Assembly (NCBI GenBank): GCA_020445765.1
Contig: JAGRFY010000006.1
Coordinates: 1-43,531 of the forward strand
Direction: 5' to 3'
From: Rhodocyclaceae bacterium
Lineage (GTDB): Bacteria > Pseudomonadota > Gammaproteobacteria > Burkholderiales > Rhodocyclaceae
Length of the DNA: 43,531 nucleotides
Shown piece by piece: positions 1 through 43,531 of this stretch (position 1 is its first letter; every line of letters begins with the position of its first letter). A program made the translations under genes and the position numbers. The notes under the pieces are model-generated. The model did not search any database. It was not told where the DNA came from and saw only the letters and a program-made list of their open reading frames with translations.

Positions 1-123
1 ATCGGCTTCATGGACGGCCCGCTGATCGGCAGCGCCCGCGTCAATGCCAACAACAACCAGGTCGAGCAGACCAACCGCGGCTCGCGCGCCAAGCAGACGG
101 TCGAGATCGGCGTCTACAAGTAA
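1..123 (+). CDS. C-terminal end of an unidentified protein (partial)
   Basis: The reading frame is open from the first base of the window and closes with TAA at 121-123, giving the last 40 residues of a protein whose start lies outside. The fragment is hydrophilic, with an Asn run (NANNNQ), and ends in TVEIGVYK. It is too short to assign a family. That it is a real gene end is supported by the perfect intrinsic terminator that begins about 20 bases after the stop. No function can be given from this fragment. Confidence 0.6.
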   Translation: MGFMDGPLIGSARVNANNNQVEQTNRGSRAKQTVEIGVYK

Positions 124-144
124 GCGCCGCGGCTCCACTGCCCA

Positions 145-179
145 GCACGCCGCCCGGTCCGCCGGGCGGCGTGCTTTTT
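145..179 (+). terminator. Rho-independent terminator
   Basis: A perfect 13-bp GC-rich stem (145-157 with 162-174) closes on a four-base loop (158-161) and is followed at once by a run of five T. It sits 22 bases past the stop of the gene that enters from the left edge, so it almost certainly ends that transcript. Confidence 0.93.
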
Positions 180-450
180 GGCGTATCGCCCGGCCCGGAC
201 GACGCGACCTTCGGCGGGCTTCTGCGACAAGTCAAACAGATGGCGACGACGCGTCCGCTTGATCGATCCGCCAGAATCCCCTGACGCGTTCTCTGCGCAC
301 CAAGCACTCAGGCATTTTCACGTACCCCACCTCAGGCCGCGCGCGCCGAGCGGCTTTCGACCTACAGCAGGTTGCAGGCCATCGAGTCGGCGTGGCTGAG
401 CCCAGAACACGACCCGCCCGCTTGCCGCCCCCGATCGACCCGCCAGGTAC
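180..450. other. Intergenic, no gene seen
   Basis: This stretch lies between the terminator at 145-179 and the end of the convergent GH114-like gene. The frames that are open here are Arg/Ser/Pro-rich and lack a ribosome-binding site, so I take them as non-coding. No second terminator for the leftward gene was found. Confidence 0.5.
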
Positions 451-1329
451 TCAGCAAGCAAACCGAAACGTGTCGTCGAGATCGAGCGGCAGTACCAGCG
501 TGCTGAATTGTGCGCTGTGTGCCGCTTCGCACAATGCCGCCCGCGCCGCCACGTCATCGACATAGCGCTGCAGGTATTCGGCGTTCAGGACCGGCTTCTG
601 TTGCGCGACGAAGGGCATCAGCCGGTCGCACTCGTTGAATTCGAAGCATTGTTCGTTGACCGCGAAGTCGAAATCGTCGACCAGTTGCACGATCTGGTCG
701 AGATCGTTCTTCAGCCCCACCGCCAGGCCGCGCAGGTGGGCTTCGCCCGCGAGCATGCGGTTGTAATCGAGCTGTTGCGCGGCGCCGAGGGCAAAGCCGG
801 TGTCGTTGGCATAGCCATCGACGTTGTCCGGTTCGACACCGTCACAGCCTTTCTGCACCGCCAGGTCGAGTCGCGATCGCATGATCGCGGCCACGTCGGC
901 CGAGCGGATGTCGAGCCAACGTTCGTCGGCAAAGCCTTCCAGTGGCTTGCCCTTCACCGTGTCGGCAAACGCCGCGGCATCCGGCCGCCAGCCCTCGAAC
1001 GAGCCCGCCGAGAAATAGCAGATCACCTTCCGACCCGCCTGGTGGAGCTGGCCGATCAGTTCGACCGGAGTGTCGAACAGATCGACGTCATAGATGTCGA
1101 CGTCGTATCCGGTATTGACGGTGCCGAGCAATTGCCATTGCCAACGCGCGCCGAGCGCCGGACGGAACACGTTCGCCGGGCTCCCGTCGACCGGCACATC
1201 GCCCTGGTCTCCGGTCTGCGCCGACGCGTCGCCGCTACTGGTGTCGTCAATGCCGCCGTCACCGCCGCCACCTCCGCCGCATCCGACAAGCAGCAGCGCG
1301 ATCCATACCAGCGCACGTCGGACCTGCAT
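451..1329 (-). CDS. GH114-like (TM1410 / endo-alpha-1,4-polygalactosaminidase family) lipoprotein
   Basis: The product has 292 residues. A lipoprotein signal peptide has its lipobox at LLVGC (Cys17), followed by a Gly/Asp/Ser-rich linker to about residue 50. The rest resembles the GH114/DUF297 TIM-barrel family: WQWQL near the start of the domain, the VDLFD strand, VICYFSAGSFE, the DERWLDIR strand, GCDGVEPDNVDGY and VGLKND. The acidic residues in VEPDN and the first Asp of YDVDIYDVD are typical of this fold. Members include endo-alpha-1,4-polygalactosaminidases, which cut galactosamine-rich exopolysaccharide, so an outer-membrane-anchored role in polysaccharide cleavage is plausible. The start is well defined, with GGGAGGAAACC directly before ATG. 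The gene is monocistronic as far as can be seen. Family assignment is confident; substrate is unknown. Confidence 0.85.
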   Translation of the reverse strand: MQVRRALVWIALLLVGCGGGGGGDGGIDDTSSGDASAQTGDQGDVPVDGSPANVFRPALGARWQWQLLGTVNTGYDVDIYDVDLFDTPVELIGQLHQAGRKVICYFSAGSFEGWRPDAAAFADTVKGKPLEGFADERWLDIRSADVAAIMRSRLDLAVQKGCDGVEPDNVDGYANDTGFALGAAQQLDYNRMLAGEAHLRGLAVGLKNDLDQIVQLVDDFDFAVNEQCFEFNECDRLMPFVAQQKPVLNAEYLQRYVDDVAARAALCEAAHSAQFSTLVLPLDLDDTFRFAC

Positions 1330-1771
1330 GGTTTCCTCCCGTATCCGTGTCGACGAACCGCATCCGCCCGAGCCGGGTACGGGATGCGCGCTGCATTGTC
1401 GCCGATTTGCTTGGCGACCGAGCGCCGAAAGCGGCTCGCCGTACCGCTATCGCTCGTTCGCGCGTGCGCGCACAAGAGGCCCCCTTTCGCGCATGCCGAC
1501 CCGACTCGCAGGAATTTCGGCGCATGGACGGCGCCAGTTCGGAACTGCCAGGCCGGCGCGAACTCGAGGCGGACCGCATGCCGTCACTGCAATGGCAAGC
1601 AATTTGCTCGTCTCCGCACCGAGCGCGCGCCCGATGCCGGCGGGCCTCGGCGGAAAGCGAATGCCCGCGACCGGGATGACGCAGGGAACCCCGCCGTCGC
1701 CGAGCACGGGTGCAGACGACGGATGATGCCGGCCGCAGGCGCGGACGGCATCAAAACCCTGGAGAAAGTCA
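1330..1771. other. Divergent intergenic region, promoters expected
   Basis: These 442 bases separate two genes that point away from each other, so promoters for both should lie here. I could not pick convincing -35/-10 pairs. Short open frames in it look like chance ORFs. Confidence 0.4.
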
Positions 1772-2152
1772 TTGAACTTAGCGCCACCCCGTTACCGGCT
1801 TTGTGCCGGATCGGCCCTCGCCGAGGGTTGTCATCTCAAGTTTTCGATCCGCTTCGAAGGACGTGACGAGGAATGCCTGCTGATCCGCTTTGGTGGCAAA
1901 GCCTACGCTTACGTCAATCGTTGCGTCCATATGCCCCGACCGCTCGATTGCGAGCAGGACCTGGTATTCGATCCGAGCGGGCGCTACCTGCGATGCTCGA
2001 TGCACGGCATCGTCTATGCGCCCGAGACCGGCACCTCGATCAGCACGATGTGCGAGGGGCAGCGGCTGCGGGCAGTGGCAGTATACGAGGAAGGCGGGGA
2101 CGTCGGGATCGCGGATTTCCGGGTCTCGGCGCTGCGGTTGCCGCCGGGCTGA
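1772..2152 (+). CDS. Stand-alone Rieske [2Fe-2S] ferredoxin-like protein
   Basis: This is a 126-residue soluble protein that is essentially one Rieske domain. Cluster ligands are visible as C51-x-H53 (CVHM) and C75-x2-H78 (CSMH), followed by the usual G-x-x-Y-x-P-x-T-G loop (GIVYAPETG). There is no signal peptide or membrane segment, so it should be a cytoplasmic electron carrier or a small-subunit-like protein, not a bc1 subunit. The start is taken as TTG at 1772 because GGAG at 1761-1764 sits seven bases before it and the N-terminal LCAGSALAEG segment is typical of this protein type. It is unlinked to an oxygenase in this window, so its partner is unknown. Confidence 0.88.
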   Translation: MNLAPPRYRLCAGSALAEGCHLKFSIRFEGRDEECLLIRFGGKAYAYVNRCVHMPRPLDCEQDLVFDPSGRYLRCSMHGIVYAPETGTSISTMCEGQRLRAVAVYEEGGDVGIADFRVSALRLPPG

Positions 2153-2260
2153 CGACACGCTGCGGGTCGCACTGCCGCCCCGGGGCGTCGCGCACGAGAG
2201 ACCGCCTCCGGGCAAGCCCCGTCGCCGCTGCCGGGCGCGACCGGCACGCGATGGGCGCGC

Positions 2261-2497
2261 TTACGGGTCGATGCGCCCCAGGATCAGGTCGAAGCCGTAT
2301 TGGGTCGGACGAAGGCAGCGATGGGCCTCGCCCGGGACGAATTCATCGAAGCCGTCGTGCAGATCGGCGAGACCGCGCTCGATCAGTCGCTCGGCCATCG
2401 CGGCATCGACGTTCGGGTGGCAGCGAACCTTGAAGCCATCGACGGCGAAGGCCATACGGGCGAATTCGAGGTCGGTCGGTTCGGCTTGCTCGAGCAT
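2261..2497 (-). CDS. Small hypothetical protein
   Basis: This 78-residue acidic cytoplasmic protein (begins MLEQAEPTDLEF, ends LILGRIDP) has no signal peptide or membrane segment. An AGGA ribosome-binding site lies five bases before ATG, and codon third positions are GC-rich as in neighbouring genes, which supports it as real. I do not recognise the family. It sits alone between the Rieske gene (convergent) and a small secreted protein. Confidence 0.6.
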   Translation of the reverse strand: MLEQAEPTDLEFARMAFAVDGFKVRCHPNVDAAMAERLIERGLADLHDGFDEFVPGEAHRCLRPTQYGFDLILGRIDP

Positions 2498-2751
2498 CGG
2501 ATTCCTGCGGTGATTGACGGTGCACGCGGGTGCTGGCCAAGCCAGTGTGCCTGATCGGGCCGCCGGAGATCAACGCCGGACCGAATTCATGCGAGGTACC
2601 GGGGGCTCGCAGCCGATTCGGCGGCCCGGCGATGCCGGCGGTCGCAGCGGGTGACCAGTCGAGCGGACCTGCCCGGTCCTGATGAATCGAGCCGCAGGCT
2701 GATTCGTTTGCGGTACCGCGCGTGCGGCCCAGTCTGCGGTGCAGCGACGGC

Positions 2752-3075
2752 TCAACGGAAGTTGAGGTCGCCCGGGGTATACAGCAAGCCCCGCTCACTG
2801 AGACTCTTGCGCCGCCCGCCGCCGCCCCGTCGGCAGGGATCGCCGACGTAGCCCTGCACGCGGCCGTTGCCAGCGTAGCCCCAGGCCCCGCTTCGGGTGT
2901 TGATCCAGTAGGCCCCGTCCGGAATCCAGGCGCAATGCATCTGCTGCAGCACGGCCAATTGGGCCGCGTTCAGGTGCTGGCCATTGACGTAGACGTTACG
3001 CTGAAACTGTGCCTGCGCCGTCGACGCAGCCAGCGACAACAATGCCGAGGCGAGAATGGTGGCGCTTGTCTTCAT
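2752..3075 (-). CDS. Small secreted protein, unknown function
   Basis: The product has 107 residues. A clear Sec signal peptide (MKTSATILASALLSLAASTAQA) is followed by a mature part with a Tyr/Trp/Gly-rich patch (AYWINTRSGAWGYAGN) and two Cys. The start is set at 3075, not at an upstream in-frame codon, because AGGAGA lies six bases before this ATG and the signal peptide begins exactly there. The tail is basic (RRGGGGRRKS). Export to the periplasm or outside is likely. I do not recognise a characterised family. Confidence 0.72.
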   Translation of the reverse strand: MKTSATILASALLSLAASTAQAQFQRNVYVNGQHLNAAQLAVLQQMHCAWIPDGAYWINTRSGAWGYAGNGRVQGYVGDPCRRGGGGRRKSLSERGLLYTPGDLNFR

Positions 3076-3250
3076 GTCGGATCTCCTGCATTCCGTGGGG
3101 CGGGTCTGGCCGGCGGGCAACGGCATCGATCAGGCCGGTTCTCCGGGTAGGTCAGCGCTGACGCCGGGCCGGGTTCATGCCGCTGGCTCGATTCCGACGA
3201 ACGGCGTGCGCCACGATGTCGCGCTCGCCGCCGCCGTCGCCATCGCCCGG

Positions 3251-3817
3251 TCAGTCGTCCACGGTTGGGCAGTCGGTCCCGACGCCGCCGTTGGAGCCGA
3301 AGGGTTCCGCGCTATCGCAGATCGCGGCCAGCTTCGCCTCGCAGTCACCATCGGCGTCGGAGACGCAGGTGCAGATATGCGTGTCGTCATTGCAGGTGAT
3401 CGTGGTGTCGGCCAGCGGATCGCGCGTCTTGGACCGGCGCGCCAGCTCTTCGAGCGCAGGCGACAATCGGTGGCCGTCGCGCTGGTAGTCACCAAGCATC
3501 TTCAGCATCGTGGTTCTGCCCGCTGCCGGCTTGTCGCCTTCTGGCTCGAGGCCGGATGGAACGCAATACGGCACCTTCTCGGTACACACCACGAACAGGC
3601 CGTCGTCGTCATAGACGGGCTGGTCGAAGAGGATCAGCGTCTCGTCCACGGCGCAGGGTTCGACCACGATCGGCCCCTGGTCCGGGCACTGCGGCACGTC
3701 TGTGGCGGGGGCAGTCAGGCTGCGTTCGGCAGCCGTGGCGGCGCCCGCGCAAAGCGACATGGCGATCAGCAGCGCGCAGGCTCGAAACGTATTGCGGGTG
3801 AATCTGTTGGTATGCAT
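3251..3817 (-). CDS. Cys-rich secreted protein, unknown function
   Basis: This 188-residue protein has a Sec signal peptide ending near ATAAERS (about residue 31). The mature part is acidic and carries about ten Cys: CPDQGP, EPCAVDE, CTEKVPYC and a C-terminal cluster CNDDTHICTCVSDADGDC. The DADGDCE stretch resembles a short Ca-binding loop, but a single copy is weak evidence. A GAGGAAA site precedes ATG by eight bases. The many cysteines suggest disulfide bonding after export. No family is recognised. Confidence 0.68.
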   Translation of the reverse strand: MHTNRFTRNTFRACALLIAMSLCAGAATAAERSLTAPATDVPQCPDQGPIVVEPCAVDETLILFDQPVYDDDGLFVVCTEKVPYCVPSGLEPEGDKPAAGRTTMLKMLGDYQRDGHRLSPALEELARRSKTRDPLADTTITCNDDTHICTCVSDADGDCEAKLAAICDSAEPFGSNGGVGTDCPTVDD

Positions 3818-4064
3818 TTTGGATTTCCTCGAGGCCAGGGATTGGTATCGTCAGGTCGCAGGCTCGCTGGCCTGCACCTTCAGAGTGCGGGCCGACGACG
3901 CCATCGCCTATGCCTCGCGTCACCGATGACAGGTGCAGCGCTTCACTTGACCTGCGCCCCGGCCGGTGGCGGACGGCGCCATCCACGGCCAGAATTCGCG
4001 CCCGAGTTCACCGACGGCCAAGACTGGGTGCCCAGCGTGGCGGACGCGGTTCGAACCGCCCGGG

Positions 4065-5273
4065 TCACTCGGCCGGGAGACCGAAGGCGAAGACCAGCGC
4101 ACACGACAGCGCAATCGCCGAGAATGCCATCAGCCGGAGCCGCCGACGGGGCAGCGCCGGCATCTGCCACGCGACGATCAGCGCGACCGCGCATTGCAGC
4201 AGGTAGAACAGCGCGAATGCCCTGGAAGCGTAGGCGATGATTGCGTTGACGTGGGTCATCCAGGTGATGCCGATGGTCACCACCAGGATCAGCAGGTAGG
4301 CACCGCGCACCGGCACCTGGCGCCGACTGAGATCCTCGATCAATCCGCCCGCGCCGACGGTGTCGGCCACCGCCGCGCTGAACTGACTGCCGATCGCGGC
4401 GACGGTGAGCAGGATCGGCAGCACGGCAGCGACCGGGGCCACCATGCCGATCACCGCCGTGACGTCGGCGCCAAGGCCGCCGTGGAACAGCACCGTGGCC
4501 AGACCGATGAAGGCGAGGTAGATTGCCGACGAGACCAGCTGGGCGGTGCGCATGCTGCGGATGCGGAGCTCAGCCGGGTGGCTGTCGCCGAGGTAGCGCG
4601 AGGTCTCGAAGCCTTGTACCACGATCAGCAGGCCGAGCAGCACGCGGGCGTCGTTCAGGTCGAGGCCCGCCCCCAGCCCCGGCAACTGCCAGCGGCCATC
4701 GACCACCAGGCCGATGTTGTGGATCGCCAGCGCCAGCAGCAGTGCGCTGATCATGCCCAGATTGAGGCTTACGGCGTAGGTCTCGAGCCGCTCGAGCCGG
4801 TCAAGCCCGCGCCAGCTGCCGACGCCGCCGATCGACAGCAGCAGCAGGGTCGTCACCGCCGAAGCCGGCGTACGGCCGCCGACGCCCGCGAAGTTGAGCA
4901 GGAAGGCGGACAGCAACTGCAGATAGTAGGTGACGGAAATGAAGTAGGCACCAGCGAGCACGATCCGCGCAAGAAACGCCACCCGCTGGGCCGGTCCGGC
5001 CCCGGCGTGCTCGATCGGCTCGAAATGACGGATATTGAAGCGGATTACCGCACCGACACCATAGGCCAGCAACAGCAGCACAGCCATGCAGGCAATCGCC
5101 AGCTCGCCCACCAGGCCGCCGAGCAGGGGGGCGCTGATCAGGAACCCACTACCCATGATCGAGGCCAGCGGTGTCACGGTCGCCTGCCACTCGGCAGAAC
5201 CCGCGAGCCGGCGCGAGAATGCCAGATAGCCGGCGACGACGATCGTGGCGAGCGGAATCAGGACGTTCAGCAT
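4065..5273 (-). CDS. APC-type (LeuT-fold-like) membrane permease
   Basis: This is a 402-residue integral membrane protein with about ten to eleven hydrophobic segments spread over its whole length. The N-terminal region has the broken first helix seen in amino-acid/polyamine/organocation permeases (TPLASIMGSGFLISAPLL), and later segments such as VAAIGSQFSAAVADTVGAGG also fit that superfamily. Substrate is unknown. The frame is open far upstream of 5273, but that part is Arg/Ala-rich and unlike protein. The ATG at 5273 begins a hydrophobic helix (MLNVLIPLATIVVAGYLA). No strong ribosome-binding site is visible, so the exact start is less certain than the gene. Confidence 0.75.
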   Translation of the reverse strand: MLNVLIPLATIVVAGYLAFSRRLAGSAEWQATVTPLASIMGSGFLISAPLLGGLVGELAIACMAVLLLLAYGVGAVIRFNIRHFEPIEHAGAGPAQRVAFLARIVLAGAYFISVTYYLQLLSAFLLNFAGVGGRTPASAVTTLLLLSIGGVGSWRGLDRLERLETYAVSLNLGMISALLLALAIHNIGLVVDGRWQLPGLGAGLDLNDARVLLGLLIVVQGFETSRYLGDSHPAELRIRSMRTAQLVSSAIYLAFIGLATVLFHGGLGADVTAVIGMVAPVAAVLPILLTVAAIGSQFSAAVADTVGAGGLIEDLSRRQVPVRGAYLLILVVTIGITWMTHVNAIIAYASRAFALFYLLQCAVALIVAWQMPALPRRRLRLMAFSAIALSCALVFAFGLPAE

Positions 5274-5665
5274 CAGCCCGTGCAGGTTGGCTCGCCGCAA
5301 CGACGAAAGCTCCGCACTATAGCGAAGCCTCGGGATCGAGGCGCGCCGCGCTCGATCGGGCGAAAGTACCGCAACGCGATGCGAGCGCGGAGTCGTTCCA
5401 GCCGGTCGGGGCCACGGAATGCCGATCGGGCTGACCGAGCGCACGGACCCGATCGCCGACGCCCACCATTGCCGTGACTCCGTCGAGGGGAACTTCGCGC
5501 TGTTCCCGAAGCATTGGACGCGGACGTCGTGCCTCGGCATCGTACGAGGCGGACCGCCACCACCCGTGCGACGCCATCGAGTCGACGGGCGAGCTCGATG
5601 CGGTGCCGTCAGCCACAATGCGTCGCGCCGGCCCGGAGTACCCGCCGCGTCGACAGACCTCCCGC
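5274..5665. other. Intergenic, no gene seen
   Basis: These 392 bases lie between two leftward genes (the Cys-rich lipoprotein and the permease). Open frames on both strands are Arg/Ser-rich without ribosome-binding sites. Nothing recognisable was found. Confidence 0.45.
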
Positions 5666-5911
5666 TCAGCTGCCGCAGCACAAGCCGAGGCAGGCCTCGG
5701 TGCAGGACCGCGCCGTCGGGGACGGCAGGGCCGGGGCGCAGGTGTCGCACGGCGGAATCGGCAGGCCCATGCGGGTACCGATCGGGCGCGCCGGGCCATC
5801 GGCCAACGGCTTGTCCGCCATTGACGCACAGCCGCCGAGCGCCACGGCGAGGACACAGGCCGCCACCGTGGATGCCACGTTCGATGGTCTGCGTTGCTGT
5901 TTCGGGGTCAT
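5666..5911 (-). CDS. Small Cys-rich lipoprotein
   Basis: The product has 81 residues. The lipoprotein signal peptide has lipobox LGGC (Cys28), with S/A residues after it. The mature 54 residues contain a CDTC pair and a terminal cluster (CTEACLGLCCGS), so seven Cys in all including the lipidated one. An AGGAGGA site precedes the ATG. The protein ends right after CCGS, so the cysteines lie at the extreme C terminus. Metal binding or disulfide linkage is possible but unproven, and no family is recognised. The long upstream open frame is ignored because it has no coding character. Confidence 0.65.
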   Translation of the reverse strand: MTPKQQRRPSNVASTVAACVLAVALGGCASMADKPLADGPARPIGTRMGLPIPPCDTCAPALPSPTARSCTEACLGLCCGS

Positions 5912-6230
5912 TGCAGCTCTCCTCCTGCGGACAGCCGCGGCCATCGACGGCCGTCCGCGACTCCGATGGTGGTCGAAGGATACGGCGATTGCCTGACCGC
6001 TCCCGATCATTGGTCGCCGCCAGCGACTCGTGCTTACACGGGCGCCCGCACTGGGGGCCATCGATCGCGCCCCGGCCGAGCCGCGCTGAGGCCCAACGTT
6101 GCGTCGCGCCCGCCCGCTCTCTACGATCCAGGGAACAGGGCCGGGCACGCGGCAGACCCGATCCCGGCGCGTCGAACGGACCGGCTGCGAGCGTGCCGGC
6201 GCCCGCCGCAGCCATTCGCCGGAGATTGCG
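5912..6230. other. Divergent intergenic region
   Basis: These 319 bases lie between the leftward lipoprotein and the rightward methyltransferase and should carry both promoters. I could not identify specific -35/-10 elements. Confidence 0.4.
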
Positions 6231-6902
6231 ATGGATTTCAGATACCCGCACGACTTCTATGCGGATCGCCACCGTCAGACGCTCCATGCGGCGCGGACCG
6301 TGCTGTCGATCGTGCTCGAGCTGCTGCCACCGGTGCACTCGGCGATCGATCTCGGCTGCGGCGTCGGCACCTGGCTGGCAGTGCTCCGGGAATACGGAGC
6401 GACCGACGTCCATGGCGTCGACGGACCTTGGGTCGACCCGGCGCTGCTGCAGATTGCGCGCCAGGACTTCCAGGTCGCGGATTTCGAGCAGGCGATCGTC
6501 CATCGACGACGATACGATCTCGCGATCAGCCTCGAAGTCGCCGAGCACATCCCCGAGAGCGGGGCGGGCCGATTTGTCGACGCGTTGGTCGGAGCGTCCG
6601 ATTTCGTGCTGTTCTCGGCCGCGATACCGTTCCAGGGCGGCGTCGGCCACGTCAATGAGCAGTGGCCGGACTACTGGGCCTCGATGTTCGCCGACCGCGG
6701 ACATGTCACGCTGGACGTCGTGCGCAGCAAGATCTGGAACGACCGAAAGATCCCGTTCTGGTACCGCCAGAACATCCTGCTGTTCGCGAGTTGCGACAAG
6801 GTTTCGGACATTTTGCGCGCCGGCGGTCACGAGGCCACGCCGACCTCGCCGGTCGCGCTCGTGCATCCCGAGCTATACCTCGCCCGGTCGATCCCGGACT
6901 GA
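6231..6902 (+). CDS. Class I SAM-dependent methyltransferase
   Basis: This 223-residue soluble protein has a Rossmann methyltransferase core. Motif I is IDLGCGVGTWL (about residues 38-48), the acidic ribose-binding end of strand 2 is HGVDGPWV, and the motif IV region reads YDLAISLEVAEHI. The EVAEHIPE segment resembles the ubiquinone/menaquinone and small-molecule methyltransferase group (Methyltransf_11/23). The substrate cannot be inferred. GGAG lies just before the ATG at 6231, which fixes the start. The gene stands alone. Confidence 0.85.
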   Translation: MDFRYPHDFYADRHRQTLHAARTVLSIVLELLPPVHSAIDLGCGVGTWLAVLREYGATDVHGVDGPWVDPALLQIARQDFQVADFEQAIVHRRRYDLAISLEVAEHIPESGAGRFVDALVGASDFVLFSAAIPFQGGVGHVNEQWPDYWASMFADRGHVTLDVVRSKIWNDRKIPFWYRQNILLFASCDKVSDILRAGGHEATPTSPVALVHPELYLARSIPD

Positions 6903-7154
6903 TCCCCAAGCGGCGCACCGCGTCGTCGGGTGCGACGACGGCCGGCGGTTGTCACATTCGGACCTGGCAACAGCGCCACAGACGAATTGCGGGCAGCGAA
7001 TCGTCGGCGCGTGATGGCAACGACACCGGCCGCGCGGGCCTCGCCAGTCTACGCATTCGCCGTAAGTTCCAGATGCCTTCGATCGTCCTTTCATCAGGGG
7101 TTGCGCGCCGGCTTTCGGCATCAGGATCCCGCATCGAATGATGGAGACACCGAC

Positions 7155-7667
7155 TTGAAGTTCCGCTTCACACAACTGCGCGAGATTGCCGTGGACGAGA
7201 TCCTGGCGCTCCACCGCGATGCGAAGGTTCTTCGCCATCTGCCACTCGCGACCGGGACCTTCGACGCCGAGGCGTGCGGGCGCTGGCTCGCAGACAAGGA
7301 GGCCCAGTGGGATCGTCACGGCCATGGCCCCTGGGCAATCATGGTCGACGGGCACTTCGCCGGATGGGGCGGGCTGCAGCGGGAGGGCGACGACGCCGAT
7401 CTCGCGCTGGTGATGTCACCCCACTACTGGGGGCTCGGGCTGCCCATCTGTCGCGAGATCCTGCGGATCGGTTTCGAGGAACTCGGCGTCGAATCCGTCA
7501 CCGCGCGGCTGCCCGCGAGCCGGACGCGAACCGCTGGCCTGGGTCGAATGGGCTTTCGCCGCGACGGTGAGGTATCGATCGACGGCGTCCGCTTCATCCG
7601 GTTCCGGCTGTCGGCAAGCGATAGGCAGCGCGTTTGCGCCTGGCGTGCAGGGACCTGTCGCGACTGA
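7155..7667 (+). CDS. GNAT-family N-acetyltransferase (RimJ/RimL type)
   Basis: The product has 170 residues. The layout is that of RimJ/RimL-like GNAT proteins: an N-terminal LRHLPLATGTFD segment, AIMVDGHFAGWGGL strands, the acetyl-CoA-binding region HYWGLGLPICREILRIGF, then SRTRTAGLGRMGFRRDGE near the C terminus, where the usual N-x-x-S/A-x-x-x-x-x-x-x-x-G-F motif is partly conserved. The best start is TTG at 7155 with GGAG eight bases upstream; the in-frame sequence before it is not protein-like. Substrate is unknown. Confidence 0.78.
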   Translation: MKFRFTQLREIAVDEILALHRDAKVLRHLPLATGTFDAEACGRWLADKEAQWDRHGHGPWAIMVDGHFAGWGGLQREGDDADLALVMSPHYWGLGLPICREILRIGFEELGVESVTARLPASRTRTAGLGRMGFRRDGEVSIDGVRFIRFRLSASDRQRVCAWRAGTCRD

Positions 7668-7987
7668 TCGACGGGTCGCGTGCGTTGCCGGCATTGAAGG
7701 GTCCCCCATTGGCCTCCCCGCTGCAACAGGGTAAGCAGGATCCTGCGGTTCGCCCCGCAGGTGATCGCTGCCATGCCCAGCCGGCGCGCCTGCGCGCTTG
7801 GTTCTCGGTTGAAGCTTGCGCGACGGCAGATTCGATTCTCGCCAAGCACGAACGTCAATGTAACGTCATCGATCGAACGGAACGCTAGAACCAATACATC
7901 ATCAATTCCTTTGACCGCGGCCATTGCGGACGCAGCAAAGCGAACCGGCGACTGATCGGAACCGCCCGGAAGCCACCGCTAGCTTGC
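7668..7987. other. Intergenic 3' flank of the RAYT gene
   Basis: These 320 bases lie between the convergent GNAT and RAYT genes. A locally AT-richer patch (about 7855-7910) stands out, but no gene, terminator or clear REP palindrome could be made out. REP elements are the expected partners of RAYT transposases and were looked for here. Confidence 0.35.
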
Positions 7988-8827
7988 TCAACGCCTTGCC
8001 GCCCGCACGACCCGCCCGACGGTCGTGAAATGCACGCCGAAGGCCTCGGCGATCTGCATGTAGCTGTATTCGCCGGTGGCGTATGCCGCCACCATCGCCC
8101 CGTCACGATCGTCGCGCTTCGCAGCGAAGACGGCGAGCGATGGCGCCTCACGGCGCCGCTGGGCGGCGGGGATGTTCACGTCATCGACATCGCCGATGTG
8201 CTCGGCTCTGATCCGCTCGACGAACGCCGAATCCCCGAGAAACACCTGCCGCCGCAGTTGCCGCCAAATCGACGGCGAGCCGAGCCCTTCGTCTACAAAA
8301 CGCGCATAGCGCTTGATTGCCGTGGATCGCCGTCGCGCGAAGTGAGCCAGTAGCGCATCGACCGACAGCCAGGGCGGGCGTGGCGCAATACCCAGCACCG
8401 CGCGATGACTGCTCCAGGGCCAGTCATCGGGCTGGGCCACGATTCCTGCCCGCACCGGGTTGAGCACGACGTAGCGCGACAGCTCGAGCAGGTAGGCATC
8501 GGCATCGACCAGAATCGCCTTGTAGCGACCCTGAAAGAGATGGCCGCTGCGGCCATGCCGGCGATTGCTCGCCTGCGTATAGACGCCATTGAGCTGCCTC
8601 ATGCCCTTGGCCAGATTGCCATCCGGGGTCGCGATCAGCAGATGGTAGTGATTGTCCATCAGACAATAGGCGTGGCAGAGCCAGTTGAAATCCTCGACCA
8701 CCCGACCCAGCAGCTCGAGAAAGCGCTCTCGGTCGCGGTCGTCGTCGTAGATCCGCTCGCGCCGGTCACCCCGCGTCGTCACGTGGTAGTGCGCGCCTTC
8801 GTACTCGATGCGAAGTGGTCTGCTCAT
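7988..8827 (-). mobile_element. REP-associated tyrosine transposase (RAYT, Y1_Tnp/TnpA-REP)
   Basis: This 279-residue protein is a single-copy HUH transposase related to IS200/IS605 TnpA. It begins MSRPLRIEYEGAHYHVTTRG, the hallmark of RAYTs. The HUH metal-binding motif is HYH in MDNHYHLLI, and the nucleophilic Tyr is likely that in LNGVYTQASNRR. VVLNPVRAGIV and WPWSSHRAVLG follow, and the C terminus has a helix-turn-helix-like part (EYSYMQIAEAFGVHFTTVGRVV). RAYTs nick and move REP palindromes and are usually domesticated, not part of a full IS. All expected motifs are intact, so it is probably functional. The start at 8827 is chosen because the conserved N terminus begins there. Confidence 0.9.
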
Positions 8828-8864
8828 GCACTCAAGCCTAGTACCAATCCGCGACAAATGATAC

Positions 8865-8882
8865 GGTTCTAGACCTGACCCC
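8865..8882 (-). repeat. RAYT-linked 5' flank motif (GGGGTCAGGTCTAGAACC)
   Basis: About 40 bases upstream of the RAYT start, the minus strand reads GGGGTCAGGTCTAGAACC. From memory, GGGGTCAGGTCT-type sequences recur upstream of RAYT genes in proteobacterial genomes and probably represent part of the element. In this window it appears once, so I cannot show repetition here. Confidence 0.45.
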
Positions 8883-8894
8883 AAATGCGAAGCT

Positions 8895-8923
8895 TTGCGT
8901 TGGCGGCCGCGGGTGCCTAAAAA
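8895..8923 (+). promoter_or_regulatory. Candidate sigma70-type promoter of the acyl-CoA operon
   Basis: TTGCGT (8895-8900) is separated by 17 bases from TAAAAA (8918-8923). The AT-rich run is unusual in this GC-rich DNA. It lies directly upstream of AGGAGG and the ATG at 8946, which would give a very short leader. The match to consensus is moderate. Confidence 0.4.
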
Positions 8924-8930
8924 TATAGGC
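8915..8930. promoter_or_regulatory. Perfect inverted repeat GCCTA-N6-TAGGC before the acyl-CoA operon
   Basis: GCCTA (8915-8919) and TAGGC (8926-8930) are perfect inverted arms around an A/T spacer. The repeat overlaps the candidate -10 element and ends just before the ribosome-binding site, a position suited to a repressor operator. No regulator gene is adjacent. Confidence 0.35.
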
Positions 8931-8945
8931 AGGAGGAGATTCCAG

Positions 8946-9728
8946 ATGACCTATGAAACCATCCTGTACGGCGTCGCCGGAGGTGTCGCCGAGATCCGTT
9001 TCAATCGTCCACACCGGCTCAATGCAGTGACCGGCCAGCTATATGCGGAATTCAACGCTGCGCTGAGCGAGGCCGAGCAGGACGTCGACGCGCGCGTGGT
9101 GATGATCACCGGCGAAGGCCGTGCATTCTGTGTCGGCGCCGACCTCAAGGAGCACAAGGCCGGACGTACCGCGTTCGACCGTCGTCAGTACCTGCACGGC
9201 GAGCAGGTGGTGTGCAAGCGCCTGCTGCAGCTGAAGAAGCCGGTGATCGCTGCGGTCAATGGGTTCGCGCTGGGCGCCGGTGCCGAGATGGCGCTGGCGT
9301 CGGACTTCCTGCTGATGGCCGACAACGCTCAGATCGGATTGCCCGAGATCAGCATCGGCAATTTTCTCGGTGGCGGCGTCACCTGGCTGCTGCCGCGCCT
9401 GGTCGGGCTCGCCAAGGCGCGCGAACTGGTGTTCCTCGGCGAACGCGTCGGCGGCGACGAGGCAGTCAGGATCGGGCTCGCCAACCGGGTGTTCCCGGCC
9501 GACGGTTTTGTCGAGTCGGCCCGCGAGTTCGCCCTCAAGGTCGCGACCAAGGCGCCCTTCTCGATGCAGCTCGCCAAGGAACAACTGAACATGTCGGCCG
9601 AGCGCACGCTCGAGGCCTGCCTGACGGCGGAACTCGAAGGCATGACTTTCGTCGGCACGACGCGCGACTGGCAGGAAGGCGTCGATGCCTTCGCCGAGAA
9701 GCGCAGTCCGGTATTCAAGGGGGAGTGA
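8946..9728 (+). CDS. Enoyl-CoA hydratase/isomerase (crotonase family)
   Basis: The product has 260 residues. The oxyanion-hole motif is GRAFCVGADLKE and the core motif GFALGAGAEMALASDF. Both glutamates typical of enoyl-CoA hydratases are present, in GAGAEMAL and in LPEISIG, so hydratase (or hydratase/aldolase) activity is likely. AGGAGGAG precedes the ATG. It is the first gene of a tight operon: one base separates it from the ADP-forming acyl-CoA synthetase. That pairing recalls ferulate pathways of the FerA/FerB type, where an ADP-forming synthetase activates the acid and a crotonase hydrates and cleaves it, but other aryl or acyl acids are equally possible. Confidence 0.88.
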   Translation: MTYETILYGVAGGVAEIRFNRPHRLNAVTGQLYAEFNAALSEAEQDVDARVVMITGEGRAFCVGADLKEHKAGRTAFDRRQYLHGEQVVCKRLLQLKKPVIAAVNGFALGAGAEMALASDFLLMADNAQIGLPEISIGNFLGGGVTWLLPRLVGLAKARELVFLGERVGGDEAVRIGLANRVFPADGFVESAREFALKVATKAPFSMQLAKEQLNMSAERTLEACLTAELEGMTFVGTTRDWQEGVDAFAEKRSPVFKGE

Positions 9729-9729
9729 A

Positions 9730-11919
9730 ATGACCTGGATCCTGAAAGGCTTCACCGAGCCGAGCCCGCTGCACGATTTCCTGGCGCCGGACTCGATCGC
9801 CATCGTCGGCGCCTCGGCCGACCCCACCAAGCGGGGCTACAAAGCGATGGTCGGGCTGATCAAGGACGGCTACAAGGGCACCATCTATCCGATCAATCCG
9901 AAGGCCGACATGATCCTCGGCATCAAGACGCTGCCCTCGCTCGAGGCCCTGCCGGAAGCGGCCGACCTGGCGCTGATCTGCACGCCGGCGACCAGCGTGC
10001 CCGGCCTGTTGCGCGAGTGCGGCAGGAAGGGCATCAAGGGTGCGGTGGTGCTGGCCAGCGGCTTTCGTGAAACCGGACGAGCGGAAGGCATCCAGCTCGA
10101 AAAGGAACTGCTCGAGGCCGCTCGCGAGGGCAATGTGCGCGTGATCGGTCCGAATACCTCGGGCATGTTCAACCTTCACAAGAAGGTCAATCTGCTGGCG
10201 CTGGCCAACATCAAGGCCGGCGACATCGGCTTCATCTCGCAGTCCGGCAACATGCTGCTGTCGCTGGTGCTGGAGGCCGAGCACAACGGGCACGTCGGCT
10301 TCTCGACCTATGCCGGGCCGGGCAACCAGACCGACATCGGCTTCAACGACTACCTGCGCTATCTCGGCGAAGACCCCCAGACCCGGGTCGCGACGCTCTA
10401 CGTCGAGGGCTTTCGCGACGGTCGCCGCTTCCTCGACATGGCGCGCCAGGTCACCGAGATGAAGCCGGTCGTGGTGTACAAGTCGGGGGCCACCGAACAG
10501 GGTCAGAAAGCCGCCGCATCGCACACCGGTGCACTCGCCGGCAGCTACGAGATGACGGTCGACGTGCTGCGGCAGGTCGGTGTCAGCGTCGTGCAGAATT
10601 CCGACGAGATCCTGCCGGTGGCCGAGGGCCTGGGCCTCTTGCAGCAGGCACGCGGCAAGCGGGTCGCGGTGGTGTCGGACGGTGGCGGCCAGGCGACGAT
10701 CGCCTCCGACCGCCTCGCCGAAGCCGGGGTCGAACTTGCGCAGATCTCCGAGACCACACGCCAGCGCCTGGCCGAGATCCTGTTTCCGCAGGCCTCGCTG
10801 GCCAATCCGATCGACGTCGCCGGCACCAGCGATGCCGATCCATCGGTGCTGGCCAAGTGCATGGAGATCGTCGCCGAGGACGACAACGTCGACACCATCT
10901 TCCTGGTCGGCATGTTCGGTGGCTACTACCTGCGCTTTGCCGAAGACCTGCTCGGCGGCGAAATGCGCGGCGCCGAGTCGATGATCGAGCTGTGGCGGAA
11001 GTGCCGCAAGCCGCTGGTGATCTACAGCCTGTACGAAGCGATCCGGCCGCCGGCGCTGCGGCGCCTGCACGAGGCCGGACTGCCGGTCTACGCCTCGCTC
11101 GAAAATGCGGTGCGGGTGATCGCGGCACTCGGCGAGCGGGGCATCTTCCTGGCCGCCAGCCACGACAAGAAGATCGTGCCGGCGGCCGCGCCGCGGCCGG
11201 AACTGCAGGCCGCCTTCGCCACCGCCCACGACCAGGATCGCGACCTGCTCGAATACGAGGCAAAGACATTGCTGCGCACCCACGGCATCTCCACGGCCGA
11301 CGAGGTGGTGGTGCGCAGCGCGGACGAACTCGCCGACGTCGCGGCTCGCTTCGGCGAGCGCGCGCTGGTGATGAAGGTGGTGTCGAAGGACATCCTGCAC
11401 AAGTCCGACGCCGGTGGCGTCAAGCTCTCACTGCAGGGCGAGGCGGCGCTGCGCGACGCCTATGACCAGATCATGTCCTCGTGTCGCGCCTACAAGCCCG
11501 ATGCCGACATCGAGGGCGTGCTGGTGACGCCGATGGCGCGACGCGGCCTCGAGGTGATCATCGGTGTCATGCGCGACCCGATCTTCGGCCCGGTGCTGAT
11601 GTTCGGCCTCGGCGGCATCTTCGTCGAGATCCTCAAGGACGTGACCTTCCGCGCGATCCCGCTGTCCCGCTACGACGCCCGTTCGATGGTCGAGCAGATC
11701 AAGGCGAGCAAGGTGTTGAAAGGAGTGCGCGGCGAGGCAGCAGTGGACAAGGAGGCGCTGGTGGATCTGCTGCTGAAGATCTCCAGCATCGTCGAGGCCT
11801 ACCCGGAACTGGCCGAACTCGACCTCAACCCGGTGATCCTCTACAGCGACGGCTACGCGGTGGTGGATGCCCGGGTCATCGTCGACCGGCCGGGCGCCGG
11901 CCCGAGGGAGGCCCACTGA
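9730..11919 (+). CDS. ADP-forming acyl-CoA synthetase (NDP-forming acetate-CoA ligase family)
   Basis: This 729-residue protein fuses the alpha and beta parts of ADP-forming acyl-CoA synthetases. Domains run in order: CoA-binding Rossmann domain (SIAIVGASADPTKRGYK, about residues 22-38), succinyl-CoA-ligase-like domains with the phosphohistidine loop in AASHTGALAGSYE, then a C-terminal ATP-grasp domain from about 500 (VMKVVSKDILHKSDAGGVKL, MFGLGGIFVEILKDV, LAELDLNPV). It makes an acyl-CoA and ADP from acid, CoA and ATP, or the reverse. ATG at 9730 follows GGGAG closely, and the stop overlaps the start of the next gene (TGATG), so the three genes are translationally coupled. The substrate is unknown; context suggests an acid that is next handled by crotonases. 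Confidence 0.9.
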   Translation: MTWILKGFTEPSPLHDFLAPDSIAIVGASADPTKRGYKAMVGLIKDGYKGTIYPINPKADMILGIKTLPSLEALPEAADLALICTPATSVPGLLRECGRKGIKGAVVLASGFRETGRAEGIQLEKELLEAAREGNVRVIGPNTSGMFNLHKKVNLLALANIKAGDIGFISQSGNMLLSLVLEAEHNGHVGFSTYAGPGNQTDIGFNDYLRYLGEDPQTRVATLYVEGFRDGRRFLDMARQVTEMKPVVVYKSGATEQGQKAAASHTGALAGSYEMTVDVLRQVGVSVVQNSDEILPVAEGLGLLQQARGKRVAVVSDGGGQATIASDRLAEAGVELAQISETTRQRLAEILFPQASLANPIDVAGTSDADPSVLAKCMEIVAEDDNVDTIFLVGMFGGYYLRFAEDLLGGEMRGAESMIELWRKCRKPLVIYSLYEAIRPPALRRLHEAGLPVYASLENAVRVIAALGERGIFLAASHDKKIVPAAAPRPELQAAFATAHDQDRDLLEYEAKTLLRTHGISTADEVVVRSADELADVAARFGERALVMKVVSKDILHKSDAGGVKLSLQGEAALRDAYDQIMSSCRAYKPDADIEGVLVTPMARRGLEVIIGVMRDPIFGPVLMFGLGGIFVEILKDVTFRAIPLSRYDARSMVEQIKASKVLKGVRGEAAVDKEALVDLLLKISSIVEAYPELAELDLNPVILYSDGYAVVDARVIVDRPGAGPREAH

Positions 11920-12710
11920 TGAAGGCCCCCTTGCTGACCGATGCGACGCTCACGGTCGACGGCCGCGTCGCGACCCTGACCTTCGAGCGCAACGACGTGC
12001 GCAATGCGCTGACCGGCACCGCGCTGATCGACGACATCGTCGCCGTCGCACAGTGGGCCAACAGCGCCGACGACGCGATTTCGGTGCTGGTCATGACCGG
12101 TGCCGGTTCGGCCTTCTCGGCCGGCGGCAACGTCAAGGACATGGCCGAGCGCGGCGGTGATTTCGCCGGCGACGTCGCCGAATGTGCGCAGCGCTACCGC
12201 GACGGCATCCAGCGCATTCCGCTGGCGCTGCAGGCAGTCGAGGTGCCGATCATCGCCGCGGTCAACGGGCCGGCGATCGGCGCCGGCTGCGACCTCGCCA
12301 ACATGGCCGACATCCGCATCGCGTCGACCCGCGCCAAGTTCGGCGAGACCTTCCTCAATCTCGGCATCATTCCCGGCGACGGCGGCGCCTGGTTGATGCA
12401 GCGGCTGATCGGCTACCAGCGCGCCTTCGAGCTGACGCTGTCGGGCCGGGTCATCGACGCCGCCGAGGCGCTGAAGTACGGCATCGCGATGGAAGTGGTC
12501 GAGCCCGACCAGTTGCTGCCGCGCGCCCACCAGCTGGCCGCCCGGTTCGCCGCCCAGCCGCCGAAGGCGCTGCGACTGACGAAGCGGCTGATGAAGATGG
12601 CCCAGCGCATGGAACTGAAGGATTTCCTCGACTTGTGCGCGGTGTTCCAGGGCATGTGCCACAACGAGCCGGAGCATCTCGACGCGGTGCGTCGCTTCCT
12701 CGACAAATGA
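11919..12710 (+). CDS. Crotonase-family protein, atypical active site
   Basis: The product has 263 residues and starts by a one-base overlap with the upstream synthetase gene. The crotonase fold is clear: SAFSAGGNVKDM for the first oxyanion-hole strand and GPAIGAGCDLANMADIRIAS for the second. Compared with enoyl-CoA hydratases, the first catalytic Glu is Asp (GCDLAN) and the second falls at Phe (FGETFLNLG). An acidic PGDGG loop is present instead. That pattern occurs in crotonases that are not simple hydratases, so an isomerase, hydrolase or lyase role is possible. It probably acts after the first crotonase on the same CoA thioester. Confidence 0.87.
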   Translation: MKAPLLTDATLTVDGRVATLTFERNDVRNALTGTALIDDIVAVAQWANSADDAISVLVMTGAGSAFSAGGNVKDMAERGGDFAGDVAECAQRYRDGIQRIPLALQAVEVPIIAAVNGPAIGAGCDLANMADIRIASTRAKFGETFLNLGIIPGDGGAWLMQRLIGYQRAFELTLSGRVIDAAEALKYGIAMEVVEPDQLLPRAHQLAARFAAQPPKALRLTKRLMKMAQRMELKDFLDLCAVFQGMCHNEPEHLDAVRRFLDK

Positions 12711-12854
12711 ATCGCGGGCGGCCGACGCGCAACCTCCCTCCGCACCGGCCGGGTCGTCCGCGGGCGACGTTCGCGATTTTCCGATCTAGACTTCGTTGAG
12801 CGGCCGAACGGCGGACCCCGCCGTTGCCGCCCACAACGACATGGGAGGCAGCAC

Positions 12855-13205
12855 ATGGCAAACAATGCAGTGTTCTTCGCGTGGAATCGTCCCATTCCGG
12901 GCCGCGAGCGCATCAGTCAGGCGCATTTCGGCGAGTTCAGCGAGTTCCTGGCGGGGCTGGAACGCAGCGGCACGATCGAATCCTTCGACGTCGTCCTGCT
13001 GGACCCGCACGGCGGCGACCTCAACGGTTTCTTCCTGGTCCGCGGCGAACCGTCGCAGCTCGATTCGATGGTGGCGAGCGAGGCTTGGCAGACCCACATC
13101 ACCCGCGCCACGCTGCATCTGCTGGGTGCCGGCACGATACGCGGCGCCACCCGTGGCGAGGTCGCGACCCGAATGGCCCGCTGGAGCGGCCTGCTGCCGG
13201 ACTGA
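12855..13205 (+). CDS. Small hypothetical protein, possible alpha/beta-barrel fold
   Basis: This 116-residue soluble protein begins MANNAVFFAWNRPIPGRE. The alternation of beta strands and helices (VVLLDPHGG, GFFLVRGEPSQLDSM, WQTHITRATLHLL) suggests a ferredoxin-like dimeric alpha/beta barrel, but no known family is recognised. GGAGG lies before the ATG. It follows the acyl-CoA operon after a 144-base gap on the same strand and might be cotranscribed, but nothing shows this. Confidence 0.65.
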   Translation: MANNAVFFAWNRPIPGRERISQAHFGEFSEFLAGLERSGTIESFDVVLLDPHGGDLNGFFLVRGEPSQLDSMVASEAWQTHITRATLHLLGAGTIRGATRGEVATRMARWSGLLPD

Positions 13206-13223
13206 TCAGCCGCGGCATCGGGA

Positions 13224-14060
13224 TCAGCGTCGCGAACCGATCACCATCGCGATGCCGCCGAGGATTGCAGTCGCAGCCAGCAACAGGCGCAGCGTCAGCG
13301 TTTCTCCGAGCAGCAGCGCACCGCCCAGCGCGGCGATGACCGGTACCGACAGTTGCACCGACGCCGCGCTGGCGGCCCTCAGGCCGGGCAGCGCGGCATA
13401 CCAGATGGCGTAGCCGAGCCCGGAGGCAAGCGCTCCCGAGGCGGCCGCGTAAGCAGCGCCGGCCGGATCGAGACGGGTAGCACCGATCTCCAGCAGGCTC
13501 AGCACCAGTGCCAAGGGTAGTGCGCGCACGAAGTTGCCGGCGGTGGCCGCGGCCGGGTCGCCGCCGCCCCGTCCACGCAGCGAATAGATGCCCCAGGCGA
13601 CGCCGGCAGCGCCCATCAGCAAGGCACCGGCCAGGGGCGGCGCGGACAAGCCGGGCAGCAGCAATCCGATGAGCCCTCCCGCGGCCAGCACCAGACCGGC
13701 CACGGCGCCAGGCGAGAGCCGCTCGCCACGGGCCAGGCCATAGCCGATCATCGTCGCCTGGACGGCACCGAACAGCAGCAACGCACCGGTGCCGGCCTGG
13801 AGGCTTTGGTAGGCATAGGAAAAACCGGCGGCGTAGGCGAACAGCGCTGTCGCGGATGACCAGTCGCCGGCGACACGCCTCCGCCCCCGCCGCAAGCGCA
13901 CGATGCTCCACAACATCAGCGCACCGGCTGCGATGCGGATCGACGTGAAGCTCGCGGCATCGATGCCGGTATCCCGCAGGGCGAGCCGGCACAGCAGCGA
14001 ATTGGCCGCGAACGCGATCATCGCGACCGCCGTCAGCCACAGCGTCGTTGCCGGCTTCAT
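13224..14060 (-). CDS. EamA/DMT-superfamily transporter
   Basis: This protein of about 278 residues has around ten hydrophobic segments in two similar halves, as in EamA drug/metabolite transporters. The first half begins LWLTAVAMIAFAANSLLCRLAL, and the end of the second reads SVPVIAALGGALLLGETLTLRLL, the usual proximal EamA signature (G-E). Such proteins export metabolites or amino acids. The start is uncertain: ATG at 14060 gives a normal N terminus, and an in-frame GTG at 14081 would add seven residues. It ends 18 bases from the convergent small gene to its left. Confidence 0.85.
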   Translation of the reverse strand: MKPATTLWLTAVAMIAFAANSLLCRLALRDTGIDAASFTSIRIAAGALMLWSIVRLRRGRRRVAGDWSSATALFAYAAGFSYAYQSLQAGTGALLLFGAVQATMIGYGLARGERLSPGAVAGLVLAAGGLIGLLLPGLSAPPLAGALLMGAAGVAWGIYSLRGRGGGDPAAATAGNFVRALPLALVLSLLEIGATRLDPAGAAYAAASGALASGLGYAIWYAALPGLRAASAASVQLSVPVIAALGGALLLGETLTLRLLLAATAILGGIAMVIGSRR

Positions 14061-14099
14061 CGCGCCGACCGGGTCGGCCACAGGGCAGGCTCGGGGCGA

Positions 14100-15713
14100 C
14101 TACAGCGCATGTTCGAGCGACGCCACGCAGTTGCCGTCACCGACCAGTTCGCGCAGCCGCACCTGCTCCAGTGCCCGCGCTTCCGCGCCGGTTGCGGCGA
14201 TCACTTTGACCGCGGCGCCGCGCGCCAGGGCGGAACGCACCAGTTCCTCGAGCACGATCAGCGTCGACACGCCGATGATGGTCGCCGCCGAGATGTCCAC
14301 CACCAGCGTCCGACAAGCATCGTATTGCCGCACCCGCTGCTTCAGGCCACGACCGACGCCGTAGCTGACCGGGCCGGTGATCCGCAGCAGCACGGTCTCG
14401 CCTTCGCCGGCGGCAAGCAGTCGGCGCTCCGGCTCCCCCAGACCCTCCGCACCGCGCACGCCATCGCTGAGCACGACACTGCCGAGTTGGAGGTGCGACA
14501 GCTTCTCGATGGTCACGAGATTCTTGACGAAGACGCCGACGAACACTGCGGTGATCAGGTCGACGAACACGGTCAAGGCGAACACCAGGATCATCAGCGC
14601 CACCGGGAACAATGGCAGCCTGTGCATGCGGCGCAGGAACGGCCAGTCGACGATGTCGATGCCGACCTTGACCAGAATGCCGGCCAGCGCCGCCAGCGGA
14701 ATCGCTTCGAAGAATCCACCAAGGCCGGTGGCGATCGCCAGCAGCAACAGGGCATGCACCGCGCCGGACAAGGGTCCGCTGCCGCCGGCCCGCACGTTGA
14801 CGACCGTTCGCATCGTCGCACCGGCACCGGGCAGCCCCCCGAGCAGCCCGGCCAGCCCGTTGCCGATGCCCTGGCCGATCAGCTCCCGGTCCGAATCGTG
14901 GTGGGTGCCGGTGACGTTGTCCGCCACCAGCGAGGTCAGCAGCGAATCGATCGCGCCGAGCACCGCCAGCATCAGCGCATTGACCACCATTTGCTGCAGC
15001 AGGCCGGCCTCGAAGTTGATCGACTGCAGTGCCAGCAATGCGGTCGGGATTTCGCCGATCCGGGCCACGTCGACGGCGGGAAAGAACACCTCGACCGCGA
15101 TCGTCGCGACCACCAGCCCGAGCAGGGGCGACGGGATCATCCGCCCCGCACGCCCGCGCCAGGCGACGACGATCACCAGCGTCAACAGGCCGATCGTCAG
15201 GGTCGGCAGTTGCGGCCCTGCGATCTGGCCGGGCAATGCGCGGACCGCGTCGACGACACTGCCGCCGGCAGCGAAACCGAGCAGCGGGCCGAGCTGCAGC
15301 AGAATGATGATCGCGCCGATGCCGCTCATGAAGCCCGAGATCACCGGATAGGGCACCATGATGATGTACTTGCCTAGGCGCGCCAGACCGAACAGGATCT
15401 GAAAGCAGCCACCGAGCATCACGGTGGTGAATGCCAGCGCCAGGCCCTGGTCCGGAAACTCGGCGGCATAGCCGGCGGTCATGGCTGTCATGACCACCGT
15501 CATCGGCCCGGTGGGCCCGGAGATCTGGGCCGGTGTACCACCGAAGACGGACGCGAAGAAGCCGACGACGATCGCGCCGTAAAGTCCCGCCACCGGACCG
15601 GCGCCTGACGCGATGCCGAAGGCCAGGGCCAGCGGCAGAGCGACGACGGCGGCGGTCACGCCACCGAACAGGTCGCCACGCAGGTTTTGCCGGAAACTCT
15701 GAAGCGAATACAT
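14100..15713 (-). CDS. SulP-family anion transporter with STAS domain
   Basis: The product has 537 residues. The N-terminal signature is present (RGDLFGGVTAAVVALPLALAFG, then AGLYGAIVVGFFASVFGGT and ISGPTGPM), followed by about a dozen hydrophobic segments. A C-terminal STAS domain (about 430-537) contains LVVDISAATIIGVSTLIVLEEL. SulP proteins carry sulfate, bicarbonate or other anions; this shorter bacterial form could do either. The start at 15713 has GGGGGAG six bases upstream. An alternative ATG lies seven codons earlier. No carbonic anhydrase gene is adjacent to favour bicarbonate. Confidence 0.9.
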   Translation of the reverse strand: MYSLQSFRQNLRGDLFGGVTAAVVALPLALAFGIASGAGPVAGLYGAIVVGFFASVFGGTPAQISGPTGPMTVVMTAMTAGYAAEFPDQGLALAFTTVMLGGCFQILFGLARLGKYIIMVPYPVISGFMSGIGAIIILLQLGPLLGFAAGGSVVDAVRALPGQIAGPQLPTLTIGLLTLVIVVAWRGRAGRMIPSPLLGLVVATIAVEVFFPAVDVARIGEIPTALLALQSINFEAGLLQQMVVNALMLAVLGAIDSLLTSLVADNVTGTHHDSDRELIGQGIGNGLAGLLGGLPGAGATMRTVVNVRAGGSGPLSGAVHALLLLAIATGLGGFFEAIPLAALAGILVKVGIDIVDWPFLRRMHRLPLFPVALMILVFALTVFVDLITAVFVGVFVKNLVTIEKLSHLQLGSVVLSDGVRGAEGLGEPERRLLAAGEGETVLLRITGPVSYGVGRGLKQRVRQYDACRTLVVDISAATIIGVSTLIVLEELVRSALARGAAVKVIAATGAEARALEQVRLRELVGDGNCVASLEHAL

Positions 15714-16047
15714 GCCGCGCTCCCCCAAGAGCATCGCGGTCCGCCTGCGGCGCGGACGCCCGCGATCAACAGGGCCGATCCCGGCCCGGCCGCGCAAGCA
15801 TACGAGATACCGCGTCGGCTTGGGAGAGTATGGGGTGCGCCGGCCAGTCGACTTCACCAGGTCGAAACGTACTCGGGCGACATGGCCCCGGGCCGGGCGC
15901 CGTGACCGGAGCGGCAGTTCGTCGTCGGCCCGATCGAGGGCTCGGCGGCGGGGTCTGCCGGGTCGGACTTCGACAGGCCAAGGTGCAGCGACCGGGCCGA
16001 TCACCTTCGACCCGGCAACGCCCACTACGTCGATGCGATACAGCCGC
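15714..16047. other. Upstream region of the SulP gene, no gene seen
   Basis: These 334 bases lie between two leftward genes. The promoter for the SulP gene should be here, but I did not find a convincing one. Overlapping open frames are Arg-rich and non-coding in style. Confidence 0.4.
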
Positions 16048-16362
16048 TCAGGGCTCCGACATCAGGTCTTCGATCAACTGACAAAGCAGTTCGAGACGAC
16101 CACGTTCGACCACGTTGGCCAACCCGGCCCGCGGCTCGTCGAGGGTACCCGGGCCGAACCCGTCGCCCGACGGATCCGCTGCGTGCGGGCCCTGCTCGAA
16201 TCCGCCGCGGATCATCTCCATCGTCAGCCGGCCCCAGTTGCATTCGATCGCCATCGCACTGAGCGGGGGTCCGCCGCCCTGCCCGGCCGCGGTTGCCGGC
16301 GCCGACACCAGGGTTCCCGCGAAGATTGCACTGCAAGCGATCGCTGTTGTGATCCTGTCCAT
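16048..16362 (-). CDS. Small secreted protein, unknown function
   Basis: The product has 104 residues. A Sec signal peptide (MDRITTAIACSAIFAGTLVSAPATA) precedes a mature part of about 79 residues with two Cys (IECNWG and LLCQLIEDL). AGGAGGTG lies six bases before the ATG at 16362, one of the best ribosome-binding sites in the window, so the start is firm even though the frame is open further upstream. No family is recognised. Confidence 0.72.
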   Translation of the reverse strand: MDRITTAIACSAIFAGTLVSAPATAAGQGGGPPLSAMAIECNWGRLTMEMIRGGFEQGPHAADPSGDGFGPGTLDEPRAGLANVVERGRLELLCQLIEDLMSEP

Positions 16363-16669
16363 GAATCCACCTCCTGGATCGATTTGGAAGGTCATCGCAG
16401 GCCACCGCAGGCAGTCGATCCTTTGCAGCAGCGCTGCGACCGGTTGACTGCCTCGACAGGGCGGCCGTCGACGGTCCGCAGCAGCCAACCACGGACACTC
16501 GTGATTTTTTGCAGAATACATGCCGGCCAATGTTTTCAGATGCTTCCGGACGCACGATCGTGCGCCCTGTAAGATGCATCGACATCTGCCGTGCGCGGAA
16601 GGCCGCGTGCGCTGAACGCGACCGGCCGCAGCCGTCCCGACCTGCTTCCATCGATGCGAGGATTGCCCA
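16363..16669. other. Divergent intergenic region with a palindrome
   Basis: These 307 bases lie between the leftward secreted-protein gene and the rightward MOSC gene, so both promoters are expected here. The notable content is a T-run near 16505 and the 14-bp palindrome at 16551-16564. Confidence 0.45.
16551..16564. promoter_or_regulatory. 14-bp perfect palindrome, possible operator
   Basis: CGCACGATCGTGCG is perfectly symmetric and lies about 105 bases upstream of the MOSC start in a divergent promoter region. It could be a dimeric repressor site. A GC-rich 14-mer palindrome can also arise by chance in this composition. Confidence 0.3.
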
Positions 16670-17482
16670 ATGTCCCTTAGCCCGGCCGGCCTGCACGTTT
16701 CCGCGCTGTTCCAATATCCGGTGAAGTCCTGCGCGCCGCTCGCGCTCGGGCGCGCCTTCATCGACGACTACGGCCTCGCCGGCGATCGGCGCTATCTGGT
16801 CACCGACCCGGACGGTGGCTTCCTCACCGGACGCCGGCATCCACGGCTGGCGAGCCTGCTGGCGACGCCCGTGGCGGATGGCGTCGTGCTGGCCGCCGAC
16901 GGTCGTCCGCCGCTGCTTCTCGCGTCGAGCGAGTTTCCCGACGAATATGTGGATGTCGTGATCTGGCGCCAGACTGTACCGGCGCGGCGCTGCGGCGCTC
17001 AGGCCGATGCCTGGCTCAGCGACTACCTCGGCACGGCTGCCCGACTGGTGCATTTCGGCACCCGCAGCCGGCGGCCGATCAAGGACGTGGCGGACCGGGA
17101 GGTCGGGTTTGCCGACGGCTACCCGCTGCTGCTGACCAGCGAGGCCTCGCTCGCCGATCTGCAGGACGCGTGTCCGAGCCCGCTGGTCATGGAGCAGTTC
17201 CGGCCCAATATCGTCGTCGCCGGCGCCGATCCGTGGGCCGAAGACGGCTGGCGGAGGATTCGCATCGGGGCCCTCGAATTCGACGTCCATTCGCCCTGCG
17301 AACGCTGCGTATTCACTACGTTGGCGCCGCGCAGCGAAACCTTTCACCCGATGCAGCAGCCGCTGCGCACCTTGATACGCCACCACCACGACGGCAAGCA
17401 CACGCCGCTGTTCGGCCACAACCTGATCGCCCACGGCACCGGGCTGATCGAGCGCGGCATGGCAGTCACCGTGCTGGCCTAG
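16670..17482 (+). CDS. MOSC-domain protein (YcbX-like, without ferredoxin domain)
   Basis: The product has 270 residues. An N-terminal MOSC beta-barrel domain (ALFQYPVKSCAPL, GLAGDRRYLVTDPDG, FLTGRRHPRL) is followed by a MOSC domain with the conserved Cys in SPCERCVFTT, the presumed molybdenum-sulfur ligand, and FRPNIVV upstream of it. Relatives such as YcbX and mARC use molybdenum cofactor to reduce N-hydroxylated compounds. This one ends after the MOSC domain (FGHNLIAHGTGLIERGMAVTV) and lacks the C-terminal [2Fe-2S] domain of YcbX, so it would need an outside electron donor. It converges on the hybrid kinase gene. Confidence 0.88.
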   Translation: MSLSPAGLHVSALFQYPVKSCAPLALGRAFIDDYGLAGDRRYLVTDPDGGFLTGRRHPRLASLLATPVADGVVLAADGRPPLLLASSEFPDEYVDVVIWRQTVPARRCGAQADAWLSDYLGTAARLVHFGTRSRRPIKDVADREVGFADGYPLLLTSEASLADLQDACPSPLVMEQFRPNIVVAGADPWAEDGWRRIRIGALEFDVHSPCERCVFTTLAPRSETFHPMQQPLRTLIRHHHDGKHTPLFGHNLIAHGTGLIERGMAVTVLA

Positions 17483-17623
17483 ATGCCGGGCTTGCCGGCC
17501 TGCGACTTCGCGACCGGAGGCAAACTCGGCTTTGGCGGCCGATGGGGGCGGCAGCGCCGCGAGAGGGCGCCCCTTGGTGGGCTGCGAATCATCGGTGCCA
17601 CACCCCGAACGGCTCGATCAGCC

Positions 17624-19837
17624 TCAGGACCCTTCGCTGCCGGCGGGGGCCGCCTCTGGAATCCATCGGGCGAGCGCCTCGAACAAGGTCTGGGGTTCCA
17701 CCGGCTTGGCAATGAAATCGTTCATGCCGGCATCGGCACAGGCGCGGCGGTCGTCGTCGAAGGCATTGGCGGTCATCGCCAGTACCGGCGTCGTGATGCC
17801 CCGGCGACGTAGCTCGCGGCAGGCGTCGAGGCCGTCGAGCACCGGCATCTGCAGGTCCATCAGCACGATGTCGTATTCGGCGCGATCCAGCATGTCGAGG
17901 GCTTCCCCGCCATGTTCGGCGATATCGACGGCAAGGCCGGCAAGCCGCAGGTGTTCGGCGGCGATGATCTGATTGACCCGGTTGTCCTCGACCAGCAGCA
18001 CGCGTGCCCCGGCCCGCAAGCGCTGTCCGGCAGCGGCGGCTGCCGGCCGCACGGCCGAATCCGACAGCACGAACGACAGCTCGAACCAGAACGTGCTGCC
18101 CTCGCCGGGCTCGCTGTCGACCCCGATGTCGCCGCCCATCAGCCCGGCCAGCCGCTTGCATATCGCCAGCCCGAGTCCGCTGCCCCCGTGGATCCGGGTG
18201 GTCGAGGCCTCGGCCTGCTCGAAGGCACCGAACACCCGCTTGAGGCTGTGTTCGGCGATGCCGATGCCGGTGTCTTCGACCTCCAATCGCACCCGCACGC
18301 AGCCGCCTTCGGATGCCAGTCGGACGACCCGCAACGCGACGTGACCATGCACGGTGAACTTGACGGCATTGCCGACGAAGTTGATCAGGATCTGGCCGAG
18401 CCGCAGCGGATCGCCGAGCAGGGGAAGTCGTGCGAGTGCCGGGTCGATGTGCTCGCGATAGGCGAGACCCTTGTCCCGTATCCGATTGCCGAAGATCGAA
18501 CGGACGTGGTCGATGATGCTGCCGAGCAGCATCGGCGTCTGTTCGATCTTCATCTGGCCGGCCTCGATCTTCGACAGATCGAGGATGTCGTCGATGATCC
18601 TGAGCAACAGCTTGGCCGCCGCGATGATCTGGTCGAGACGTTCCAGTTGCCGCGAATCCGCGACGTCGTGACGCAGCAGGTGCGCGAAGCCGAGAATCGC
18701 ATTCATCGGCGTACGGATCTCGTGCGACATGTTCGCGAGGAAGATCGATTTCGCCTGCGACGCCTTTTCGGCCTCGTCGATCGAACTCCGCAGCGCCGCC
18801 TCGACCCGCTTTTCGCGCGTGATGTCCTCATAGATGCCGAGCAGGCCGAGCATCCGACCGTCGCCGGCGCGCAACGGCACCCGGCTGGTTCGCAGCCAGA
18901 TCTCGCTGCCGTCCGCCGCCGGCATCACGTGCTCGACCTTCAGACGCGCTTCCCCGCTGTCGATGACCGCCTGATCCTCGGCGCGGATCAGATCGGCACG
19001 AGCGTGCCAGCGCATCTCGTCGTCGCTGCGACCGATCACCTCGTCCGGCGACGCCTTGCCGGCATCGTCCGCCAGCAACTGATTGCAGCCAAGGTAGCGC
19101 GACGACAGATCCTTCCAGTAGAGGCGTACCGGAATCGTGTCGAGCACGCTGTGCAACATCAAATTGAGTTCGTCGACCCGTCCCTTCTCCCGCGCGAGGC
19201 CGTCACGCGCCTGTTCGAGCCGCTCGCGCTCTTCCTGCAGTTGCACGTTCGCACGCTGCTCGACGCCGACCATGTAGGACACCAGCAGGAAGATGCCGGT
19301 CGACGCGCAGCCCAGGTTGAGCATCAGGAAGCCGCGCTGGACACCTGCCGAGAGCGGCGGTATTCGTTCGGCCAGCCATGGATCGATCAGCATCGATGCC
19401 ACCACCAGCACCGCATAGGCGCCGAGCCAGATCCAGGCGGCACGCCGCGAATGCAGGACCAGCGCCGTCACCGGCGCGAAGATCGCCCACAGCATCACCA
19501 TGCTGCCGCCGACAAAACCGCCGAGCAGCCACATCGTCAGGAACGGCGCCAGCAGAACCAGGGTCAGCAGACAGATCTCGTGGCTGCGTTCACGGCCGGT
19601 GCGCATGAAGCGCAGCAGGCTGAGTCCGGTGATCAGCGCGAACGCGATCGGCACGGCGCCGGCCTGGGTGCGCTCGAGCATCAGCAAGGCCACCCCCCAC
19701 AGGCAGCCGGCCGGCACCAGGATCAGCGAGGCCAGGGTCAACGCGATCTTTCGGATCTTCAGGCGGGAATCGTCACCCGGCCCGACGCCGCGCTCGACGA
19801 GGCGGCTGAGCACGCTGCTGGGTGGCGAATTCGGCAA
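17624..19837 (-). CDS. Membrane-bound hybrid sensor histidine kinase (PAS, HisKA, HATPase, REC)
   Basis: The product is about 737 residues. About six hydrophobic segments (roughly 30-210) form a membrane input module with no large periplasmic loop. Next come a coiled coil ([19 protein letters not shown]), a PAS domain ([19 protein letters not shown]), HisKA with H372 ([16 protein letters not shown]), an ATPase domain ([20 protein letters not shown]) and a C-terminal receiver with D661 ([14 protein letters not shown]) and the Lys in FIAKPV. There is no Hpt domain or separate output protein nearby. The frame is open to 20086, but that stretch is Arg/Cys-rich; TTG at 19837 with GGAG eight bases upstream is the most credible start. 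It diverges from the GGDEF-hemerythrin gene, which may be functionally linked. Confidence 0.9.
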
Positions 19838-20145
19838 TGCGGTCACTCCGTCGCGGACAAGCTTCGAATCTATCGCGAATTGCGCCGTCGGCGCACGCCC
19901 TGCGGCGGAAATGAGCGCTTCGGCGCGACGGACAGTCGCATTCGGGCGCCTGTCGGCGGCCTCGCAGGAGCGCGCGCCGCAACGCGTGCCTCGACCCGAC
20001 CGTCTGACCGCCAATGCGCCGGCGGCGCCGCAATTTGACCGCCAACGACACGTCGTCGATACTCGGCCGAAAAACTCAACTGCCATGATCGCAACGGCAG
20101 TCGGGACAACAATCGAAGCGCCGCCCAGGGATCCCAGACCGTCGG
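19838..20145. other. Shared divergent regulatory region of kinase and cyclase
   Basis: These 308 bases separate the kinase start from the GGDEF-hemerythrin start. Both promoters must lie here if the kinase start at 19837 is right. No clear sites could be picked out. The leftward frame stays open through most of it without good starts. Confidence 0.4.
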
Positions 20146-21330
20146 ATGCGACACGCGAAATCTCTGTCCAAGAGACTGATGCTGTTCCGGATCTTCATCG
20201 TCATGGTGTCGGTGGAGTTCGTGATCATGCTGCTGATCGAGTCGAGCCCGCTCAACGGCAATCCCGTCCTGGAAATCGCGCTCGACGTCTTCCTGCTCGG
20301 CTGCATTGCGACTCCGGGCATCTACTTCTGGGTCGTGCGACCATTTGTCCTCGACCGCGACACGGCCCTTCAGGAGAGCGCCCGCCAGGCGCGAACGGAC
20401 CACCTCACCGGACTCGCCAACCGGCGACAGTTCCGCGAAGCGCTGGCGGTCGAACATGCCCGCCTCCAGCGCACCGGCGGCGCCTTGGCGATCGTCCTTG
20501 TGGACGTGGACTATTTCAAGAAATTCAACGACTTTCATGGCCACCTGGGTGGCGACGAATGCCTCCGGCAGATCGCCGGCGCGATCGCCGGCTGCGCGAT
20601 GCGTCCGGCCGATCTGGTGGCGCGCTACGGCGGCGAGGAATTCGTTCTGGTGCTGCCGGACACTGACATCGACGGCGCCCGCAAGATGGGCGACGAGATC
20701 CGCCGGCGGGTCGAAGCGCTCGGCATCGCCCATGGCGCCCCCGGCGCCGGTCCGCTGGTCACCGTCAGCATCGGCGTCGCGGCCGGCGCCTGCACGCGAG
20801 AAGCGTCTTCGCTGGCGCTGGTGGCGAACGCCGACGAGATGCTCTATCGCGCCAAGTCCGGCGGGCGCAATCGGGTGGAGGCGGCAACCCGCGAGGCCGC
20901 CGACATCGGCGCGCTGCCGTCCACGGTCGAGTTCGGCGACCACTACCGCTGCGGCAACGACTATATCGACGGCCAGCACGAGCAGATCATGCGTCACACC
21001 GATCGCCTGCTGCTGGCGCTGGCCGGACCGGACTCCGGAACCACCTTCGAAGATGAGGTGGTGGCCCTGCTGCGACTGGTAGCCGCCCATTTCCGCGACG
21101 AGATCGTGATCCTCCGACGCCTCGGCTTTGCCGATGCCGACGCCCACGCCCGGGAACACGCCCGACTGCTCGACAAGGCGGCCACGCTGCTGCGTGACTA
21201 CCGCGCCGGCACGGCGGCCCCCAGCACCCTGTTCCATTTCTTCGCCCGCGAGCTCGTGTTCGAGCACGTACTGCTCGCCGACAAGGCATATTTCCCGTTG
21301 ACCGAGCGGGCCGGCGACATCTCGCCGTGA
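20146..21330 (+). CDS. Diguanylate cyclase with C-terminal bacteriohemerythrin domain
   Basis: The product has 394 residues. Two N-terminal membrane helices (about 10-65) precede a GGDEF domain: [20 protein letters not shown], then the active site GGEEF at 162-166. An RPAD inhibitory site sits five residues before it, so the enzyme should make c-di-GMP with product feedback. The C-terminal part (about 268-394) is a hemerythrin with all seven usual diiron ligands: H278, H315, E319, H334, H338, H374 and D379. The domain probably binds O2 and adjusts cyclase activity, as reported for other GGDEF-hemerythrin proteins. The gene diverges from a hybrid histidine kinase. The ribosome-binding site at 20146 is weak; Met12 is an alternative start. 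Confidence 0.92.
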
Positions 21331-21382
21331 CGGCGGCCAGACCGGATCTTTACCCGAACGTGATGGTTTCGTGAGGATTCCA

Positions 21383-21420
21383 CCGGCGTCGATCACCGAT
21401 GCTGATCGGGACGACGCCGG
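21383..21420. other. Hairpin downstream of the GGDEF-hemerythrin gene
   Basis: CCGGCGTCG (21383-21391) pairs perfectly with CGACGCCGG (21412-21420), with partial pairing inside. It lies about 50 bases after the cyclase stop and about 60 before the next ATG. There is no T-run, so it could be an operator, an RNA-stability element or a weak terminator. Confidence 0.35.
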
Positions 21421-21478
21421 CGGCCCTGCAGTTCAGCGACCGCCGGCGGTGTCACCACCCATCCGCTGGAGAAACCTC

Positions 21479-21931
21479 ATGAAACGCACGCTCGGAATTT
21501 TCGCCACCTGTCTGTTGCTGACCTCGCAGATTGCCACCGCCGACCCCGGCAAGCCCAATTTCATGCCTTCGCTATGGGGCGACGGCCAACTCTGGGGCAC
21601 CAAGGGCACCACCACGCTGCCTGCGCCCAACATCCACAATCGCGATTCGTTCGACGCGCTCTACGTCATTACGAATTCCAACAATCCGGAAGGTCAGCTG
21701 CCAGTCTCGGAAGCGGCACCCGGCAATCGCGAATACAACGGAGGGCGCTGGTTCACCCACTCTGTCGAATGGACCGCAGAGGGTTTCATGGACCACGGAA
21801 TCGTGCCGGTGCTGACCTCTGCCGACGAGATTGCCCTGCACGAGGCACTCGGCCACCTGGTGGTGACGCCCGGCTCGTTTCCGGGCGGCCCGCCGGTGTA
21901 CTTCCAGTGCCCACTGCTGCCAGTCCACTGA
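21479..21931 (+). CDS. Secreted protein, unknown function
   Basis: The product has 150 residues. A Sec signal peptide (MKRTLGIFATCLLLTSQIATA) is followed by a 129-residue mature part rich in Asn, Trp and Gly (PSLWGDGQLWGTKGTTTLPAP, here without internal repeats). GGAGAAA precedes the ATG. The only mature Cys is in FQCPLL near the end. It looks like a compact globular periplasmic or extracellular protein. I do not recognise a characterised family. It follows the cyclase gene on the same strand after about 148 bases. Confidence 0.72.
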   Translation: MKRTLGIFATCLLLTSQIATADPGKPNFMPSLWGDGQLWGTKGTTTLPAPNIHNRDSFDALYVITNSNNPEGQLPVSEAAPGNREYNGGRWFTHSVEWTAEGFMDHGIVPVLTSADEIALHEALGHLVVTPGSFPGGPPVYFQCPLLPVH

Positions 21932-22432
21932 GCCGCGGGTCGCGTCCGCTCGCCATCGCGTCGGCGCCTTGCGACCAAGAAGACGCGGCCCCGGGCAGGG
22001 GCCGCAGATGACGCGCTGCAGTGGGGACTGCAGACCGGCGTACCCTCGAGACCTTGGCGGACGCCCCGGAGCACGGATTCCGCAAGCGCCCCGGCGGCCT
22101 TCCAGGCATCCGCCGACGCCGCTTCGCGGCCGACAGGCATTCCCATGCAAGCCATGCGCCAGTTCGCATGGCGAACAAACGCCCAAGGATTCATGAGCTT
22201 GCAGTCGGGGGCGGAAGGCACTGCGCGACCCTGTGCGCGTTTTCGCCAAGCTGCGGGCGATATCCACCAGCCGGCGTGACGTCACCAGATTTCGCATTGC
22301 CGGCGCAGATCCCGCAGCGCCCCGCTCTATACTCGACCGTAGGGTCGGCAGAGCTGCCACCCGATGCGACCGGGCGAGCTGTCGGCCGGCCCTCACAACT
22401 GGCGTCGCGGTCGGCGGCGGGGAGGCAACACC
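21932..22432. other. Intergenic, contains a strong hairpin
   Basis: In these 501 bases no credible gene was seen. GCGGCCCC (21985-21992) and GGGGCCGC (21998-22005) form a perfect 8-bp stem with a five-base loop about 54 bases after the preceding stop. The plus strand has no T-run after it, so termination is possible but unproven. The remainder should hold the promoter of the DUF533 gene. Confidence 0.4.
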
Positions 22433-23167
22433 ATGAATCTATTGGGCACCTTGGCCAAAGTGGCCGTCGGCGTGATGTTGGCGCGCGGAGCGGGCAGGAT
22501 GATCCGGGGCGGGGGCGGGGGCGGCGGACTCGGCGATCTGATGGGCGGACTGACCCGCGGCGGCGGCGCCGGCGATCTGCTCGGCGGCCTGCTCGGCGGG
22601 CTCGCCGGCGGTCGAGCCCAGGGCCAGGGCGGTGGACTCGGCGACCTGCTCGGTGGCGTGCTGTCCGGTGGCGGCAGCCGTGCTTCCGGCGGACTCGGGG
22701 GGCTGGGAGAACTGCTCGAAGGCCTCGGCGGCGCCCAGCGTGGCCAAGGGGGTCTCGGCCAGATGTTCAATCGCGCGATGGCCGGCGAAGCGCTGCCGTC
22801 GCCGTCGGCCGAGGTCGATCAGGAGGCCACGGTGCTGATCCGGGCAATGATCAACGCGGCCAAGTCCGACGGCGCCGTCGACCCGGACGAACAACGTCAG
22901 ATCCTCGGGCAACTGGGCGAACTGGGCGGCGAAGAGCTCGAATTCGTTCGCCGGGAACTGGCCAGTCCCCTCGATCTGGACGGCTTCCTGCGCGAAATTC
23001 CGGCCGGTCTCGAGGCACAGGTCTATCTGATGTCGCTGCTGGCGATCAAGCTCGACTCCAATGCCGAGGTGCAATACCTGGATCGGCTGGCACGGGCCAC
23101 CGGATTGAGTCCGGAGACGGTCAACCAGATCCACGGCCAGGTCGGCGTACCGCCCCTGTATCGCTGA
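22433..23167 (+). CDS. DUF533 (YebE-like, TerB-fold) protein with Gly-rich N terminus
   Basis: The product has 244 residues. A short hydrophobic N terminus (LLGTLAKVAVGVMLARGAG) leads into about 90 residues of Gly/Leu repeats (GDLLGGLLGGLAGG and similar). From about residue 128 there is a DUF533/TerB-like helical domain: IRAMINAAKSDGAVDPDEQ, where the acidic pair fits the TerB signature, and VYLMSLLAIKLDSNAEVQYLD. E. coli YebE is an inner-membrane relative of unknown function induced by envelope stress. GGAGG lies before the ATG. The Gly-rich stretch may be a flexible or membrane-associated linker. No partner gene is evident. Confidence 0.85.
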   Translation: MNLLGTLAKVAVGVMLARGAGRMIRGGGGGGGLGDLMGGLTRGGGAGDLLGGLLGGLAGGRAQGQGGGLGDLLGGVLSGGGSRASGGLGGLGELLEGLGGAQRGQGGLGQMFNRAMAGEALPSPSAEVDQEATVLIRAMINAAKSDGAVDPDEQRQILGQLGELGGEELEFVRRELASPLDLDGFLREIPAGLEAQVYLMSLLAIKLDSNAEVQYLDRLARATGLSPETVNQIHGQVGVPPLYR

Positions 23168-23260
23168 CGCCGGCGGTCTCGACCAGCTGCGGACGTGCCA
23201 GGCGTCGCAGCCGGTCGCACGCGAGCGACCAGGTACCTGCCGGGACCGGCCGGCCTGCCC

Positions 23261-24085
23261 TCAGGCGCGGTAGCCGATGCGGAATCCGCCCCAGTGCCGC
23301 CCGCAAACGCGGATCGGCACCGACACGTCGTGCATCAGTTCGCCGGTGTCACGGCGGTAGGTCTGGAGCAGCACGGGCGATTGGTGGGCGCCGCAGCGCC
23401 TGCCGACGGGGTCGTCGAAGATGCGCTTGGTGCGGTCGATCAACAGGTCCTTGTCGTGGTTGCCGGTCGGCGACTGCGCGTATCGCCGGTTGTGGGTCGG
23501 GAAATAGCCATTGACGTCGACTGCGCCGGCGTACACGACGCCCTCGTGTGCATCGATCACCGCCTCCTGAACCGCCGGAAAGACCTCGTCGGTATAGGCG
23601 TCGTAACGCGTGTGATATTTCTGCGGCCGGGTGCCCGGGATCAGACGATAGTCCCGGTCGAAGACGTCCGCCTCGGAGAGGCGACCGCTGGCGATCGCCG
23701 CTTCCAGCACCTTCCCGATATGCGCGGCACACTCGGCCGCGCGCTCGGCCATCTGACGATGGGCACGTTCGATCCGCTCGGCCTCGCATTCGAGGCCGAA
23801 GATCCGCTTCAGCGTCGCGAGATTCGACGAGATGTCATCCAGACACGCCGGCGGTCCGACAATCACATCCGCGGCAGCGCGCTTGGCGCCGATCCGGACA
23901 TCGGCCTGGTGGTCGGCCCTGGCGGCCAGGGTCGGCCCGCCTGTCCAGCGCCGTTTCCGTCCGCCGTCAGCCTGCCCCGTCGCGTCGCCGGTGACGCCAC
24001 CGGTCGGCTTGCCGATACCCTTGTCGCTGGCAGCCTTGTCGATCCCTTCGCGCACTTCTTCGATCACGATGCAAACGTCCTCCAT
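23261..24085 (-). CDS. Orphan chemoreceptor-type sensory domain protein
   Basis: This protein of about 274 residues ends in a domain typical of the C terminus of some methyl-accepting chemotaxis proteins: AGAVDVNGYFPTHNRRYAQ, then RTKRIFDDPVGRRCG, LLQTYRRDTGELMHDVS and RVCGRHWGGFRIGY. In those receptors the domain follows the MA signalling hairpin. Here neither a membrane segment nor the signalling hairpin is present, only about 100 N-terminal residues with a helical stretch (ERIERAHRQMAERAAECAA). It may be a soluble sensor or a receptor remnant. An in-frame ATG at 24193 would add 36 residues, but these look non-coding and a candidate promoter overlaps that point, so 24085 is preferred. The start is moderately uncertain. 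Confidence 0.72.
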   Translation of the reverse strand: MEDVCIVIEEVREGIDKAASDKGIGKPTGGVTGDATGQADGGRKRRWTGGPTLAARADHQADVRIGAKRAAADVIVGPPACLDDISSNLATLKRIFGLECEAERIERAHRQMAERAAECAAHIGKVLEAAIASGRLSEADVFDRDYRLIPGTRPQKYHTRYDAYTDEVFPAVQEAVIDAHEGVVYAGAVDVNGYFPTHNRRYAQSPTGNHDKDLLIDRTKRIFDDPVGRRCGAHQSPVLLQTYRRDTGELMHDVSVPIRVCGRHWGGFRIGYRA

Positions 24086-24194
24086 TGCCGCGGACCTGAC
24101 TGCCGGCCGTCGGCGAACTCGACCCTGCGGACTCGGGCGGCGGCCGACAATGCACCGCGCCAAGTCCTTACACAATGGGCAATCGACCGCCATT

Positions 24195-24214
24195 GCTATT
24201 TCTTAAGTAATAGC
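24195..24214. promoter_or_regulatory. AT-rich 20-bp near-perfect palindrome, candidate operator
   Basis: GCTATT and AATAGC flank a T-CTTAAG-T centre, symmetric at 18 of 20 positions. It is AT-rich in GC-rich DNA and overlaps the -10 element and predicted start of transcription of the orphan sensor gene. A dimeric repressor site is the simplest reading. Confidence 0.5.
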
Positions 24215-24236
24215 TGCGCAGGCAATCAAGAATCAA
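24207..24236 (-). promoter_or_regulatory. Candidate sigma70-type promoter of the orphan sensor gene
   Basis: On the minus strand TTGATT (24236-24231) and TATTAC (24212-24207) are 18 bases apart. The region is the AT-richest nearby. It would give a leader of about 105 bases to an ATG at 24085 and leave no room for a start at 24193. Confidence 0.5.
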
Positions 24237-24268
24237 CAAAATGTCACGACGGCGCCATGGATCGTCGA

Positions 24269-24832
24269 CTATCGCCCGACCAGCGCCAGGTAGGCGTCCC
24301 GCGTCGAATCCGAAACGGCAGCCAACACCTGGGCATAGGAGGTCTTGTGCCGCGCCAGCAGGCGCGCCGAGGCCACTGCCCGCGAACGGCAATACCAGTG
24401 GCAGCTGTGCTGCAGGAGGTACATCTCGGCACACAGGGTGTAGGCCTGATCCCGCCGGTCGAGGCCGTCCGAGTTGTCGATCGCGCGTCGCACGCCGTTG
24501 GCGTGGACGGCGATCAGCTTGCGCAGATCGGCACGCCCGACCCTCATCGTGGCGGCGCTGGCACCGGCCAGATCCCCAGCCAACGACTGCAACTGCGCCG
24601 CCAGCCGGGCCTCGCTGCCGCTCATCATTGCCCAGATCTGGTCCCGTCTGCCTTCCTCGGTCGCGCCAAGTGCGCGCAGATAGCCTTCGATCAACTCCGC
24701 CATCAGTGCCTCGATCCGATATGGCTGCAGATAGCCCGAAAGCAGGGCGATCCGTTGCCGTTGGCGGCGTATGCCGAGCAGGTGGGCGGCGACCAGCAAG
24801 AGCGCCGCCAGGAGCAAGCCATAGGATTCCAT
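24269..24832 (-). CDS. Membrane-anchored helical protein, unknown function
   Basis: The product is about 188 residues. A single N-terminal membrane helix (YGLLLAALLLVAAHLLGI) is followed by basic residues and a mostly alpha-helical cytoplasmic part, with a cluster of aromatic, His and Cys residues near 140-150 (LLQHSCHWYCRSRAV). The frame opens at 24910, but the helix begins right after the ATG at 24832, so that start is preferred. No family is recognised. It is divergent from the hemerythrin-like gene and upstream of the orphan sensor on the same strand. Confidence 0.65.
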   Translation of the reverse strand: MESYGLLLAALLLVAAHLLGIRRQRQRIALLSGYLQPYRIEALMAELIEGYLRALGATEEGRRDQIWAMMSGSEARLAAQLQSLAGDLAGASAATMRVGRADLRKLIAVHANGVRRAIDNSDGLDRRDQAYTLCAEMYLLQHSCHWYCRSRAVASARLLARHKTSYAQVLAAVSDSTRDAYLALVGR

Positions 24833-25049
24833 GACCCCGATTGTCCCGTGGCAGGTGCCCGACAGACAAATCCCGATTCGCCGGGCTTGCCGCGAGGATT
24901 CACTCGACATAATCTTTGAGGGCGGCAGCCGTGACCAGCATGGCCGGCACTGCCCGACGCGGCAACGGCCTTCGGCGGTTGCCGAATATCCGGCGTCGGG
25001 GCCTTCACACCAGGCGCTGGCCGCTGTCGGGGATCACCAGGGAACACGA

Positions 25050-25649
25050 TTGAGCGCTCAGTTCGACACTTCGCCCGAACCGGATACGCCGGACAATCCG
25101 CCCGGGGCGGCCCCGGAGCCGCGAGCCACAGCCGATTCGGCCGTCGCAGCGGTGACCCTTGCCGCCCTGCACGGCGAGGCGGCGCGTCATTTCTGCGACT
25201 GCGCGACACGCATGACCGAGCTTTGGCAGGAGTCCGTCGGCAGCCGCTCGGCGGCATCCCCCGGGCTGCTCGAATCCTGCCTCAGGCTGCAGGTGGGCGA
25301 CGAACTCGAGCAGCTCATTCACTACTGTCGGTCACTGGTCGCGCGCGAGGAACAGATCCTGCGCCGCGCCGGCATGCGTCGCTTCGGCCAAGCCTGGCGC
25401 GAACACAAGCGTAGCCATGCGCGCCTGCTGAGACGCCTCGAACGTCGCGCCCGGCACTGCGCCACCGAGCCTCCCGGCGAACTCGCGAGAAACGTCGCAA
25501 TGCTGCTTGAAGACTATTGGGCCCTGCATTTCCCGGACCATGATCGACTGGCGCTGAGCCTGCTTGCGCTGCTCGACGGCGGCGAGGCCGACGAGGCGCA
25601 GGGCAGCGAGCTGCCCGACGGCTCCAGATCGACGGCGGATCGGCGCTGA
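25050..25649 (+). CDS. Divergent hemerythrin-like protein with one iron ligand lost
   Basis: This soluble protein of about 199 residues begins at TTG with AGGGA about six bases upstream. After a Pro/Ala-rich N terminus its helices follow the hemerythrin ligand pattern: a His-rich first helix (LHGEAARH, H41/H47), REEQILRRAG, EHKRSHARLL (H119, H123) and LHFPDHDRL (H160, D165). It aligns with the hemerythrin domain of the cyclase at 20146, where [13 protein letters not shown] corresponds to LVAREEQILRRAG. The glutamate is kept (E100), but the ligand His is Leu96. It may therefore bind iron differently or not at all. It stands alone between divergent and convergent neighbours. Confidence 0.68.
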   Translation: MSAQFDTSPEPDTPDNPPGAAPEPRATADSAVAAVTLAALHGEAARHFCDCATRMTELWQESVGSRSAASPGLLESCLRLQVGDELEQLIHYCRSLVAREEQILRRAGMRRFGQAWREHKRSHARLLRRLERRARHCATEPPGELARNVAMLLEDYWALHFPDHDRLALSLLALLDGGEADEAQGSELPDGSRSTADRR

Positions 25650-25675
25650 TCGCCGCAACCAGAAACGGATCGGAC

Positions 25676-26182
25676 TCAGCGTGCCTCGAACCCGAAGGCG
25701 CGTCGGATCGCCTGCAGCGCTTCCGGGCTGTCCCATTCGCGGGCGCCATAGACCTTGTGCAGGATGCGGCCGCTGCCATCCACCAGGACGGTCAGCGGGA
25801 TGCGATTGGCGCCGAGCATGTTCTCGACGCCGAGCCGATGGTCGATGAAATGGGGAAATCCGGTGTCCGCCTGATCCAGAAAACGCAAGGCCCGATCGCG
25901 ATAGTCGTCGATCGACACACCGATCACCGTGAGCTCATCGTGAAAGCGGCGCGACAGGCGTTCGAGGGAGGCCATCTCGGCGAGACAAGGCGAACAGTAG
26001 CTGGCCCAGACATTGATGATCAGCGGCTTGCCGAAGAACGACGACAAAGCCTTCGGCTCGCCGGTCAGTCCGTCCATCGTGATCTCGCGCAGCACATGAC
26101 CTTCGGCCACCTCGCTGGGCGTGGCAGCAGTCGCTGCGGCAAGGTGCAGCGACAACAACAATGCGAGCAAGCACTTGGACAT
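25676..26182 (-). CDS. TlpA/ResA-like periplasmic thioredoxin
   Basis: The product has 168 residues. The signal peptide is MSKCLLALLLSLHLAAATAA. The thioredoxin-fold domain has the active site C63-S-P-C66 in INVWASYCSPC, EMASLERLSRRF after it, and the cis-Pro loop in NRIPLTVLVD. Proteins of this type reduce disulfides in the periplasm, for example in cytochrome c haem-attachment Cys pairs or copper chaperones. Several CxxCH and Cys-rich exported proteins in this window are possible clients, but no maturation genes adjoin. A GGAGGGA site lies about ten bases before the ATG at 26182. An upstream in-frame extension to 26239 lacks coding character. Confidence 0.87.
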   Translation of the reverse strand: MSKCLLALLLSLHLAAATAATPSEVAEGHVLREITMDGLTGEPKALSSFFGKPLIINVWASYCSPCLAEMASLERLSRRFHDELTVIGVSIDDYRDRALRFLDQADTGFPHFIDHRLGVENMLGANRIPLTVLVDGSGRILHKVYGAREWDSPEALQAIRRAFGFEAR

Positions 26183-26451
26183 CAGCTGATTCCCTCCGAT
26201 GATGGCTGGCAACGGCCGCTGCGGCCATGCGACGGGCACCTTTGCTCGGCCACGACGGGCGGGTCGAATGCTAACCCACCACTCCGATTTCGCAAGAATC
26301 TCACATCTGCGACGCAGTGGGGCACGGCCAACGGCCTGCCGCAGGGGGTCGCAGCCCGAGGCCGTTCGCGAATCGGCGGCGGTGGCGAGCGGCCGTCATC
26401 GCGGCATGAGACGACCGCGCACGCGCCGGCCGGTCCGATGCCGGCGTCACG

Positions 26452-27030
26452 ATGCATGCCATGCGTTCGCCGATGACTCGAGCGCGGCGCCGCCGGCCCG
26501 GCATCGGGGCGAGGTCGCGTCGCGCGATCGCGGCGACCGTCCGGCGTGCCCGGCCGACCGATGCGCGAACGCTCAGCACGCTGGCCATGCGCTCGAAATC
26601 GCTGTGGGGATATTCTCCCCGCTTCCTCAGTGCCTGCCGCGCGGAGCTTCGGGTGAGTCCGTCGGTCCTTGCCGACCGCGACCACATCTGCGTCGTTGCT
26701 CAACTCGGCACAGCCGTCGTCGGCTTCTGCCTGCTGAGCCGGGATGCAAGGCGGACCTGGGAGGTCGACGGGCTGTTCGTCGAACCGGAACGGATACGTC
26801 GAGGCATCGGCCGCAGCCTGCTATTGGCGGCATGCCGTCGCGCCCTACGCGCCGGCGCCCGCACGCTGTCGATTCAGAGCGACCCCCATGCCGCGGGCTT
26901 CTACCGCGCCATGGGTGCGGAGCCGGCCGGCAGCCGGGCGTCGGCGAGCATCCGCGGGCGCCGACTGCCTCTGCTGCAACTGCGGCTCGACACCCCCGCA
27001 GCCCGCTCGCGGAGCCGTCAGCGCGCGTAG
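26452..27030 (+). CDS. GNAT-family N-acetyltransferase
   Basis: The product is up to 192 residues. After an Arg-rich N terminus whose true start is unclear, the GNAT domain begins at TVRRARPTDARTLSTLAMRSK. It continues through SLWGYSPRF (the usual S-K-x-x-W-G-Y motif), VVGFCLL, WEVDGLFVEPERIRRGIGRSLL (acetyl-CoA-binding motif A) and GFYRAMGAE. Several ATGs lie close together (26452, 26461, 26476) without a strong ribosome-binding site. The last 13 bases overlap the end of the convergent glycosidase gene. Substrate is unknown. Confidence 0.77.
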   Translation: MHAMRSPMTRARRRRPGIGARSRRAIAATVRRARPTDARTLSTLAMRSKSLWGYSPRFLSACRAELRVSPSVLADRDHICVVAQLGTAVVGFCLLSRDARRTWEVDGLFVEPERIRRGIGRSLLLAACRRALRAGARTLSIQSDPHAAGFYRAMGAEPAGSRASASIRGRRLPLLQLRLDTPAARSRSRQRA

Positions 27031-30000
27031 CGGATGAAGACCGGGCCGCCCGCCTCGTCGAGCACGAGCGTGGCCGATCCGGGGTTCGCGGCGCTGGTCG
27101 GCGGCATCCAGCCATTGCCGAGATGGTCGGCCATGCCCAGCAAGCCGGCGAGCGGCACGTCGAGGATCGAGCGGCGGTCGCTCTCGCTTTGCCAGGCAAC
27201 GTAGACGATCTCGTCGGCATCCTCGAGCACCATCACGTGAAGCCCGGCCGGTACGTCGGCGAGCAGGCCGCGATTGCTGCGCCCGGCCGCAATGTCGAGG
27301 AACGCACGGATCGCCAGCGCCGCCGGCTTTGCCGTCAGGCTCCAGTCGTGGAGCGCGAAATTCTCCTGCACCGAGAGCGGATCGTCGCTCTGACTGGTGA
27401 GCTTGTAGGCGATCGACACTTCGGCACCGAGCGCCCAATGGACAAGCAGGCTGCGTGCCGCCAGCTTGGCCTGCCGATCGAGGAACCCGGGGTCCGATCC
27501 GTCCTCGCCGAGGCCGACCATGCCGAGCGAGAATCCCCATTCGGTCAGCCAGATCGGCAAGCGCACACCGAGCAGATCGCGGATCAGGCGGTCGGCCGCG
27601 ACCCAATTGCCAGGCAGCGCCTCCGGACGCCCGTAGGCATGTATCGCGACCGCATCGGCGCGATCGGCGGCGCCCGACGCGAGCATTTCGGTCAGGTACG
27701 GCAAGTCGAAGTAGGACAGACCACCGGTGCTGATCACCGCATCCGGCGCGACGCTGCGCATCGCCGACATGGCTGCCGTGGCAAGCGCCGCGTACTGCCC
27801 CGCGTCCGGCGCGCCGGCCCAGTAGTTCTCGTGGTCGGGCTCGTTCCAGATCTCGAATGCAACGTCGTCGGCGGCATAGCGCTGCGCTGCCGCCGCCGCG
27901 AAGCGAGCATAGGCGGAGACGCCTTCGGCCGTCCGGAAGTCGTGGTCCGGATGACCGTAGTCGAGAATCAGCAGCACGCGCAGGCCGCGGGCGCGGATGG
28001 CGTCGACCACGGCGTCGTAATACGAGAAATCGAACGTCCCCTCGTTTTCGACCCGGACCCAGAACAGGTCGAGGCGCAGCAGGGACAGGTCGATCGCCGC
28101 GGCCGCGCCGATCTGCGCCTGCGACCCACCGGGATGAAATGCCGCGCCGAAGCGCTCGCCGACGGTGCCGTCGATCGCCGTGGGCGCGATCCGCGGCGCA
28201 GCGTGATCCAGCGCGTAGACCGTGTCCGCGTCGGGCTCCATTTCGAACGCATCGATCAGCACCCGACCGCTGGCCGCGCGCGACAAGGCATTGCGCGCAA
28301 CCACGGCGATACCCTGGATCGGCCCATCGACGACGCCGTCACCGTTGCCACCCCACCAGTTCTCGGGCGCACCCAACAATACATGGGCCGGATACCAGAG
28401 GTCCTCGCTCGCGCCTTCGACCGTGCGCGGCACCATGTACTGCAAGGTCTCGCCGGTGGCGTCGATGACCCGCAGCGCGAGATCGACGTTGCCCGGGGAA
28501 AGTGCCCGGAACGCAATCGCGCGACCTGCCTCGACCGGCTCTGGCAGGCCGAGCTGGGCCACCACGTGACTGCCGCAGGCAGTACCGCTGCAGGTGAGTT
28601 CATAGTTCAGCGCCAGCGCGCCGCTGCCGTCGGCCGTCACCCGTTCGACCGAACCTGACGACAGGGCGTCGCCCGGATTGAAGCGCCACGGGCCGAGCAC
28701 CGTGCGCTGGTCGAAATCGTCGATCGTCAGTGCCGTGTCGCCCAACGTCCGGACCGGATCCGGTACCGCTTCGAGCAGGCTGACCCGATCGACCTCGAGA
28801 ACGCCGGTGACGGCCACGCCCGCCGCGCTCGAGGCGAGCAGTTGAATCTTGCGGATGCCCCCTTCGATGCGTCCGCTGGCGGCGCCGCCCCAGGACTGGT
28901 CGGGACGGGCGAGATCGGCGAGTGCGCGATACCAGGTTTGCTGGTCGTAGCCGGACAGCGGGCGGATCAGCCGGTATTGCAGGGTCTGCCCGCTGGCGTC
29001 GATGATGCGTGCGTGAAGCTGCAGATACGACGGCGAGCGGGTCATCAATGCGAGCGCCGCCCGGGCCTCGATCGGCTGCTCGAAGTTCAAGGTCGCAGCC
29101 GCATATTCGCCGCAGCTCTGGCCGGCGACAAGGCATCCGAAATCATAGTCCAGGTGCATACCCCGCGTCGATTCGAAGCCCGGACCGGTGGCGAGGCTGG
29201 CGCGCGTTCCGACGCCGGCGGAATGCCACAGCGACCACGGCTGCACGACACTGCGGTCTTCGAAGTCGTCGACCACCACTTCGCCGTTGACCAGCACCGG
29301 AGTATCCGGCGCAGGCAATTCGGTAAGCTGGGCGACCCGATCGATTTCGACGGCGCCGGCCTCTGCCGTTCCGCTGCGCGTCTCCACCAGGATCCTGACC
29401 GAAGCGATGTGCTGCTCGACGCGGCCGCTGGCGGCGCCGCCCCAGAAGGTCTGCGGCGCCGACAGATCGACGACGGACGGGTACCAGGCACCGGGCTCGT
29501 AACCGCTGGGCGGCCGCACCAGGCGATACTGCAGCGTCTGGCCGCTGGCGTCGATGACGCGCACCGAAAGATTCGCGGCAAGCGGCGAACGTGTCGCGAA
29601 AGCAAGCGCCGCCAGCGGTTGTACCGGCGTCTGCAGGCCGAGGATCGCCATCGCGTATTGCCCGCAGGTGCTGCCTGCGACGCGGCAATCGAAAGCGTAG
29701 TCGAGCCGCATGCCCCGCGTCGACTCGAAACCGGCCTGGCTCGCGACCGAAGCTCGGGTACCGCTGCCATCGGTCGACCAGGCGGACCAGGGCTGCACCA
29801 CCGGACGATCCTCGAAATCGTCGATGACCTGCATGCCGTCGACCACGGCCGGGGGCTGCGCCGACGGCACTGCATCGAGCAGAACGACATCGTCGATGTC
29901 GACGCCGCCCGCTTCCGCCAGCCCGGTTCGCGTGCTGACCAGCAGCCGAACCGACTTGATGCCCTGTTCGATCCGTCCGTTGGCGGCGCCGCCCCAATGG

Positions 30001-31067
30001 TTCTCGGGCTCGGCGAGATCGACGACCGCGGCGTACCAGACGCTCGGATCGAAGCCCTCGGGTGGCCGGGCGACGGCGTACTGCAAGGTTTGCCCGCTGC
30101 CGTCGACGATGCGCACCATGACGAGCGCGGCAGCCGGCGAACGGGTCGCGAAGCGCAGCGCCGCAGCGACCGGCAGAGCCGTCGAGAAGTTGTAGATGGC
30201 CAGCGCATATTCGCCGCAGTTGCTTCCCGGCGCGAGGCAGGCGAACTGATAGTCGAGGCGCAGGCCTCGCGTCGATCCGTGGCCGGCAACCGAACTCAGC
30301 GAAGCGGTGCTACCGCTGCCCGTGGTGTGCCAGGCGCGCCACGGCAGGACCACGCTGCGGTCCTCGAAGTCGTCGATCAGGATCTGGCCGCCGGAGAAGC
30401 CGGACGTCTGTGCCACCGGCACCTCGTCGAGCAGCCGGATCGAATCGATGTCGACGGCACCGGCCTCGGCCTTGCCGGTGCGCGTCGTCACCAGCAACCG
30501 GACGGAGCGGATGCCGCCGTCGATGCGCCCGCTGCGCGTGCCGCCCCAGTACTCCCTGGGCTGGGTCAGATCGACCGCGCTGGCGAACCATGCGGCGGCA
30601 TCGTAAGCCTCGTCTGGCCGCTTCACCGCGTATTGCAGCGTCTGTCCGCTGCCATCGACGATCCTCAGGTACAGCCGTGCTGCCAGCGGCATGCGCGCCA
30701 CCAGCGCCATCACCTTGTTGCCGGGAACCGGATCGGCGTAACCCTTGATCGCGAGCGCGTACTGCCCACAGTTGCTGTTCGCGACCCGGCAGTCGAACGT
30801 GTAGGCGAGACGCAAGGCGCCAGAGGACTCGTGGCCCTGGGCCAGCGACAGCGCGATCGATGATCCGGCGCCGTCGGTGACCCAGGCATGCCAGGGCGAA
30901 GGGTCGCTCCGGTCGTCGAAACTGTCCACGATCAGCGACGCCGCCTGCGCGGCCGGGATATTGGCGAGAATCGCCAGCAACAGCGCGGCCAACAACGCAA
31001 CGAGACGCGAGTTGAAGACGGCAACGGGGCGACGGGCTGTCGGGGATGGGCGACAGTAAGAACTCAT
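27018..31067 (-). CDS. Large secreted glycoside hydrolase (clan GH-A, GH39/PslG-like) with five repeat domains, riboswitch-controlled
   Basis: The product has 1349 residues. A signal peptide ends near residue 42 (LANIPAAQA). Five homologous domains of about 165-185 residues follow (about 44 to 945), each starting like IDDFEDRS..PW.AW and containing a Cys pair (e.g. C..GSNCGEYA), SGQTLQY and WGG. Their beta-rich pattern suggests carbohydrate-binding jelly rolls. The C-terminal TIM barrel (about 970-1349) has the acid/base Glu in EIWNEPDHENYW (E1076) and the nucleophile in WLTEWGFS (E1176), as in clan GH-A enzymes such as GH39/PslG. It should cut a polysaccharide outside the cell, perhaps the cell's own matrix. 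AGGAG lies eight bases before ATG. A class I c-di-GMP riboswitch occupies its leader. Substrate is unknown. Confidence 0.88.
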   Translation of the reverse strand: MSSYCRPSPTARRPVAVFNSRLVALLAALLLAILANIPAAQAASLIVDSFDDRSDPSPWHAWVTDGAGSSIALSLAQGHESSGALRLAYTFDCRVANSNCGQYALAIKGYADPVPGNKVMALVARMPLAARLYLRIVDGSGQTLQYAVKRPDEAYDAAAWFASAVDLTQPREYWGGTRSGRIDGGIRSVRLLVTTRTGKAEAGAVDIDSIRLLDEVPVAQTSGFSGGQILIDDFEDRSVVLPWRAWHTTGSGSTASLSSVAGHGSTRGLRLDYQFACLAPGSNCGEYALAIYNFSTALPVAAALRFATRSPAAALVMVRIVDGSGQTLQYAVARPPEGFDPSVWYAAVVDLAEPENHWGGAANGRIEQGIKSVRLLVSTRTGLAEAGGVDIDDVVLLDAVPSAQPPAVVDGMQVIDDFEDRPVVQPWSAWSTDGSGTRASVASQAGFESTRGMRLDYAFDCRVAGSTCGQYAMAILGLQTPVQPLAALAFATRSPLAANLSVRVIDASGQTLQYRLVRPPSGYEPGAWYPSVVDLSAPQTFWGGAASGRVEQHIASVRILVETRSGTAEAGAVEIDRVAQLTELPAPDTPVLVNGEVVVDDFEDRSVVQPWSLWHSAGVGTRASLATGPGFESTRGMHLDYDFGCLVAGQSCGEYAAATLNFEQPIEARAALALMTRSPSYLQLHARIIDASGQTLQYRLIRPLSGYDQQTWYRALADLARPDQSWGGAASGRIEGGIRKIQLLASSAAGVAVTGVLEVDRVSLLEAVPDPVRTLGDTALTIDDFDQRTVLGPWRFNPGDALSSGSVERVTADGSGALALNYELTCSGTACGSHVVAQLGLPEPVEAGRAIAFRALSPGNVDLALRVIDATGETLQYMVPRTVEGASEDLWYPAHVLLGAPENWWGGNGDGVVDGPIQGIAVVARNALSRAASGRVLIDAFEMEPDADTVYALDHAAPRIAPTAIDGTVGERFGAAFHPGGSQAQIGAAAAIDLSLLRLDLFWVRVENEGTFDFSYYDAVVDAIRARGLRVLLILDYGHPDHDFRTAEGVSAYARFAAAAAQRYAADDVAFEIWNEPDHENYWAGAPDAGQYAALATAAMSAMRSVAPDAVISTGGLSYFDLPYLTEMLASGAADRADAVAIHAYGRPEALPGNWVAADRLIRDLLGVRLPIWLTEWGFSLGMVGLGEDGSDPGFLDRQAKLAARSLLVHWALGAEVSIAYKLTSQSDDPLSVQENFALHDWSLTAKPAALAIRAFLDIAAGRSNRGLLADVPAGLHVMVLEDADEIVYVAWQSESDRRSILDVPLAGLLGMADHLGNGWMPPTSAANPGSATLVLDEAGGPVFIRYAR
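28230..30938 (-). repeat. Five tandem domain-sized repeats inside the glycosidase gene
   Basis: Units begin near 30938, 30385, 29834, 29284 and 28728 (reading leftward), about 550 bases each. The first four are most alike; the fifth diverges and lacks parts of the Cys-containing segment. The similarity is also visible in DNA, so unit number could vary between strains by recombination. Confidence 0.8.
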
Positions 31068-31076
31068 GACATCGGC

Positions 31077-31119
31077 TCCTGCGTGACTCAACGGCCGGAA
31101 CGAGACGGGACAGGCAGGA
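31077..31119 (-). promoter_or_regulatory. Possible ribosome-binding-site-masking hairpin of the riboswitch
   Basis: On the RNA, UCCUGC (complement of 31114-31119) can pair with GCAGGA (31077-31082), which covers the AGGAG ribosome-binding site of the glycosidase gene. This lies in the 80 bases between aptamer and ATG and would suit translational control. There is no T-run for termination. The pairing is short, so it is only a proposal. Confidence 0.4.
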
Positions 31120-31149
31120 AGCGCGACACGGGTCTGCGCGCCATCATCG

Positions 31150-31232
31150 AGGCAACCAGGCGGCCATGGCGTACCAACGCTTTAGGCCCTGGGCTTTGCG
31201 TCCCGCGGTTTCCTGCGGTTTGCCCTGTACTC
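31150..31232 (-). promoter_or_regulatory. Cyclic-di-GMP-I (GEMM-I) riboswitch aptamer
   Basis: The minus strand carries the GEMM-I core in order: ACAGGGCAAACC, a hairpin with a GAAA tetraloop (GCAGGAAACCGC), the invariant GGGACGCAAAGCC, a GCC-CAG-GGC stem, CCUAAA, a second arm with the tetraloop-receptor side (GCGUUGGUACGCCAUGG), and the closing GCCUGGUUGCC that pairs with GGGCAAACC. This is the known c-di-GMP-binding aptamer. It lies about 80 bases upstream of the glycosidase ATG on the same strand. Whether ligand turns expression on or off cannot be read from the sequence. Confidence 0.93.
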
Positions 31233-31239
31233 GAACCCC

Positions 31240-31262
31240 GCGGGATGAATGTGTCATCCCGC
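31240..31262. other. Perfect 9-bp hairpin just upstream of the riboswitch
   Basis: GCGGGATGA (31240-31248) and TCATCCCGC (31254-31262) form a perfect stem with a five-base loop. It lies immediately 5' of the aptamer on the minus strand. No T-run follows on either strand. It could be an operator near the promoter or an extra RNA stem. The rest of the gap to 31524 must hold promoters for both divergent genes; none was clear. Confidence 0.45.
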
Positions 31263-31524
31263 ATGAGGAAGGTCTTCGGCAATGAGATTGAAGGCTTTAC
31301 CTGCGTTACAAATTCGACCCGTCTTCCGCACGGGCCATGGCCAACGATGTAGCAAGGCGCGCACCAGAAATGCCGAATGCTTACAATTTCCCGAGCAGCA
31401 CCATCGATCGCCGAGGGGGTCGAAAGGCGGCTGTCGTGATTCGGGCGGCGGAGCGGTGCCGGTGCTATGGCATGATGGCGCAATCATCGATGGCGGCCGG
31501 CAGGCCGCGAGGCGGCAGCCGATC

Positions 31525-33351
31525 ATGTCCCTGCTCCGAACCCGCCGGCACTGGCACCCGCTGATCGCCGGCATCGTGCCGGCCCTGTTGCTCGCCGCAT
31601 GCGCGCATGTCGCCGAACCACCGACCGCGTCGCCGGGCGTGGCTGCCGGCGTGCGCGGCTATGCCGGCGGCGTGGTGTCCGTGTCACACCCGCTGGCCGC
31701 CAGGGCCGGCGCCGACACGCTGGAGCGCGGCGGCAACGCGGTCGACGCGGCGGCGACGATCCAGTTCGTGCTGAACGTGGTCGAACCCCAGTCGTCCGGA
31801 ATCGGCGGCGGCGGTTTCATGATGATCCACCTCGCCGAAGAACGACGTACGCTGATCGTGGACAGCCGCGAGACTGCGCCGGCGGCGGCCAGCGCCGACA
31901 TGTTTGCGGGCATGGATTTCCGCCAGGCTTCGACCAGCGGGGTCGCGGTCGGCGTACCCGGGACACTGCTCGGCATCGAACTGGCACTCGAACGCTGGGG
32001 AAGCATGACGCTGGCCGAAACGCTGGCGCCGGCGATCGCGCTGGCCCGGGACGGATTCGCGATCAATCGCCAACTGGCTGCACGCACGGCCGATCCGCGC
32101 GCCGCGCTGTACCCGGCGACGGCCGCACGCTTTCGCGCCGCCGACGGCACACCCCTGCCCCCGGGCCACTGGCTGAGGCAGCCGGATCTGGCGCGGACCT
32201 TGGCGCTGATCGCCGCCGACGGCAGCGCGGTGTTCTACCGCGGCGAGATCGCGGATGCGATCGTCGCCGCACAGCGACAAAGCCTGATCGGCGACGGCGG
32301 CCGCGGCCGCATGACGCGGGCGGACCTCGCCGGCTATCGTCCCCGCGTGCGCGAACCGGTCGTTGGACACTATCGCGGCTACACCATCGAGTCGATGCCG
32401 CCGCCGTCGTCGGGCGGCCTGACGCTCTTGATGATGCTGCGTCTGCTTGAACGGTACCCGATCGGCGGCGACGATGCCGGCTGGGGATTCGGCGGCCGCC
32501 ATACGCTGCACGTGATGGCCGAGGCCATGCGGCTGGGCTTTGCCGATCGGTCGGTGTGGATGGGCGACGACGACCAGGTGCCGGTGCCGGTGGCCGGCCT
32601 GCTGTCCGACTGCTTCCTCGATTCGCGTGGCGCCCTGATCGATCTCGGCAGGCGGATGGCGACGCCGGACGCGGCCGACCCGTGGCCGTGCCAGGAGCAC
32701 GGCGCGATGGCCGGCGACGAAGCGTCGCTGGCAGGCCACGACGAGACCAAGGGGACCGACACGACCCACTTTACCGTCGTCGATCGCTGGGGCAATGTCG
32801 TCAGCTTCACGTCCACGATCGAGAGCGCCTGGGGATCGGGCATCACGGTTCCCGGCTACGGCTTCCTGCTCAACAACGAACTGACCGACTTCAACCTGGC
32901 ACCCCGGGCGGATGCGGCCAGCGGCGACCCCGGCAGCAACGACGTCGCCCCCGGCAAGCGTCCGCGCTCGTCGATGGCGCCGACGATGGTATTCCGCGAC
33001 GGCAGGCTGGTGTTGGCCTACGGCTCGCCCGGCGGCTCGACGATCATCAATTCGGTGCTGAACACCACGCTGAACCTGATCGACCACCACATGGATCTCG
33101 CGACCGCGATCGCCGCACCACGGTTCTCGGTGACGTCGGCGCAAGGCGCGATCCGCTGCGAAGCCGGCCTGCCCGACGACGCGCTCTCGCATCTGGCCCG
33201 GCTCGGCCACGAGTTCGGGCAGGACGCCGCCGCACCACGCTGCGGCGCGGAGATCGGCTCGGTGCAGGCGATTGCGATCGATCCGGTCTCGGGCTTGCAG
33301 CACGGCGGTGCCGACGGCCGCCGGCAAGGTACCGTCATCGGCCTGCCCTGA
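31525..33351 (+). CDS. Gamma-glutamyltransferase, lipoprotein form
   Basis: The product has 608 residues. A lipoprotein signal has its lipobox at LLAAC (Cys26). The proenzyme shows the family motifs: GGNAVDAAATIQFVLNVVEPQ, SGIGGGGFMM, SRETAPAAA and PPPSSGG. The autocleavage site is at T413 in KGTDTTHFTVVD, which becomes the N-terminal nucleophile of the small subunit. Later motifs include RPRSSMAPTMVF and YGSPGGSTIINSV. It should hydrolyse or transfer the gamma-glutamyl group of glutathione and related peptides in the periplasm. GAGG lies before the ATG at 31525; upstream frame sequence is not protein-like. The cupin gene follows 32 bases later. Confidence 0.93.
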   Translation: MSLLRTRRHWHPLIAGIVPALLLAACAHVAEPPTASPGVAAGVRGYAGGVVSVSHPLAARAGADTLERGGNAVDAAATIQFVLNVVEPQSSGIGGGGFMMIHLAEERRTLIVDSRETAPAAASADMFAGMDFRQASTSGVAVGVPGTLLGIELALERWGSMTLAETLAPAIALARDGFAINRQLAARTADPRAALYPATAARFRAADGTPLPPGHWLRQPDLARTLALIAADGSAVFYRGEIADAIVAAQRQSLIGDGGRGRMTRADLAGYRPRVREPVVGHYRGYTIESMPPPSSGGLTLLMMLRLLERYPIGGDDAGWGFGGRHTLHVMAEAMRLGFADRSVWMGDDDQVPVPVAGLLSDCFLDSRGALIDLGRRMATPDAADPWPCQEHGAMAGDEASLAGHDETKGTDTTHFTVVDRWGNVVSFTSTIESAWGSGITVPGYGFLLNNELTDFNLAPRADAASGDPGSNDVAPGKRPRSSMAPTMVFRDGRLVLAYGSPGGSTIINSVLNTTLNLIDHHMDLATAIAAPRFSVTSAQGAIRCEAGLPDDALSHLARLGHEFGQDAAAPRCGAEIGSVQAIAIDPVSGLQHGGADGRRQGTVIGLP

Positions 33352-33383
33352 TCGGGCGGCCGCCACCCGATCGGAGGAAACCC

Positions 33384-33707
33384 ATGGAACATCATCGCGC
33401 AGCAGACAGGCAGTGGGCGGCGACCCCTTTCGAGGCGATCGAACGCAGCCTGTTCCGCAACCACGCCAACGGCGGGCGCAGCTCCCTGGTGCGCCTGGCG
33501 GCCGGCGCAAGATTTCCGCGCCACCGACACCGGGGCAGCGAGGAGGTGCTGGTGCTGTCCGGCGAAGTGCAAATCGGCGAGGCCCGGATGCAGGCCGGCG
33601 ACTACCTGTTCACCGAACCCGGCGAAGAACACGGCGTCGAGGCGCTGAGCGACGCGGTGATCTTCGTCTCGTCCCAGGGTCCGACGCCGCTGGTCGAAGA
33701 CGACTGA
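33384..33707 (+). CDS. Small cupin-domain protein (ChrR-type)
   Basis: This 107-residue single-domain cupin shows motif 1 as FPRHRHRGSEEVLVLSGEV (metal ligands H, H, E) and motif 2 around GDYLFTEPGEEHGV (His). It resembles the cupin half of ChrR anti-sigma factors but has no zinc-binding anti-sigma domain. GGAGGAAA sits before the ATG. It follows gamma-glutamyltransferase by 32 bases, so the two are probably cotranscribed. Its role could be metal-dependent catalysis or small-molecule sensing. Confidence 0.83.
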   Translation: MEHHRAADRQWAATPFEAIERSLFRNHANGGRSSLVRLAAGARFPRHRHRGSEEVLVLSGEVQIGEARMQAGDYLFTEPGEEHGVEALSDAVIFVSSQGPTPLVEDD

Positions 33708-33710
33708 TCC

Positions 33711-33731
33711 CGCCGCCGGCACCCGGCGGCG
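33711..33731. terminator. GC-rich hairpin after the cupin gene, possible terminator
   Basis: CGCCGCCG (33711-33718) pairs perfectly with CGGCGGCG (33724-33731) around a five-base loop, starting three bases after the cupin stop. No T-run follows, so it is at best an atypical terminator or a 3' end-protecting stem. Confidence 0.35.
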
Positions 33732-33756
33732 CCCGGGCGGACGGCGGATCGGTGCC

Positions 33757-33786
33757 TTGAGATATGCGCGATCTCTCTGGTATCAA
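33757..33786 (+). promoter_or_regulatory. Candidate sigma70-type promoter of the nucleotidyltransferase gene
   Basis: TTGAGA (33757-33762, five of six to consensus) and TATCAA (33781-33786) are 18 bases apart. The start codon follows about 40 bases later at 33827. Confidence 0.5.
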
Positions 33787-33826
33787 TGGACCCAGTGCGA
33801 GAACTTGAATTGACGGAGGTCGATGC

Positions 33827-34930
33827 ATGGCAAAGGGCATGATTCTGGCGGCAGGCCAGGGAACGCGGGTGCGTCCGCTGACGTCGCAGTTGCCGAAGCC
33901 GATGGTCCCGATCCTGGGCAAGCCGGTGATGGAGTACCTGGTCGAACACCTCGCCCGCTTCGGCGTGAACGAGATCATGGTCAATGTCGCGTTCAATCAC
34001 TGGAAGATCGAGGACTATTTCGGCGACGGCCGTCGCTGGGGCATCGATCTCGGCTATTCCTACGAGGGTGCCCGCGAACACGGCGAACTGGTGCCCAAGG
34101 CGGTTGGTTCGGCCGGTGCGCTGCGCAAGATCCAGGATTTCGGCGGATTCTTCGACGACACGACGATCGTCATGTGCGGCGACGCGATCGTCGACCTCGA
34201 CATCGGCGCCGCATTGCACGAACACCGGGCCAAACAGGCGATCGCCAGTGTCGTGACACTCGACGTGCCACGCCAGGACGTCAAGAACTACGGCGTCGTG
34301 GTCACCGACGACGCCGGCCGGATCCAGTCGTTCCAGGAAAAGCCGTCGCCGGACGAGGCGCTGTCGACGCTGGCCAGCACCGGCATCTACATCATCGAGC
34401 CCGAAGTCATCGATCGGATACCGTCCGGCGTGGTCTACGACATCGGCTCCGACCTGTTTCCGAAGCTGGTCGAGGAACGACTGCCCTTCTTCGCGCAGAA
34501 GCGCTTCTTCAACTGGATCGACATCGGGCGGCTGGCCGACTACTGGGAGGTTTCGCAGCGGGTGCTGCGCGGCGAGGTGGCCCAGATGGACATGCCGGGC
34601 CGCGAACTGAAACCGGGTGTATGGGTCGGCCTCAACACCTCGATCGCATGGGACAGCGTGCAGATCGCCGGCCCCGTGCATGTCGGCTCGGGCGTGCGCA
34701 TCGAGCCCGGGGTATCGATCGTCGGGCCGAGCTGGATCGGCCACGGCAGCCATATCCGGGCCGGCGCCAAGATAGAACGCTGCATCCTGAAGGAATACAC
34801 ACGGATCGGAGAGAGTCAGCGTTTCAGCGAGATGATCGTCTCGCCTCAGTTCTGCGTCGCGCGCGACGGCACCGCTCATTACCTCGGCGAGGACCTGTGC
34901 CCCTACCGCTGGGGCGATGCCCGCGGCTGA
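33827..34930 (+). CDS. Sugar-phosphate nucleotidyltransferase (NDP-sugar pyrophosphorylase)
   Basis: The product has 367 residues. The nucleotidyltransferase signature is MILAAGQGTRVRPLTSQLPK with the catalytic GxGTRxRPxT and PKP lysine. FGVNEIMVNVAF, TIVMCGDAIVDLD (metal-binding Asp) and FQEKPS follow. From about residue 250 there are left-handed beta-helix hexapeptide-like repeats (GPVHVGSGVRIEPGVSIVGP). It condenses an NTP with a sugar 1-phosphate. Sequence style is closest to mannose-1-phosphate guanylyltransferase or glucose-1-phosphate thymidylyl/uridylyltransferase groups, which I cannot separate here. GGAGG lies before the ATG. Such enzymes supply precursors for surface polysaccharide. 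Confidence 0.9.
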   Translation: MAKGMILAAGQGTRVRPLTSQLPKPMVPILGKPVMEYLVEHLARFGVNEIMVNVAFNHWKIEDYFGDGRRWGIDLGYSYEGAREHGELVPKAVGSAGALRKIQDFGGFFDDTTIVMCGDAIVDLDIGAALHEHRAKQAIASVVTLDVPRQDVKNYGVVVTDDAGRIQSFQEKPSPDEALSTLASTGIYIIEPEVIDRIPSGVVYDIGSDLFPKLVEERLPFFAQKRFFNWIDIGRLADYWEVSQRVLRGEVAQMDMPGRELKPGVWVGLNTSIAWDSVQIAGPVHVGSGVRIEPGVSIVGPSWIGHGSHIRAGAKIERCILKEYTRIGESQRFSEMIVSPQFCVARDGTAHYLGEDLCPYRWGDARG

Positions 34931-35063
34931 GCATGGGCGTGCGCCGGGAAACGGCGGGCATCTGCCAAGCTCGGGCTAAAGGCACCGATCTCCGGTCCGT
35001 TGACCTCGGAATCCGACCGCGGCGCCAGTGATCGCCGCGAAGATGTCCTCCGGGGGAACCAAG

Positions 35064-35534
35064 ATGAAACGCACACTGCCGGCGATCCTCGCCACTGCCC
35101 TCCTCGGCTTCGCATTCGGCCCGGCGCCGTCGATGGCGTCCGAGGCCTACGTCGAAAATGCCGACGAGATCGTCAAGCAGGCCGACTGGAACACGATGGA
35201 GACTGTCTCGGTGGTCTTCGACGAGAACGGCTACACGCCTGATGTGCTCCGCTTCAAGGCAGGAACGCCCTACAAGCTGGCACTCCACAATCAAAGCGAC
35301 AAGCACCACTATTTCACCGCGCCGGCATTCTTCCGATCGATCGCCACGCGCAAGGCGATGGTCGACGGTCAGGCGGAGATCAAGGCGCCGTACTTCAAGG
35401 CGATCGAGGTGCTGAAGGAAGGTGGCCGGATCGACCTGTACTTCGTGCCAGTGGCTCGCGGCAGCTTCGAAGTCTATTGCACGATCGACGATCACCGCGA
35501 GAAGGGCATGGAAGGACAGATCATCATCGAATGA
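35064..35534 (+). CDS. Periplasmic cupredoxin-like copper protein
   Basis: The product has 156 residues. A Sec signal peptide (about 1-25, ending near SMASEA) is followed by a cupredoxin-like beta barrel. Copper ligands fit a type 1 site: H81 or H82 (SDKHHYF), C139, H144 and M149 (VYCTIDDHREKGMEG). It should carry electrons or copper in the periplasm. GGGGGA lies before the ATG at 35064; in-frame ATGs at 35028 and 35046 would add non-signal residues. Its stop overlaps the start of the EB_dh-type haem protein by four bases, so the two are translationally coupled and probably work together. Confidence 0.85.
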   Translation: MKRTLPAILATALLGFAFGPAPSMASEAYVENADEIVKQADWNTMETVSVVFDENGYTPDVLRFKAGTPYKLALHNQSDKHHYFTAPAFFRSIATRKAMVDGQAEIKAPYFKAIEVLKEGGRIDLYFVPVARGSFEVYCTIDDHREKGMEGQIIIE

Positions 35535-36436
35535 CGCACTGCCTGCGCGCTTCGGCACTGTCGGCCCTGTTGCTGGCGCCGGCCGCTCCGGCGCACACCG
35601 AGCCCCAGCCGATCACCGTGCTCGCGCTCGAATCCGCACCCGTGGTCGATGGCGAGCTCGACGACTGGGGGGCGGACGGGTGGCAGCGCATCGCCATTGC
35701 TCCCACCGTCCGGCCCGACGAGCGTGCCGAGCTGGGCCTGGGCGACAAGGATCTCAATGCGGTCGGCAAGTCGAGCGTCGAGCTCAAGGCCGGCGTCCAT
35801 CGCGACACCTTCTACCTCGCCGTGCGCTGGCCCGACGACACCGAGAATTCGGACAATGACGTCTGGTCATGGAACGGCCGCCGCTACGTCCGGGTGCGTC
35901 GCCACGGCGACATGTTCGCGGTACGCTTCGAACTGGCCGGCGATTACGACCGCAGCATGCTCTCCGGCAAGAACTACGAAGTGGACCTGTGGGAATGGAG
36001 CGCGCACCGCAGCCAGCGCGCAGGCATCGCTGGCGACTATCGCCACGTCATCGGTACGCGCATGATCGACAATGCCGCGGAATATACGGTCGCCGGCGTC
36101 GGTACGGTCTTCATCAAGAAGTTCGCGGATCAGGGCCATTCACCGTTCAAGACCGTCAAGCCGCCGAAGACCCGGCAGGAGGCGCAGTTCGACGCGATGA
36201 CGATCGACGGCGTCGCCGACGGCAGCTTCGCCGATGTCTCTGCCGACGGACGCTGGCACGATGGAATGTGGCGTCTCGAATTGTCGCGGGCGCTCGACAC
36301 CGGCCACGCGGACGACGTCGTATTGCCCGCAGGCGGCACGATCGTCGGGCAGATCGCGGTGTTCAACCACGCCGAAGACGAACACAAGAGCATCTCCGAG
36401 CCACTGCGATTCGATTTCTCGACGATCAGGCGCTGA
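35531..36436 (+). CDS. Exported ethylbenzene-dehydrogenase-type haem-binding domain protein
   Basis: The product has 301 residues. A signal peptide (MTHCLRASALSALLLAPAAPAHT) is followed by one beta-sandwich domain resembling the EB_dh/gamma-subunit haem b family: VVDGELDDWGADGWQRI near the start, DTFYLAVRWPDDTENSDND and MWRLELSRALDT later. In that family the domain holds haem b with Met/Lys ligands. Those residues cannot be fixed here. The start overlaps the cupredoxin stop as ATGA, so the two genes form a coupled pair, suggesting a periplasmic copper-haem electron-transfer unit. The last 11 bases overlap the convergent haem-cyclase gene. No DMSO-reductase-family catalytic subunit is present. 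Confidence 0.82.
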   Translation: MTHCLRASALSALLLAPAAPAHTEPQPITVLALESAPVVDGELDDWGADGWQRIAIAPTVRPDERAELGLGDKDLNAVGKSSVELKAGVHRDTFYLAVRWPDDTENSDNDVWSWNGRRYVRVRRHGDMFAVRFELAGDYDRSMLSGKNYEVDLWEWSAHRSQRAGIAGDYRHVIGTRMIDNAAEYTVAGVGTVFIKKFADQGHSPFKTVKPPKTRQEAQFDAMTIDGVADGSFADVSADGRWHDGMWRLELSRALDTGHADDVVLPAGGTIVGQIAVFNHAEDEHKSISEPLRFDFSTIRR

Positions 36437-38117
36437 CGGCCGTCTCCGCGCGATTCCGGCCGGCAGACTTGGCCCGGTAGAGGGCGCTATCGGCCGCCGA
36501 CAGCAACTCGATCGGCGATGCGGCCGCGACCGCTTCGGTACAGGCGATGCCGATACTGATCGTTACCCGCAGGCCGCCAACGTCCAGTTGCTCGACATCC
36601 CGCCGGAGACGTTCGGCGACCGGTGTCGCGTCGCCGCAGTGCAGACCCGGCAGTACCGCGACGAACTCCTCGCCGCCGTACCGGCCGAGCACGTCGTAGC
36701 AGCGCAGCGTCTCGCGCGCGCGCCGCGAGACCGCCTGCAGCACGCGATCACCGGCTTCGTGACCGTGTTCGTCGTTGAAGCGCTTGAAATGATCGACGTC
36801 GAAGATCACCACCGCCAGCGGACGCCCGCGGATGCCCATGCGTTCGAACTCCTCGGCGAACCGGAGGTCGAGATGGCGCCGGTTCAACAGACCGGTGAGT
36901 TCGTCGGTGCGGGCCATTGCCGACAGTTGCTCGCGAAGCCGATGCTCGTCCTCGACGTCGCGGATCAGCGCCGCCGAGCCGATCACCGTCCCACCGCTGT
37001 CACAGATCGTCGATGCGCTGACCGCCAGCATGCGACCACGGTACTGGAGCTGGACGCGCTCGCATTCCTGCTCGCCGATCAGCAGACTGTGGATGATCCC
37101 GGGATGATCGACGATGTTGTCGAATCCTTCCTCGCAGATCTGGGCCGCGGATTTTCCGAGAATTTCCTCGGCCGCCGGATTGACCAGCACGACCTGCCCG
37201 TCGCGGTCGGTGACGACGACGGCCTCGTGCGAGGTCAACAGGATCGTTGTGAGCTTGTCCTGTTCGGCCAGCAGGCTCAGATAGTTGGCCTTCAAGCGCT
37301 CGCGCATCAGGTTGAAGCTGCTCGCCATCTGGCCGATCTCGTCGTCCGACTCGACCGGAACGCCGTGTTCCCAATCGCCGGTGGCGACCCGCCGCATGGC
37401 CCGGGTGACGCCCTCGATCGGTCGGAACAGCAGGCGGCCGAGCAGATAGCCGGTCAGCAGCATGGTCACCGCCAGCGCGATCACCAGCCCGATCAAGGCC
37501 TGCACGCGGGCTTCGCTCATGTCGTGCTCGACCGCCCGGAACGAGGTCTCGAGCACCACCACGCCACGCACCGGCTGACCGTCGTCGTGGCATTCGGCGC
37601 ACACCGGGCGCGCAAAGATCGGATCGAGAAACAACGACAGGCGCTCGCCATCCGGCTCGAAGCGGGTGATATCCACCGCCTCGCGGCCCGAGACCACCCT
37701 CGCGAACTCCTGCCGAACCGCCTCCGGAATAGGAGCCGGCGCCGCCTCACCGTCGTTGCGCAGCTCGAACGCCGGGTAGCCGAGGCGGGCATTGACCCGC
37801 TCGATCGTGACATTGTCGCGAAACGCGGGGGTGCCATCGATGCGAACGATCAGAAAGCGCCTCGCACCGCCAATGCCGGCGAGGCGCCGGGTGAACTCGG
37901 CGGCCACCTCGGCGTGCCCGCCCGCCATGATCGATTCGAGACTGGTGCCGACGGCGTCGGTGACCTTGTGCAGGGCCCGTTGATGTTCCGCGAGGATGGC
38001 CTCCTCGGCCTGGCGGACATAGATCACGGCGGTACCGAACAGCCCGACCAGCACCACGAGGCTCATCCCGATCAGCAGCCGGAAGCGAAGCCGGCCCAGC
38101 ACCGACAGGCCGATCAC
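36426..38117 (-). CDS. Haem-c sensor diguanylate cyclase (TM, CxxCH, TM, HAMP, PAS, GGDEF)
   Basis: The product has 563 residues. The first membrane helix is near 13-35. A periplasmic domain (about 36-200) holds a c-type haem motif CAECH at 173-177, just before VRGVVVLETSF. The second helix (LIGLVIALAVTMLLTGYLLG) is followed by HAMP, a PAS domain (LLTSHEAVVVTDRDGQVVLV) and GGDEF with DELTGLLNRRHLD, active site GGEEF at 481-485 and inhibitory site RCYD five residues before it. It should be an active, feedback-controlled c-di-GMP synthase sensing redox state or a gas through periplasmic haem. The GTG start at 38117 lies four bases after the upstream paralogue's stop, with GAGG inside that gene. 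The two were produced by tandem duplication. Confidence 0.9.
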   Translation of the reverse strand: MIGLSVLGRLRFRLLIGMSLVVLVGLFGTAVIYVRQAEEAILAEHQRALHKVTDAVGTSLESIMAGGHAEVAAEFTRRLAGIGGARRFLIVRIDGTPAFRDNVTIERVNARLGYPAFELRNDGEAAPAPIPEAVRQEFARVVSGREAVDITRFEPDGERLSLFLDPIFARPVCAECHDDGQPVRGVVVLETSFRAVEHDMSEARVQALIGLVIALAVTMLLTGYLLGRLLFRPIEGVTRAMRRVATGDWEHGVPVESDDEIGQMASSFNLMRERLKANYLSLLAEQDKLTTILLTSHEAVVVTDRDGQVVLVNPAAEEILGKSAAQICEEGFDNIVDHPGIIHSLLIGEQECERVQLQYRGRMLAVSASTICDSGGTVIGSAALIRDVEDEHRLREQLSAMARTDELTGLLNRRHLDLRFAEEFERMGIRGRPLAVVIFDVDHFKRFNDEHGHEAGDRVLQAVSRRARETLRCYDVLGRYGGEEFVAVLPGLHCGDATPVAERLRRDVEQLDVGGLRVTISIGIACTEAVAAASPIELLSAADSALYRAKSAGRNRAETAVSA

Positions 38118-38121
38118 CGGC

Positions 38122-39822
38122 TCAGGCCTCGACGAGGTCTGCACTGCCGTCTCCGGCCATCCGTACCCGATCGCGCCCCGCGCGCTTGGCTTCGTAGAGG
38201 GCGGCGTCGGCCAGTTCGAGCAGGCGCTTGGGCGAATCCGCCGCCAGCTGCGGCACACTGGCGACGCCGACCGAGATCGTCACCTTGAGCCCGTCGACCT
38301 CGCTGGCGGCGACGCCGGCACGCAGGCGCTCAGCCACCGCCATCGCGCCCTTGGATGGCGTCGCCGGCAGGATCGCGAGAAACTCCTCCCCGCCGTAGCG
38401 GCAGGCGACGTCGTGACCGCGCAAGGTGTCGCGGAAGATCGCCGCGACACGGCACAGCACTCGGTCACCCTGGTCGTGACCGTGCATGTCGTTGAAGATC
38501 TTGAAGTGGTCGACGTCGAACATCAGCACCGACAGTGGGTCGTGATTGCGGGCGGCGCGATGCCACTCGATGTCGAGCGTCGCGTCGAGGTGACGGCGAT
38601 TGAACAGGCCGGTCAGGCCATCGGTCGTGGACAGGCGCCGCAGTTCGTCCTCCAGCCGCTTCTCCTCGGTCACGTCCCTCAGCAATGCCGCCGAGCCCAC
38701 CACGTGACCGTCGCTGGCGTGGATCGTCGACGCGAAGACCTGCAGCACGTTGGGGCCATAGCGCACCGTGACGGGCCCCTCGGCATGATCGTCGGCGAGC
38801 CATGCGCGCATCGATGCGGGGTCGTCGAGCAGGGCCTCCAGCCCCTCCTCGGTGATCCGGTCCCTTGACTTGGACAGCAGGCGCTCGGCCGCAGGATTGA
38901 CCAGCACCACCGCGCCGTTGCCGTCGGTCAGCACGATACCTTCGCCAGCGCTGCGGATGATCGTCGTCAGCTTGTCCTGCTCACGTCGCAAGCCATCGTA
39001 GGTATTGCGCAATTCGGCGGTCATGACGTTGAAGCTCTGTGCCATCCGCCCGAGCTCGTCGCGGCTGCCCACCGGTACCTGATGGTCGAGGTCCCCGGTG
39101 CTGGCCCGCGACATGGCCTGCGTCACCCGTTCGATCGGCCCAACCACCGATCGCCCGAGCATGAAACCGGTCATCAGCATGGTTCCGGTGAGGGCAACCA
39201 CCAGCACCAGCAGCGAATCCTGCCGCGCCCGCAGGATGTCCCGCTGGACCTGGGCGAGCGACGTCGTCAGCTTGAGCACGCCGCGGATCGGTCTGACGCT
39301 GCCGTGGCACTTGTGGCAAGCCTTCTGATTGGAGATCGGCGACAGGAAGGTCAGCGTCGGATCGCCGTTCTGGTCTTCGTCGTAGATGGTCAGGATGGAC
39401 TTGCTGTCGAGCACCTTCAGCAGGTTCGGATCCCGATGGTCGAGCACACGAATACGCTGTTCGCTGTCGCGCGGCAGGAACAGTTCTTCGCCACGGCGCT
39501 CATTGACTTCCTCGATCGTGCTGTTGTCGCGGAAGGCTTCGAGGCCGTCCACGCGCAACACCCTGAAATCCTCGACTTCCGGCACGCGCTTGAGCCGGTC
39601 GGCAAAGGCCTGGGCAATGTCGGCGGAGCCCGCCAGCATGACGCTCTGCAGGCCCTCGATCACGCTCTCGGTCAGCTTGCGCATGGTCCGCTCGTTCTGC
39701 GCCAGGACCGAGCTCTCCTGGTGGCTGGTATAGAAGGCTGCGGTGGCGATCAGCCCCGCAGCGACGGCGATGCCGACCACTGCGATGATCTTGTAGCGGA
39801 TCCTGCCGACGAAAGCCTTGAT
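38122..39822 (-). CDS. Haem-c sensor diguanylate cyclase, likely ATC start
   Basis: This 566-residue paralogue of the downstream gene has the same order of parts: membrane helix, periplasmic domain with haem motif CHKCH at 169-173, second helix (LLVLVVALTGTMLMTGFML), HAMP, PAS (IIRSAGEGIVLTDGNGAVVL) and GGDEF (DGLTGLFNRRHLD, GGEEF at 477-481, inhibitory site RGHD). No ATG, GTG or TTG opens the frame upstream of GTG 39780, which has no ribosome-binding site and starts inside the membrane helix. ATC at 39822 has GGAGG five bases before it and adds KAFVGRIRYK, matching GRLRFR in the paralogue. First gene of the cyclase pair. Confidence 0.88.
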   Translation of the reverse strand: MKAFVGRIRYKIIAVVGIAVAAGLIATAAFYTSHQESSVLAQNERTMRKLTESVIEGLQSVMLAGSADIAQAFADRLKRVPEVEDFRVLRVDGLEAFRDNSTIEEVNERRGEELFLPRDSEQRIRVLDHRDPNLLKVLDSKSILTIYDEDQNGDPTLTFLSPISNQKACHKCHGSVRPIRGVLKLTTSLAQVQRDILRARQDSLLVLVVALTGTMLMTGFMLGRSVVGPIERVTQAMSRASTGDLDHQVPVGSRDELGRMAQSFNVMTAELRNTYDGLRREQDKLTTIIRSAGEGIVLTDGNGAVVLVNPAAERLLSKSRDRITEEGLEALLDDPASMRAWLADDHAEGPVTVRYGPNVLQVFASTIHASDGHVVGSAALLRDVTEEKRLEDELRRLSTTDGLTGLFNRRHLDATLDIEWHRAARNHDPLSVLMFDVDHFKIFNDMHGHDQGDRVLCRVAAIFRDTLRGHDVACRYGGEEFLAILPATPSKGAMAVAERLRAGVAASEVDGLKVTISVGVASVPQLAADSPKRLLELADAALYEAKRAGRDRVRMAGDGSADLVEA

Positions 39823-39932
39823 GGGTCCCTCCCCTGCCGTGCCCGTGCGCGCCGATCGGCGGCGCGCAGCAACAGCAGGTTAACGATCCGGGGACGCCAA
39901 GCTTTAGGGCAGCACTGCGACCGCAAGCAGCG

Positions 39933-40508
39933 TCAGGCCTGGTCCTTGCTGCCGAGCCTCGGTCGGGCGAGGAAGTACGCGGCGATGCTCTTGCCGTCGG
40001 TGATGCGGCCATCGTGCACAGCCCGCTCGAATTCCTCCGGGCTGATTGCGTCGAGTTCGAGAAATTCCCCGGCATCGAGCCGCTGACCGACCGATTCGAG
40101 GCCGCGGGCGAGGAATACTTCGATGCGTTCGTCGGAATAGCCGATGCACGGGTGCATGCAGCCGAGATGCATCCATTGCCGCGCGCGATGTCCCGCTTCT
40201 TCCGCCAGTTCGCGGATCGCACAGGCCTCGATCGCCTCGCCCGGGTCGATCTTGCCGGCAGGGAATTCGACGAAGACGCGCTTCAATGGATAGCGATACT
40301 GGTGCTCGATCAGAAGCCGGCCATCGTCGCACTCGGCGACGATCACGACGGCGCCGGGATGGCGCACGTATTCCCTCCCGACCTCGCTGCCGTCCGGCGC
40401 CATCGCGCGATCCCGCCGCACGCGCAGAAAGATGCCTGCGTAGGTCTCTTCACTGCTGAGGGTCCGCTCTTCGAGTTGCCGATCGTACTGGCCGGTGCGA
40501 AACGCCAT
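39933..40508 (-). CDS. Nudix hydrolase, ADP-ribose pyrophosphatase type
   Basis: The product has 191 residues. A complete Nudix box (G85-x5-E91-x7-R99-E100-L-x-E103-E104-x-G106) lies in FPAGKIDPGEAIEACAIRELAEEAGH. The upstream strand VEFPAGKID and a C-terminal Asp/Glu-rich part (GEFLELDAISPEEFERAV) are usual for ADP-ribose pyrophosphatases (NudF group), which split ADP-ribose into AMP and ribose 5-phosphate. The gene follows nuoN on the same strand after 92 bases and may be cotranscribed with the complex I genes, an arrangement I recall from other proteobacteria. Confidence 0.88.
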   Translation of the reverse strand: MAFRTGQYDRQLEERTLSSEETYAGIFLRVRRDRAMAPDGSEVGREYVRHPGAVVIVAECDDGRLLIEHQYRYPLKRVFVEFPAGKIDPGEAIEACAIRELAEEAGHRARQWMHLGCMHPCIGYSDERIEVFLARGLESVGQRLDAGEFLELDAISPEEFERAVHDGRITDGKSIAAYFLARPRLGSKDQA

Positions 40509-40600
40509 GGACGATTCTCCCGAGGCTGCCCGTCAAAAGGAGCAGGGCCGGCACACAGGCCAGCCCTGACTACGATCCGTGCCGGACCGAACGGCGGCGG

Positions 40601-42073
40601 CTACATGAACGACGCCGACAGCGCCCTGGCGCAGCCCTCGATCAGCTGGGTCGGCATCAGGCCAAGAATCGCGATCGCGACGCCATTGACCGACAGGACG
40701 AGCTTGAGGTCGAAACTGCTGGCGATCGGTGTATCGTCGGCCGGCTCGTCGAAGTACATCACTTTGACCACTCGCAGGTAGTAGTAGGCGCCGACCAGCG
40801 ACATCACCACGGCCACCACCGCGACCCACACATAACCGGCCTGGATCACTGCCGCGAGCACCGAGAGCTTGGCGAAGAAGCCGATGAAGAACGGCACGCC
40901 CGCCATCGAGAACATGATAAACATCATCATCAGCGCGAACCACGGACTGCGCTTGTTGAGCCCCTTGAAGTCGTCGATCTCCTCGGCTTCGAAACCGGAA
41001 CGGGCGAGCAGCATGATCATGCCGAACGAGGCCAGGCTCATCAGCACATAGGTGACGACGTAGAACATCGCGGCACCGTAGGCCGTGCCGGCATAACGCG
41101 GGTCTCCATCGACGACGCCGGCGAGCAGGCCGAGCAACATGAAGCCCATGTGCGAAATCGCCGAATAGGCCAGCATCCGCTTCAGGTTGGTCTGGGCGAC
41201 CGCCACCAGGTTGCCGAGGATGATCGAGGCCACCGCGAGGAAGATCAGCATCGCCTGCCACTGCTCGGCGAGATCGAACAAGCCATTGACCAGAAGGCGC
41301 ATCGCCATCGCGAAGGCGGCGAGCTTCGGCGCGGTGCCGATCAACAGCGTCACGGCCGTCGGGGCACCGTGATAGACGTCAGGAATCCACATGTGGAACG
41401 GCACCACGCCGAGCTTGAAGGCGAGGCCGGCCACCAGGAACACCAGGCCGAACATCAGCACCGTACGATTGCCGGTATCGTGGAAGATCGCCTGCGCGAT
41501 ACCGGACAGCTCCAGGCTGCCGGTGGCGCCGTAGATCATCGACATGCCGTACAGCAGCAGGCCCGAGGCCAGCGCGCCGAGCACGAAGTACTTCATCGCG
41601 GCTTCGGTCGAGCGCGCGGAGTCGCGATCCATCGCGACCATGCCGTAGAGCGACAGCGACAGCATCTCGAGACCGATATAGACCGTCAGCAGGTGATTGG
41701 CCGAGATCATGACCATCATGCCGAGCGTGGCGTAGATCGTCAGCACGTAGAACTCGGCCCGGTCCAGATTGCGGTCCGCCATGTACTGTCGGCTATAGAG
41801 CAGTGCCACCGCCATCGAGCCATACACCAGCAGCTTCAGCAGATCGGACATCGGATCGTCGATGTACATGTTGCTGAAGGTGTAGACCACCTCGCCGTCC
41901 ATACCCGACCAGGTGATCAGCGCCGCCACCAGCAGCACACCCAATGTCATCAGGTAGCCGAGGGAACGGGCGCTGTTCTTGACGAAGACGGTGACCATCA
42001 GCACCACCAGCGACATCGCGGCGACGAACAGTTCTGCGGCCGCGGGAGCGAAATCAGGGACAACAAAGTTCAT
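40601..42073 (-). CDS. nuoN: NADH-quinone oxidoreductase subunit N
   Basis: The product has 490 residues with about 14 hydrophobic segments. It belongs to the Mrp-antiporter-like subunits of complex I. Visible signatures include [43 protein letters not shown], and [19 protein letters not shown] with the conserved Lys and His of the proton channel. It pumps protons in the membrane arm. The start is set at ATG 42073 ([19 protein letters not shown]); an upstream in-frame extension is not protein-like. It lies 37 bases after nuoM, as expected in the nuo operon. Confidence 0.96.
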
Positions 42074-42110
42074 CGTCAGACCATTTCCGTGTAGTTGATT
42101 CGCCAGCCGC

Positions 42111-43531
42111 TCACAGCTTGCTAACCGCGACATGCGCTAGGAGGTCGTTCACCGTGGCGTGCATGACCGCCGTGAAGGGCTGTGGATACAGCCCCATCAC
42201 CAGCACGCAGGCCGCCAGCAGCCCCAGGAACAAGGACTCGCGCCTGCCGATGTCCTCGAGCTCTGCCACGTGCTGATTGGCGACCGCACCGAATACGACC
42301 CGCTTGTACATCCACAAGGTATAGGCCGCGCCCAGAATCAGGGTCGTTGCCGCCAGGAAGGCCACCCAGAAGTTGTACTGGACGGCACCGAGGATGACCA
42401 TGAACTCGCCGACGAAGCCGGAGGTGGCCGGCAGGCCCGAGTTCGCCATTGCGAACAGCATGAAGAAGGCCGCGAACTTCGGCATGGTATTGACGACGCC
42501 GCCGTAGTCGGCGATCTGTCGCGAATGCACCCGGTCGTACATGACGCCGATGCAGAGGAACATTGCGCCCGAGATGAAGCCGTGGGAAATCATCTGGATC
42601 AGCGCGCCTTCGATGCCGAGCGGATTCATCATGAAGAAGCCGAGCGTGACGAAGCCCATGTGCGAGATCGACGAATAGGCCACCAGCTTCTTCATGTCGG
42701 TCTGCACCAGCGCGACGAAGCCGATATAGACCACCGCGATCAGCGACAGCGTGATGATCAGGGGTGCCATCGCGTGGGACGCATCCGGCACGATCGGCAG
42801 CGAGAAGCGGAGGAAACCGTAGGCGCCGAGCTTCAGAGCGATCGCGGCCAGGACCACCGAGCCACCGGTCGGTGCCTCGACGTGGGCGTCCGGCAGCCAG
42901 GTATGCACAGGCCACATCGGCACCTTGACCGCGAAAGACAACAGCATCGCGATGAAGATCAGGGTCTGGGCTTCGATCGCCAGCGGCAGCTTGTGCCAGT
43001 CGAGGATGTTGAAGCTGCCCCCGGATTCGCGGAACAGGTAGATGAAGGCGACCAGCATCAATAGCGAGCCGAGCAGCGTGTAGAGGAAGAACTTGATCGC
43101 CGCATAGACCCGGTTGGGTCCCCCCCAGACACCGATGATCAGATACATCGGGATCAGCGAGGCCTCGAAGAAGACGTAGAACAGGATGCCGTCGAGGGCC
43201 GAGAAGATGCCGTTCATGAGGCCCGACATGATCAGGAAGGCCGCCATGTACTGCGCCACCTTGCTCTGGATCACTTCCCAGCCGGCGATCACGACCATCA
43301 CCGTGATGAAGCTGTTGAGGATCACGAACAGCATCGAGATGCCATCGACGCCGAGGAAGTAGTTGATGTTGAAATACGGGATCCATGCGGCCAGCTCGAC
43401 GAACTGCATCTGGCTGGTGCCGGTGTCGAAACCGGTGAACAACGGAATGGTCACCAGCACGCCGAGTACCGAAGTGACCAGCGCGATCATTCGCTGCAGC
43501 GGCGCGTTCCGGTCCGAACCGGTCGCTAGCA
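42111..43531 (-). CDS. nuoM: NADH-quinone oxidoreductase subunit M (5' end outside window)
   Basis: At least 473 residues lie within the window. The frame stays open through the right edge, and the edge-proximal codons ([15 protein letters not shown]) read like the usual NuoM N-terminal region, so the true start lies beyond 43531. Hallmarks: [38 protein letters not shown] with the key Glu, [23 protein letters not shown] with the key Lys, and [18 protein letters not shown]. This is a proton-pumping antiporter-like subunit of complex I. nuoN follows directly. Confidence 0.96.

Follow-up and report, generated by a model that had tools for sequence, protein, structure and literature searches.

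The 5′ leader of a gene for a PslG-like glycosidase in a Rhodocyclaceae bacterium, a relative of floc formers in sludge, carries a c-di-GMP-I (GEMM-I) riboswitch aptamer, which probably controls translation of this presumably exported and matrix-directed enzyme as an OFF switch. A short linker strand, UCCUGC, would be exchanged between the P2 hairpin of the aptamer and the Shine-Dalgarno (SD) site of the gene. Both the riboswitch class and the enzyme type are already known. The coordinates of the features are given in Table 1 and refer to the window, i.e., the whole stretch of 43,531 nucleotides that was analysed.

Table 1. Positions of the aptamer, the leader pairings, the glycosidase gene and a neighbouring gene in the window
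Feature	Position	Strand	Basis or remark
c-di-GMP-I (GEMM-I) riboswitch aptamer	31148..31234	-	RF01051 full-length covariance match
P1, 5′ strand UCGAG with CUCGA	31234-31230 with 31151-31147	-	read from sequence
P2 hairpin CCGCAG-GAAA-CCGCGG, A.C mismatch inside	31203..31218	-	cmscan alignment
GCAGGA in P2 (5′ strand and loop), proposed decoy	31211..31216	-	identical to SD-site GCAGGA
UCCUGC, proposed exchange strand (anti-SD / anti-P2)	31114..31119	-	complementarity and folding
Ribosome-binding site GCAGGAG	31076..31082	-	AGGAG 31080-31076, 8 bases 5′ of ATG
Hairpin, 9 bp, directly 5′ of aptamer	31240..31262	-	z -3.69, 0/200 shuffles as good
PslG-like glycosidase, 1349 aa	27018..31067	-	ORF, Pfam, PDB sequence match
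PslG-like clan GH-A catalytic domain	27018..28193	-	PslG best PDB match by sequence and fold
Glu1076 (WNEP); Glu1176 (TEWG)	27842-27840; 27542-27540	-	alignments
Five tandem CBM11-like modules, 184-aa spacing	28200..30935	-	orthologue motif spacing, alignment, AlphaFold2 and Foldseek, weak Pfam
Sugar nucleotidyltransferase	33827..34930	+	Pfam; adjoins glycosidase homologues in two other genera also

Identity and anatomy of the aptamer

When the whole window was searched on both strands with all 4227 Rfam families, the only match above a gathering threshold was a full-length match to RF01051 (cmscan; model positions 1-87, 76.3 bits against a gathering threshold of 35, E 2.2e-13); a whole-genome search recovered the same aptamer with an E value of 5.8e-15. 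This covariance model had been proposed as a check in a sequence-only reading of the same DNA, whose description of a GEMM-I core was borne out, since the P2 hairpin with its GAAA loop, the CCUAAA segment, the receptor arm and GGUUGCC are all present. The genus is represented by the window's genome (G000) and five congeners (G001-G005), of which G004 is without the enzyme. P2 and P3 both appear in the RF01051 alignment of the window aptamer, the mismatch in P2 being marked at the equal pair in the cmscan alignments of G002, G003, and G005, and the P1 pairing can be read in the leaders of the same three congeners (4 bp in G005). The aptamer belongs to the 5′ leader of a same-strand gene, with 80 bases between the end of the model at 31148 and the ATG at 31067, in agreement with the distance of about 80 bases to a 1349-residue open reading frame given earlier.

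The residue at RF01051 model position 11 is a G in the window aptamer. Position 11 of Cd1, which equals G20 of Vc2, is described as steering cyclic-dinucleotide selectivity as a factor and not as a hard filter (PMC9262584); the equation of Rfam model position 11 with the Vc2 G20 position is our own reading of the alignment. A cGAMP-type aptamer is disfavoured because model position 11 is a G. By class, the element is a genuine c-di-GMP-I riboswitch, for which binding of c-di-GMP is predicted. The host genome (4.84 Mb in 210 contigs, 94% complete) contains two c-di-GMP-I aptamers, that of the window and one on a 4.2-kb contig, and the same search returned none in 14 control genomes.

The hairpin directly upstream of the aptamer recurs with z values of -3.03 in G002, -2.61 in G003, and -3.55 in G005; in G001 it is visible only in the folding of the leader. 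It is thus seen in all five genus leaders with varying letters (GGGAU/AUCCC in the window, GGAAU/AUUCC in G001, and letters bearing no relation to these in G003 and G005), and is perhaps a conserved RNA structure.

The target gene and its likely substrate

The N-terminus of the glycosidase looks like a signal peptide when judged by eye, and export of the enzyme is predicted. Its C-terminal part matches the Pfam family Cellulase/GH5 (PF00150; 40.2 bits, cut-off 23.5). The GH39 family (PF01229) reached 21.7 bits in the window protein, under the curated cut-off of 26, and for this reason the enzyme is called PslG-like and membership in GH39 is not claimed. PslG is the best PDB match by sequence (E 7.2e-15) as well as the best fold match of the catalytic domain, for which an AlphaFold2 model with a pLDDT of 88.1 was searched (Foldseek E 3.9e-21, TM 0.79, approximately 22% identity). 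Together with the GH5 match, these results uphold the assignment to clan GH-A made from the sequence. Glu1076 and Glu1176 are invariant in two alignments (7/7 and 17/17 aligned sequences), and, standing at the places expected for clan GH-A, they are presumably the catalytic residues.

The five beta-rich repeats described in the sequence-only reading correspond to the five CBM11-like modules. In the two equally long orthologues, a motif search located four modules spaced 184 residues apart, and in G005 it located six; the window's five modules align at the orthologue offsets with 51-58% identity to the second module, or 31% in the case of the diverged fifth. When one module was modelled with AlphaFold2 (pLDDT 92.7), the top three Foldseek matches of the model were CBM11 structures (TM approximately 0.7, 16% identity), the best being CBM11 of Clostridium thermocellum. 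Pfam CBM_11 (PF03425) scores 29.1 bits against a cut-off of 27 over the whole protein, each single stretch staying below the cut-off. PslG is a retaining endo-beta-glucosidase according to PMC11912335, and such an activity would suit CBM11-like modules, the substrate of the window enzyme being putative.

The gene order glycosidase, gamma-glutamyltranspeptidase, nucleotidyltransferase, cupredoxin, EB_dh-domain protein, two GGDEF proteins, and NUDIX is conserved in four congeners as far as the stretches reach. The nucleotidyltransferase shares 83% identity with the neighbour of the G200 homologue and 73% with the protein beside the G180 relative. Glycosyltransferases surround the homologue loci of G266, G200, and G180, and a MurJ-like flippase, a UDP-glucose dehydrogenase, a sulfotransferase, an acyltransferase, and a Wzy-type protein occur at one or other of these loci. 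The window itself holds one sugar-nucleotide gene near the glycosidase and no full exopolysaccharide cluster. The likeliest substrate would be the bacterium's own matrix, mainly because the homologues in three other genera adjoin exopolysaccharide genes. For Pseudomonas aeruginosa, PMC9769550 reports that pslG expression is up in dispersed cells and that inducing pslG by itself was enough to disperse a cdrA mutant but not the wild type; the abstract of that paper differs in stating that wild-type biofilms were dispersed by pelA, pslG and/or endA. Intracellular PslG also shapes biofilm growth, as described in PMC9075953.

Close to the glycosidase, the window has two adjacent HAMP-PAS-GGDEF genes (36426-39780, minus strand), and elsewhere it encodes a GGDEF-hemerythrin protein (20146-21330, plus strand); these proteins are possible local sources of c-di-GMP. 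A GH114 glycoside-hydrolase protein, recognized by Pfam at 451-1329 on the minus strand, is possibly another polysaccharide-active enzyme.

Distribution in relatives

The enzyme is present in five of the six genus genomes. G004 lacks the enzyme, has no RF01051 match and has kept the nucleotidyltransferase. Upstream of the enzyme, cmscan gave RF01051 matches of 65.9 bits in G002, 66.0 bits in G003, where the glycosidase gene is split across two contigs, and 57.5 bits in G005. The G001 leader yielded no RF01051 match at E values up to 0.1, nor at E values up to 10 in a 261-base stretch. An aptamer that is decayed yet alignable can still be discerned there (L049, approximately 2030-2120), the gene, the SD site, UCCUGC, and the 5′ strand of P2 having been kept. 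G001 is a natural case of aptamer loss with the gene intact.

In 395 genomes drawn evenly from a larger family, long homologues were found beyond the genus in G200 and G266 and a shorter one in G180. In G266 (Methyloversatilis discipulorum MAG_31), an aptamer of 61.9 bits lies upstream of a homologue of 1719 residues. No aptamer was detected in approximately 1.3 kb upstream of the G200 homologue at E values up to 0.5, or in approximately 1 kb upstream of the shorter G180 homologue; both genomes have aptamers elsewhere. Hence, an aptamer directly precedes five of the seven long homologues, is decayed in one (G001) and absent in one (G200). Among 61 genomes, made up of the host and 60 relatives, 33 have at least one RF01051 match. 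The homologue loci numbered 36: 22 were scanned, namely that of Methyloversatilis and 21 further PslG-like loci from Burkholderia, Caballeronia, Paraburkholderia, Aquabacterium, and one other proteobacterium, four genus leaders were scanned separately, and ten distant loci were left out. None of the 21 further loci showed an above-cut-off RF01051 match in the stretches scanned, and a general link between the riboswitch and PslG-like genes was consequently rejected.

Other aptamers of the class were encountered in the course of this survey. The host's second aptamer (contig C170, L003:255-342, minus strand) precedes a gene for a small protein with a signal-like start and no Pfam match, which measures 137 aa in G002 and is cut by the contig end in the host. 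Proteins related to it by BLAST follow aptamers in G000, G001, G002, G014, G017, and G033, and the copies in G003 and G005 appear to be this gene with the reading frame wrongly chosen. Downstream of 62 aptamers from 33 genomes, the largest protein cluster has nine members (L081:592-2904 and eight further loci), the one scanned being DUF1631, and a cluster of five includes a subtilase (one member scanned). On contig C18 of G008, two aptamers (88577-88664, minus strand; 89017-89104, plus strand) stand back to back, approximately 350 bases apart and facing away from each other.

Proposed exchange pairing in the leader

UCCUGC has two perfect partners, GCAGGA at 31082-31077 in the SD site and the GCAGGA copy in P2. 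The sequence-only reading had proposed a stem of UCCUGC with the SD site that masks the ribosome-binding site. Its complementarity is indeed perfect, but the stem was rejected as stand-alone evidence and taken alone is at most suggestive, because a duplex this strong is also reached by 92 of 1000 shuffled linkers in the window; the corresponding counts for a linker:SD duplex of equal strength are 266, 228, and 947 of 1000 in G002, G003, and G005. Both duplexes were jointly matched in 37, 151, 133, and 633 of 1000 shuffles (G000, G002, G003, and G005, respectively). A longer pairing, in which the linker engages the entire 5′ half of the aptamer, was equalled by 99, 62, 39, and 134 of 1000 shuffles in the same order, and by 954 of 1000 for the decayed aptamer of G001; the species being non-independent, this pairing is suggestive and not decisive. 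P2 holds GCAGGA in four of the 62 aptamers, all four upstream of the glycosidase gene, and a fifth aptamer has GCAGGA outside P2.

RNA folding was treated as equilibrium ensembles only. In the unconstrained ensemble, the UCCUGC:P2 pairing stood at 0.92-0.99 in five of five frames of the window's leader and at 0.93-0.98 in four of five frames of G002, the fifth giving 0.14. When P1 and P2 were enforced, UCCUGC:SD rose to prominence at 0.90-0.94 in G000 and 0.98-0.99 in G002; enforcing the aptamer frees UCCUGC by construction, and the model's own contribution is the subsequent preference for the SD site. SD accessibility thereby fell from 0.36 to 0.01 in G000 and from 0.34 to 0.10 in G002, drops matched by two and six of 300 shuffled linkers, respectively. 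In G005, it fell from 0.47 to 0.24, a change equalled by 49 of 300 shuffled linkers and within chance. In G003 modelled with 20 coding bases, accessibility was 0.00 in both states, with no switching and 205 of 300 shuffles equal; models with 3 or 10 coding bases showed a large drop, from 0.31-0.62 down to at most 0.03, and those with 20 or more showed none. The sign of the drop was constant in 20 of 20 frames for G000 and again for G002 (ends by temperature, with 25 or 60 upstream bases). With 60 coding bases the change in accessibility was small, SD accessibility in G000 being low in both states, and in the free state the G000 SD site is mostly paired with other partners (unpaired 0.12-0.47). 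Formation of P1 and P2 carried a modelled cost of 3.6 kcal/mol in one frame of G000 and 3.9-9.7 in longer ones.

The Methyloversatilis leader has a different SD site and P2. SD accessibility falls there in five of five lengths, from approximately 0.4 to 0.12-0.15 in three and little in two; in the single length compared with shuffles (20 coding bases), 147 of 300 did as well, so that no excess was seen. UCCUGC has been kept in G001 and G002 amid an otherwise diverged linker and is absent from the linkers of G003 and G005. Since UCCUGC is missing in the latter two and since G003 and Methyloversatilis show no excess over shuffles, the exchange was rejected as a general rule; in the folding model it is clearly defined in two closely related species, a wider use of the design being unproven. 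A scan of 31000-31700 found no intrinsic terminator-like site, and an intrinsic terminator was accordingly rejected as the expression platform. The promoter is unplaced because a scan for sigma-70 promoters found none.

Proposed mechanism and alternatives

The earlier suggestion of translational control stands as a possibility, the stem then named being one half of an exchange with P2. The direct tie of polysaccharide cleavage to c-di-GMP put forward in the same reading is likewise a prediction. At low c-di-GMP, UCCUGC in the linker would pair with GCAGGA of P2 and the aptamer would unfold, leaving the SD site freer, so that the enzyme could be made. Once c-di-GMP is bound, P2 would be held in the aptamer and the released UCCUGC would pair with GCAGGA of the SD site, thereby blocking translation. 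Repression by c-di-GMP is therefore predicted from the exchange with P2, and synthesis of the enzyme would follow a fall in c-di-GMP, which is what one would expect if it serves to loosen the matrix of its own cell.

The same riboswitch and enzyme might instead form an ON switch or act on transcription, for example by Rho-dependent termination, and not through the SD site. Both directions exist among c-di-GMP-I riboswitches, V. cholerae having two that respond oppositely (PMC6366702), and the pairing of much of the SD site in the free state with 60 coding bases would agree with such a scheme, as would the lack of SD switching against shuffles in G003 and Methyloversatilis. On the other hand, 31000-31700 has no intrinsic terminator-like site that was found, and the modelled effect of the aptamer in G000 and G002 is occlusion of the SD site beyond nearly all shuffles; we regard this alternative as rather unlikely, though deserving serious attention. 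It is very improbable that the riboswitch is vestigial or decaying and has little regulatory effect in this species. Decay past recognition with the gene intact has occurred in G001, and G200 has no aptamer, but the window aptamer scores 76.3 bits with an intact core, and the aptamer survives in three congeners and another genus.

A further alternative retains a real riboswitch and concerns the substrate: the enzyme might digest foreign beta-glucans as food, c-di-GMP then signalling surface life on the substrate. This would fit the resemblance of the modules to CBM11, which according to structure titles has been solved with mixed-linked beta-glucan, and the c-di-GMP riboswitch ahead of a putative chitinase gene in Aeromonas hydrophila (PMC6366702). 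However, the catalytic domain is closest to PslG, a matrix endoglycosidase, and in three other genera homologues, including one short relative, stand beside exopolysaccharide genes; digestion of foreign glucans seems unlikely. Translational repression of a self-matrix glycosidase is the explanation that we favour.

Comparison with known systems

The window aptamer shares with the c-di-GMP-I family (RF01051) a full-length above-cut-off match, the elements P2 and P3, and a G in model position 11; it differs by the exact copy of the SD hexamer in P2, the internal mismatch, and the proposed SD exchange. PslG of Pseudomonas aeruginosa is the PDB entry closest to the window enzyme in both sequence and fold, its glutamates align, and relatives are encoded with exopolysaccharide genes; the identity of approximately 22%, the five fused CBM11-like modules, the lack of a full exopolysaccharide cluster in the window, and the riboswitch leader set the window enzyme apart. 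Chitin from outside the cell is the concern of Vibrio gbpA, as of the putative chitinase of A. hydrophila, whereas the window enzyme would act on the cell's own matrix, as proposed. As here, c-di-GMP-I riboswitches precede these two genes for polysaccharide-active or polysaccharide-binding proteins (PMC6366702). In Clostridium difficile, zmpI is likewise under a c-di-GMP-I riboswitch and repressed by c-di-GMP, and its product frees surface proteins (adhesins); the class I switches of that organism are said to act via transcription termination (PMC6366702). ZmpI is a protease, in contrast to the predicted polysaccharide hydrolase of the window. Within open-access full text, a scope that leaves out most subscription journals, no report of the UCCUGC exchange pairing was found, nor were the terms 'c-di-GMP riboswitch' and 'glycoside hydrolase' found together.

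Implications

Cells that disperse step up their matrix-degrading enzymes, and c-di-GMP often acts on the genes concerned by indirect routes. In the present case, the message of the likely matrix hydrolase itself bears an RNA sensor. The proposed exchange would explain simply, and in a form open to test, how a c-di-GMP-I riboswitch that has no terminator may act, and the decayed aptamer of G001 provides a natural control. The related metagenome-assembled genomes presumably stem from activated sludge, in which the strength of flocs is of practical importance. It is tentatively conceivable, at somewhat less than even chances, that a decoy copy of the SD hexamer sits in the ligand-binding hairpin, that a single anti-SD strand is exchanged between the two copies, and that falling c-di-GMP thereby turns on an endoglycanase directed at the cell's own matrix. 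If true, this decoy exchange would give Rhodocyclaceae a dispersal circuit that needs no receptor protein.
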